Part shown: positions 1 to 41,295 of the stretch, in pieces | How positions within the stretch are numbered: position 1 is the first letter of the stretch | Layout: each line of letters opens with the position of its first letter | Assembly: GCA_913009825.1 (NCBI GenBank) | Contig: CAJVYQ010000046.1 | Span: 1 to 41,295 of the forward strand | Reading direction: 5' to 3' | Length of the DNA: 41,295 bases | From: an uncultured Deferribacteres bacterium | GTDB taxonomy: Bacteria > Zhuqueibacterota > JdFR-76 > DREG01 | Program-made: the position numbers and the translations under genes | The notes under the pieces: generated by a model | Databases searched by the model: none | What the model was told of the DNA's origin: nothing | What the model saw: only the letters and a program-made list of their open reading frames with translations

Positions 1-92
1 GGCTAAGACATGAAAGCATCCTGAAGGATGCTATCGTAAATAGGACGCTTTAGCGCCCTTTCATTTCTTAGCCTTGTCGTTCACGGCAAGGC
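1..92. repeat. Structured repeat, copy A (hairpin element)
   Basis: Positions 1-16 pair with 58-73 (15 of 16 positions). Inside this long stem lie two small hairpins: GCATCC-TGAA-GGATGC at 16-31, and CGC-TTTA-GCG at 46-55. A further strong hairpin at 71-92 (GCCTTGTCG, loop TTCA, CGGCAAGGC) follows directly. The same architecture, with different paired bases, recurs in tandem at 35301-35392 and 35412-35503; the string AGGACGCTTTAGCG is identical in all three copies. Several stem positions have changed on both sides, which favours selection on structure. It may be a REP-like mobile element or a structured RNA; I know of no family assignment. Copy A may begin before the window, so a left part could be missing. 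Confidence 0.7.
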
Positions 93-282
93 GAAAAAGA
101 TTGAAAGAAAACACCTGAATAGTTACATATTTTTTAATATAACACCAAGTTTCACCTGCGCAAAAAAAGTGTTTTAAATAAGTTATGCTCAGTGATTCCG
201 ATGAAGTATTTGCCAGGTTTAAAGCTCTATGCCTCGAAGCTTTTTGGCCGGTAAAATTTGGTAGTAATAAAATGAGGAGTTA
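93..282. other. Intergenic stretch before the LD-carboxypeptidase
   Basis: No coding potential is seen. It contains one copy of the short repeat ACCTGAATAGTTAC (113-126), also found near purN and lgt. AT-rich sequence follows, and a ribosome binding site (GAGGAG, about 273-278) precedes the ATG at 283. I cannot assign a convincing promoter. Confidence 0.5.
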
Positions 283-1245
283 ATGGATCAAACTATCAGG
301 AGACCGATAAAACCAAAGCTTTTGAATCCCGGAGATGGGATCGGGATCATCACACCGGCAAGTCCCATGCTGGTAGAAAAATTGCACAAAGGGGTGGATT
401 ACCTGAAGGCGCTGGGTTACCGCACTTTTTTAGGAGAACATGTTTATGATTCGTACGGCTACCTGGCGGGAAGAGACAGGGATCGTGTCAACGATTTGCA
501 TTTCATGTTCGAAAATCCGGAAATTAAAGCGATTATTTCCAGTCGCGGTGGATATGGCACTCCCCGTTTGTTAGATAAAATCAATTATAATCTGATTGCC
601 GCTAACCCGAAGATATTTGTCGGTTACAGTGATCTTACGGCTTTACAGTTGGCAATCTGGCGGCATACGGGTCTGGTTACTTTTTCCGGTCCGATGGTGG
701 CTGTGGAAATGGGCAAAGGGATCGATCCTTTCACCGGGCAAAATTTTTGGCCTTTGCTTACCCAAACAAATGTGGATGGATTTTTTTCCCGGAAAACAGA
801 AAAGCCGGTTAAGGTGATTAAACAGGGTAAGGCGAAGGGAACCCTACTGGGCGGTTGTCTTTCTCTGATCAACTCTGTGATTGGCACGGGTCATCAGCCT
901 GCTTTTGATGGTGCAATTTTAATTTTGGAAGATGTGGGCGAAGAACCGTACCGCATCGATCGCTATCTCGCGCAACTTCAATCCGCCGGTGTTTTCACCC
1001 AAATCAGCGGCCTCATTCTAAGCCAGTTTATTAATTGTGAGGAAAAAGAAAAAGACCCGACTTTAACTCTCGACGAAATTTTTACAAATTATTTCGGATC
1101 CCTTTCTATCCCCATTGTAAAAAATTTTCTTTACGGTCACATTCCGAAAAAATTTACCATACCGATTGGAGTAAAAGTTGAAATTGATACGTCTGTTCCG
1201 GTAGTAAAATTGCTGGAAGCGCCGGTTGAAAGCAACGTGAGTTGA
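283..1245 (+). CDS. LD-carboxypeptidase, peptidase family S66 (LdcA/MccF-like)
   Basis: 320 aa, about the usual length for the family. S66 enzymes are serine peptidases that cleave the L,D bond of muropeptide tetrapeptides in cell-wall recycling; the MccF branch instead inactivates microcin C-type compounds. The Ser-Glu-His triad expected from P. aeruginosa LdcA is visible: Ser116 in GYSDLTAL, Glu216 in LEDVGEEPYRIDR and His286 in YGHIPKKF. The substrate-loop motif SSRGGYG is at 86-92. No signal peptide is present, so it should be cytoplasmic. The ATG follows a clear GAGGAG. It stands alone before the purN block; with a VanX-like dipeptidase nearby, a role in peptidoglycan peptide turnover is reasonable. 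LdcA versus MccF specificity cannot be decided from sequence. Confidence 0.88.
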   Translation: MDQTIRRPIKPKLLNPGDGIGIITPASPMLVEKLHKGVDYLKALGYRTFLGEHVYDSYGYLAGRDRDRVNDLHFMFENPEIKAIISSRGGYGTPRLLDKINYNLIAANPKIFVGYSDLTALQLAIWRHTGLVTFSGPMVAVEMGKGIDPFTGQNFWPLLTQTNVDGFFSRKTEKPVKVIKQGKAKGTLLGGCLSLINSVIGTGHQPAFDGAILILEDVGEEPYRIDRYLAQLQSAGVFTQISGLILSQFINCEEKEKDPTLTLDEIFTNYFGSLSIPIVKNFLYGHIPKKFTIPIGVKVEIDTSVPVVKLLEAPVESNVS

Positions 1246-1253
1246 TTGTTTTG

Positions 1254-1358
1254 AGTAACTATTCAGGTATGCTCAATATATTAACTATAATCAAGCTCAG
1301 GATAAACTCAGTCGAAGGCTTTCTGTGCAACAAATAGCAGGCATATCTGAATAGTTAC
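1254..1358. repeat. 105-bp MITE-like element with GTAACTATTCAG ends
   Basis: The two ends are inverted copies of GTAACTATTCAG(G/A)TATGC, 17 of 18 positions matching (1254-1271 and 1341-1358). The interior has no ORF. The 14-base tip also occurs alone at 113-126 and 10523-10536. The layout resembles a miniature inverted-repeat element or its solo ends, but a paired regulator-binding site cannot be excluded. I see no clear target-site duplication. Confidence 0.55.
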
Positions 1359-1431
1359 CTTTCTGATAAATGAAATGTTAAGACAGAAAAAGGTGCCGAA
1401 TAAAAATATAAATGTCGGTAAAAGGGAGAAA

Positions 1432-2076
1432 ATGTCGACAACATTGCAATTGGGTGTGCTGGCCTCCGGGCGGGGATCAAACTTTGCAGCAATTCTGGAC
1501 GCCATTTCGCAGAACAAACTGGATGCAAAGGTAAAAGTTTTAATTTCAAACAAACAGAAAGCCGGCGCTCTGGAAATTGCCGCAAAGCACAACATTCCTG
1601 CCGTGTTCGTTTCGCAAAAAAAGTTCAGTGATCCGGCATCGTTTGATGGAGAAGTTAGCAGAACGTTCGAAGAATATGAGGTGGATTTTGTTGTTCTGGC
1701 CGGATACCTGCGTTTGCTGTCCCAAAAGTTTGTCCGGCGCTACAAAAACCGCATACTGAATATTCATCCGGCGTTGCTGCCATCTTTCGGCGGGCAAGGG
1801 ATGTACGGGCATCATGTCCAAGAGGCGGTGCTCGGGCGCGGCTGTAAAGTGTCCGGTGTAACAGTTCATTTAGTGGATGAGTTATTCGATCATGGACCGA
1901 TTGTGAAACAGCGTTGCGTCCCCGTGCTTGAAACTGATTCGGCCGATTCGCTGGCGGCTCGTGTGCTGGTTCAGGAACATCAAGTTTTTGCCGAAGCGCT
2001 GCAGCTTTTTGCCGAAAATCGGGTAGAAATTGAAAATCACCGTGCAATTATTCTGCCCGGAAAGGAAAGAAATTGA
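1432..2076 (+). CDS. purN: Phosphoribosylglycinamide formyltransferase (GART)
   Basis: 214 aa. PurN transfers the formyl group of 10-formyl-tetrahydrofolate to GAR in de novo purine synthesis, in the cytoplasm. The N-terminal motif is GVLASGRGSNF (8-18). The catalytic set matches E. coli N106/H108/D144: Asn110 and His112 in LNIHPALLPSF, and Asp153 in DELFDHGPI. I chose ATG 1432 over the upstream in-frame ATG at 1375 because AAAGGGAG lies just before it and homology begins there. Its stop overlaps the next ATG by one base (TGATG), so the dipeptidase gene is probably translationally coupled. purH lies 1.1 kb downstream, separated by the dipeptidase and hicBA. Confidence 0.95.
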   Translation: MSTTLQLGVLASGRGSNFAAILDAISQNKLDAKVKVLISNKQKAGALEIAAKHNIPAVFVSQKKFSDPASFDGEVSRTFEEYEVDFVVLAGYLRLLSQKFVRRYKNRILNIHPALLPSFGGQGMYGHHVQEAVLGRGCKVSGVTVHLVDELFDHGPIVKQRCVPVLETDSADSLAARVLVQEHQVFAEALQLFAENRVEIENHRAIILPGKERN

Positions 2077-2687
2077 TGAAAAGAAAATTATTCCCGTTTG
2101 TTCTGCTTCTTTTTTTTCTTGTCTCATTTTGCGCAAAAGAAGAACCGCTGGTTTTGGTTTCTGATCTGGATTCAACCATTGTTATCGATCTGCCGTATGC
2201 AAGCCAAAATAATTTTGTCGGCAAAGTGCTGTACGATACCAGTCTCTGTTATCTGCGCAAATCGGTTGCGGAAAGGTTGATCCGGGTTCAAAAACGGCTG
2301 CAGAAACAGGGACTTGGGCTGAAAATTTGGGACGGCTACCGGCCCCGCCCGGTTCAATGGACAATGTGGCAATTGGTTCCCGATCCCAGATATGTGGCCG
2401 ATCCTAAAAAAGGTTCCCGCCACAATCGCGGTGCTGCGGTGGATGTAACGCTGGTAGATAGCGCCGGCTACGAGCTGCCTATGCCCACTTATTTTGATGA
2501 TTTTAGCGAAAAGGCGCACAGAGACTACCAAAATCTTCCCGAAAATATGATTCAAAATCGCGGGACTTTGTCGGCGGCCATGCAGGCGGAAGGATTTATT
2601 CCGCTTTCTTCCGAGTGGTGGCACTTTGACGCTCCCAACTGGCAGACTTATTCTTTGTTGGATATACTCTTGAAGGAAGTGAAATAA
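2076..2687 (+). CDS. D-alanyl-D-alanine dipeptidase (VanX/DdpX-like, peptidase M15D), exported
   Basis: 203 aa. These zinc enzymes hydrolyse D-Ala-D-Ala, for recycling or nutrient use; in vancomycin-resistance operons they deplete the normal dipeptide. Visible motifs are an arginine in DGYRP (Arg89), zinc ligands His116 and Asp123 in SRHNRGAAVDVT, Glu180 and His183 in EWWHFD. The N-terminus is a hydrophobic export signal ending LVSFC, with Cys19 possibly lipidated, though Phe at -1 is poor for a lipobox. It should therefore act in the periplasm. The translated region could also begin at TTG 2073, but ATG 2076 overlaps the purN stop and has GGAAAGG upstream. No vanH/vanA neighbours are present, so housekeeping peptidoglycan turnover is likelier than resistance. 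Confidence 0.87.
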   Translation: MKRKLFPFVLLLFFLVSFCAKEEPLVLVSDLDSTIVIDLPYASQNNFVGKVLYDTSLCYLRKSVAERLIRVQKRLQKQGLGLKIWDGYRPRPVQWTMWQLVPDPRYVADPKKGSRHNRGAAVDVTLVDSAGYELPMPTYFDDFSEKAHRDYQNLPENMIQNRGTLSAAMQAEGFIPLSSEWWHFDAPNWQTYSLLDILLKEVK

Positions 2688-2758
2688 CCCGGGAACATTG
2701 CGGTGTGTTGGTTGCTGACGATTTGAAAATCTTTCAATTAATTTGCAGGAGAAAAATA

Positions 2759-2950
2759 ATGAAAATAAAAATGACTTTGATCTATTGGAAAGGAGAAAAA
2801 TTTTGGTTGGGGAAACTATTGGAATACCCGGAAATAATGACACAAGGGGAAACGTTTGAGGAATTGGAAGAAAATATTAAGGACGCCTATCTTCTGATGA
2901 ATATGGAAGAAGTACCTGAAAATTACAGCCTGAAAGAAATCGCGATATGA
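2759..2950 (+). CDS. hicB: HicB-family antitoxin (short form)
   Basis: 63 aa. HicB proteins bind and neutralise HicA mRNA interferases. The sequence has the HicB fold pattern: two strands (KMTLIYW, KFWLGKLLEYP), then TQGETFEELEENIKDAYLL, which is typical of the family. It is the short form and I see no C-terminal ribbon-helix-helix or HTH segment, so autoregulation may depend on another factor. ATG 2759 follows CAGGAG at good spacing; an upstream in-frame start at 2705 is less likely. The stop overlaps the hicA start (ATGA), so the two are translationally coupled with antitoxin first. Confidence 0.82.
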   Translation: MKIKMTLIYWKGEKFWLGKLLEYPEIMTQGETFEELEENIKDAYLLMNMEEVPENYSLKEIAI

Positions 2951-3126
2951 AAAGGAAAGAGTTTATCCAACAGTTAAAAAAAGATGGCTGTGTTTTGATT
3001 AGGGCTGGAGCAAAACATGATATTTATTATAATACAGCAAGCGGGAAAAAACAACCTGTACCCAGACATTCTGAAATTGATAATAATTTAGCAAAGCATA
3101 TAAGAAAATATTTAGGATTGGAATAA
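2947..3126 (+). CDS. hicA: HicA-family mRNA interferase toxin
   Basis: 59 aa, a normal HicA length. HicA toxins have a dsRBD-like fold and cleave mRNA; the catalytic residue is the conserved His, here His24 in RAGAKHDIYYN. The family pattern continues with KKQPVPRHSEIDNNLAKHIRKYLGL, where PRH-E-I is the usual second conserved block. It starts at ATG 2947 inside the hicB stop. The intact catalytic His and full length suggest a working toxin. The pair sits between vanX-like and purH, 57 bp before the purH start. Confidence 0.85.
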   Translation: MKRKEFIQQLKKDGCVLIRAGAKHDIYYNTASGKKQPVPRHSEIDNNLAKHIRKYLGLE

Positions 3127-3182
3127 TGGGTGATTCAACAGAGATGAAGTTTTTTCAACAATCATTTTAACGAGGGAAAAAA

Positions 3183-4730
3183 GTGAAAGTCAAACGTGCG
3201 TTGATCAGTGTTTACAACAAAGATGGGATTGAAGAATTTGCCGCCATGCTTACCGGTTTGGGCATCGAAATATTCAGCAGCGGCGGTACGGCAAAATTTC
3301 TGCACGAGAGGAATATCCCGGTAGTGCAAATTTCGGATGTTACCGGATTCCCTGAAATTTTGGCCGGCCGGGTGAAAACCATGCACCCGCGTATTTCGGC
3401 AGGGATTTTAGCGCTGCGTGACAAACCGGAACATGTACGGCAGCTTGATGAGCATCAAATTAAAATGATTGATCTTGTGGTGGTTAACCTGTACCCATTT
3501 TTATCTGCGCTGTCCGAACATAAAGCACATCAGAATATGCTGGAGTTGATCGATATCGGCGGCCCTACTTTGATTCGTGCAGCGGCAAAAAATCATCCCC
3601 ATGTTGCCGTGGTAACCTCGCCGCAGCAATTGCAGGCCGTTGCCGGGGAGATGCAAAATTCCGGCGGCGAAATCTCCGCACAACTGCGGCAGAAATTAGC
3701 CCGGGAGGCGTTTCAGCACACCGCTTATTATGACGCCATGATTGCCGATTATTTTGCCGGTCTGGAAGGCCGGCCTGACGAACTACCTTCTCAAATTGTC
3801 TTGCCGCTTCAACAAGTTTCTAAGATGCGGTATGGTGAAAATCCCCACCAGCAAGCCGGTTTTTATCAATCTTCCACAAGCCCGGATATCGAAGGGATCG
3901 AACAGCTCAATGGCATTCAGCTTTCGTACAACAATCTCATGGATGTGGATGCTGCCATCAGCGCCGTGAATAGTTTTCGGGAACCGGCGGTTGTTATTGT
4001 CAAGCACACTAACCCGTGCGGCATCGGATCGGATGTGAATGTGGAACCGGCCTATCAAAAGGCGTTGGCTACCGATCCCATCTCTGCCTTTGGCGGCATC
4101 CTTTGTACCAATCAAACCGTAACGATGAATCTGGCGGAAAGTTTGAAGAAGCATTTTTTAGAAGTGTTGATTGCTCCTGATTTTGAACCGGAAGCATTGG
4201 GGAAATTACGAAAAAAAAGGAAGTTAAGAATTCTAAAATATTTTCCGAATACTGATAATAGACCCAAATACTGTTTTCGCAGCTCACTAAACGGCATGTT
4301 GGTTCAGTTTGAGAATATTGCCGTGTGGGATGAAGAAAAACTGAAAGTAGTAACCGAGCGGGAACCAACAGCAGACGAGTGGCAGGCTTTGGCATTCAAT
4401 TGGCGGGTGGTGAAGCATGTGAAATCGAATGCTATCGTTTTTGGGTTGAAAGACCGGACGCTCGGCATCGGCGCCGGTCAAATGTCCCGGGTTGATTCGG
4501 TGGAATTGGCAGTGCAAAAATCCGGGAAATCACAGCTTTCGTTGCATGGATCCGTTCTGGCCTCCGATGCATTTTTCCCGTTCAGGGATGGCGTGGATGC
4601 CGCCGCTCAGGCCGGCGTTACAGCGATTGTTCAACCGGGTGGTTCCATTCGGGATGAAGAAGTTGTTGCTGCGGCTAATGAGCAGGACATTGCCATGGTA
4701 TTCACCGGAATGAGGCATTTTCGCCATTGA
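3183..4730 (+). CDS. purH: Bifunctional AICAR transformylase / IMP cyclohydrolase
   Basis: 515 aa, full length. PurH carries out the last two steps of IMP synthesis. The N-terminal IMP cyclohydrolase (MGS-like) domain covers about 1-195, with [10 protein letters not shown] near 31-40 and Lys65 in GRVKTMHP. The C-terminal AICAR transformylase domain contains Lys274-His275 in [10 protein letters not shown], and ends with the usual [16 protein letters not shown] and [10 protein letters not shown] blocks. The start is GTG with GAGGG about 7 bases upstream. A somewhat basic loop ([15 protein letters not shown], about residues 340-354) falls where other PurH proteins also vary. It completes the purine pair with purN. 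Confidence 0.95.
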
Positions 4731-5935
<1,205 letters not shown>

Positions 5936-5944
5936 ACCGATTTT

Positions 5945-6727
5945 ATGATTCGTTGGGAAAAATATGTTTTTGCATTTCGGGATTATATCATCCTGCTGAT
6001 TTTGTTGTCCTTCTCGTATATTCTTATCTTGAATAATGACAAACCGCAAATCTATTGGATCCGGTCGCAGGTTTTAAATGTGGCCGGCATTTGGCAAAAT
6101 GAAGTCAGTTCCATCTTCCGGTACCGTACCCTGAAAATTGAAAATGATATTCTACGAAGCCGCCTGGCGTTGCTCTCGTACGAAAACAGCCTGATGAAAG
6201 AAGCGTATTTGGAAAATGACCGGCTGCGAAATCTGTTGGGCTTTAAAAAATCGAGTAAAAAGGAGCTGGTTACTGTTTCAATTATTCGGCAGAATTATGA
6301 AGGTTTCTCGCATACGTTTCATGTAAATGTTGGTACCAAAGCCGGTATAAAAGTCAACTCGCCTGTGGTTTCCAGTACAGGGTTGATTGGGAAAACCGTT
6401 TTATCCGCTTCGAACAGTTCGGTAATACAAGTTCTGGATGATATTAATTTCCGTGTCGGTGCCATGATTCAGAGAAGCCGGGTTTCCGGTATTGTCCGTC
6501 CGGATAAAAATTCCGGTTTACGTCTGGGTTTTATTCCGATGATTGCCGATGTGAAAGTCGGTGACGTGGTGATCACTTCGGGATATAGCGATATTTATCC
6601 CAAAGGGATCGAGATTGGCATTGTCAGCAAAGTGGAAAAGACGCAGACCGGTTTATTCCAGGATGTTCGGATAGAACCGGCAGTTGATTTGGAAAATATC
6701 GAAGAGGCTTTCATCATTTTAAATTAG
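5945..6727 (+). CDS. mreC: Rod-shape-determining protein MreC
   Basis: 260 aa. MreC is a periplasmic bitopic scaffold that joins MreB/MreD to PBP2 and RodA. There is one N-terminal membrane helix (about 14-30, IILLILLSFSYILIL), then a coiled coil (about 55-95, RTLKIENDILRSRLALLSYEN...), then the double beta-barrel domain with the family signature VNVGTKAGIKVNSPVVSSTGLIGKT-like stretch in the middle. The end (FQDVRIEPAVDLENIEEAFII) is typical. No good Shine-Dalgarno is seen; translation is probably coupled to mreB, which stops 9 bp before. Confidence 0.93.
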   Translation: MIRWEKYVFAFRDYIILLILLSFSYILILNNDKPQIYWIRSQVLNVAGIWQNEVSSIFRYRTLKIENDILRSRLALLSYENSLMKEAYLENDRLRNLLGFKKSSKKELVTVSIIRQNYEGFSHTFHVNVGTKAGIKVNSPVVSSTGLIGKTVLSASNSSVIQVLDDINFRVGAMIQRSRVSGIVRPDKNSGLRLGFIPMIADVKVGDVVITSGYSDIYPKGIEIGIVSKVEKTQTGLFQDVRIEPAVDLENIEEAFIILN

Positions 6728-6741
6728 CGGATTGGTTTTGG

Positions 6742-7230
6742 ATGCAAATCTTGATTTTGGGATTAGTTTATATCCTCGTTCTGTTGGCTCAACTTACTTT
6801 TGCTAATTTGTTGTCCGTTTATTCAATTAAACCGGATTTTGTTTTAATTTTTGTGATTTATATCAGTTTCAGATTCGGTCGTTTATGGGGCGGTGTAGGT
6901 GGATTTGCGGCCGGTATCATCGAAGATTCTTTTATCACAGTGCTGTTTGGTTTAAATGCTTTGTGCAAAACATTTGTTGGCTTCCTGGTTTCTGTTTTCC
7001 CCTGGCGTATAACCGGCCGTGCCACTCCGGATGCTGCGTTGCTACTCTTTTTAGCTGCTCTTGTGCATGATTTTCTTTTTAATGTGATTTATTCACTCGG
7101 TTCGGGCACGGGATTATTTTTCATCTTTTTCCGTTTTGCCCTGCCGGGAGCGTTGTACACTTTGTTGTTTGGCTCGATTTTTCATGCTATATTTCCCGGT
7201 TTTTTGAAGTTTCGTTATGAACATATTTAA
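6742..7230 (+). CDS. mreD: Rod-shape-determining membrane protein MreD
   Basis: 162 aa, almost entirely hydrophobic with about five membrane spans. It starts with ILGLVYILVLLAQLTFANLLSVYSIKPDF, the usual MreD opening in which a P-D pair follows the first span. MreD is the inner-membrane partner of MreC in the elongasome. Its position between mreC and mrdA confirms the call. Its last 14 bases overlap mrdA in another frame, so coupling is likely. Confidence 0.9.
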   Translation: MQILILGLVYILVLLAQLTFANLLSVYSIKPDFVLIFVIYISFRFGRLWGGVGGFAAGIIEDSFITVLFGLNALCKTFVGFLVSVFPWRITGRATPDAALLLFLAALVHDFLFNVIYSLGSGTGLFFIFFRFALPGALYTLLFGSIFHAIFPGFLKFRYEHI

Positions 7231-9031
7231 TAATCAAACAGGAAAGATGTCACCGGTCTACTTATACTGGGTGGCTATTGTCATCGTAAGCCTGATACTA
7301 TTCTACCGCCTTTTCTATCTGCAAATTCTTCATCAATCTGAATATAGTCTGCAATCAGATCAAAACAGAATCCGCGAAGTTACCTTACAGCCTTTACGCG
7401 GTCTCATCTATGATCGGGCCGGGAAATTGCTGGTGAATGACTATCCCGCCTTTACGCTGTATGCAATACCCTACTACTTACGTAGAAATCCGCAGATTTA
7501 TAATAAACTTGCCGCTTACACCGGCCGGCAAACAGAAGTTTTGCAAAAGATTGTCCGCCGGGATATGCTTGGCTACTTTAAGCCGGTCCGCTTACTGCGC
7601 CAGGTTGATTTTAAAGTTGTCTCCAGGTTTGAAGAGAACAGGATGGATTTTCCAGGGGTAGATTTTTGGGTCGAACCGATCCGTTCCTATCCTACGGAAA
7701 TTAAAGCCGCCCATCTTTTTGGCTATCTGGGAGAAATCTCTCCGGATGAAATGAAGAAAAATGCTCGTTTTCAAAAAGGAGATATTATCGGTAAAAAAGG
7801 TCTGGAAAGATATTATGAAAATATTTTACATGGCAAACCGGGCGTAAAATATGTGGAAGTTGATGTGGTTGGCCGGGAAATCAAAACTTTGCAAAATCCA
7901 AAGCAGCAGGCTCCTGTTCCGGGAGATCAACTGTTCCTGACGCTTGATTATGATTTACAGCGCCGGGCGGAACAGTTGATGGAAGGAAAGCGGGGCAGTA
8001 TTATCATGATGGATCTGAGGGATGGCGGTATTCTGACGATGGTGAGCAAACCGGATTATTCTCCGGAGGATCTCTCGGGCGTCATTTCGCTAAAGGTTTG
8101 GAACAGACTGTTGCATGATCCTGACCATCCCATGTACGATCGATCCATTCAGAGTGTTTATCCGCCCGGCTCAACTTATAAATTAGTGCTGGCTTTGGCA
8201 GCCTTAACCAATCACACCATTACACCGGAGTGGTCAACAACTTGCAAAGGGTACATGAGGTTTGGTCGCCGGCCGTTTAAGTGTTGGAAAGCAGGCGGAC
8301 ACGGGCGCCTGAATATGTACCAGGCTATAGAACAATCCTGCAATGTTTATTTTTACCGGTTGGGTCTAAAGGTTGGCATTGATGAATGGTCTAAATTTTC
8401 CCGTTTGTTTCATTTTGGTCAAAAAACCGGGATCGATTTACCTCTGGAAATGACAGGAAATGTCCCGGATAAAAACTATCTTGATAAAAAATATGGTACA
8501 GGTAAATGGACACAGGGGCTTATGTTAAATCTTGCCGTGGGGCAGGGTGACCTTTTGGTAACTCCTCTGCAGATGCTACAGTTTGTATCTATCGTGGCCA
8601 GAAAAGGAGTTCTCTACAAACCTCATCTGATGTACTATCATGTTAATCCTTTAACCGGAGTAAAAACTTACTATCAACCCGATTCGACTGTAATTGGTAC
8701 GGTACCGGATACCGCTTATCAGATGGTTCGGAAAGGGATGTATATGGTTGTGAATGGGATCAAAGGAACGGGAAAAGCAGCTTCCGTTCCCAATGTAATT
8801 GTGGCCGGAAAAAGCGGGACGGCGCAAAACCCTCATGGGAAAAGTCATGCCTGGTTTATCGGTTTTGCTCCTTTTGATTCCCCGAAAGTAGCTATCGTTG
8901 CTTTTGTTGAAAATGGCGGCGGCGGCGGCGCTGTAGCGGCTCCGAAAGCGGGTGTTCTGTTCAGGCGTTTTTTTAAAAGGTTGCAGGAAAATTCAACCCG
9001 GCAAACAATTGCCGGGAATATAAATAAGTGA
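7217..9031 (+). CDS. mrdA: Penicillin-binding protein 2 (elongasome transpeptidase)
   Basis: 604 aa class B PBP. PBP2 cross-links peptidoglycan during lateral growth, working with RodA. One N-terminal membrane anchor (about 14-34) precedes the PBP dimerisation/pedestal domain (about 50-220) and the transpeptidase domain. Active-site motifs are Ser319-x-x-Lys322 (YPPGSTYK), Ser374-Cys-Asn376 (EQSCNVYFY) and Lys532-Ser-Gly (AGKSGTAQ). A glycine run, VENGGGGGAVAA, sits near the end. It overlaps mreD by 14 bases and ends 9 bp before rodA. Confidence 0.95.
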   Translation: MNIFNNQTGKMSPVYLYWVAIVIVSLILFYRLFYLQILHQSEYSLQSDQNRIREVTLQPLRGLIYDRAGKLLVNDYPAFTLYAIPYYLRRNPQIYNKLAAYTGRQTEVLQKIVRRDMLGYFKPVRLLRQVDFKVVSRFEENRMDFPGVDFWVEPIRSYPTEIKAAHLFGYLGEISPDEMKKNARFQKGDIIGKKGLERYYENILHGKPGVKYVEVDVVGREIKTLQNPKQQAPVPGDQLFLTLDYDLQRRAEQLMEGKRGSIIMMDLRDGGILTMVSKPDYSPEDLSGVISLKVWNRLLHDPDHPMYDRSIQSVYPPGSTYKLVLALAALTNHTITPEWSTTCKGYMRFGRRPFKCWKAGGHGRLNMYQAIEQSCNVYFYRLGLKVGIDEWSKFSRLFHFGQKTGIDLPLEMTGNVPDKNYLDKKYGTGKWTQGLMLNLAVGQGDLLVTPLQMLQFVSIVARKGVLYKPHLMYYHVNPLTGVKTYYQPDSTVIGTVPDTAYQMVRKGMYMVVNGIKGTGKAASVPNVIVAGKSGTAQNPHGKSHAWFIGFAPFDSPKVAIVAFVENGGGGGAVAAPKAGVLFRRFFKRLQENSTRQTIAGNINK

Positions 9032-9040
9032 TTTGAAGAT

Positions 9041-10279
9041 ATGAAATTCACAGATTCCCAAAAATATCATGTTTCCGCCGGAGATATGGTTTTGATCATT
9101 TCCATGTTTCTGTTGATCTGTATTGGGTTTATCTCCATTTACAGCGCCACCTCGGGTCACCAAGGTACCGCCTTATCCATGAATTTTCAGCATCAGATTT
9201 ACTGGTTTATTTTAGGAATCATTCTTATTCTGCTCACCATTAACTTCCCGCCGCAATTTTATCAGGCCCTCTCTTATGCAATTTATGGCGTAATTGTTGT
9301 CAGTCTGATAGCCGTTCTTTTTGTCGGCAAAGCCGGCGGCGGCGCGGAACGCTGGCTCGCATTTGGGGGCTTTCGCTTTCAACCTTCCGAATGGGCCAAG
9401 CTGGCAACAATTTTGGCTCTTGCCCGCTATCTTGCCGATCATCATGACAAATTGCGGCAAAAAAAATATCTGCTTATCAGTGCGGCGATCGGTCTGCTGC
9501 CCATGCTGTTGATTTTTAAACAACCCGATTTGGGCACTTCTCTGGTTTTTGTGTTTATCGTTCCGTCCATGATGTATTGGGCCGGTGTTTCTCCGCTGAT
9601 CCTTTTTTTAACATTTTTACCCGGTTTGACAATGATTGCTTCTTTCAAACTTTGGTCATTCTTTTTGATTATGGGTATTTTAATTGGCGTGTTGTACGCC
9701 ACTAAGAAAAATTTGCTGTTTTCGATCTCAAATTTGCTGTTAAATATATCCGTTGGCATATTCACCCCCTTTCTGTGGAATTCATTGGAAGCATACCAGC
9801 AGAAACGAGTGCTTTCATTTTTAGGATTGGTCAGCGATCCCAAAGGAGTGAGTTATCAGGTCATTCAGTCCAAAGTGGCCATTGGCTCCGGAGGTGTAAC
9901 CGGCAAAGGGTTCTTAGCCGGGACCCAAACACAACTGCGTTTTTTGCCGGAACAGCATACAGATTTCATCTTTTCCGTCATCGGCGAAGAATTCGGCTTT
10001 CTCGGCGGTGCAATCACGCTTCTTCTTTTTATCATTATTTTGATCCGCGGAATTCAAATAGCTGCAAAAATTAAAAATCGTTTTGCGTCGCTGGTATCTA
10101 TCGGTATTACAACCATGTTATTGTTCCATTTCTTTGTAAATATTGGTATGGTGACAGGGATTATGCCGGTTACCGGTTTGCCTCTGCCTTTTGTCAGCTA
10201 CGGCGGTTCATTTTTAATTACCAGCATGATTGCCGTGGCGCTTCTGCTAAATTTTTCTATTCGTAAGCATCAATATTGA
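9041..10279 (+). CDS. rodA: Peptidoglycan glycosyltransferase RodA (SEDS family)
   Basis: 412 aa polytopic SEDS protein with about ten membrane spans. It polymerises lipid II with PBP2. Family signatures are present: FGGFRFQPSEWAK followed by LARYLA; KQPDLGTSLVF; the GVTGKGFLAGTQTQLRFLPE block with EQHTDFIFSVIGEEFGFLGG; and the C-terminal GLPLPFVSYGGSFL. All are intact. It closes the mreBCD-mrdA-rodA operon, and gene order supports RodA rather than FtsW. Confidence 0.95.
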   Translation: MKFTDSQKYHVSAGDMVLIISMFLLICIGFISIYSATSGHQGTALSMNFQHQIYWFILGIILILLTINFPPQFYQALSYAIYGVIVVSLIAVLFVGKAGGGAERWLAFGGFRFQPSEWAKLATILALARYLADHHDKLRQKKYLLISAAIGLLPMLLIFKQPDLGTSLVFVFIVPSMMYWAGVSPLILFLTFLPGLTMIASFKLWSFFLIMGILIGVLYATKKNLLFSISNLLLNISVGIFTPFLWNSLEAYQQKRVLSFLGLVSDPKGVSYQVIQSKVAIGSGGVTGKGFLAGTQTQLRFLPEQHTDFIFSVIGEEFGFLGGAITLLLFIIILIRGIQIAAKIKNRFASLVSIGITTMLLFHFFVNIGMVTGIMPVTGLPLPFVSYGGSFLITSMIAVALLLNFSIRKHQY

Positions 10280-10334
10280 TCTGTCGACAAAGAAGATCGA
10301 AGGCGATTTATTGTATCCCGGTTTGTACCATGCA

Positions 10335-10363
10335 TTCCTGAATTGAATAGTAACTTTCAGGAA
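10335..10363. repeat. Small inverted repeat downstream of rodA
   Basis: TTCCTGAA (10335-10342) and TTCAGGAA (10356-10363) are perfect inverted arms around a 13-base loop containing GAATAGTAAC, which resembles the short repeat found elsewhere in the window. There is no T-run after it, so it is not a standard terminator. Function unknown. Confidence 0.35.
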
Positions 10364-10374
10364 ACTCGAAAAAA

Positions 10375-10548
10375 ATGGACCACAAAATGGGAATGCTACA
10401 GAAAAAAATTAAATTTACCATCCTTCCCGTATATGTGAGAAGGGATTCGGTCGAAAACGGCATGAAGGTCTTCCAATTCCGTCCACACGAAATGATAAGG
10501 AACCAGTTTATGGATAATATGCACCTGAATAGTTACAAAAATGATTAA
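10375..10548 (+). CDS. Possible 57-aa hypothetical ORF between rodA and lgt
   Basis: An open frame of 57 codons starts at ATG 10375 with GGAA about 11 bases upstream, and begins MDHKMGMLQKKIKFTILP. I recognise no domain. Its last codons run through the short intergenic repeat (10523-10536), which argues that it may be a chance reading frame. It almost fills the 284-base rodA-lgt gap, and I see nothing else coding there. Confidence 0.2.
   Translation: MDHKMGMLQKKIKFTILPVYVRRDSVENGMKVFQFRPHEMIRNQFMDNMHLNSYKND
10521..10536 (+). repeat. Short intergenic repeat GCACCTGAATAGTTAC before lgt
   Basis: This is the same 14-base core (ACCTGAATAGTTAC) as at 113-126 and, inverted, at 1254-1267. It lies 27 bases before the lgt start codon. 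It may be a solo end of the MITE-like element at 1254-1358 or a regulator site. Confidence 0.45.
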
Positions 10549-10563
10549 ATATAAGAATAAATA

Positions 10564-11373
10564 ATGCACCCCGTTCTGTTCAAAATAGGCGCTTTTGAAT
10601 TGCGCAGCTACGGTTTGATGCTTGCCCTGTCCTTCGTTTTAGGTGTTTGGTTCACTGCTTACCGTGCAAAAAAACAAAACATCAAAACCGGGATCGTTTT
10701 TGATTTGTCGTTGATTATTATTGTGACAAGTATAGTTGGCGCCCGATTTATGTATGTTATTTTCCATATAGATGAATTCCGCGGACGCTGGCTGGACACA
10801 ATTAATCCGGTGCAAAGCTCGGGAGAAATCGGTTTGTCGGGAATGACGGTGATCGGCGGTTTTGTTCTGGCTGTTATTTGCAGTCTTCTATATTTGTCGC
10901 TTAAAAAACAACCGGTTTTAAAAATTGCCGACCTGTTCGCTCCGTCTGTTGCCCTGGGAATATTTATAACCCGTATCGGCTGCTATCTGAATGGCTGCTG
11001 TTACGGGAAGACCTGTGCTCCCGCTCTGGGGGTGGTTTTTCCATCAAATTCGCCCGCCGGTTTTGTTTTCTCACAACAACCTATCATCCCAACTCAATTA
11101 TATTCATCTCTTTATGGCATGCTCATTTTTTTTATTTTAATCCTTGCCGAAAAGAAGTTCCGGCGTTTCGACGGATTTTCTTTTTTCTTGTTGTTCACTC
11201 TCTACGGCATCGCCCGCTTTATCATCGATTTTTTCCGATATTATGAACACAGTATGGTACTAATTAATATCGGCACCGTTTCTTTTTCTGTTAATCAGGG
11301 AATTAGCCTCCTTTTAGCCACTTTGTTTGGCGGTTTGTTTCTTCAAAGGATACATAAAACAAAACCGGAATAG
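10564..11373 (+). CDS. lgt: Prolipoprotein diacylglyceryl transferase
   Basis: 269 aa inner-membrane protein with about seven spans. Lgt moves the diacylglyceryl group of phosphatidylglycerol onto the lipobox Cys of prolipoproteins. The opening HPVLFKIGAFELRSYGLMLAL and the signature RIGCYLNGCCYGKTC (137-151; Arg137, Asn143-Gly144) are clear. The region aligning with the E. coli His103 loop reads GLSGMTVIGG, so an Ile (about residue 97) appears to replace that His; this varies in the family and needs a proper alignment. No strong ribosome binding site precedes the ATG. It serves the lipoprotein candidates here, such as 11543-12358. Confidence 0.92.
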   Translation: MHPVLFKIGAFELRSYGLMLALSFVLGVWFTAYRAKKQNIKTGIVFDLSLIIIVTSIVGARFMYVIFHIDEFRGRWLDTINPVQSSGEIGLSGMTVIGGFVLAVICSLLYLSLKKQPVLKIADLFAPSVALGIFITRIGCYLNGCCYGKTCAPALGVVFPSNSPAGFVFSQQPIIPTQLYSSLYGMLIFFILILAEKKFRRFDGFSFFLLFTLYGIARFIIDFFRYYEHSMVLINIGTVSFSVNQGISLLLATLFGGLFLQRIHKTKPE

Positions 11374-11542
11374 AAAAAAGCCTTGATTTTTTACTCTAAC
11401 TTTTATTTATTTAGTAGAATTAGAATCGAATGAAAATGGAATATGTGTTTGAATTAAAAGAATATTTTTCTTCATCGAACCTTTTTAGAAGATGTTTCAT
11501 TTTTTATTTACGTAAATAATATTAGTAACCATGGAGGTTGAA

Positions 11543-12358
11543 ATGAATTGGAATAAAGGCATTTCCATTATTTTATTGGTTTTGGTCTCAGGTTTTTGGT
11601 TGATGTGTGCTTCATCAAAACCGGAAGCAGCTAATACAAAACAAGTAGAAAAACAAAAAGTTGATCAGTTGATGAAAGGTAAGAAATCGGACACGGCAAA
11701 AAATCAAACGCAGGAAGACGATATTTTAAAGAAATTAGGAATCTCCGACGAAAAGACCGGTGACTTAAAAAAAGAAGTCATTTCCGAAAAGAATGCGATG
11801 AAGAGTCAAGTGGGTAATCTGGAAAACAAATTGCAGGAAAAAGATTCGGAAATTTCCAAATTAAAATCCAATCTGCAAAACAGCAACAAAAAATTAACTG
11901 ATTTGGAAAATGTGTTAACTGATTTGAAAACATCGACGAAAGTGCAACCTTCGTTGTCCGGAACGTCCGGGATGACCAATATGCCCTTTACCGAGTACAA
12001 AAGAAAATATGAAGCGGCCAGGCAGGAGTATCTGAAACGAAACTTCAATTCTGCAATCAGGGGTTTTGAAGAATTGCTCAATATGGATGTAACCAATTCC
12101 CTGTCCGATAATTGCCGTTACTGGATCGGTGAATCTTATTATGGGCTGGAAATGTATCAGAGAGCATTGGCCGAATTCGAGAAAGTCTTCGCTTTTGTCA
12201 ATTCAAATAAAGAGGACGCGGCTCAATTGAAGATCGGTTTGTGCTACAAAAATATGAATCAAAAACAAAATGCCAGAGACGCCCTCAACCGTATGATTAT
12301 GAAATATCCGAAGAGTGAATTTGTAAATCTGGCCAAACAAATATTGAATCAATTATGA
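11543..12358 (+). CDS. Coiled-coil and TPR lipoprotein, YbgF/CpoB-like
   Basis: 271 aa. It has a lipoprotein-type signal (membrane core LLVLVSGFWLMCASS, lipidated Cys at about 22), then a Lys/Glu-rich linker and a long predicted coiled coil (about 70-125, LENKLQEKDSEISKLKSNLQ...). The C-terminus (about 148-271) carries three TPR-like helical pairs ending in the CpoB-style phrase LNRMIMKYPKSEFVNLAKQIL. YbgF/CpoB links Tol-Pal to peptidoglycan synthesis; no tol genes are in the window, so the call rests on architecture. I prefer ATG 11543, because GGAGG at 11534-11538 is its ribosome binding site; the in-frame ATG at 11531 would include that site. AT-rich sequence upstream (11400-11525) probably holds a promoter. 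Confidence 0.72.
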   Translation: MNWNKGISIILLVLVSGFWLMCASSKPEAANTKQVEKQKVDQLMKGKKSDTAKNQTQEDDILKKLGISDEKTGDLKKEVISEKNAMKSQVGNLENKLQEKDSEISKLKSNLQNSNKKLTDLENVLTDLKTSTKVQPSLSGTSGMTNMPFTEYKRKYEAARQEYLKRNFNSAIRGFEELLNMDVTNSLSDNCRYWIGESYYGLEMYQRALAEFEKVFAFVNSNKEDAAQLKIGLCYKNMNQKQNARDALNRMIMKYPKSEFVNLAKQILNQL

Positions 12359-12379
12359 TGTTATTACCGGATTTTTTAT

Positions 12380-13378
12380 ATGCCTGAACTGCGAAAAGAC
12401 CCGGTTATCGGGAGATGGGTAATTATTTCAGCAGAAAGGGGGAAAAGGCCGTCGGATTTTCTCATTGCATCCGAGAAGAAAAGAGGCGGTTTCTGTCCGT
12501 TTTGTGAGGGGAATGAAGATAAAACCCCACCGGAGGTGCTCGCTTATCGTGCGCCTGGAACACTGCCTAATAAACCGGGATGGCGGATCCGGGTGGTTTC
12601 TAATAAATACCCGGCGCTGCAAATTGAGGGTGAACTGAAACGACGGGGCAATGGCGTTTATGATTTTATGAACGGTGTCGGCGCTCACGAAGTCATCATA
12701 GAAACGCCCGATCATGATAAAGATTTGTTCGATCTGGATGTGACTCAAATCGAAGATGTTTGGTGGGCAACCCGGGATCGAATTCTGGATTTGCAGAAAG
12801 ACTCCAGGTTTCAGTATATTCTGGTGTTCAAAAACCATGGTGCCGCTGCGGGAGCATCTTTGGAGCATACCCACTCGCAACTTATTGCCACACCAATCAT
12901 CCCGAAACGTGTTTTAGAAGAATTGAACGGTTTTCAGAAGCATTACGGGTACAAAGAAAGGTGTATATTCTGTGATATGATCCGGCAGGAGAAGGAAACG
13001 GACAAAAGAATTGTTCTGGAAAATGATCGATTTATCGCTTTTGAACCTTTCGCGCCCAGGTTCCCTTTTGAGACCTGGATTTTGCCTAAAAACCATATTC
13101 TTCATTTCGAAAATTCGCAAAAAGAAGATTATGCCGATTTGGCCCGAATCATGAAAGAAACCGTTGCCAGAATAAACCGGGCTTTGTCGGATCCTCCCTA
13201 TAACTTTGTAATTCATACGGCACCGCTGACAGAAGATAATTATCAGAATTTTCATTGGCACATCGAATTTATCCCGAAACTAACCAAAATTGCGGGTTTT
13301 GAGTGGGGCTCCGGATTTTATATTAATCCCACTCCGCCCGAAGATGCCGCAAAATTTTTAAATGAAATTGAACTTTGA
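12380..13378 (+). CDS. galT: Galactose-1-phosphate uridylyltransferase
   Basis: 332 aa. GalT exchanges UMP between UDP-glucose and galactose-1-phosphate (Leloir pathway). The first block is RKDPVIGRWVIISAERGKRP, typical of the DPxxGRWV start. Zinc-site cysteines are in CPFCEGNED (about 35-43). The nucleophile block is LEHTHSQLIATP (His-x-His-x-Gln form; the usual Pro is Thr here). The second HIT-like block is NFHWHIEFIPKLT. It is 21 bp after the TPR lipoprotein and 18 bp before glgA, so likely co-transcribed with glgA. It could supply nucleotide sugars to the glycan locus downstream as well as to glycogen. Confidence 0.93.
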   Translation: MPELRKDPVIGRWVIISAERGKRPSDFLIASEKKRGGFCPFCEGNEDKTPPEVLAYRAPGTLPNKPGWRIRVVSNKYPALQIEGELKRRGNGVYDFMNGVGAHEVIIETPDHDKDLFDLDVTQIEDVWWATRDRILDLQKDSRFQYILVFKNHGAAAGASLEHTHSQLIATPIIPKRVLEELNGFQKHYGYKERCIFCDMIRQEKETDKRIVLENDRFIAFEPFAPRFPFETWILPKNHILHFENSQKEDYADLARIMKETVARINRALSDPPYNFVIHTAPLTEDNYQNFHWHIEFIPKLTKIAGFEWGSGFYINPTPPEDAAKFLNEIEL

Positions 13379-13396
13379 AAATGATAAATTAATTTT

Positions 13397-14881
13397 ATGG
13401 CTGTCCCTTTAAAAATTTTCTTTGTCTCACCGGAAATTTCACCTTTTGCAAAAACCGGGGGGCTTGCGGATATTGCTTCTGCCCTGCCCAAAGAAATCAA
13501 AAATGCCGGTCATGATATACGGCTTTTCATGCCACAATATACGGTGGTCAATGACCGAAAATTTGTTTTAAGGGAAGTGATTCGTTTAAAAAAACTGGAT
13601 ATTCCCTTTGGTGATACCCGGATCCATGTGAATATTAAATCTTCTTTTCTCCCGGATACAAAAATTCAGGTCTATTTTTTAGATTATCCCCCTTATTTTA
13701 ACCGGGAAGAATTCTATGTAGATCCAAAAACCAACCGGGATTATGCAGACAATGCGGAAAGATTCGCTCTGTTTTGCCGTTCCGCCATCGAGACGTTGAA
13801 GCGACTGCACTGGCACCCGGATGTAATCCATTGTAATGACTGGCAAACGGGATTCATACCGGTTTTTTTGAAAACACTTTATAAAGATGATGATTCATTT
13901 AAAAATACGAAAACCCTTTTTACCATTCATAATTTGGCTTATCAGGGGATTTTTCCTGTCTCTAAACTTAAAATGACCGGTCTGCCGGATACTTTATTTA
14001 CCATCGGGAACAGCCTTGAATATTATGGAAAAGTCAGCTTTTTGAAAGCCGGTATTGAATATGCGGATTTGATCAATACGGTAAGTCCCACCTACAATCA
14101 GGAAATTCAAAATGATAAAGAATTGGGCTTTGGATTTCAGGATATTTTAAAGCGGCGCTCAAAATCTCTTTATGGCATTTTAAATGGAGTGGATTATTCG
14201 GAGTGGAGTCCGGAAGTTGATCAATGGATCCCGGGAAAATATGATAGTAAATCACTAACAAATAAAATTGTTGATAAACAACAGCTCCTCGGATTTTGCA
14301 ACCTGCCGTACGATGAAAACGTGCCGTGCATCGGTCTGATTTCACGTTTGGTTGATCAAAAGGGATTGGATTTGATTGTAAAAAAGTTTGACCAAATTAT
14401 GGAACCGGGCGTACAATTTATCATTTTAGGAAAGGGAGAGGAGAAATATCAGGAGTTTTTCACTGCAGCGGCCCAAAAGTATCCGCAGCAATTTGCTGCC
14501 TTTTTCCGTTTTGATAACCGGTTGGCACATTTGATTGAAGCCGGTTGTGACATGTTTCTCATGCCGTCTAAATTTGAACCGTGTGGATTGAATCAACTTT
14601 ACAGCCTGAGATACGGTACTATCCCCATTGTACGAAAAACGGGCGGGTTAGCGGATACAGTGGTTGATTTTAGTACAGATGAACAGAAGGGTACCGGTTT
14701 TGTTTTTGAAAAATATGATGCCGACGATTTTTTAACGACCCTTAAATTGGCTGTTCATACATTTGGAGACAAGAAGAAATGGAAAGGAATGATAAGGCGG
14801 GGAATGAAACAGGATTTTTCCTGGAAGGCTTCATCCCGTGAATATATAAAGCTTTACACAAAGTTAAACAAAGAGAAATAA
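13397..14881 (+). CDS. glgA: Glycogen synthase, ADP-glucose type (GT5)
   Basis: 494 aa GT-B enzyme that extends alpha-1,4-glucan. The N-terminal ADP-glucose binding motif KTGGLADI begins at Lys19. The catalytic/acceptor stretch HWHPDVIHCNDWQTG and the C-terminal SKFEPCGLNQLYSLRYGTIP (about residues 391-410) followed by VRKTGGLADTV are standard. No good Shine-Dalgarno is present, and coupling to galT is probable. No glgB, glgC or glgP is seen within the window. A small hairpin follows at 14932-14948. Confidence 0.94.
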   Translation: MAVPLKIFFVSPEISPFAKTGGLADIASALPKEIKNAGHDIRLFMPQYTVVNDRKFVLREVIRLKKLDIPFGDTRIHVNIKSSFLPDTKIQVYFLDYPPYFNREEFYVDPKTNRDYADNAERFALFCRSAIETLKRLHWHPDVIHCNDWQTGFIPVFLKTLYKDDDSFKNTKTLFTIHNLAYQGIFPVSKLKMTGLPDTLFTIGNSLEYYGKVSFLKAGIEYADLINTVSPTYNQEIQNDKELGFGFQDILKRRSKSLYGILNGVDYSEWSPEVDQWIPGKYDSKSLTNKIVDKQQLLGFCNLPYDENVPCIGLISRLVDQKGLDLIVKKFDQIMEPGVQFIILGKGEEKYQEFFTAAAQKYPQQFAAFFRFDNRLAHLIEAGCDMFLMPSKFEPCGLNQLYSLRYGTIPIVRKTGGLADTVVDFSTDEQKGTGFVFEKYDADDFLTTLKLAVHTFGDKKKWKGMIRRGMKQDFSWKASSREYIKLYTKLNKEK

Positions 14882-15000
14882 TCTGTGTTGTTTTGGGACA
14901 ATGTTTCTCCGGTTCACACAGAATCGCATCTTTTTGGATCGTCCAAAATGGAATAGGATTTGAAATGTTCTGATCCGGCTTTTTAAATTTCATGGCATGT

Positions 15001-15029
15001 TATTTGTAATAGGGAAATTGATTATACTA
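15001..15029 (+). promoter_or_regulatory. Candidate sigma-70-like promoter of the polysaccharide operon
   Basis: TTATTT at 15001-15006 and TATACT at 15024-15029 are separated by 17 bases. This is the best -10-like box in the 223-base gap after glgA. The -35 match is weak, and if the host uses Bacteroidota-type promoters the call would not hold. Transcription from here would produce a leader of about 70 nt containing the hairpin at 15043-15081. Confidence 0.3.
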
Positions 15030-15042
15030 TTAAAGGTCTGAA

Positions 15043-15081
15043 GAAAATATTTGAATTAAATGAAAATATTTTCTTTTTTTT
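15043..15081 (+). terminator. AT-rich hairpin plus T-run in the leader of the polysaccharide operon
   Basis: AGAAAATATTT (15043-15053) and AAATATTTTCT (15064-15074) form a perfect 11-bp stem with a 10-base loop. Eight T residues (15074-15081) follow. It has intrinsic-terminator form but an unusually AT-rich, weak stem. It lies 24 bases before the STAS gene start, so it either ends glgA transcription or acts as an attenuator for the capsule operon. Confidence 0.5.
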
Positions 15082-15104
15082 ATCTCAAAAATTGAAGTGA
15101 GGCT

Positions 15105-15818
15105 ATGGAAGGCATTCAGGTTTTTGAACAGAAAGTTGGTTACAATAACGATATCATTTATCTCAAAGTCAGCGGATACATCGATACCTCAACCTCTTTA
15201 GAACTCGTCAAAAAATTAAAAGCCATTTTAGACCGGCATTTTGTCCAATTTGTGATCGATTTAAGCGGAGTTAATTATGTAAGCAGCGCCGGTTGGGGAG
15301 TGTTTGTCGGTGAAATAAAATCGGTACATGAACAGGGAGGAGATATCAAACTGGTTAATATGACGCCGGATGTGTATGATGTTTTTCAAATGTTGGAATT
15401 TGATAAAATTTTACGCATTTGCGATTCCATTGAAGAAGCCATCAACGAATTTGATCTGTTACGCGGCTTTGATATTACTACATCCCCGGTAAAAGAAATT
15501 CCCGAGACTCAGGAGGAAATAAAAACCGTTCCGGATGTTCAGGTTTCACCCGTTCCTGCCGAAACTATTCTTAGTCAGAATTTATCGGCGGAAGCCTGGT
15601 CAAAAAGAAGTGTGAATCCGGCTGCGTTGCCTGTGGCGGAAAAAATCAAACATTTAATTACATATAAGCCGATGTCGGGGGTGATGGCAATCAAAAAGGA
15701 ATTAAATTCGGAACTTTACGGACATACGAAAATAAATATTTTAAAATTGCTCCAATTGTTACGTGAATTGAATTTGGATACCAAAGAGAAGAGATATCGC
15801 TTCTATCGTTCCCGATAA
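15105..15818 (+). CDS. STAS-domain protein with a C-terminal helical (possible winged-helix) domain
   Basis: 237 aa, no signal or membrane segment. Residues about 8-110 form a STAS domain of the anti-sigma-factor-antagonist kind, with the phosphorylation-site pattern IDLSGVNYVSSAGWGVFVGE; Ser60/Ser61 sit at the SpoIIAA phospho-Ser position. A linker rich in Pro, Glu and Val (about 125-165) leads to a basic C-terminal domain (about 175-237, EKIKHLITYKPMSGVMAIKKEL... ending KEKRYRFYRSR) that could be a winged helix; this is inference. It opens the polysaccharide operon, 16 bp before the Wza-like gene, which suggests a phospho-switch controlling export or expression. No matching kinase or phosphatase is in the window. 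Confidence 0.75.
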   Translation: MEGIQVFEQKVGYNNDIIYLKVSGYIDTSTSLELVKKLKAILDRHFVQFVIDLSGVNYVSSAGWGVFVGEIKSVHEQGGDIKLVNMTPDVYDVFQMLEFDKILRICDSIEEAINEFDLLRGFDITTSPVKEIPETQEEIKTVPDVQVSPVPAETILSQNLSAEAWSKRSVNPAALPVAEKIKHLITYKPMSGVMAIKKELNSELYGHTKINILKLLQLLRELNLDTKEKRYRFYRSR

Positions 15819-15834
15819 TTTTTAAGAGGATATC

Positions 15835-16497
15835 ATGAAATCATTTTTACCTTTACTGTCAGCGGCTCTATTTCTATCGATAATCACAGCCGGTGCATTC
15901 AGCCAACCTTCACAAGATGGGGAAATCCTGGTTGCCGGCGATGCCGTACTGATTCAAATATGGGATGTTGCCGGTGATACCGGTGGCAAAAGCCCCGTTT
16001 CCAGCTTATCCGGAGAATATAGTATCGATCCTAACGGAAACATCCTGTTGCCGTTTGTTGGGCCGGTATATGTGGCCGGAAAAACAACGGACGATCTTGC
16101 CGAAATAATCAAAAATAAATATGCCGATATTTTGCGGGAACCTTTCATATATATCCGGCCTCTGATTCGGGTGGTTTTGGCCGGTAGCGTAGCAAAGCCC
16201 GGTTCCTATTATATCGACTCGAAAAACTCACTTTGGGATTTGCTGGATATGGCAGGCGGTCCCACTTCGAATGCGGATTTAACAAAAATGCAGGTGAGAA
16301 GAGGCGGAGAGAAAGTGAAAGAAGACCTCCTTTCTGCATTTGAAAACGCTCACTCCCTGAGTGAAGTAGGCGTCCAGACCGGTGATCAAATAATTGTTCC
16401 GCCCAGAAGTAGTTTTCAAATTAAAACTGTAATCAGTTACTTAAGTTTTGTTTCTTCAATTGCATTATTGTATTTACGCCTGCAAAGGGGTTATTAG
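15835..16497 (+). CDS. Wza-like polysaccharide export protein (short form)
   Basis: 220 aa. A cleavable signal peptide (about 1-23, ending AGAFSQ) has no lipobox Cys, unlike classical Wza. The Poly_export domain covers about 30-105 (GDAVLIQIWD... GEYSIDPNGNILLPFVGPVYVAGKT), followed by one SLBB-like domain (about 110-185, VVLAGSVAKPGSYYI...). The C-terminus (about 197-213, VISYLSFVSSIALLYL) is a hydrophobic helix. The protein is much shorter than E. coli Wza and lacks further SLBB repeats. It should form or gate the periplasmic/outer-membrane export path together with the Wzc-like protein downstream. A ribosome binding site, AGAGGA, is clear. Confidence 0.85.
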   Translation: MKSFLPLLSAALFLSIITAGAFSQPSQDGEILVAGDAVLIQIWDVAGDTGGKSPVSSLSGEYSIDPNGNILLPFVGPVYVAGKTTDDLAEIIKNKYADILREPFIYIRPLIRVVLAGSVAKPGSYYIDSKNSLWDLLDMAGGPTSNADLTKMQVRRGGEKVKEDLLSAFENAHSLSEVGVQTGDQIIVPPRSSFQIKTVISYLSFVSSIALLYLRLQRGY

Positions 16498-16524
16498 AAT
16501 AGTAATTTAGGAGTTTTTATATTA

Positions 16525-18876
16525 ATGGGAATTGAAAATTTTTTTGAGGAAGAAAACTCTAGTGAGCAAGAGTTAAATTTTGATGTCAAACGTTATTTAC
16601 GTGGAATTTATAAACGAAAATGGATTGTATCCGGGATATTCTTTTTAATTACAATTCCATTATTACTTTATATCAAAAGTCAACCTCCGGAATATGAAGC
16701 CTACACCTGGATCCGTTTTAAAAACTACAATCCGGAACGGCTCCGGTTACTCAATGAGGATCGCTTTACTGAACTTACCAGCCGGACATTTGCAGAAAAA
16801 GTAGTGGCCCAGTTAGGCCTTACTATCGATTTAATAGATGAAGATAAAAAAAACGGTTTAATGCGGCAGGACATTTTTAGCGAATTATATACTGATCCTA
16901 ATAAACAATCTGAAACCGGGAAATATCTATTAACTATTAAAGATTCAACTTTTGTAATTTACTACCTGAATCAGGATGAAAATAATCGAAGCAAAATCGC
17001 TTCAGGCAAGATTTCTGAACTTATCGATCGTTCATTCACTTTTAATGGTATTACTTTTAAACTAAATCCAAACATTTTGCAGAAATGTGATGAAGTAAGA
17101 TTTAGTGTAAAAGGATTCCGAAGTACGGTGAAATGGTTTCAATCCCGTGTTCAGGTTTCAATGGGCAGGGGCGGTACATTAATGCGCATTCAAATGGTTC
17201 ATGATAACCCGCAGATTGTAGCAAGTATGGTGAATAGTCTGGCAAATATCTTTTTGGAAGAAAGCATCTCTTTTGAAAAAAGAAATACCAAGCTACGCAA
17301 ACAGACCATAAAAAATCGATTGCAAGTTGCCAAGAAGGACCTGGATAGAGATCAGGAATCTTTACGTCAGTTTCAAAAATCCCATCCGCTCAGTTTAAGT
17401 ACTGATATCCAAAACAACGTGACGGAGCTTTCCGCATTACAAGCAAGGCAGCGCACCATTGAGAATAACAAACAAACCGTATTAGACTTTCGCAACAAAC
17501 TGAAGGACTTTGACAAAAACACCATCACACCGGGGCAGGAAGATTCGGAAATCAGGTTTATTTTTCGGGAAATTGTTAAAAATCTTCTCTTCGCCGGTGA
17601 CGCTACCATGGGAATTTTATCTCAGCAATTGGCTGATGCAGAAGCAGAGCGGCAAAAGTTAATAAATAAAGGTTTCTCTGTTAATCATAGAAATGTGGTG
17701 GAAATAGATCAGAAGATAGTCAATATCCAGTCGCATATTCTAGAAACTTCATCTCAATTAATCCAAAAAAATGATGTAAAATTGAGAGAATTACAGAGTC
17801 AAATCAACAGCATCAATGAGGAGATCAATAATCTTCCTGCCGAAAAGCAGAGACTTGCAAATCTTGAAAATCAGGTAGAAATATCGCAAAAAATTTACGA
17901 TGATCTATTGATCCAATCGCAGGAGCTACAAATTTCCGATGCGGTTGAGACAAAAGGGATCAGTATTTTAGACCCTGCTCTTCCTCCGGACTCTCCCAAA
18001 AATACCAGTAAAAAGCGAAATGCAATGATTGGCGTTATCTTCGCCATGTTCTTTTCACTAAGTGTTGCCGTTGCTTTGGAATTGATGGACAAAACTGTGA
18101 AATCTCCTGATGATGTGAAAAGATATCTCAAACTGGATGTGATAGGTACTATCCCCAAAGTGGAATTCGAAAATGAATTTGATTTAAAAGATGGAGACAA
18201 GCTAAAACGGATCGATTCCCAGTTAGTCACGTACGATTATTCTCCGACGCCAATTGGGGAAGCGTACCGGGCTTTACGTACCAAAATTGTTTTTTCAAAA
18301 AAAACAGGAAAAATCCGAACGCTGGTAATTACGAGTTTTGCAGCGGGAGATGGTAAATCGTTTACATCCGCTAACCTTGCGGTTACGTTGGCGCAGCATA
18401 AAACCAATACGTTATTGATCGATTCGGACCTGCGCCGTGGTGTTTTGCACAATACCTTCGGACTGAAAAAAGAGCCGGGTTTCAGTAATTATCTGATGAA
18501 TATGGCGCGATTGGATGATATAATTCATGAAACTTATGTTCCCAACCTGACGCTGATAAGCTGTGGCTCCATGATGCCGAATCCTTCCGAACTTTTAGGA
18601 TCAATTCAATTGAAACGATTTATTGAGGATGCCAAACGGCGTTTCGATATGATTCTTTTTGATTCTCCCCCCCTAAATGCCGCTACGGATTCGGTGGTTC
18701 TGGGAACCCAGTCGGATGGAGTCGTTCTGATTGCCCGGGCGGATGTTACCAATAGAAATGTAGCCAAACAAAAACTTGACCTGTTTGAAAATGTCCCGGC
18801 AAATGTGATCGGTGTGATTTTGAATGGAACAGATACTGAATTAGCACATGACGGTTATAGTTATTATCATTATTGA
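16525..18876 (+). CDS. Wzc-like chain-length determinant and tyrosine autokinase
   Basis: 783 aa. The Wzz domain has a first membrane helix at about 34-51, a long periplasmic coiled-coil region (about 250-470) and a second helix at about 499-520. The cytoplasmic BY-kinase domain has Walker A AAGDGKS (Lys611), Walker A' LLIDSDLRR (Asp633, Asp635) and Walker B ILFDSPP (Asp713). The tail HDGYSYYHY (775-783) has four tyrosines (778, 780, 781, 783), the usual autophosphorylation cluster. It would control polymer length and export with the Wza-like protein 28 bp upstream. No Wzb-type phosphatase is present in the window. Confidence 0.93.
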   Translation: MGIENFFEEENSSEQELNFDVKRYLRGIYKRKWIVSGIFFLITIPLLLYIKSQPPEYEAYTWIRFKNYNPERLRLLNEDRFTELTSRTFAEKVVAQLGLTIDLIDEDKKNGLMRQDIFSELYTDPNKQSETGKYLLTIKDSTFVIYYLNQDENNRSKIASGKISELIDRSFTFNGITFKLNPNILQKCDEVRFSVKGFRSTVKWFQSRVQVSMGRGGTLMRIQMVHDNPQIVASMVNSLANIFLEESISFEKRNTKLRKQTIKNRLQVAKKDLDRDQESLRQFQKSHPLSLSTDIQNNVTELSALQARQRTIENNKQTVLDFRNKLKDFDKNTITPGQEDSEIRFIFREIVKNLLFAGDATMGILSQQLADAEAERQKLINKGFSVNHRNVVEIDQKIVNIQSHILETSSQLIQKNDVKLRELQSQINSINEEINNLPAEKQRLANLENQVEISQKIYDDLLIQSQELQISDAVETKGISILDPALPPDSPKNTSKKRNAMIGVIFAMFFSLSVAVALELMDKTVKSPDDVKRYLKLDVIGTIPKVEFENEFDLKDGDKLKRIDSQLVTYDYSPTPIGEAYRALRTKIVFSKKTGKIRTLVITSFAAGDGKSFTSANLAVTLAQHKTNTLLIDSDLRRGVLHNTFGLKKEPGFSNYLMNMARLDDIIHETYVPNLTLISCGSMMPNPSELLGSIQLKRFIEDAKRRFDMILFDSPPLNAATDSVVLGTQSDGVVLIARADVTNRNVAKQKLDLFENVPANVIGVILNGTDTELAHDGYSYYHY

Positions 18877-18902
18877 TCCCAAGTGAATAGGAAAAAGAAT
18901 TT

Positions 18903-19862
18903 ATGAAATTACTGGTCACTGGAGGTGCCGGATTTATCGGTTCACATCTGTGTGAAACGTTACTGCGGCGCGGTGATGAAATCGTTTGTGCGGATAATTT
19001 CAACGATTATTACAATCCCTTGATTAAACGGAAAAATGTAGAGCCGTTAGAAAAAAATCGAAACTTCCGACTGATCGAGACGGACATTCGTCATTACGAT
19101 TCCTTAGAATCAGTGTTTGCAACGAATCTTTTTGATGCAATTGTGCACCTGGCAGCCCGGGCTGGAGTGCGGCCTTCCATAGAACAGCCTTTGCTCTACG
19201 AAGAAGTGAATGTAAAAGGAACCGGTAATTTGTTGGAGATGTCAAAGATTTATGGTGTTAAAAAGTTTGTATTTGCTTCTTCATCCTCGGTATATGGCAA
19301 CAATAGAAAGGTTCCCTTTTCAGAAAAGGATAATGTGGATAACCCGGTATCTCCCTATGCAGCTACAAAAAAAGCAGGAGAATTGATTGCCTACACTTAC
19401 CACCATCTGTATCAGATTTCCGTGAGCTGTATCCGCTTTTTTACGGTGTACGGTCCCCGGCAAAGGCCGGATATGGCGATCCATAAATTTACCCGCCTGA
19501 TTGACAGGGACGAAGCTATTCCGGTTTTTGGCGACGGCACTTCAAAACGGGATTACACCTTCATCGCAGATATCGTTGATGGTTTAGTACGTTCTTTGGA
19601 CCGCTGTTCCGGCTATGAAATCTATAATCTGGGCGATTCCAGAACTGTCGGTTTGATGGAGATGATTGCAACCATCGAGAAATATTTGGGCAAAAAAGCA
19701 AATTTACAAAGATTACCATTCCAACCGGGGGATGTTGAAATTACGTATGCGGATATTTCCAAAGCAAGAAGAAAATTGGATTATGCGCCGAAGGTTTTTT
19801 TTGAAGAAGGAATTCAAGAGTTTATTAAATGGTATACACATATTGGACGTGGTTTAAGTTAA
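18903..19862 (+). CDS. Extended SDR sugar-nucleotide epimerase, probably UDP-glucuronate 4-epimerase-like
   Basis: 319 aa. The NAD-binding motif GGAGFIG is at 7-13, the DNFNDYYNP loop at 31-39, SSSVYG at 127-132, and catalytic Tyr152/Lys156 in PYAATKK. The N-DYY-P loop after the acidic NAD residue and the RPDMAIHKFTRLI stretch are characteristic of UDP-glucuronate 4-epimerases, which make UDP-galacturonate. A UDP-glucose 4-epimerase activity is the main alternative. It lies between the wzc-like gene and the initiating transferase and so belongs to the polysaccharide pathway; together with the AsnB proteins it raises the possibility of an amidated uronic acid. Confidence 0.82.
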   Translation: MKLLVTGGAGFIGSHLCETLLRRGDEIVCADNFNDYYNPLIKRKNVEPLEKNRNFRLIETDIRHYDSLESVFATNLFDAIVHLAARAGVRPSIEQPLLYEEVNVKGTGNLLEMSKIYGVKKFVFASSSSVYGNNRKVPFSEKDNVDNPVSPYAATKKAGELIAYTYHHLYQISVSCIRFFTVYGPRQRPDMAIHKFTRLIDRDEAIPVFGDGTSKRDYTFIADIVDGLVRSLDRCSGYEIYNLGDSRTVGLMEMIATIEKYLGKKANLQRLPFQPGDVEITYADISKARRKLDYAPKVFFEEGIQEFIKWYTHIGRGLS

Positions 19863-19865
19863 GTT

Positions 19866-21323
19866 ATGGTCCGGGAAAAAGAGATCTTTATAAAGAATAT
19901 TCTGCAATTCATCGACGTCATTGTCATTGGCAGTTCTTTTTTTATTTCATTCTTTTTGATGTGGCATGTAAGAGATTTTTTTGAACTTGGCGAGATGGCC
20001 TTCGCACCCTCCTTCGATCTCTCCGGTGCCTTTTTTTTCTTCCGGAATAATATCATCATTTTTGCTTCCGCCATTATTTTCTGGATGATTTTCCTCAGTG
20101 TTTTTAAAGTCTACCAGGATTTTCAGACAACGCGGTTTATGAAAATTGCTTTCGGTATTTTTCAGGCTGCATTAGCTTCTGCACTTGCCATTGGTAGTGT
20201 GGTCTTTCTTACCAAAATGACACTGACCAGCCGTCTGTTTATCTTTCTCTTTTCCATTAACAGTGGAATCCTTTTGCTGATAGAAAAAAGAGTTGTCTTG
20301 AGTTTCCTGGTATTTTTAAGAAAGAGCGGGCATTACCAGAGAAATATTCTGATTGTAGGTACCGGTAAACGAGCGCAAAACTTTATCCTGGTCATTAAAA
20401 ATCATAAAGATTGGGGCCTGAATATTATTGGTTTGATTGACGATGAACCAGCGAAAGTGGGAAACCGAATCATGGGGGTGAAGGTACTTGGCAGATTGCA
20501 AGATATTCCGAAGATATTACATGAGTATGTGATAGATCGTGTGGTTTTTGTTGTACCCAGAAACTGGTTAAGTAAAATTGAGGAGGCCATCCTGGCCTGT
20601 GAAAGTGAAGGTGTTGGGACTTATCTCTCCGTGGATCTGTTCAATACGAAGATTTCTAATGTTAAACAGACCGATTTTGCTGGAATTCCACTGCTTGAAT
20701 TCATAACTTTTTCTGCCCATGAGTGGCAGATGTTTTTTAAAAGAACGCTCGATATTTTCATCTCTCTTCTTAGCATCCTGCTTTCTTTGCCGATTATGCT
20801 TGTTATTGTGGTCGGTATTAAATTGTCATCGAAAGGGCCGGTTATTTTTAAACAGGAACGCTGCGGTCTGAACGGCAGGCGGTTTCTTGTCTATAAATTC
20901 CGCACGATGATTGTCGGCGCTGAGATGCATAAAAAAGAACTGAAGCGACACAATGAAATGCAAGGGCCTGTATTTAAAATAAAACATGATCCCAGAATTT
21001 ATCCCTTCGGTCATTTTTTACGCAAAACCAGTCTGGATGAATTACCCCAGTTATTCAATGTTCTGAAAGGGGATATGAGTATTGTAGGTCCCCGCCCGCC
21101 ACTACCTGTGGAGGTGGATATGTATGAAGTCTGGCAGCGAAGACGCCTTAGTCTAAAGCCGGGCATCACTTGTATCTGGCAGGTTAGCGGCAGAAATATG
21201 ATCGATTTCGACCGCTGGATGGAGATGGATTTAGAATATATTGACAATTGGTCCCTTTTGTTAGATTTCAGAATTATGTTAAAAACATTTTTTGTGGTCC
21301 TGTTTGGGTACGGCGCTTATTAG
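19866..21323 (+). CDS. Initiating polyprenyl-phosphate glycosylphosphotransferase (WcaJ/WbaP type)
   Basis: 485 aa. Four or five N-terminal membrane helices (about 15-135) precede a Rossmann-like CoA-binding domain (about 155-255, NILIVGTGKRAQNF). A membrane re-entrant helix (about 290-320) leads to the catalytic bacterial-sugar-transferase domain with KFRTM, RKTSLDELPQLFNVL, GDMSIVGPRPP and LKPGITCIWQVSGR. It transfers a sugar-1-phosphate to undecaprenyl phosphate, the first step of repeat-unit assembly. The start is 3 bp after the epimerase stop, so the genes are tightly coupled. The first sugar cannot be read from sequence. Confidence 0.93.
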   Translation: MVREKEIFIKNILQFIDVIVIGSSFFISFFLMWHVRDFFELGEMAFAPSFDLSGAFFFFRNNIIIFASAIIFWMIFLSVFKVYQDFQTTRFMKIAFGIFQAALASALAIGSVVFLTKMTLTSRLFIFLFSINSGILLLIEKRVVLSFLVFLRKSGHYQRNILIVGTGKRAQNFILVIKNHKDWGLNIIGLIDDEPAKVGNRIMGVKVLGRLQDIPKILHEYVIDRVVFVVPRNWLSKIEEAILACESEGVGTYLSVDLFNTKISNVKQTDFAGIPLLEFITFSAHEWQMFFKRTLDIFISLLSILLSLPIMLVIVVGIKLSSKGPVIFKQERCGLNGRRFLVYKFRTMIVGAEMHKKELKRHNEMQGPVFKIKHDPRIYPFGHFLRKTSLDELPQLFNVLKGDMSIVGPRPPLPVEVDMYEVWQRRRLSLKPGITCIWQVSGRNMIDFDRWMEMDLEYIDNWSLLLDFRIMLKTFFVVLFGYGAY

Positions 21324-21355
21324 ATTTTTTTTCTGAAAGGAGTCAGAAAAAAATC
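21323..21355. terminator. A/T-tract hairpin after the initiating transferase
   Basis: A T-run arm (21323-21336, GATTTTTTTTCTGA) pairs with 21343-21355 (TCAGAAAAAAATC) around AAGGAG. The stem is nearly all A-T and could act in either direction as an attenuator or partial terminator. It separates the export block from the glycosyltransferase block. Confidence 0.4.
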
Positions 21356-21590
21356 GGGGCTGACAAAAAACAGTCCATTGTTCCATAATTGAACAGTCCC
21401 ATATTTTAATTTTGGGGGGGGGATTTGTGAATTTATACTTGTAACTCGTTGAAAACAAGCTGAAAAAGTAATGAAATGTCAAAGGATTATTTTGGTATCT
21501 TTTTTGCTAAAATTTGTATGGTTGTTAAGAAGTTTTTGGTTGAATTCTGAATTGTAATTAGAATGTGTCAAAATGGTACAGGGAAGTACG
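21356..21590. other. Intergenic region with a nine-G tract
   Basis: No gene is seen. A run of nine G (21414-21422) in AT-rich DNA is the only striking feature. It lies about 170 bases before the GT4 start and could vary in length by slippage. A ribosome binding site, CAGGGAAG, precedes ATG 21591. Confidence 0.4.
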
Positions 21591-22766
21591 ATGAAAATAT
21601 TAATGATTGCGCCACAGCCGTTTTTTCAACCGCGTGGGACGCCTTTCAGTGTTTTGGGTCGTTTGCATGCTTTATCCGAACTGGGTCATACTGTCGATCT
21701 GATCACTTATCACATCGGCCAGAATGTTGAAATACCGAAAGTAACCATTCATCGCATCGGAAATATCCCTTTTATTAAAAATATCAACATCGGCCCTTCG
21801 GCTGCAAAAATTCCGGTGGATATTGCCGTTTTTTTCAAGGCAATCTCCATGTTGCGTAAAAACGAGTATGATGTTTTGCACACCCATGAAGAAGCCGGTT
21901 TTATGGGAATCCTGTTTCACAAATGGTTCAATATTCCGCATCTGTATGATATGCACTCCAGTTTGCCGCAGCAACTGCATAATTTCCAGTTTTCAAAATC
22001 CAAAATATTGCAAAACAGTTTTCGCCGTCTGGAGGATTCCACGTTAAAAAGCGCGCAGGGTGTAATAACCATTTGTCCCGAATTGTACAATTACGTGGAA
22101 AATTTGGGTATCGCCGGCAATCATCTTCTCATCGAAAATGTAGTTGATTATGCTTCTCTGTTTACCGACCGGAACGGAGGCGATGAGCACGAAATATTTA
22201 AAGATGCAGCCATTGCTGCAAAAAAGAAAATCCTCTATGTCGGCACTCTTGAACCGTATCAGGGAATTGATCTATTGATTAAAGGGGCAAAAACAGTGCT
22301 TGATGTTTTTCCCGATGCGATTTATCTGATCGTCGGCGGGAAACCGGAACAGGTTGTTCATTATCGGCAGATGGTTGAGGCGGAACAGGTTGCCGGGAAT
22401 TTCGTTTTTACCGCTTCCGTGCAGCCGAGGGTGGCGGAAAAATTTGTCGATTTTTGCGATGTTCTGGTTTCTCCGAGGATTTCCGGCAATAACACACCTC
22501 TGAAAATCTACTCATACCTTCGCTCTCAAAAACCGATTATTGCCACCAGACATATTACTCACACCCAAATTCTGGATGATACGATTTCCGTCCTTACCGA
22601 ACCCGATCCTGCAGATTTTGCCCGCGGCATATTGAAAATTCTGCAGGATCCCCAACTCATAAATGAGATCACCGGCAACGCCCGCAAATTAGCTGAAAGC
22701 AAGTATTCGTACGAGGTGTATGTTAAGAAAATTCAAAAAGTACTCGATAATTTGTATATAGACTAA
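21591..22766 (+). CDS. Glycosyltransferase family 4
   Basis: 391 aa GT-B protein. The N-terminal domain starts MKILMIAPQPFFQPRGTP with the G-T/P-rich acceptor loop and a HTHEEAGFMG stretch. The C-terminal domain has YVGTLEPYQGIDLLIKGA (nucleotide-sugar binding opening) and a PRISGNNTPLKIYSYLRSQKP block, where the E-x7-E motif of many GT4s is replaced by a related N-T-P-L-K form. No signal peptide or membrane helix. ATG 21591 is chosen over 21573 because homology starts there and CAGGGAAG precedes it. Donor and acceptor unknown. It is 12 bp before asnB. Confidence 0.87.
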   Translation: MKILMIAPQPFFQPRGTPFSVLGRLHALSELGHTVDLITYHIGQNVEIPKVTIHRIGNIPFIKNINIGPSAAKIPVDIAVFFKAISMLRKNEYDVLHTHEEAGFMGILFHKWFNIPHLYDMHSSLPQQLHNFQFSKSKILQNSFRRLEDSTLKSAQGVITICPELYNYVENLGIAGNHLLIENVVDYASLFTDRNGGDEHEIFKDAAIAAKKKILYVGTLEPYQGIDLLIKGAKTVLDVFPDAIYLIVGGKPEQVVHYRQMVEAEQVAGNFVFTASVQPRVAEKFVDFCDVLVSPRISGNNTPLKIYSYLRSQKPIIATRHITHTQILDDTISVLTEPDPADFARGILKILQDPQLINEITGNARKLAESKYSYEVYVKKIQKVLDNLYID

Positions 22767-22778
22767 AAGAAAGAAATT

Positions 22779-24662
22779 ATGTGCGGAATTTGCGGCGTCT
22801 CATTTAAATCCAACGAAAAAAAAGTGGATCAATCTCTCCTGGTGCGGATGAATGATACCATCACTCATCGCGGCCCTGATGACCAGGGTGCGTACGCCGA
22901 CGGTAATTTTGGCATTGGTATGCGTCGGTTGAGTATTATCGATTTAAGCTCGGGCCATCAACCGCAATTCAATGAAGACCGTTCGCTTGCTATTGTTTTT
23001 AATGGAGAAATTTATAATTACCGGGAGCTGCGGGATGATTTGCTGGTCAAAGGGCATAAATTCCAAACCGATTCCGACACCGAATCCATCATTCATGCTT
23101 ACGAGGAATATGGCGTCGGATGTCTGAAAAAATTGAACGGCATGTTCGGTTTTACCATTTATGACAGGAAGAAAAAACAGTTGTTTATTGCCCGGGACCG
23201 CGTGGGGATTAAACCGCTGTACTATTATGAAGATGGGCAGACATTTGCTTTCGCCTCCGAAATCAAACCGATTTTACAAATTCCAGGCATCGATCGTTCC
23301 ATTGATATGGAAGCGTTGAATCTGTTTCTGACTTTTGAATATATTCCTTCCCCGTACAGCATTTTCAAAAAGGTTCGGAAAATACCGCCCGGACATTTTT
23401 TGATTTACCGGAATCAAAAAATAAAAATAGAAAAATATTGGGATGTTGATTTCAGTCGGCAGCCGGAGCAGCAGAGTGTTTCCGAAGAAGAGTTGCGTGA
23501 ACTGATGCGGGATGCGGTGCGTCTGCGTCTGGTCAGCGATGTTCCGCTGGGCGCCTTCTTAAGCGGAGGCATCGATTCCAGCACCATTGTGGGGTTGATG
23601 GCCGGTTTGATGGACCGGCCGGTGAAGACATTCTCCATCGGATTTGAGGATCAGTCCTACAACGAACTTAATTACGCCCGCACTATTGCCAAAAAATTTA
23701 ATACGGAACATACCGAATTCATCATTCAACCCGATGCCATTGACTTGGTGGAAAAGCTCGTTTACCATCTTGATGAACCGCTGGGAGACTTCTCCATTTT
23801 TCCCACTTATCTGGTGTCCAAAATGGCGCGGGATTATGTCACCGTTATTTTATCCGGTGACGGCGGCGATGAACTGTTCGCCGGATACGATACTTACATT
23901 GCCGATAAACTGGCAAACCGGTTCAAAAAAATACCCGGATTTTTGCGCAACGGCGTCATCAAACCGGTTGTCAATCTTTTCCCGCCGCAGGAGCAGAAAA
24001 AGGGCATCATCAACAAAATGCGCCGTTTCATGGAGGGGATGGATTATCCCGAAGACCTGCAGCATGTCCGGTGGATGATTTTCCTCTCGGAAGTCGACCG
24101 GCGTATGTTGTTCAATGAAGAGGTTTCCCGGTCGGTTAACGGAAAGGAAACGTATGAATTCATCCGGCAGTATTTTCGCCAATCACAGCCGGTAGACCGG
24201 TTGAACCGGCAAAATTTTGTCGATTACAAAACCTATCTGGTAGACAATATTTTAGTGAAAGTGGACCGCATGAGCATGGCTACTTCACTGGAAGCCCGTG
24301 TTCCCTTTCTGGACCATCGTGTGGTTGAAGCTTCGTTCCGGATACCGGGCAATTTAAAAATTCAGGGAAAAGATACAAAATATATTCTGAAACAGACGAT
24401 GAAGGATATTCTGCCGGATGAGATCATCCACCGGGATAAACAGGGCTTCAGTATTCCCATCAAAAATTGGCTTCGGGAAGAACTCCGCCCCATGATGCAG
24501 GATGTTCTGCATCCGGACAAACTAAAGCAACAGGGAATTTTTGATTCTGTTTTTGTGAACCGGCTTGTCGGTGAACATGTGCGCGGCACCGAAAATCACA
24601 GTCACCGGCTCTGGGCGCTGATGATGTTCGAACTGTGGTACGATCAATTTGCCGTAAATTGA
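22779..24662 (+). CDS. asnB: Glutamine-hydrolysing asparagine synthetase-like amidotransferase
   Basis: 627 aa. The class II glutaminase domain begins MCGICGV with Cys2 as nucleophile after Met removal; RGPDDQG, VFNGEIYNYREL and TDSDTE are all present. The synthetase domain has the PP-loop SGGIDSS (262-268), LSGDGGDELFAGY and a C-terminal RVPFLDHRVVE block. AsnB proteins in polysaccharide loci (for example WbpS of P. aeruginosa) are believed to amidate uronic acids of the glycan; that role is inferred from context here and free asparagine synthesis is possible. It lies between a GT4 and a methyltransferase. Confidence 0.9.
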   Translation: MCGICGVSFKSNEKKVDQSLLVRMNDTITHRGPDDQGAYADGNFGIGMRRLSIIDLSSGHQPQFNEDRSLAIVFNGEIYNYRELRDDLLVKGHKFQTDSDTESIIHAYEEYGVGCLKKLNGMFGFTIYDRKKKQLFIARDRVGIKPLYYYEDGQTFAFASEIKPILQIPGIDRSIDMEALNLFLTFEYIPSPYSIFKKVRKIPPGHFLIYRNQKIKIEKYWDVDFSRQPEQQSVSEEELRELMRDAVRLRLVSDVPLGAFLSGGIDSSTIVGLMAGLMDRPVKTFSIGFEDQSYNELNYARTIAKKFNTEHTEFIIQPDAIDLVEKLVYHLDEPLGDFSIFPTYLVSKMARDYVTVILSGDGGDELFAGYDTYIADKLANRFKKIPGFLRNGVIKPVVNLFPPQEQKKGIINKMRRFMEGMDYPEDLQHVRWMIFLSEVDRRMLFNEEVSRSVNGKETYEFIRQYFRQSQPVDRLNRQNFVDYKTYLVDNILVKVDRMSMATSLEARVPFLDHRVVEASFRIPGNLKIQGKDTKYILKQTMKDILPDEIIHRDKQGFSIPIKNWLREELRPMMQDVLHPDKLKQQGIFDSVFVNRLVGEHVRGTENHSHRLWALMMFELWYDQFAVN

Positions 24663-24761
24663 TATTCACAAAACCCGAAGCCTCAAAGGTTCAAATTAAA
24701 ATACAAACCTTCACCGGGGAGATCAGATTCAATGGTTTCCTCTACTAAGAAGGAAGGGAAA

Positions 24762-25553
24762 ATGGCAGAACAAGTAGAAGTGATGCAAAATGCGGATTTG
24801 ACGGAAAAAGTCCGTCAATACTGGAACGATCATATCCACGATCTGGCGATTGCCAAACATCCGGTTGGCACACTGGGATTTTTTGAAGATCTTTCCGAAT
24901 ACCGGTTTGATAAGCTGAGATATTTGCCGCAAGTGGTCGATTTTTCCGCCTATGATGGGAAGAAAATTCTAGAGGTGGGCTGCGGCGCCGGCATCGATCT
25001 GATCCGGTTTGCCCGCAGCGGCGCGGATGTGATTGGCGTGGATCTGGCGGAAACATCCATCGATCTGGCGCAAAAATATTTTGAACTGGCGGGCGTTGAC
25101 GGAGAATTCCGGCGTATGGACGGAGAGGATCTGGAATTTGACGATAATACATTCGATGTGGTTTATGCGCACGGCGTAATTCAATATACAGCTAACGCGC
25201 AAAAGTTAGTGAACGAATTGTATCGCGTGTTGAAACCGGGCGGTGAAGCGATCATGATGGTTTATAATCGTATCTCCTGGCTGAATTTTCTGTCCAAATT
25301 AATGAAGGTGGATCTGGAGCATGAAGATGCGCCGGTTCTGAATAAATATTCCATCAGGGAATTCAAGCAATTTTTACACCCGTTCGAGATGATAAAAATT
25401 ATTCCGGAACGATTTCCGGTGAAATCGCGCCTGCATAAAGGGGTGAAGGGGGTACTCTACAATGTATTTTTTGTCGGTACATTCAATCTTATTCCACGAT
25501 TTTTAGTACGGCCTTTGGGTTGGCATATCATGGCGTTTGCATACAAAAAGTGA
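24762..25553 (+). CDS. SAM-dependent class I methyltransferase
   Basis: 263 aa. The Rossmann methyltransferase core has motif I EVGCGAG (71-77), acidic motif II VIGVDLAETSI, and a post-I region FDVVYAHGVIQYT with RVLKPGGEAIMMVYNR, as in the Methyltransf_11 family. I prefer ATG 24762 (AAGGAAGG just upstream) to 24732. The C-terminal region (about 180-263) is hydrophobic and basic and could touch the membrane. It probably methylates a glycan or lipid carrier; the substrate is unknown. It ends 14 bp before the SDR gene start. Confidence 0.85.
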   Translation: MAEQVEVMQNADLTEKVRQYWNDHIHDLAIAKHPVGTLGFFEDLSEYRFDKLRYLPQVVDFSAYDGKKILEVGCGAGIDLIRFARSGADVIGVDLAETSIDLAQKYFELAGVDGEFRRMDGEDLEFDDNTFDVVYAHGVIQYTANAQKLVNELYRVLKPGGEAIMMVYNRISWLNFLSKLMKVDLEHEDAPVLNKYSIREFKQFLHPFEMIKIIPERFPVKSRLHKGVKGVLYNVFFVGTFNLIPRFLVRPLGWHIMAFAYKK

Positions 25554-25567
25554 AATTTGAGGGAGTG

Positions 25568-26557
25568 ATGGCGAGAGTTGCATTTGTTACAGGCGGAACA
25601 GGTTTTACCGGCAGATATTTGTGCAAGAATCTGAAAAACCGTGGTTATCGGGTTCGGGCAATCGCCCGGCCGCAAAGCGACAAATCCGGTTTGGAAAAAA
25701 TAGGGGTTGAAATTGTCGAAGGCGATTTTACCAACCGTGATTCTTTGCGTGGAAAAATGGCCGGTGTGGATGTGGTTTACCACATAGCCGCCACCTATCG
25801 CCAGGAAGGAATTCCCAAAAGGGAATTTTGGCGGGTGAATGTGGAAGGAACCCGCAATCTGTTGGATGAAGCACTGCGCAGTAACGTGGATCGCTTTGTT
25901 CATTGTTCCACCGTTGGTGTGCAGGGCGAAATCAAAAATCCGCCGGCCACGGAAGATGCGCCTTACGGTCCGGGCGACTGGTATCAACAATCCAAATTGG
26001 ACGGAGAACGGCTTGCGTTGGATTATTTCAAAAATAAAGGGCTCAAAGGAACCGTTGTCCGGCCTGTTGGGATCTACGGCCCCGGAGATACGCGTTTCCT
26101 GAAGATATTCCGTTACGTGAAAAACGGCAAATTTAAAATGATCGGTTCCGGTGATGTCCTTTATCATTTGACTTTTGTGGAGGACCTGGTTGAAGGTATT
26201 GCGCTTGCAGGGGAAAAGGATGCCGCCATCGGCCGGATTTACACCATCGGCGGGAACGAATATGTTACCCTGAATGAGTATGTACAGCTTTTGGCCGACA
26301 TATTCGGCACCGAAATTTCAAAAATTAAAATCCCGGTGTGGCCGGTGTGGACGGCGGGATTGCTGTTTGAAATAGTCTGCCGGCCGCTGCGTATTGAACC
26401 GCCGATTTTTCGCCGCCGAGTAGATTTTTTCAGCAAAGACCGGGCTTTCGACATTTCCAAAGCCAAACACGATCTGGGCTATCAACCCAAAGTACCTTTA
26501 AAAGAGGGACTAAAAATTACGGCGGATTGGTATCGGGAGCAGGGATTGCTGGATTAG
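25568..26557 (+). CDS. NAD-dependent epimerase/dehydratase (extended SDR)
   Basis: 329 aa. NAD-binding GGTGFTG at 9-15, YHIAATYR where other SDRs have HLAA, and catalytic Tyr139/Lys143 in WYQQSKLDGE. A basic residue after the second beta strand (AIARPQSDKSG) might indicate NADP preference. It resembles the dihydroflavonol-reductase/3-beta-HSD-like SDRs often found near UPF0104 proteins more than the UDP-sugar epimerases. Start 25568 is preceded by GAGGGA; an in-frame 25520 start would overlap the methyltransferase. Substrate unknown. Confidence 0.85.
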   Translation: MARVAFVTGGTGFTGRYLCKNLKNRGYRVRAIARPQSDKSGLEKIGVEIVEGDFTNRDSLRGKMAGVDVVYHIAATYRQEGIPKREFWRVNVEGTRNLLDEALRSNVDRFVHCSTVGVQGEIKNPPATEDAPYGPGDWYQQSKLDGERLALDYFKNKGLKGTVVRPVGIYGPGDTRFLKIFRYVKNGKFKMIGSGDVLYHLTFVEDLVEGIALAGEKDAAIGRIYTIGGNEYVTLNEYVQLLADIFGTEISKIKIPVWPVWTAGLLFEIVCRPLRIEPPIFRRRVDFFSKDRAFDISKAKHDLGYQPKVPLKEGLKITADWYREQGLLD

Positions 26558-26734
26558 GTTCCCTGCAAAAGCGCAGGATGTTCGAAAAAAGAAACCGTTT
26601 TTGAATTTGTAAATCATTGCAGCATCTGTTTTCTGCAAAGAAAATAAAAAAGACAATAAAATCAATTTTTTCAGCCACGCCAAATTGGGACTGACGTGGC
26701 GGAGCTGTATCAAAAAAACAGGTAAGGAAACCGG

Positions 26735-28573
26735 ATGAATGTGAATTCAACGGCGGCAAATGTTGCCGCAAAAGTGGCAGCACCGGAGCGGGAGAAAAAA
26801 AACAACATCAAAAAACTCACTGTGACCGGCTTCAAGTTTGCCGTAAGTGTTTTTCTAATATATTATGTTCTTAACAAAACCAACCTCTCACAAATCTGGG
26901 CGTCGGTAAAAGGAGCGAATCCGTGGCTGCTTTTATTATCTTTCTCTTTGCATGCTGTGGGTTATTATGCCAGTGTATATCGCTGGAAAATTTTATTAGC
27001 CGCACAAAATATGAAACTTTCGGTGAATTATCTGCTGCAATCTTATGCCGTGGCCATGTATTTCAATAATATTTTACCGGGAACCATTGGCGGAGACGTG
27101 GTCAGAGCGTACGATACCTGGCGGGAAGGCTTTTCCAAAAGTAAATCCGTTACCGTGGTCTTGGTGGAGCGTTTTTTAGGACTTCTTGGTCTACTTGTTT
27201 TTGCCGTGATTGCTATCTTTGTTGCCACCGATTTCGCCGCAAAAATTCCCAATTTAAAATACTGGATTTTGGGTATCTTCATCGCCATGGTGCTGTTGAC
27301 GGCTTTCATGTTTATCAATCAGAAAATCATCAGTAAAATCGGCAAACTTTTTGAGATGCCGGGATTGAAATTGTTCTGGAAATTGGGGAAAAAGTTTGCC
27401 GATGCGTTCAAAGAGTTTCGCGGTAAAAATGGCGCCCTCTTCTGGGCTGTTGTGCTATCGCTGATTTTACAAATCAATGTTATTGTTCATTATTGGCTGA
27501 TCTCAAAAGCACTGGGGATGGATATTCAAATTATTAAATTTCTGTTTGTAGTTCCCATTGCGCTGTTCATCATGATGGTACCGGTTTCAATTAATGCCAT
27601 CGGTTTAAGGGAAAATCTTTTCGTATTTTTTCTTGTTCCTTACGGTGCTACAGTGGCGCAATGTATTGCCTTCTCCTGGGTTGCTTACGGTATGATTTTG
27701 TTGCTGGGAATTTTAGGAGGCATTGTCCTTAGTTTTAGGAAACAAGGGAAAAAACCGCAGGATTTCATTGATACTTTAGAGAAGGAGAATAGTATGGCAA
27801 CATCTGAAAATAAAAATCAGGGAGTGCAGGAAAAGGAAATTTTGGATACACAGCAGGCGCTATTTGATGAGAAAAAATCCAAAGCGCAAAAGTATCAGGA
27901 ACTTTTTCTCGGCGAGTCCGGCCTGTGGAAAATGATTAAGTATGAATTGATTATCACATTATGCAGTTGGATGCCCGGCGCGCTGGGACTTCTGCTGCGC
28001 AGCAAATTGTACCCCCTGATCTTGAGTTCGGTTGGCAGAAATGTAGCATTTGGCGTCAATGTCGCCATTCGCCATCCCGGGAAAATACGTATTGGCGATA
28101 ACGTGGTTATCGATGATAATTGTGTTCTGGATGCGAAAGGTGAAGGGAATACAGGACTGACTATCGGCAACGGGGTTTTTATCGGCAAGAATACTATCCT
28201 GACCTGCCACGACGGCAACATCGTTTTGGAAGATAACGTGAATATCGGCTTCAATTGTGTGATCTCTTCGCTGAGCAATATTGTGCTGCGGAAAAATATT
28301 TTGCTAGCGTCCTTTGTCTATCTGGTAGGCGGTGATCATACTGCCGATAGAACCGATATCCCGGTTCTGATTCAGGGCAGAACATCTAAAGGAATTGAGG
28401 TCGGCGAGGGCACCTGGCTTGGCGCCCATGTTTCCATCCTGGACGGCTCCGTGGTTGGCCGCGATTGTATCATCGGTGCCAACGCGGTAGTGAATGGGGA
28501 GATACCGGAATTTTCCATCGCCGTGGGCGCGCCGGCCCGTGTTTTACGGGATCGCAGGGAAAAGGGTTCTTAA
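26735..28573 (+). CDS. Fusion: LPG-synthase-type membrane domain + left-handed beta-helix acyltransferase
   Basis: 612 aa. Residues about 28-335 form an UPF0104/LPG_synthase_TM domain with roughly eight helices and the family phrases NNILPGTIGGDVVRAY and VERFLGLLGLLVF. A charged linker (about 340-395) leads to a hexapeptide-repeat beta-helix (about 420-608), with repeats such as IRIGDNVVIDDNCVLDA, IGNGVFIGKNTIL and VGRDCIIGANAVV, ending VGAPARVLRDR, as in WbbJ-type O-acetyltransferases. The beta-helix residues GGDHT may carry the catalytic His. An in-frame ATG at 27794 with AAGGAG six bases upstream could produce the acyltransferase alone (residue 354 on). The membrane part may move lipid or lipid-linked sugar; not established. 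Confidence 0.85.
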   Translation: MNVNSTAANVAAKVAAPEREKKNNIKKLTVTGFKFAVSVFLIYYVLNKTNLSQIWASVKGANPWLLLLSFSLHAVGYYASVYRWKILLAAQNMKLSVNYLLQSYAVAMYFNNILPGTIGGDVVRAYDTWREGFSKSKSVTVVLVERFLGLLGLLVFAVIAIFVATDFAAKIPNLKYWILGIFIAMVLLTAFMFINQKIISKIGKLFEMPGLKLFWKLGKKFADAFKEFRGKNGALFWAVVLSLILQINVIVHYWLISKALGMDIQIIKFLFVVPIALFIMMVPVSINAIGLRENLFVFFLVPYGATVAQCIAFSWVAYGMILLLGILGGIVLSFRKQGKKPQDFIDTLEKENSMATSENKNQGVQEKEILDTQQALFDEKKSKAQKYQELFLGESGLWKMIKYELIITLCSWMPGALGLLLRSKLYPLILSSVGRNVAFGVNVAIRHPGKIRIGDNVVIDDNCVLDAKGEGNTGLTIGNGVFIGKNTILTCHDGNIVLEDNVNIGFNCVISSLSNIVLRKNILLASFVYLVGGDHTADRTDIPVLIQGRTSKGIEVGEGTWLGAHVSILDGSVVGRDCIIGANAVVNGEIPEFSIAVGAPARVLRDRREKGS

Positions 28574-28673
28574 TTTTTTTCCTCACCGGGAAACGAATTG
28601 AATTGTTTTGACTCGGTTATCCGGGTAAAATCAGCGCAGAAAATTAATTTTTAGTTAGCGAAAAGAGAATATC

Positions 28674-30530
28674 ATGATTTTTGGTGTTTGTTCAAACAAA
28701 CCGGTGGATTTTCAAAATCAGTATCTTGCGAAAATCGATGGCGATGCCGCCGTTCAATCGGTAAAATCGGGTAATTTTGGCTTTGTCCATATCCCGGAGC
28801 AGATTAATACTGATCAAAAAAAGTATTCAGGGATATGGCAGGATAAAAAGAGGAAACGCCGGTTCGTTTTTCAGGGACATGTTTTCAATGAAGAACGGCT
28901 CAGAAAAAAATATGAAATTGGAGGCTCAACTTCCTTTGCAGAATTAATGAGTGAAATTTATGCCAGGGAAGGCGCTGACGCGTTGAAAAATGTAAACGGG
29001 CATTTTGCTTTTGGAGTTTATGACGAGGGAATCCAAAGTTTTGCCCTGATACGCGATCATTTTGGGGTTGAGCCTCTCTATTATTATGTGCATGATGGCA
29101 CACTGATTTTTGCCTCCAATCCTCTTTTTCTCCTGAGGCACCGTTTTATTCCGCGGGAGATAAATTACAAAGGGTTGTACACCTATTTCCTTTTCAATTA
29201 CATTCCCACCAATGAGACGGTTGTGGCGAACCTGCTTAAATTGCAGCCTGCACACAGCATGACCTGGCAGGATGGGAAATTGGATTTTAAGCGCTACTGG
29301 TATCTCTCTTTCAAACAGGAAGAAAACAAGGATGAATCTTACTTTACCGAAAATATTTTACACCTTTTGAAAGATGCCGTGGCGCTGCGACTGGAAAACA
29401 ACGGCAAAATACCCGGCGCTTTCCTCAGCGGCGGCATGGATTCCAGCTCGGTTGTCGGTTTGGCCGGGCCTATTTTAAAACAAAAGATGCACACTTTTTC
29501 ATTCCGCTGTAAAGGTGAATCCTTTGATGAAAGCCACTATGCAAAATTCATGTCGGATTCGTACGGCACCGATCATCACCTTGTGGAATTTCCGCACGAG
29601 GCAACGCTCGGCATCAGCGAGTTGACGAAAATCATGCCGGAGCCGTTTTCGGATATCGGCATCGAAATTGCCTCTTTTCTACTGGCGCAATTTGCCGGCG
29701 GTAAAGTGGATTATATTTTGTCCGGCGATGGCGGTGATGAGTTGTTTGCCGGTCATCCGGTTTACATTGCAGACAATGTGGCCAAATATTTCGATCTGAT
29801 CCCCCGTTTTCTGCAACGGCCGTTCATCGGCGCCATGCAATGGCTGCCGGATACCGATCAGAAAAAAAGTCTGGCGGTAAAATTGAAACGGTTTTCCTAC
29901 AGTTTCAATTTTCCGGCAAGTCTGTTCAGCAACCGCTGGCGCATTTATTACACGGAAAACGAGCTGAAAAATGCCCTGCAGCCGGAGCTCTGGCAAAATT
30001 TACAAAATTTTAATCCGTTACCGGATATTGAAGCCATTTACTCGGAGGCTGATGGGAGTGATTTTTTAAGCAAAACATTGTATGGCGATTATGCTACGGT
30101 GGTTAATTTCTATCTGACCCGCATGTCCATTTTACGTCATTACGGTATCGAAGCCAAATTCCCAATGTTCGATTACCGGCTGGTTGAATTCGCCGCCACC
30201 ATCCCTTCCGGTCTGAAAATTAAAAACGGCAACGATACAAAATATATCCTTAAAAAGACCATGACCGGTGTTCTGCCCGACGAAATTGTTTTTCGCAAAG
30301 ATAAACTGGGACACAGTGTTCCCATGAAAAACTGGATGCGGGATTCAAAAGAAGTGGCCGGTTTGATCAACGATGTGTTAACGGAAGAACAAATGAGTAA
30401 GCGCGGTTTCTTCAAACCGGAATTTGTGCGCAAAATGATTGCCGACCATCAGGCGAAAAAAGTTAACAACTCGCACCGGATTTGGGCTATTCTGGTTTTG
30501 GAACTGTGGCTGCAACAACACTTCGACTGA
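28674..30530 (+). CDS. AsnB-like amidotransferase paralogue lacking the glutaminase Cys2
   Basis: 618 aa. The C-terminal synthetase domain is intact: PP-loop SGGMDSS (252-258), LSGDGGDELFAGH, and FPMFDYRLVEFA. The N-terminal glutaminase-like domain is present, but the protein starts MIFGVCSN instead of MCGI, so there is no Cys at position 2, and the RGPDDQG block is not recognisable. The nucleophile is therefore probably lost, leaving an ammonia-dependent or adenylating enzyme, or a partner of the first AsnB. The start has AAAAGAGAA upstream, and I find no in-frame alternative that restores an MC start. Confidence 0.85.
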   Translation: MIFGVCSNKPVDFQNQYLAKIDGDAAVQSVKSGNFGFVHIPEQINTDQKKYSGIWQDKKRKRRFVFQGHVFNEERLRKKYEIGGSTSFAELMSEIYAREGADALKNVNGHFAFGVYDEGIQSFALIRDHFGVEPLYYYVHDGTLIFASNPLFLLRHRFIPREINYKGLYTYFLFNYIPTNETVVANLLKLQPAHSMTWQDGKLDFKRYWYLSFKQEENKDESYFTENILHLLKDAVALRLENNGKIPGAFLSGGMDSSSVVGLAGPILKQKMHTFSFRCKGESFDESHYAKFMSDSYGTDHHLVEFPHEATLGISELTKIMPEPFSDIGIEIASFLLAQFAGGKVDYILSGDGGDELFAGHPVYIADNVAKYFDLIPRFLQRPFIGAMQWLPDTDQKKSLAVKLKRFSYSFNFPASLFSNRWRIYYTENELKNALQPELWQNLQNFNPLPDIEAIYSEADGSDFLSKTLYGDYATVVNFYLTRMSILRHYGIEAKFPMFDYRLVEFAATIPSGLKIKNGNDTKYILKKTMTGVLPDEIVFRKDKLGHSVPMKNWMRDSKEVAGLINDVLTEEQMSKRGFFKPEFVRKMIADHQAKKVNNSHRIWAILVLELWLQQHFD

Positions 30531-30877
30531 TGTAACGCGCTTCGCCGAATCGCACGGGAATTATTGGATAATCATACATTCGTGTTATCCGCGTCATTCG
30601 CGGGCTAAATAACTTTGAACCGTTAATTAGTGCCTGAACGAAAACTATGAAATAGCATCTGCAGTGTCATTCCTGCGAAAGCGGCCTGCCCGCGGCGGGC
30701 AGGCCGCTTTCGCAGGAATGACAGAAAAAGCGAGTTTTCGGTCAGACACTAATTATGCCAATTTCGCGAATTACAATCGATAAACTTATTAAAACCTAAA
30801 TTGATTTGCGTTTATTTGCGAAATTCGCGGTTCGAATCTTTTAGATCGCATTCAAATATAAAAATAGAATAATTTAC
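30531..30877. other. 347-base intergenic region rich in repeats
   Basis: No gene is seen. It contains a nested palindromic element (30623-30755) and flanking AT-rich sequence with echoes such as TTTGCGAAATTCGCGG and ATCCGCGTCATTCGCGGG, phrases that resemble decayed intergenic repeats. The GT2 start at 30878 has no clear ribosome binding site. Confidence 0.5.
30623..30755. repeat. Nested inverted-repeat element with a 29-bp perfect palindrome core
   Basis: Outer arms: about 30623-30646 and 30733-30755, related to TAATTAGTG(C/T)CTGA and CGAAAACT with few mismatches. Inner arms: 30665-30693 and 30695-30723 are a perfect 29-bp inverted repeat about one central G (30694). The core contains GTCATTCCTGCGAAAG, a string reminiscent of common bacterial intergenic repeats. 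No T-run follows, so it is not a normal terminator. A MITE-like element is the best guess. Confidence 0.75.
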
Positions 30878-31834
30878 ATGGCACAAAATCACGTCAAACC
30901 AAAATTGGATATATCCGTCGTTATCCCTTTGTACAACGAAGAAGACAACGTTGACCTGTTGCACAAAGCGCTGGATGATGTATTGAGCAAAATGCCGGAG
31001 AAATATGAAATCATTTTCATCGATGACGGCAGCAGCGACAATACCTTTGCTAAAATGCGCATGTTGGCGCAAAAAGATCCGAATTTAAAGTTGATTAAAT
31101 TCAGAAACAACTGTGGTCAGTCCGCGGCAACCGACGCCGGGTTCGAAATGGCGCGCGGGAAAACCATCATTGTCATGGACGGCGATTTGCAGAACGACCC
31201 CAGGGACATTCCCAAAATTATGGCCAAAATGGATGAGGGGTACGAAGTAGTAAGCGGCTGGCGCAAAGACCGGAAGGACAAACTGTTGCTGCGCAAAGTG
31301 CCGTCTAAAATTGCCAATCGTTTGATCTGCTCCGTGACCAAAGTTCAGCTCCATGATACCGGCTGTGCTTTGAAAGCTTATAAAACGGAAGTGGTGAAGA
31401 AAATCAATCTTTACGGCGAGATGCATCGTTTTCTCCCAGCACTGGCCAGAGTGGAGGGAGCGCGCATAGCCGAAGTCCCGGTGCGGCACCATTCGCGCAA
31501 GTTCGGGCAATCGAAATATGGCATTTCCCGCACTTTCCGTGTGCTGATGGATCTGATGTCGCTGAATCTGTTCATCAAATATTTGCAAAAACCGATTCAG
31601 TTTTTCGGCAAAATCAGCCTGTTCTTTCTGCTCTGCGCGCTCATCGCCACAGGCGGTTTGATTCAGGGCCTGTTGCGAAATGTGTATGGCATAGAGCAGA
31701 TGAACATTCTGGCAACCATCGTTTTTTTGTTCATCACAAGCAGCATGCTTTTTATGTTTTTAGGTTTAATCACCAGTCTTATTTACAGGACCGGGAGTAA
31801 AAAGAGCATTTATTTATCCGAACTGGTAAAATAA
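30878..31834 (+). CDS. Glycosyltransferase family 2, polyprenyl-phosphate sugar type (DPM1/GtrB-like)
   Basis: 318 aa. The GT-A domain has VVIPLYNEEDNV (14-25), IDDGSSDNT (48-56) and the metal-binding motif MDGDLQNDP (100-108) with Asp101/Asp103. Two C-terminal membrane helices (about 238-258 and 272-295) are typical of enzymes that load a sugar onto a polyprenyl phosphate. The product could feed the GT39-type membrane transferase downstream. It is 12 bp before a divergent paralogue. No Shine-Dalgarno is evident. Confidence 0.9.
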   Translation: MAQNHVKPKLDISVVIPLYNEEDNVDLLHKALDDVLSKMPEKYEIIFIDDGSSDNTFAKMRMLAQKDPNLKLIKFRNNCGQSAATDAGFEMARGKTIIVMDGDLQNDPRDIPKIMAKMDEGYEVVSGWRKDRKDKLLLRKVPSKIANRLICSVTKVQLHDTGCALKAYKTEVVKKINLYGEMHRFLPALARVEGARIAEVPVRHHSRKFGQSKYGISRTFRVLMDLMSLNLFIKYLQKPIQFFGKISLFFLLCALIATGGLIQGLLRNVYGIEQMNILATIVFLFITSSMLFMFLGLITSLIYRTGSKKSIYLSELVK

Positions 31835-31846
31835 CGGGCACCGCCT

Positions 31847-32842
31847 ATGGAATTCAATCATGATGATTTACAGGTAGAAACAATAATGACCCCGGAAAAA
31901 ATCAAACACAGAAATACTTCAGTCTCCGTTATCCTGGCGCTCAACAATTCGGAGAGTGTAGTAGATGAATTGTTGGATAATCTGGACAGCAGCCTGGAAA
32001 AGCTGGGCGAAACATACGAGATCATCTGCGTTGACGACGGCAGCGAAGACGGCACCGTTACAAAGATAAAACGGAAAATAGAGCAGAATGATCGGATCAA
32101 ACTCATCAAAATGCGTTCTGTGTTTGGTGAAGCGTCCGTTCTGGATGCCGGAGTGAAATTAGCTGCGGGAGAAAAAATTCTCTATTTCACCAGCCGTGTG
32201 CGGATCAATTCGCTTCAGGTTGGCCAGTTGCTGCAGCCGCTGGACAACGGTTTAGATCTGGTAGTAGGCTGGCGCCATCCGCGGCGGGATGCCAAATTGA
32301 ACCGTGTCGTATCGCGGTTTTTTAATGTACTAATCAATAAAATTGCCGGATTAAAACTGCACGACATCAACAGCGGTATTTTGGCGGCAAAGCGGGAGGT
32401 ACTGGAAAATATTTCCGTTTACGGCGATCTTAACAATTTTATCCCGGTTTTAGCCGTGAAACAGGGCTACAAAGTGACGGAAGAAAAGATTGAGCAACTG
32501 CCTGGCTGGTTTCGAACTTCACGCTATTTTTCCGAATATATCCGCCGGCTTTTGGATATCATTACCGTATTTTTCCTGACCCGTTATGCCAAAAAACCGA
32601 TTCATTTTCTGGGCTTTGTCGGCGCCGTTTTCACTCTTTTGGGTGTAGGTATCAATCTGTACTTGTTTGTTTACCGCATATTGCAGCTCGGCCCCATTGC
32701 CGGAAAACCAATGTTATTATTAGGCGCTCTTTTACTTGTCATTGGTATTCAAATGGTCTCAATTGGGTTAATTGGCGAAATGATTATTTTTACTCACGCA
32801 AAAGAGATTAAAGAATATAATATTGAGGAGATAGTGCAATAA
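31847..32842 (+). CDS. GT2 paralogue without a DXD motif
   Basis: 331 aa, related along its full length to the previous gene, including VSVILALNNSES, CVDDGSEDGT, the VGWRHPRRDAKLNR block, LHDINSGILAAKREVL and two C-terminal membrane helices (about 248-270 and 288-312). Where the first GT2 has MDGDLQ, this protein reads FTSRVRI (114-120), so the metal-binding aspartates are missing. It may be an inactive partner or have a different activity. An alternative start at Met14 (31886) is possible; neither has a good ribosome binding site. Confidence 0.83.
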   Translation: MEFNHDDLQVETIMTPEKIKHRNTSVSVILALNNSESVVDELLDNLDSSLEKLGETYEIICVDDGSEDGTVTKIKRKIEQNDRIKLIKMRSVFGEASVLDAGVKLAAGEKILYFTSRVRINSLQVGQLLQPLDNGLDLVVGWRHPRRDAKLNRVVSRFFNVLINKIAGLKLHDINSGILAAKREVLENISVYGDLNNFIPVLAVKQGYKVTEEKIEQLPGWFRTSRYFSEYIRRLLDIITVFFLTRYAKKPIHFLGFVGAVFTLLGVGINLYLFVYRILQLGPIAGKPMLLLGALLLVIGIQMVSIGLIGEMIIFTHAKEIKEYNIEEIVQ

Positions 32843-32902
32843 TGAAATTAATTCCTTTCAATATCGAAAAATATGATTAATAATTGTATTTGTGCTAATA
32901 TT

Positions 32903-32917
32903 GGAATAACTTATTCC
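32903..32917. promoter_or_regulatory. 15-base palindrome GGAATAACTTATTCC
   Basis: A perfect 7-bp inverted repeat about one C. It lies in the 311-base gap before gmd, upstream of the inverted-repeat element. It has operator-like symmetry but no regulator is known. Confidence 0.3.
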
Positions 32918-32931
32918 GGATCATTAATAAT

Positions 32932-33085
32932 TTCCTAAATTGAGCGATTCTTAGCTTGCAATAACCACCCAAGGAGTTTTGTCATTCTGCCTGCCCGACC
33001 ACAGGCGGGAAAGAATCTTATTAATTCTTTGCACTAAACCGACAAGATTCCTACGGAATGACATAAGAATCGCTCAAGTTAGGAA
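32932..33085. repeat. 154-bp MITE-like element with 22-bp terminal inverted repeats
   Basis: The ends 32932-32953 and 33064-33085 are inverted copies matching at 21 of 22 positions (core TTGAGCGATTCTTA). Nested inside are GTCATTC/GAATGAC arms (about 32981 and 33056) and a GCCTG/CAGGC hairpin. There is no ORF. The left 90 bases recur, diverged, at 35184-35275. The two copies bracket gmd-rmd. The rest of the 32843-33153 gap holds nothing recognisable besides the palindrome at 32903 and the gmd ribosome binding region. Confidence 0.75.
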
Positions 33086-33153
33086 TTTACAAATGAGTGA
33101 TTGATACGCCACAAAACAGACTCAATTTTTTTGAACGAAAAGAAGAGGATTGA

Positions 33154-34131
33154 ATGAAGGCTTTAATCACCGGTATAACCGGTCAGGATGGTTCATATTT
33201 AGCTGAATTATTACTACAAAAAAGCTGTGATGTGTATGGAATGATCCGGCGTGCCAGTACCGAAAACTTCGAAAGGATCCATCATCTCAGAGATCAGATT
33301 CATCTGGTTCAAGCCGATCTGTTGGATCAATTATCGATTGTACGAATTATCGACGAGATTCACCCTGATGAAGTTTATAATTTAGCCGCTCAATCTTTTG
33401 TGCCAACCTCCTGGAACCAGCCTGTTTTGACCGGGGAGTTCACGGCCATTGGCGTTACAAAAATGCTGGAGGCTATCCGTCAGATCGATACGAATATTAA
33501 ATTTTATCAGGCATCCTCAAGCGAAATGTTTGGCAAAGTGAAAGAAATTCCGCAAAATGAAAATACACCGTTTTATCCCAGGAGTCCTTATGGCGTGGCA
33601 AAGGTTTATGGCCATTATATCACAGTGAATTATCGTGAAAGTTATGATATTTTTGCAGTTAGCGGCATCTTGTTCAATCACGAATCTCCCAGAAGAGGAT
33701 TGGAGTTTGTGACCAGAAAGATAACCAATGGAGCTGCAAGAATTAAATTAGGGCTACAAGACAAGCTTTTTCTGGGTAACCTGGCGGCCAAACGGGACTG
33801 GGGTTATGCCAAAGATTATGTGACGGCCATGTGGCTTATGCTTCAGCAGAATGAACCGCAAGATTATGTGGTCGCTTCGGGAGAAACACATTCCGTTGAG
33901 GAATTTGCTCAATTGGCTTTCCGGGTTGTCGGTTTGAATTATAAAGACTACGTTGAAGTCGATCCCAAATTAATTCGTCCGGCTGAGGTGGAACATTTGG
34001 TCGGAGATCCATCATTTGCTAAAAATGAATTGGACTGGAAACCAAGCGTTTCGTTTCCGGAGTTGGTAAAAATCATGGTGGAAGCCGACTTGAAATTTAT
34101 AGCTTCTGATGCACATATAGAATCAAGATGA
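33154..34131 (+). CDS. gmd: GDP-mannose 4,6-dehydratase
   Basis: 325 aa. It converts GDP-D-mannose to GDP-4-keto-6-deoxymannose. Signatures are [16 protein letters not shown] with the NADP motif GITGQDG (7-13), [14 protein letters not shown] (122-127), Tyr146/Lys150 in SPYGVAK, and [15 protein letters not shown], all specific to Gmd. The ribosome binding site GAAGAGG is weakly spaced. It overlaps rmd by 4 bases (ATGA), forming a two-gene cassette. Confidence 0.96.
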
Positions 34132-35102
34132 GGGCATTTATCACAGGTATCTCCGGATTTGTCGGACCTTATCTGACTGGTTTATTAATTTCTCACGATT
34201 TTAAGATTTCCGGTACCTACCTTCTTCCCGGTGAATTAGATAATTTAAAACCATACATCAACAAAATTGATTTGTATCAGTGCGACATTACAAATCAAGA
34301 TGAATTAAAGGTGATTTTTCAGAAGAATTCATTCAATTTCGTTTTTCATTTAGCGGCACAAAGCTCTGTTCAGCAGTCTTTCACTTCGCCGCAGAAAACA
34401 TTCCGGATTAATGTGTTAGGGACAATTAATCTCCTGGAGACGATTGGAGAGTTTTCTCAGCCGAAAATGATTTTATACACAAGTTCTGCAGATGTGTACG
34501 GCGTAGTAGATCAAAACCGGTTGCCTCTGCGGGAAACAACACCGGTTAATCCGTCAAGTCCTTATGCCATTAGTAAAGTAGCCGCCGAAATGCTTTGTTT
34601 GCAATATGCTAAACACTATCATGTACCCATTATTGTCACTCGCGCTTTCAATCATACAGGGCCTAAGCAAACGCCTCAATTTGTGATCCCAAATTTTGCC
34701 AAACAGATTGCTGAAATAGAAGCCGGGAAATGTGAAAGGAAGTTGAGGGTTGGAGATTTAACCCCCGAACGAGATTTTTTAGATGTACGCGATGTAGTAA
34801 ATGCTTATCTATTACTTGCAGAGCAGGGAGTGCCGGGAGAGATTTACAATATCGCTTCCGGAAGCGCCTATTCAATCCAAAGTATATTGGATAAAATGTT
34901 AGGACTTAGTGATCTGGAAATTGCCGTCGAAGTGGATGAATCAAAGTCCCGTCCTACCGACGTTCCCATATTAACCGGCGATTACACAAAACTGCATAAA
35001 ACTACCGGTTGGAAGCCGAAAATTGATATTGCAGAAACGTTGAAATATGTTTTGGATTATTGGCGAGAAATGATATTTGATGAGACTGTAAAAAGTTGCT
35101 AA
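34128..35102 (+). CDS. rmd: GDP-6-deoxy-D-mannose reductase (GDP-D-rhamnose synthesis)
   Basis: 324 aa SDR. The NAD(P) motif is ITGISGFVG (5-13), the HLAAQSSV block is at 74-81, and catalytic Tyr146/Lys150 sit in SPYAISK. The phrases [23 protein letters not shown] and [17 protein letters not shown] are typical of Rmd. It reduces the Gmd product to GDP-D-rhamnose; GDP-fucose synthase is less likely on these motifs. It is translationally coupled to gmd. Confidence 0.9.
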
Positions 35103-35183
35103 CTTTTATATTTACTATGATTTGATGCGGTTAATTACGAATATTTTGTGCAAGATATCTATTCTTCAGCCATAAATTAACTA
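35103..35183. other. Sequence between rmd and the first repeat
   Basis: AT-rich, no gene, no clear terminator hairpin. Confidence 0.4.
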
Positions 35184-35275
35184 TTACCTGAATTGAGCGA
35201 TTTTTAGCTTGAAACAACCAACCAAAGAGTTTTGTCATTCTGCCTGCCCAACCGCAGGCGGGAAAGAATCTTGTT
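35184..35275. repeat. Left half of a second MITE-like element
   Basis: It aligns with 32931-33030: AATTGAGCGAT, TTTTAGCTTG, AGAGTTTTGTCATTCTGCC, CAGGCGGGAAAGAATCTT and intervening bases are shared with scattered differences. The right half with its inverted end is absent; instead the tandem structured repeats begin at 35282. Confidence 0.7.
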
Positions 35276-35281
35276 AGCTTC

Positions 35282-35392
35282 GCCTGATGGTTAACCAACA
35301 GGCTGAAAAATGGAAGCGGCATAAATAGCGCTGCGTTTGCAGGACGCTTTAGCGTTCTTCCTTTATTTAGCCTCGTGGTTTACCACGGGGCG
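35282..35392. repeat. Structured repeat, copy B1 of a 111-bp tandem pair
   Basis: A leading hairpin GCCTGATGGTTAACCAACAGGC-like (35282-35303) is followed by a long stem (35301-35316 with 35357-35372), an inner AGGACGCTTTAGCG loop region, and a terminal hairpin CCTCGTGG-TTTA-CCACGGGG (35371-35390). Stem positions differ from copy A (1-92) in compensating pairs. There is no ORF. Confidence 0.75.
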
Positions 35393-35503
35393 GCCTGATG
35401 GTTAACCAACAGGCTGAAAAATGGAAGCGGCATAAATAGCGTTGCGTTTGCAGGACGCTTTAGCGTTCTTCCTTTATTTAGCCTCGTGGTTTACCACGGG
35501 GCG
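35393..35503. repeat. Structured repeat, copy B2 of the tandem pair
   Basis: Identical to copy B1 except one base (T at 35442 for C at 35331), so 110 of 111 positions match. The duplication is recent, or conserved by gene conversion, or created by an assembly join. The rest of the gap (35504-35679) is AT-rich and holds nothing I recognise. Confidence 0.78.
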
Positions 35504-35679
35504 GACTAGTCAATTGTAAGAAAATCCATTAATAATTGAACAGTGCATGTTTGATTTTAAACTAAAAAACAAGTACTTACGCAATATATAGTGCAAATTC
35601 ATGATGATTTATGTCCGGTTATTCAACCTAATATTTATCAAATTTAACGAGGTCTGAAAATAGAAGTGAAAGCGAACCA

Positions 35680-36645
35680 ATGAAGCTGATAATTCAATTA
35701 CCCTGTCTAAACGAAGAAGAGACGCTCCCACAAACCATCAGAGATTTACCTGATGAAATTCCCGGTATCGATAAAATTGAAACCCTGATCATCGATGACG
35801 GCAGCACGGATCGCACGGTCGAGGTGGCAAAAGAGCTTGGCGTTAACCACATTGTTCGGTTTACCAACAACAAAGGGTTGGCGGAGGCTTTTATGGCCGG
35901 GATCAATGCTTCTTTAAATTATGGCGCTGATATCATTGTAAATACAGATGGAGATAATCAATATTGTGGCAGTGATATCCCCAAATTGATTGAGCCAATT
36001 TTAAAAGGCAAGGCGGATATGGTAATTGGAGACCGACAGGTTGATAAAATTTCCCATTTCTCCTGGCTTAAAAAGATGTTACAAAAATTGGGCAGTTGGG
36101 TTGTAAGGCAAGTCTCCGATACAAACATTCCGGATACGACCAGTGGTTTTAGGGCCTTAAGTAAAGAAGCTGCATTACAGATCATGGTAATTTCAAAATT
36201 TACTTATACTTTAGATACGATCATTCAGGCAGGGAAAAAGAATCTTGCGATCGGTCATGTACCGGTTAGGACAAACAAAAAACTAAGAGAGTCTCGTTTA
36301 TTTTCAAGTATTCCATCTTACTTGAAGCGTTCTATTATTACTATTTTTCGAATTTATACGGTTTATGAACCATTAAAGATGTTTGCATATATTGGTGGAA
36401 TTATTTTTACATTTGGCATGGTTATCTCTCTTCGATTTTTGTATTTTTATATCGCAGGTAATGGCGGCGGACATGTTCAGTCTCTGATTTATGCCGCTGT
36501 GTTTTTCATTATTGGATTCCAGGTGATGGTAATGGGGTTGATCGCAGATTTGATTGGCACTAATAGGAGGTTGGTAGAAAACATTTTATATCGGATTCGA
36601 AAATACGATACTTATAAAAATAAATCGAAGGGTTCAGAAGATTAA
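35680..36645 (+). CDS. Glycosyltransferase family 2 with C-terminal membrane helices
   Basis: 321 aa. GT-A domain: IIQLPCLNEEETLP (4-17), LIIDDGSTDRT (36-46) and metal site NTDGDNQY (88-95). Two C-terminal helices (about 232-254 and 268-290) are typical of polyprenyl-phosphate-type GT2s. The gene stop TAA overlaps the ATT start proposed for the next gene (ATTAA). No strong ribosome binding site is seen. Substrate unknown. Confidence 0.88.
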   Translation: MKLIIQLPCLNEEETLPQTIRDLPDEIPGIDKIETLIIDDGSTDRTVEVAKELGVNHIVRFTNNKGLAEAFMAGINASLNYGADIIVNTDGDNQYCGSDIPKLIEPILKGKADMVIGDRQVDKISHFSWLKKMLQKLGSWVVRQVSDTNIPDTTSGFRALSKEAALQIMVISKFTYTLDTIIQAGKKNLAIGHVPVRTNKKLRESRLFSSIPSYLKRSIITIFRIYTVYEPLKMFAYIGGIIFTFGMVISLRFLYFYIAGNGGGHVQSLIYAAVFFIIGFQVMVMGLIADLIGTNRRLVENILYRIRKYDTYKNKSKGSED

Positions 36646-37960
36646 GAAAGTTTTAGTCATTACATATTACTGGCCGCCTGCCGGAGGGCCTGGCGTACAA
36701 CGTGTATTAAAATTTGTAAAGTATTTTCCAAATTTTAACTGGCAGGCTATCATTTTATCTGTTAATAATGGGGAGTATCATGCAATTGATCATTCCTTAA
36801 AAAAAGAAATTCCGGACGGTACACTTGTCTATAGGGCTAAAGCTCTTGAACCGCATAGTATCTATAAAAAATTTATTGGGATGAGAGAAAAGGAAAATGT
36901 TCCTGTAGCAGCTATAACGGAAAAGAGCGTTGGTTTTAAGAAGAAGATATCTTTTTGGCTTAGAGCAAATCTTTTTATCCCAGATGCAAGAATCGGGTGG
37001 GTGCCGTATGCAGTAGCACTGGGGAAAAAGATTTTAAAGATTCATGATGTCGATTTGATTTTTTCTTCATCCCCTCCTCCATCCGCACATTTGGTCGCGA
37101 AAATATTGTCTAAATTAAGCGGATTAAAGTGGATCGCTGATTTCAGGGATCCTTGGACGGGTATTCATTATTTTGAAGATTATAATCGATTTTTTATATC
37201 AAAAAAATTAGATGAATACCTTGAAAAGTCAGTACTAAAAAATGCAAATGGTGTAACTTCTGTAAGTTTTTTAGACATAAAAGAGGATTATGAAAAAAAA
37301 GTCCCAGGTCGAACCAAATATTTCTATATTCCAAATGGATATGATGAGGAAGATTATAAAAATTATTTACAGAATCATAAAAATAAAAGTAATGATCACT
37401 TCATAATTTCTCATGTTGGAACAATTGGAAAAGAGCGAACTCCAATTCAATTTTTTAAAGCAATTAAGACGTTAAGTGAGAAGAAATTCATTGATGAATC
37501 CAATTTTTCTATTGTTTTTATTGGTAAGATCGAAACATCGGTGATTGTTATGTATAAAAAATTTAAAATTGAAAAATATATAAAACTTGTTCCATATATA
37601 CCCCACAATGAGGTTGCAAAAGTTTTTTTAGAAACTTCTGCCATTCTTTTATTGATATCAAATTCTAAATACAGTAGAAGAATTCTTCCGGGGAAAACTT
37701 TTGAATATTTGAGGACAAATAAGCCTTTGATAGTTTTTGGACCTGAAAATGGTGAGGTTGCAAAAATTTTAAAAGAGACAAAAAGTGGAGAAATTATAGA
37801 TTATGAGGATTATGAAAAAACCTGTAACCACCTAAAAAAGCTCATCGAAAATTATCGGGAAAATAAAACCATTGAATATAGAACAAATAGTTGTTTGGAG
37901 AGCTACGAAAGAAAAGAGTTGACTAAAAAGTTGGTCTCAGTTTTTAATTCATACACATAA
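36641..37960 (+). CDS. Glycosyltransferase family 4, probable non-standard ATT start
   Basis: 439 codons if read from ATT 36641. The frame is open from there and encodes the expected N-terminus IKKVLVITYYWPPAGGPGVQ, the P-P-A-G-G acceptor loop of this GT4 group. No ATG, GTG or TTG occurs in frame until ATG 36881, 80 codons later, which would delete the first Rossmann strand. The C-terminal domain has HVGTIGKERTPIQFFKAI and GKTFEYLRTNKPLIVFG, the E-x7-E-like region. GAAGGG (36627-36632) may be the ribosome binding site. An ATG-to-ATT mutation or a sequencing error is possible. The gene is much more AT-rich than the rest of the window, suggesting acquisition from another source. Confidence 0.78.
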   Translation: MKKVLVITYYWPPAGGPGVQRVLKFVKYFPNFNWQAIILSVNNGEYHAIDHSLKKEIPDGTLVYRAKALEPHSIYKKFIGMREKENVPVAAITEKSVGFKKKISFWLRANLFIPDARIGWVPYAVALGKKILKIHDVDLIFSSSPPPSAHLVAKILSKLSGLKWIADFRDPWTGIHYFEDYNRFFISKKLDEYLEKSVLKNANGVTSVSFLDIKEDYEKKVPGRTKYFYIPNGYDEEDYKNYLQNHKNKSNDHFIISHVGTIGKERTPIQFFKAIKTLSEKKFIDESNFSIVFIGKIETSVIVMYKKFKIEKYIKLVPYIPHNEVAKVFLETSAILLLISNSKYSRRILPGKTFEYLRTNKPLIVFGPENGEVAKILKETKSGEIIDYEDYEKTCNHLKKLIENYRENKTIEYRTNSCLESYERKELTKKLVSVFNSYT

Positions 37961-37986
37961 CATGTGCCATCTCGGGAGAATAAAAA

Positions 37987-39651
37987 ATGACCGAGTTTAA
38001 ATCTGAAAATTCTAATTACAAAAGGGTATTTGTTGTTATAGTAGTTTTATCAGTTATTCTCGCCGGTAGCTTTCTGAGATTTTATAATCTCGGGAAATTG
38101 GATTTGTGGGTTGATGAAACTTATCATTTGTATTCAGCAAAATCTCTAATGGAGAATGGCGAACCAACGTTGCCATCAGGGATGAAGTATTCACGGGCAC
38201 CTGTTTATACCAGACTTGTGATTACTTCATTTAAAATATTTGGAATTGATGAATTTTCTGTAAGATTCCCCAGTGCCTTATTTGGGGTTCTAAACATTTT
38301 GGTGATTTTTTTAATTGGAAGAAGTATTTTAGGAACCCGTATTGCAATGATAGCTGCTTTCTTTCTGGCATTTTCTTATTATTCAATTGCTTGGTCAAGA
38401 ATCTCCAGATTTTATACATTGATGCAATTTGCCTATATGTTATCTGTATTCTTTTTTTATAAAAGTTATGAGATGAAAGACAATTCTAAACCCCGGGTAA
38501 ATGGTGTCCATTATTTTAAAGATCTAAATATTAATTATTTTTGGTTAATAGTATCAGGATTGTTTTTCATCTTAAGTTATTCCACTCAGCTTATTTCAGC
38601 AATGTTGTTTCCTGCTATTCTAACTTATATTTTTATTATGCTCTTATTATATTGTTACAGTAATCATCTCGTAGCTGCGCTCAAAAGTAAATACTTTATT
38701 TCCTTTGTTTTTTTTATTGCCCTTTTTGTTTTTGGAGTCTTATTTTTCGATCTGGGCGGCTTGATAAAATGGGCATTCAATTATCGGCCGGATTGGGCAA
38801 ATACCGCAGCGTTTAGAAATAAATATTTTTATTATAATTATTTTACGTCGTCCTTGATTTTTCCACTCAGTGTGTTTTTCATGATGGGAACATATTATGT
38901 TTTCACCCGATTCCATAAAGGTGCTTTTTATATATTCATTAATTTTTTCATACCGATAGCAATTGCATCATTATTTTTCTCTTACAAATTAAAAAATTAT
39001 GTTTATCATATTTATCCATTTTATCTTCTAATTGGAGCATTTGGAATTGTAAATTTTTATGATCACGAGATTGAAAATATCAAACAATATATTTCAAAAC
39101 TTAATACTCCTTTTAAATCTTCCTTACCAAGAATTTCAAAAGTATTTCTTGTTCTTTTATTATGTGGATGGATTCCTGTCACGATTTGGTTTAAGGTGGG
39201 AGTTAAAATGCCATGGCTGAAACCAGGCGAATACAATCAAGTTTATTCTCATCGAAGCTGGAAATGGGCTGCGGATTATGTTAACGAAAACCGGAATGCA
39301 CAGGATGTTGTGATATCAACCGTCCCTTTAACACTTATGTTTTATAATCTTGAAAGTGATTATAATTTAAATAACGGGTATAACGATAGTGCAACAAAAT
39401 TGGAATATTTTAATAATGATGGAAAATTATTTGATGTTTATTCTGGAAAACCATCAATAGCAAATTTAACGGAGCTAAAACAGATTATAAATATGAATCC
39501 ATCGGGTTGGTTAGTCCTTGATACATATCGATTTTCTTTAAGGACATGTGTACCGCAAGATGTGGCGGATTTTATTAAAAATGAATTGAAGATGGAAAAT
39601 AAAGATAAATTTAATACGATTTTTATTTACAAATGGAGTTCTTCTGATTAG
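37987..39651 (+). CDS. GT39/ArnT-like polytopic membrane glycosyltransferase
   Basis: 554 aa with about ten to twelve membrane helices. The luminal motif LDLWVDETYH (38-47, Asp43-Glu44) after the first helix is typical of the PMT_2/GT-C fold, which uses polyprenyl-phosphate sugars. The loop RFPSALFGVLN and a second block SRISRFYTLMQF also fit. A soluble C-terminal part (about 430-554) lies outside the membrane. GGGAG upstream supports ATG 37987. It may use the sugars made by the GT2 enzymes. A Wzy polymerase is a weaker alternative because the D-E motif fits GT39. Confidence 0.8.
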   Translation: MTEFKSENSNYKRVFVVIVVLSVILAGSFLRFYNLGKLDLWVDETYHLYSAKSLMENGEPTLPSGMKYSRAPVYTRLVITSFKIFGIDEFSVRFPSALFGVLNILVIFLIGRSILGTRIAMIAAFFLAFSYYSIAWSRISRFYTLMQFAYMLSVFFFYKSYEMKDNSKPRVNGVHYFKDLNINYFWLIVSGLFFILSYSTQLISAMLFPAILTYIFIMLLLYCYSNHLVAALKSKYFISFVFFIALFVFGVLFFDLGGLIKWAFNYRPDWANTAAFRNKYFYYNYFTSSLIFPLSVFFMMGTYYVFTRFHKGAFYIFINFFIPIAIASLFFSYKLKNYVYHIYPFYLLIGAFGIVNFYDHEIENIKQYISKLNTPFKSSLPRISKVFLVLLLCGWIPVTIWFKVGVKMPWLKPGEYNQVYSHRSWKWAADYVNENRNAQDVVISTVPLTLMFYNLESDYNLNNGYNDSATKLEYFNNDGKLFDVYSGKPSIANLTELKQIINMNPSGWLVLDTYRFSLRTCVPQDVADFIKNELKMENKDKFNTIFIYKWSSSD

Positions 39652-39660
39652 AGTGATTAT

Positions 39661-40440
39661 ATGTTTTTAAAAGGATTAGTCTATTTGTCATTTGGCCAGC
39701 TTGTTTTTATCCTTTGTGGATTTACATTAAATTTTGGATTGGCAAGATATTTCGGGCCTGAGTTATTTGGTACATATAGCATTGTTATTTCAATATTGGT
39801 ATGGGTTAAATTTTTTACTATTTCAGGTATACCAGTGGGATTACAAAAGTTCATTCCTGGTAATCTTGATAAAGTTTATAATATTAAAAAATCTACTATA
39901 AAGATTCAGATAATATATTCTTCAATTGTATTTTTATCCTTATATGTTGGCAGTACATACATTGCGAAGATATTTAATCAACCCTCCTTAGCTGTTTATT
40001 TGAAGATAGTATCGTTTGATATTATTTTTTATAGTATGTTCCGGTATTTTGTGGGATTTCAAAATGGATTGCAACGTTTCAATTATCAGTCAACAATAGT
40101 TATTTTTTACTCAATTTGTAAATTAATCGCTACTTTTTTACTTGTCTTCTTGGGGTTTTCATTAAAAGGAGCATTAGTGGGTAATATCATAGGCTCTTTC
40201 ATTGCTTGTCTTATTGGGTTTAAATTTGCAAAAATCAAAAAAACCAACTCTATTTTTAATATCCGGAGGATTATTTATTTCGCCATTCCTAATGTTTTTT
40301 ATAGTGTTCTATTCAATTTATTTTATATTGATTTAATCCGAAAGATGACCATAAACTATGTTCTATTTTTTATTAATAAAAATTATATTTTAAGACAATA
40401 TTTCCGACAACGCCATCCAATGGAGCATATAATTCATTGA
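39661..40440 (+). pseudogene. Wzx-type flippase (MOP/PST family), truncated by a junction
   Basis: 259 codons; full flippases are about 420-500 aa. The first part is convincing: FGQLVFILCGFTLNFGLARYFGPELFGTYS, eight or so hydrophobic helices, and the GFQNGLQRFNYQS loop. Near residues 220-228 (FNLFYIDLI) the family pattern stops and the frame runs on into sequence that is the antisense of a TonB-receptor gene. The final residues are thus not flippase. Either a real rearrangement or, more likely, an assembly chimera within roughly 40340-40373. The gene would normally export the lipid-linked repeat unit. Confidence 0.75.
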
Positions 40441-41270
40441 ATACAGGATTATTTGAAGGAGGATTAATAATGTTTTCATATCTTGTTTGTCTTACATCCA
40501 GAATATTTTCCACGTTCAGGGCAATCGTTAATTGACCGAACTCTTTTAGTGCCAAAGCATCGAAACGCCAATAGTTAGTTGTTTTATTTCCGTTTTCCAG
40601 GTACTGATTTCCAAAGTAAAATGATTCGATACCGACTTTCCAACCTTCTTCATCATCTTCATAAAAAAGCGTGATTGCCAATCTGTTTTGCGGCGCCAGT
40701 TCGAGAGGTTTGTTATCATCATAAGTTTTGCGTGCATTTATATGAGTATAATCCATATATAAAACAAACTCATCGAGCGTTGCACTGATAATCGTATTCA
40801 ATCCTTTGCTTTGAATGATGCCGTTTGCATTTTGATAGAACACCGTTTGATTTATTAATGAATCAGAATTAGCAATAACGGGATTGTAAACGTTTGTTAG
40901 AAAAAATGATTGATTCACCGATAAAAACAATTCATCCGAAACCGGAATTTTAAAGTCCAGGTCCCAATTTATACTCGCTGATTTTTCCGCTTCTAACCCG
41001 CATAGGGGCTTCACATTCTGATAGCGTGTTCTTTCGGCATCGTCGGTAAAAGGCGTTGGGATTTTATATCCCAAACCGCTGCTTATACGAGTGAAAAAAT
41101 TATCAGTAAAATGATACTTTACTGCTAATCGGGGTAGGAAAAAGCTTCCGTATTCTTTATTGTAATCAAATCTCGCTCCCGGTTCCAGTGAAAGCTTTTT
41201 AGCAAGCGCCCAGTTATCCTGTAAAAAGACACCGACAGTTTTGTGGTTATAATCAAGCAAAGTTTGTTTT
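40373..41270 (-). CDS. TonB-dependent receptor, C-terminal beta-barrel fragment
   Basis: About 299 codons of the barrel end. Alternating strands and TonB-receptor phrases are visible: GVFLQDNWALAKKLSLEPGAR, ISSGLGYKIPTPF, NAGIIQSKG-like segment (NANGIIQSKGLNT) and the end LNVENILDVRQTRYE... with C-terminal KYNFY, whose last Tyr is the aromatic signal for BAM-dependent insertion. The N-terminal plug is missing because the contig ends. An apparent start reading MCSSDL is adapter, not protein. Ligand unknown. Whether this gene truly neighbours the polysaccharide locus is doubtful. Confidence 0.88.
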
Positions 41271-41295
41271 AGATCGGAAGAGCACACGTCTGAAC
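41271..41295 (+). other. Illumina TruSeq adapter remnant
   Basis: The last 25 bases start AGATCGGAAGAGCACACG and continue as in the TruSeq read-1 adapter. This is not genomic DNA. Translated in reverse it gives the artefactual N-terminus MCSSDL. Confidence 0.98.

Follow-up and report, generated by a model that had tools for sequence, protein, structure and literature searches.

The window analyzed here is the whole stretch of 41,295 nucleotides, a contig of an uncultured Deferribacteres bacterium. Two glycosyltransferase genes, one of type GT2 and one of type GT4, follow each other on its forward strand and have a single base, T36643, in common. This base is the last letter of an ATT codon that probably starts the GT4 gene and the first letter of the GT2 stop codon (Table 1). 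Two tandem 111-nt units, 99% identical and each containing a terminator-like hairpin, occupy positions 35282–35503 between an epimerase-type gene and the GT2 gene.

Downstream of the glycosyltransferases, a Wzx-type flippase gene (39661–40440) has about 220 matching residues before it stops, and it enters the end of a TonB-dependent receptor gene (40373–41287, minus strand) in antisense. Either the flippase gene is truncated or there is a chimeric join near 40370. The GC content drops from about 42% to 30% over the glycosyltransferase and flippase genes (36000–41000), compared with 43% in the genome sample, and this fall suggests that they are acquired or variable surface-polysaccharide genes. 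The contig end (41271–41295) reads agatcggaagagcacacgtctgaac, which is Illumina adapter sequence remaining in the assembly; the assembly is therefore not flawless.

Table 1. Features of the GT2/GT4 junction in the window, and other genes of the same genome with a near-cognate start
Feature	Position	Strand	Basis or remark
GT2 glycosyltransferase gene, 321 aa	35680–36645	+	PF00535, E=1.3e-24
In-frame TAG, upstream bound of the GT4 frame	36575–36577	+	ORF inspection
Shine-Dalgarno-like GAAGGG, 8 nt before ATT	36627–36632	+	Duplex energy
Probable ATT start codon	36641–36643	+	Faces the initiator Met of homologues
TAA stop of GT2, T36643 common to ATT (ATTAA)	36643–36645	+	
N-terminal 80 codons, lost with the first ordinary start	36641–36880	+	Conservation, fold
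Full-length GT4/GT-B glycosyltransferase, 439 aa	36641–37960	+	PF00534, AlphaFold, Foldseek
First ordinary start, ATG, unlikely to be the true start	36881–36883	+	Without Shine-Dalgarno; within conserved domain
infC	C44:25880 (L037 1234–1761, G000:C44)		ATT behind GGAGG
TIGR04076 protein	C6:16087 (L131 16087–16380)		ATT, Shine-Dalgarno GGGAGGT; nearest relative has ATG at that residue
Calcium/sodium antiporter	C9:14947 (L146 14947–15954)		ATT with Shine-Dalgarno; GTT directly before, alternative start
Sir2-type deacylase	C13:80903 (L205 903–178)	minus	ATA with Shine-Dalgarno

The N-terminus of the GT4 glycosyltransferase

Direct reading of the GT4 frame (36578–37960) confirms the earlier note in finding no ATG, GTG or TTG before ATG 36881. 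The 101 codons between the upstream stop and this first canonical start are the maximum in the genome sample (1861 gene calls, 2.41 Mb), in a list restricted to coding-like frames 120 or more codons long. The same note had placed the natural start at ATT 36641, overlapping the preceding TAA as ATTAA, with GAAGGG upstream. The coordinates of the overlap are right, the motif is present, and the choice of ATT is backed by homologues, Shine-Dalgarno strength, predicted structure and the genome itself, as described below. Read from this codon, the product of the frame is (I)KKVLVITYYWPPAGGPGVQR.

Homologues of the GT4 protein (29–47% identity, nearly all from the same phylum) give alignments that begin at residue 1–3 of the ATT-started protein, and in a 17-sequence alignment the ATT-encoded position lies opposite Met in 13 of 16 homologues. 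The claim of a conserved N-terminus upstream of 36881 holds: identity to homologues is 53% at residues 2–80 versus 32% over the remainder, and the first 80 residues contain 8 of the 28 invariant alignment columns. Eighty conserved residues thus precede the codon at 36881 and, as had been expected, are lost to standard gene callers, making this gene a clear case of the cut that a restriction to ATG, GTG and TTG can produce. The start codons of homologues, which the earlier note had named as a check, support the position of the start but not ATT itself. All 36 homologous loci have a canonical start in the interval from −6 to +3 codons relative to the ATT (at that exact position in 14), and ATT is the start in none of the 36, ATG, GTG or TTG being used instead. 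Given this usage, the ATT is private to this genome and not a regulatory element that the glycosyltransferase has conserved.

The GT4 protein matches Glycos_transf_1 (PF00534) with E=2.4e-8 and 34.2 bits, the curated cut-off being 26.4. Its AlphaFold model (mean pLDDT 86.7) comprises two Rossmann-like domains, with the first β-strand at the N-terminus (residues 2–8). According to this model, a start at ATG 36881 would remove β1-α1-β2-β3 of the first Rossmann domain. A sequence search of solved structures with the GT4 protein returned no match, whereas a fold search of the model with Foldseek matched GlgM, MshA, BshA, PimA and other GT4 enzymes with E about 1e-14. These four named enzymes have the GT-B fold and the GT4 retaining family in common with the window glycosyltransferase, despite identities of about 10–15%.

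The duplex energy of GAAGGG, −5.1 kcal/mol, matches that of a typical ATG start of the genome (median −5.35). ATG 36881 has no Shine-Dalgarno sequence: its value of +2.0 kcal/mol is weaker than those of 97% of background positions. No 16S rRNA gene was found in the assembly, and the anti-Shine-Dalgarno core was therefore assumed in calculating these energies. Unlike the signals at other known AUU/AUA starts, that of the GT4 ATT is ordinary and not extended, which counts against an ATT start. RNA structure around the GT4 start is nothing special (z −0.13).

Near-cognate starts elsewhere in the genome

The infC gene of this genome begins with GGAGG CTGCCA ATT AGT AAA GGA, and no ordinary start would give full IF3. 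Across the phylum, 40 of 51 infC loci lack a canonical start within −8 to +6 codons, and 37 of those 40 have ATT, ATC or ATA at −1 to +1, usually behind a strong Shine-Dalgarno sequence. ATT or ATC appears from these loci to be the rule for infC in the phylum, which makes it probable that IF3 autoregulation via a rare start codon is present there.

Genes with a coding signal upstream of their first ordinary start were sought by a coding-potential survey of 2.41 Mb (47% of the genome; 1861 gene calls). The survey recovered prfB (L106 19400–20469, G000:C11) with its typical programmed +1 frameshift site, AGGGGGTACCTTTGA, and is therefore able to find true anomalies. Near-cognate starts were found in 5 of the 1861 gene calls (about 0.27%), namely those of GT4, infC and the other three genes in Table 1. 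This suggests that genes starting at near-cognate codons make up roughly 0.3% of the genome's genes, similar to the 0.25% that start mapping in Caulobacter gave for other near-cognate starts (PMC4117421). In the TIGR04076 protein, the antiporter and the Sir2-type deacylase, the near-cognate codon lies no more than one or two residues from the point where the family profile begins. With infC counted, at least three or four genes besides GT4 appear to start in this way in the genome. The statement that ATT starts are very rare, with infC as the known case, stands as to rarity but not as to infC being alone, given pcnB, cvfC1 and others.

Three hits of the survey were excluded because they are split or fragmentary genes: a histidine kinase (C13:50623/51757; L156 10623–12095), an ADOP-family permease (C30:22480; L188 2480–3757) and the C-terminus of a glycoside hydrolase (C17:62937; L210 2230–2937, minus strand). 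These fragments are possibly frameshifted or decayed. The hit at C6:12065 was likewise left out of the near-cognate list, as unassigned.

A genome-wide test found no enrichment of Shine-Dalgarno sequences at ATT codons (3.2%, versus about 4% in the background and 33% at ATG), so ATT starts are at best rare. The value at ATC codons is slightly raised, at 8%, largely via positions adjoining ATG starts. Near-cognate starts in this genome are rare individual cases, and the start-codon rule is unchanged.

The shared base and alternative explanations

The C-termini of GT2 homologues (60–72% identical) lie at a median distance of 3 residues from the GT2 stop (range −8 to +35); 5 of 29 end 26–35 residues later. 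A G at 36643 would abolish the GT2 stop, adding 32 unrelated residues as the frame is read. T36643 corresponds to the expected end of GT2, and a simple ATG-to-ATT base-call error is therefore less likely, though not absolutely. An ATT start followed by an AAN codon always yields TAA in that frame, so the ATTAA overlap by itself is no special signal; what sets this locus apart is that GT2 in fact terminates at the resulting TAA. Through a G-to-T change at 36643, GT2 may have acquired the stop it has now while the GT4 start was weakened, with ATT replacing ATG. In relatives, no conserved order of the GT2 and GT4 genes was seen.

It is likely that the GT4 gene is intact and that its translation starts at the near-cognate AUU 36641. 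It is unlikely that a sequencing, assembly or consensus error hides an ATG or other canonical start in an ordinary gene. Relatives do have ATG at this position, ATT is one substitution away from it, and adapter sequence persists at one contig end. However, T-to-G would destroy a stop that agrees with the ends of GT2 homologues, and the genome's other near-cognate starts are confined to ATT and ATA instead of being a random mix of ATG neighbors (P about 0.002–0.02, depending on the genes counted). There is a smaller chance that ATT is a recent start-loss mutation in a gene that is poorly expressed or becoming a pseudogene. The codon being private to this genome fits such a loss, and the low GC content and the truncated downstream flippase suggest a locus in flux, yet 439 codons are open, every invariant residue is kept and the Shine-Dalgarno sequence is intact. 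As near-cognate initiation still gives some protein, start loss shades into initiation at AUU.

Two further alternatives concern how ribosomes reach the frame. Initiation at another non-canonical codon in frame (ATA 36620, AAG 36638 or 36644, or ATC or ACG further up) is very improbable: additional near-cognate codons are present in 36578–36641, but ATA 36620 lies upstream of the Shine-Dalgarno sequence, and only at ATT do a suitable spacing from it and alignment with the Met column coincide. Least credible is entry by a +1 frameshift from GT2, producing a GT2-GT4 fusion. Although GT4 lies in frame +1 relative to GT2, the frames overlap at 36578–36645 and prfB of the same genome uses +1 frameshifting, GAT-TAA-G re-pairs poorly in +1, no slippery codon of the CTT/TTT type is found at the stop, and no homologue is a GT2-GT4 fusion. 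The Shine-Dalgarno sequence and the aligned Met position also make a frameshift unnecessary.

Initiation at AUU and known systems

If translation of GT4 starts at AUU 36641, GAAGGG would recruit 30S subunits or hold ribosomes that have just terminated on GT2. Initiator fMet-tRNA would then read AUU with a third-base mismatch, so that full-length enzyme with an N-terminal Met would be made at reduced yield. In Staphylococcus aureus in poor medium, AUU/AUA starts reach about 10% of AUG (PMC13009471). Discrimination against near-cognate starts is the role of IF3 (PMC5472188), and GT4 yield should for this reason follow IF3 activity up and down, as it does in the case of infC. The ATTAA overlap would permit reinitiation by ribosomes terminating on GT2. 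Translational coupling at overlapping ATGA/TGATG pairs is described as established (PMC6728339), and we infer that it may also operate at ATTAA.

AUU starts are reported as established for Escherichia coli infC and pcnB and have been inferred for two lepA genes (PMC1780047), while S. aureus cvfC1 starts at AUU and ccpN at AUA (PMC13009471). GT4 appears to be an additional case of the type established for infC and pcnB, and its mechanism would not be new. The infC genes of E. coli and of the phylum resemble GT4 in having a Shine-Dalgarno sequence followed by AUU in place of AUG, and in being missed by callers limited to ATG, GTG and TTG. In infC, however, the rare start is conserved among orthologues over wide distances and serves autoregulation, whereas that of the window GT4 is private and belongs to a polysaccharide-type glycosyltransferase. 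The Shine-Dalgarno sequence of infC in this genome (−9.3 kcal/mol) is also stronger than that of GT4. It is tempting to speculate that infC, GT4, the TIGR04076 protein, the antiporter and the Sir2-type deacylase form a small set of unrelated genes with AUU or AUA starts whose output is jointly set by the level of IF3, although we consider this doubtful. Such a set would be an IF3-controlled group hidden from callers that accept only ATG, GTG and TTG, and IF3 control of other AUN-start genes, if real, would widen the reach of a type of regulation described for few genes.

The other known systems resemble GT4 in part. E. coli pcnB likewise has an AUU start on a gene other than infC, and its expression is reported to be limited by that codon (PMC1780047); the pcnB start was demonstrated experimentally, whereas that of GT4 is deduced from sequence. 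S. aureus cvfC1 and ccpN (PMC13009471) are, like GT4, ordinary genes with near-cognate starts, but their Shine-Dalgarno sequences are extended and conserved, in contrast to the ordinary one of GT4, whose start overlaps the upstream stop. Streptomyces sigR resembles GT4 in having a non-canonical start on an operon gene, in this case a GTC repressed by IF3 (PMC5472188); it differs in codon and in being a regulatory gene, and its IF3 sensitivity is genetically proven, that of GT4 proposed.
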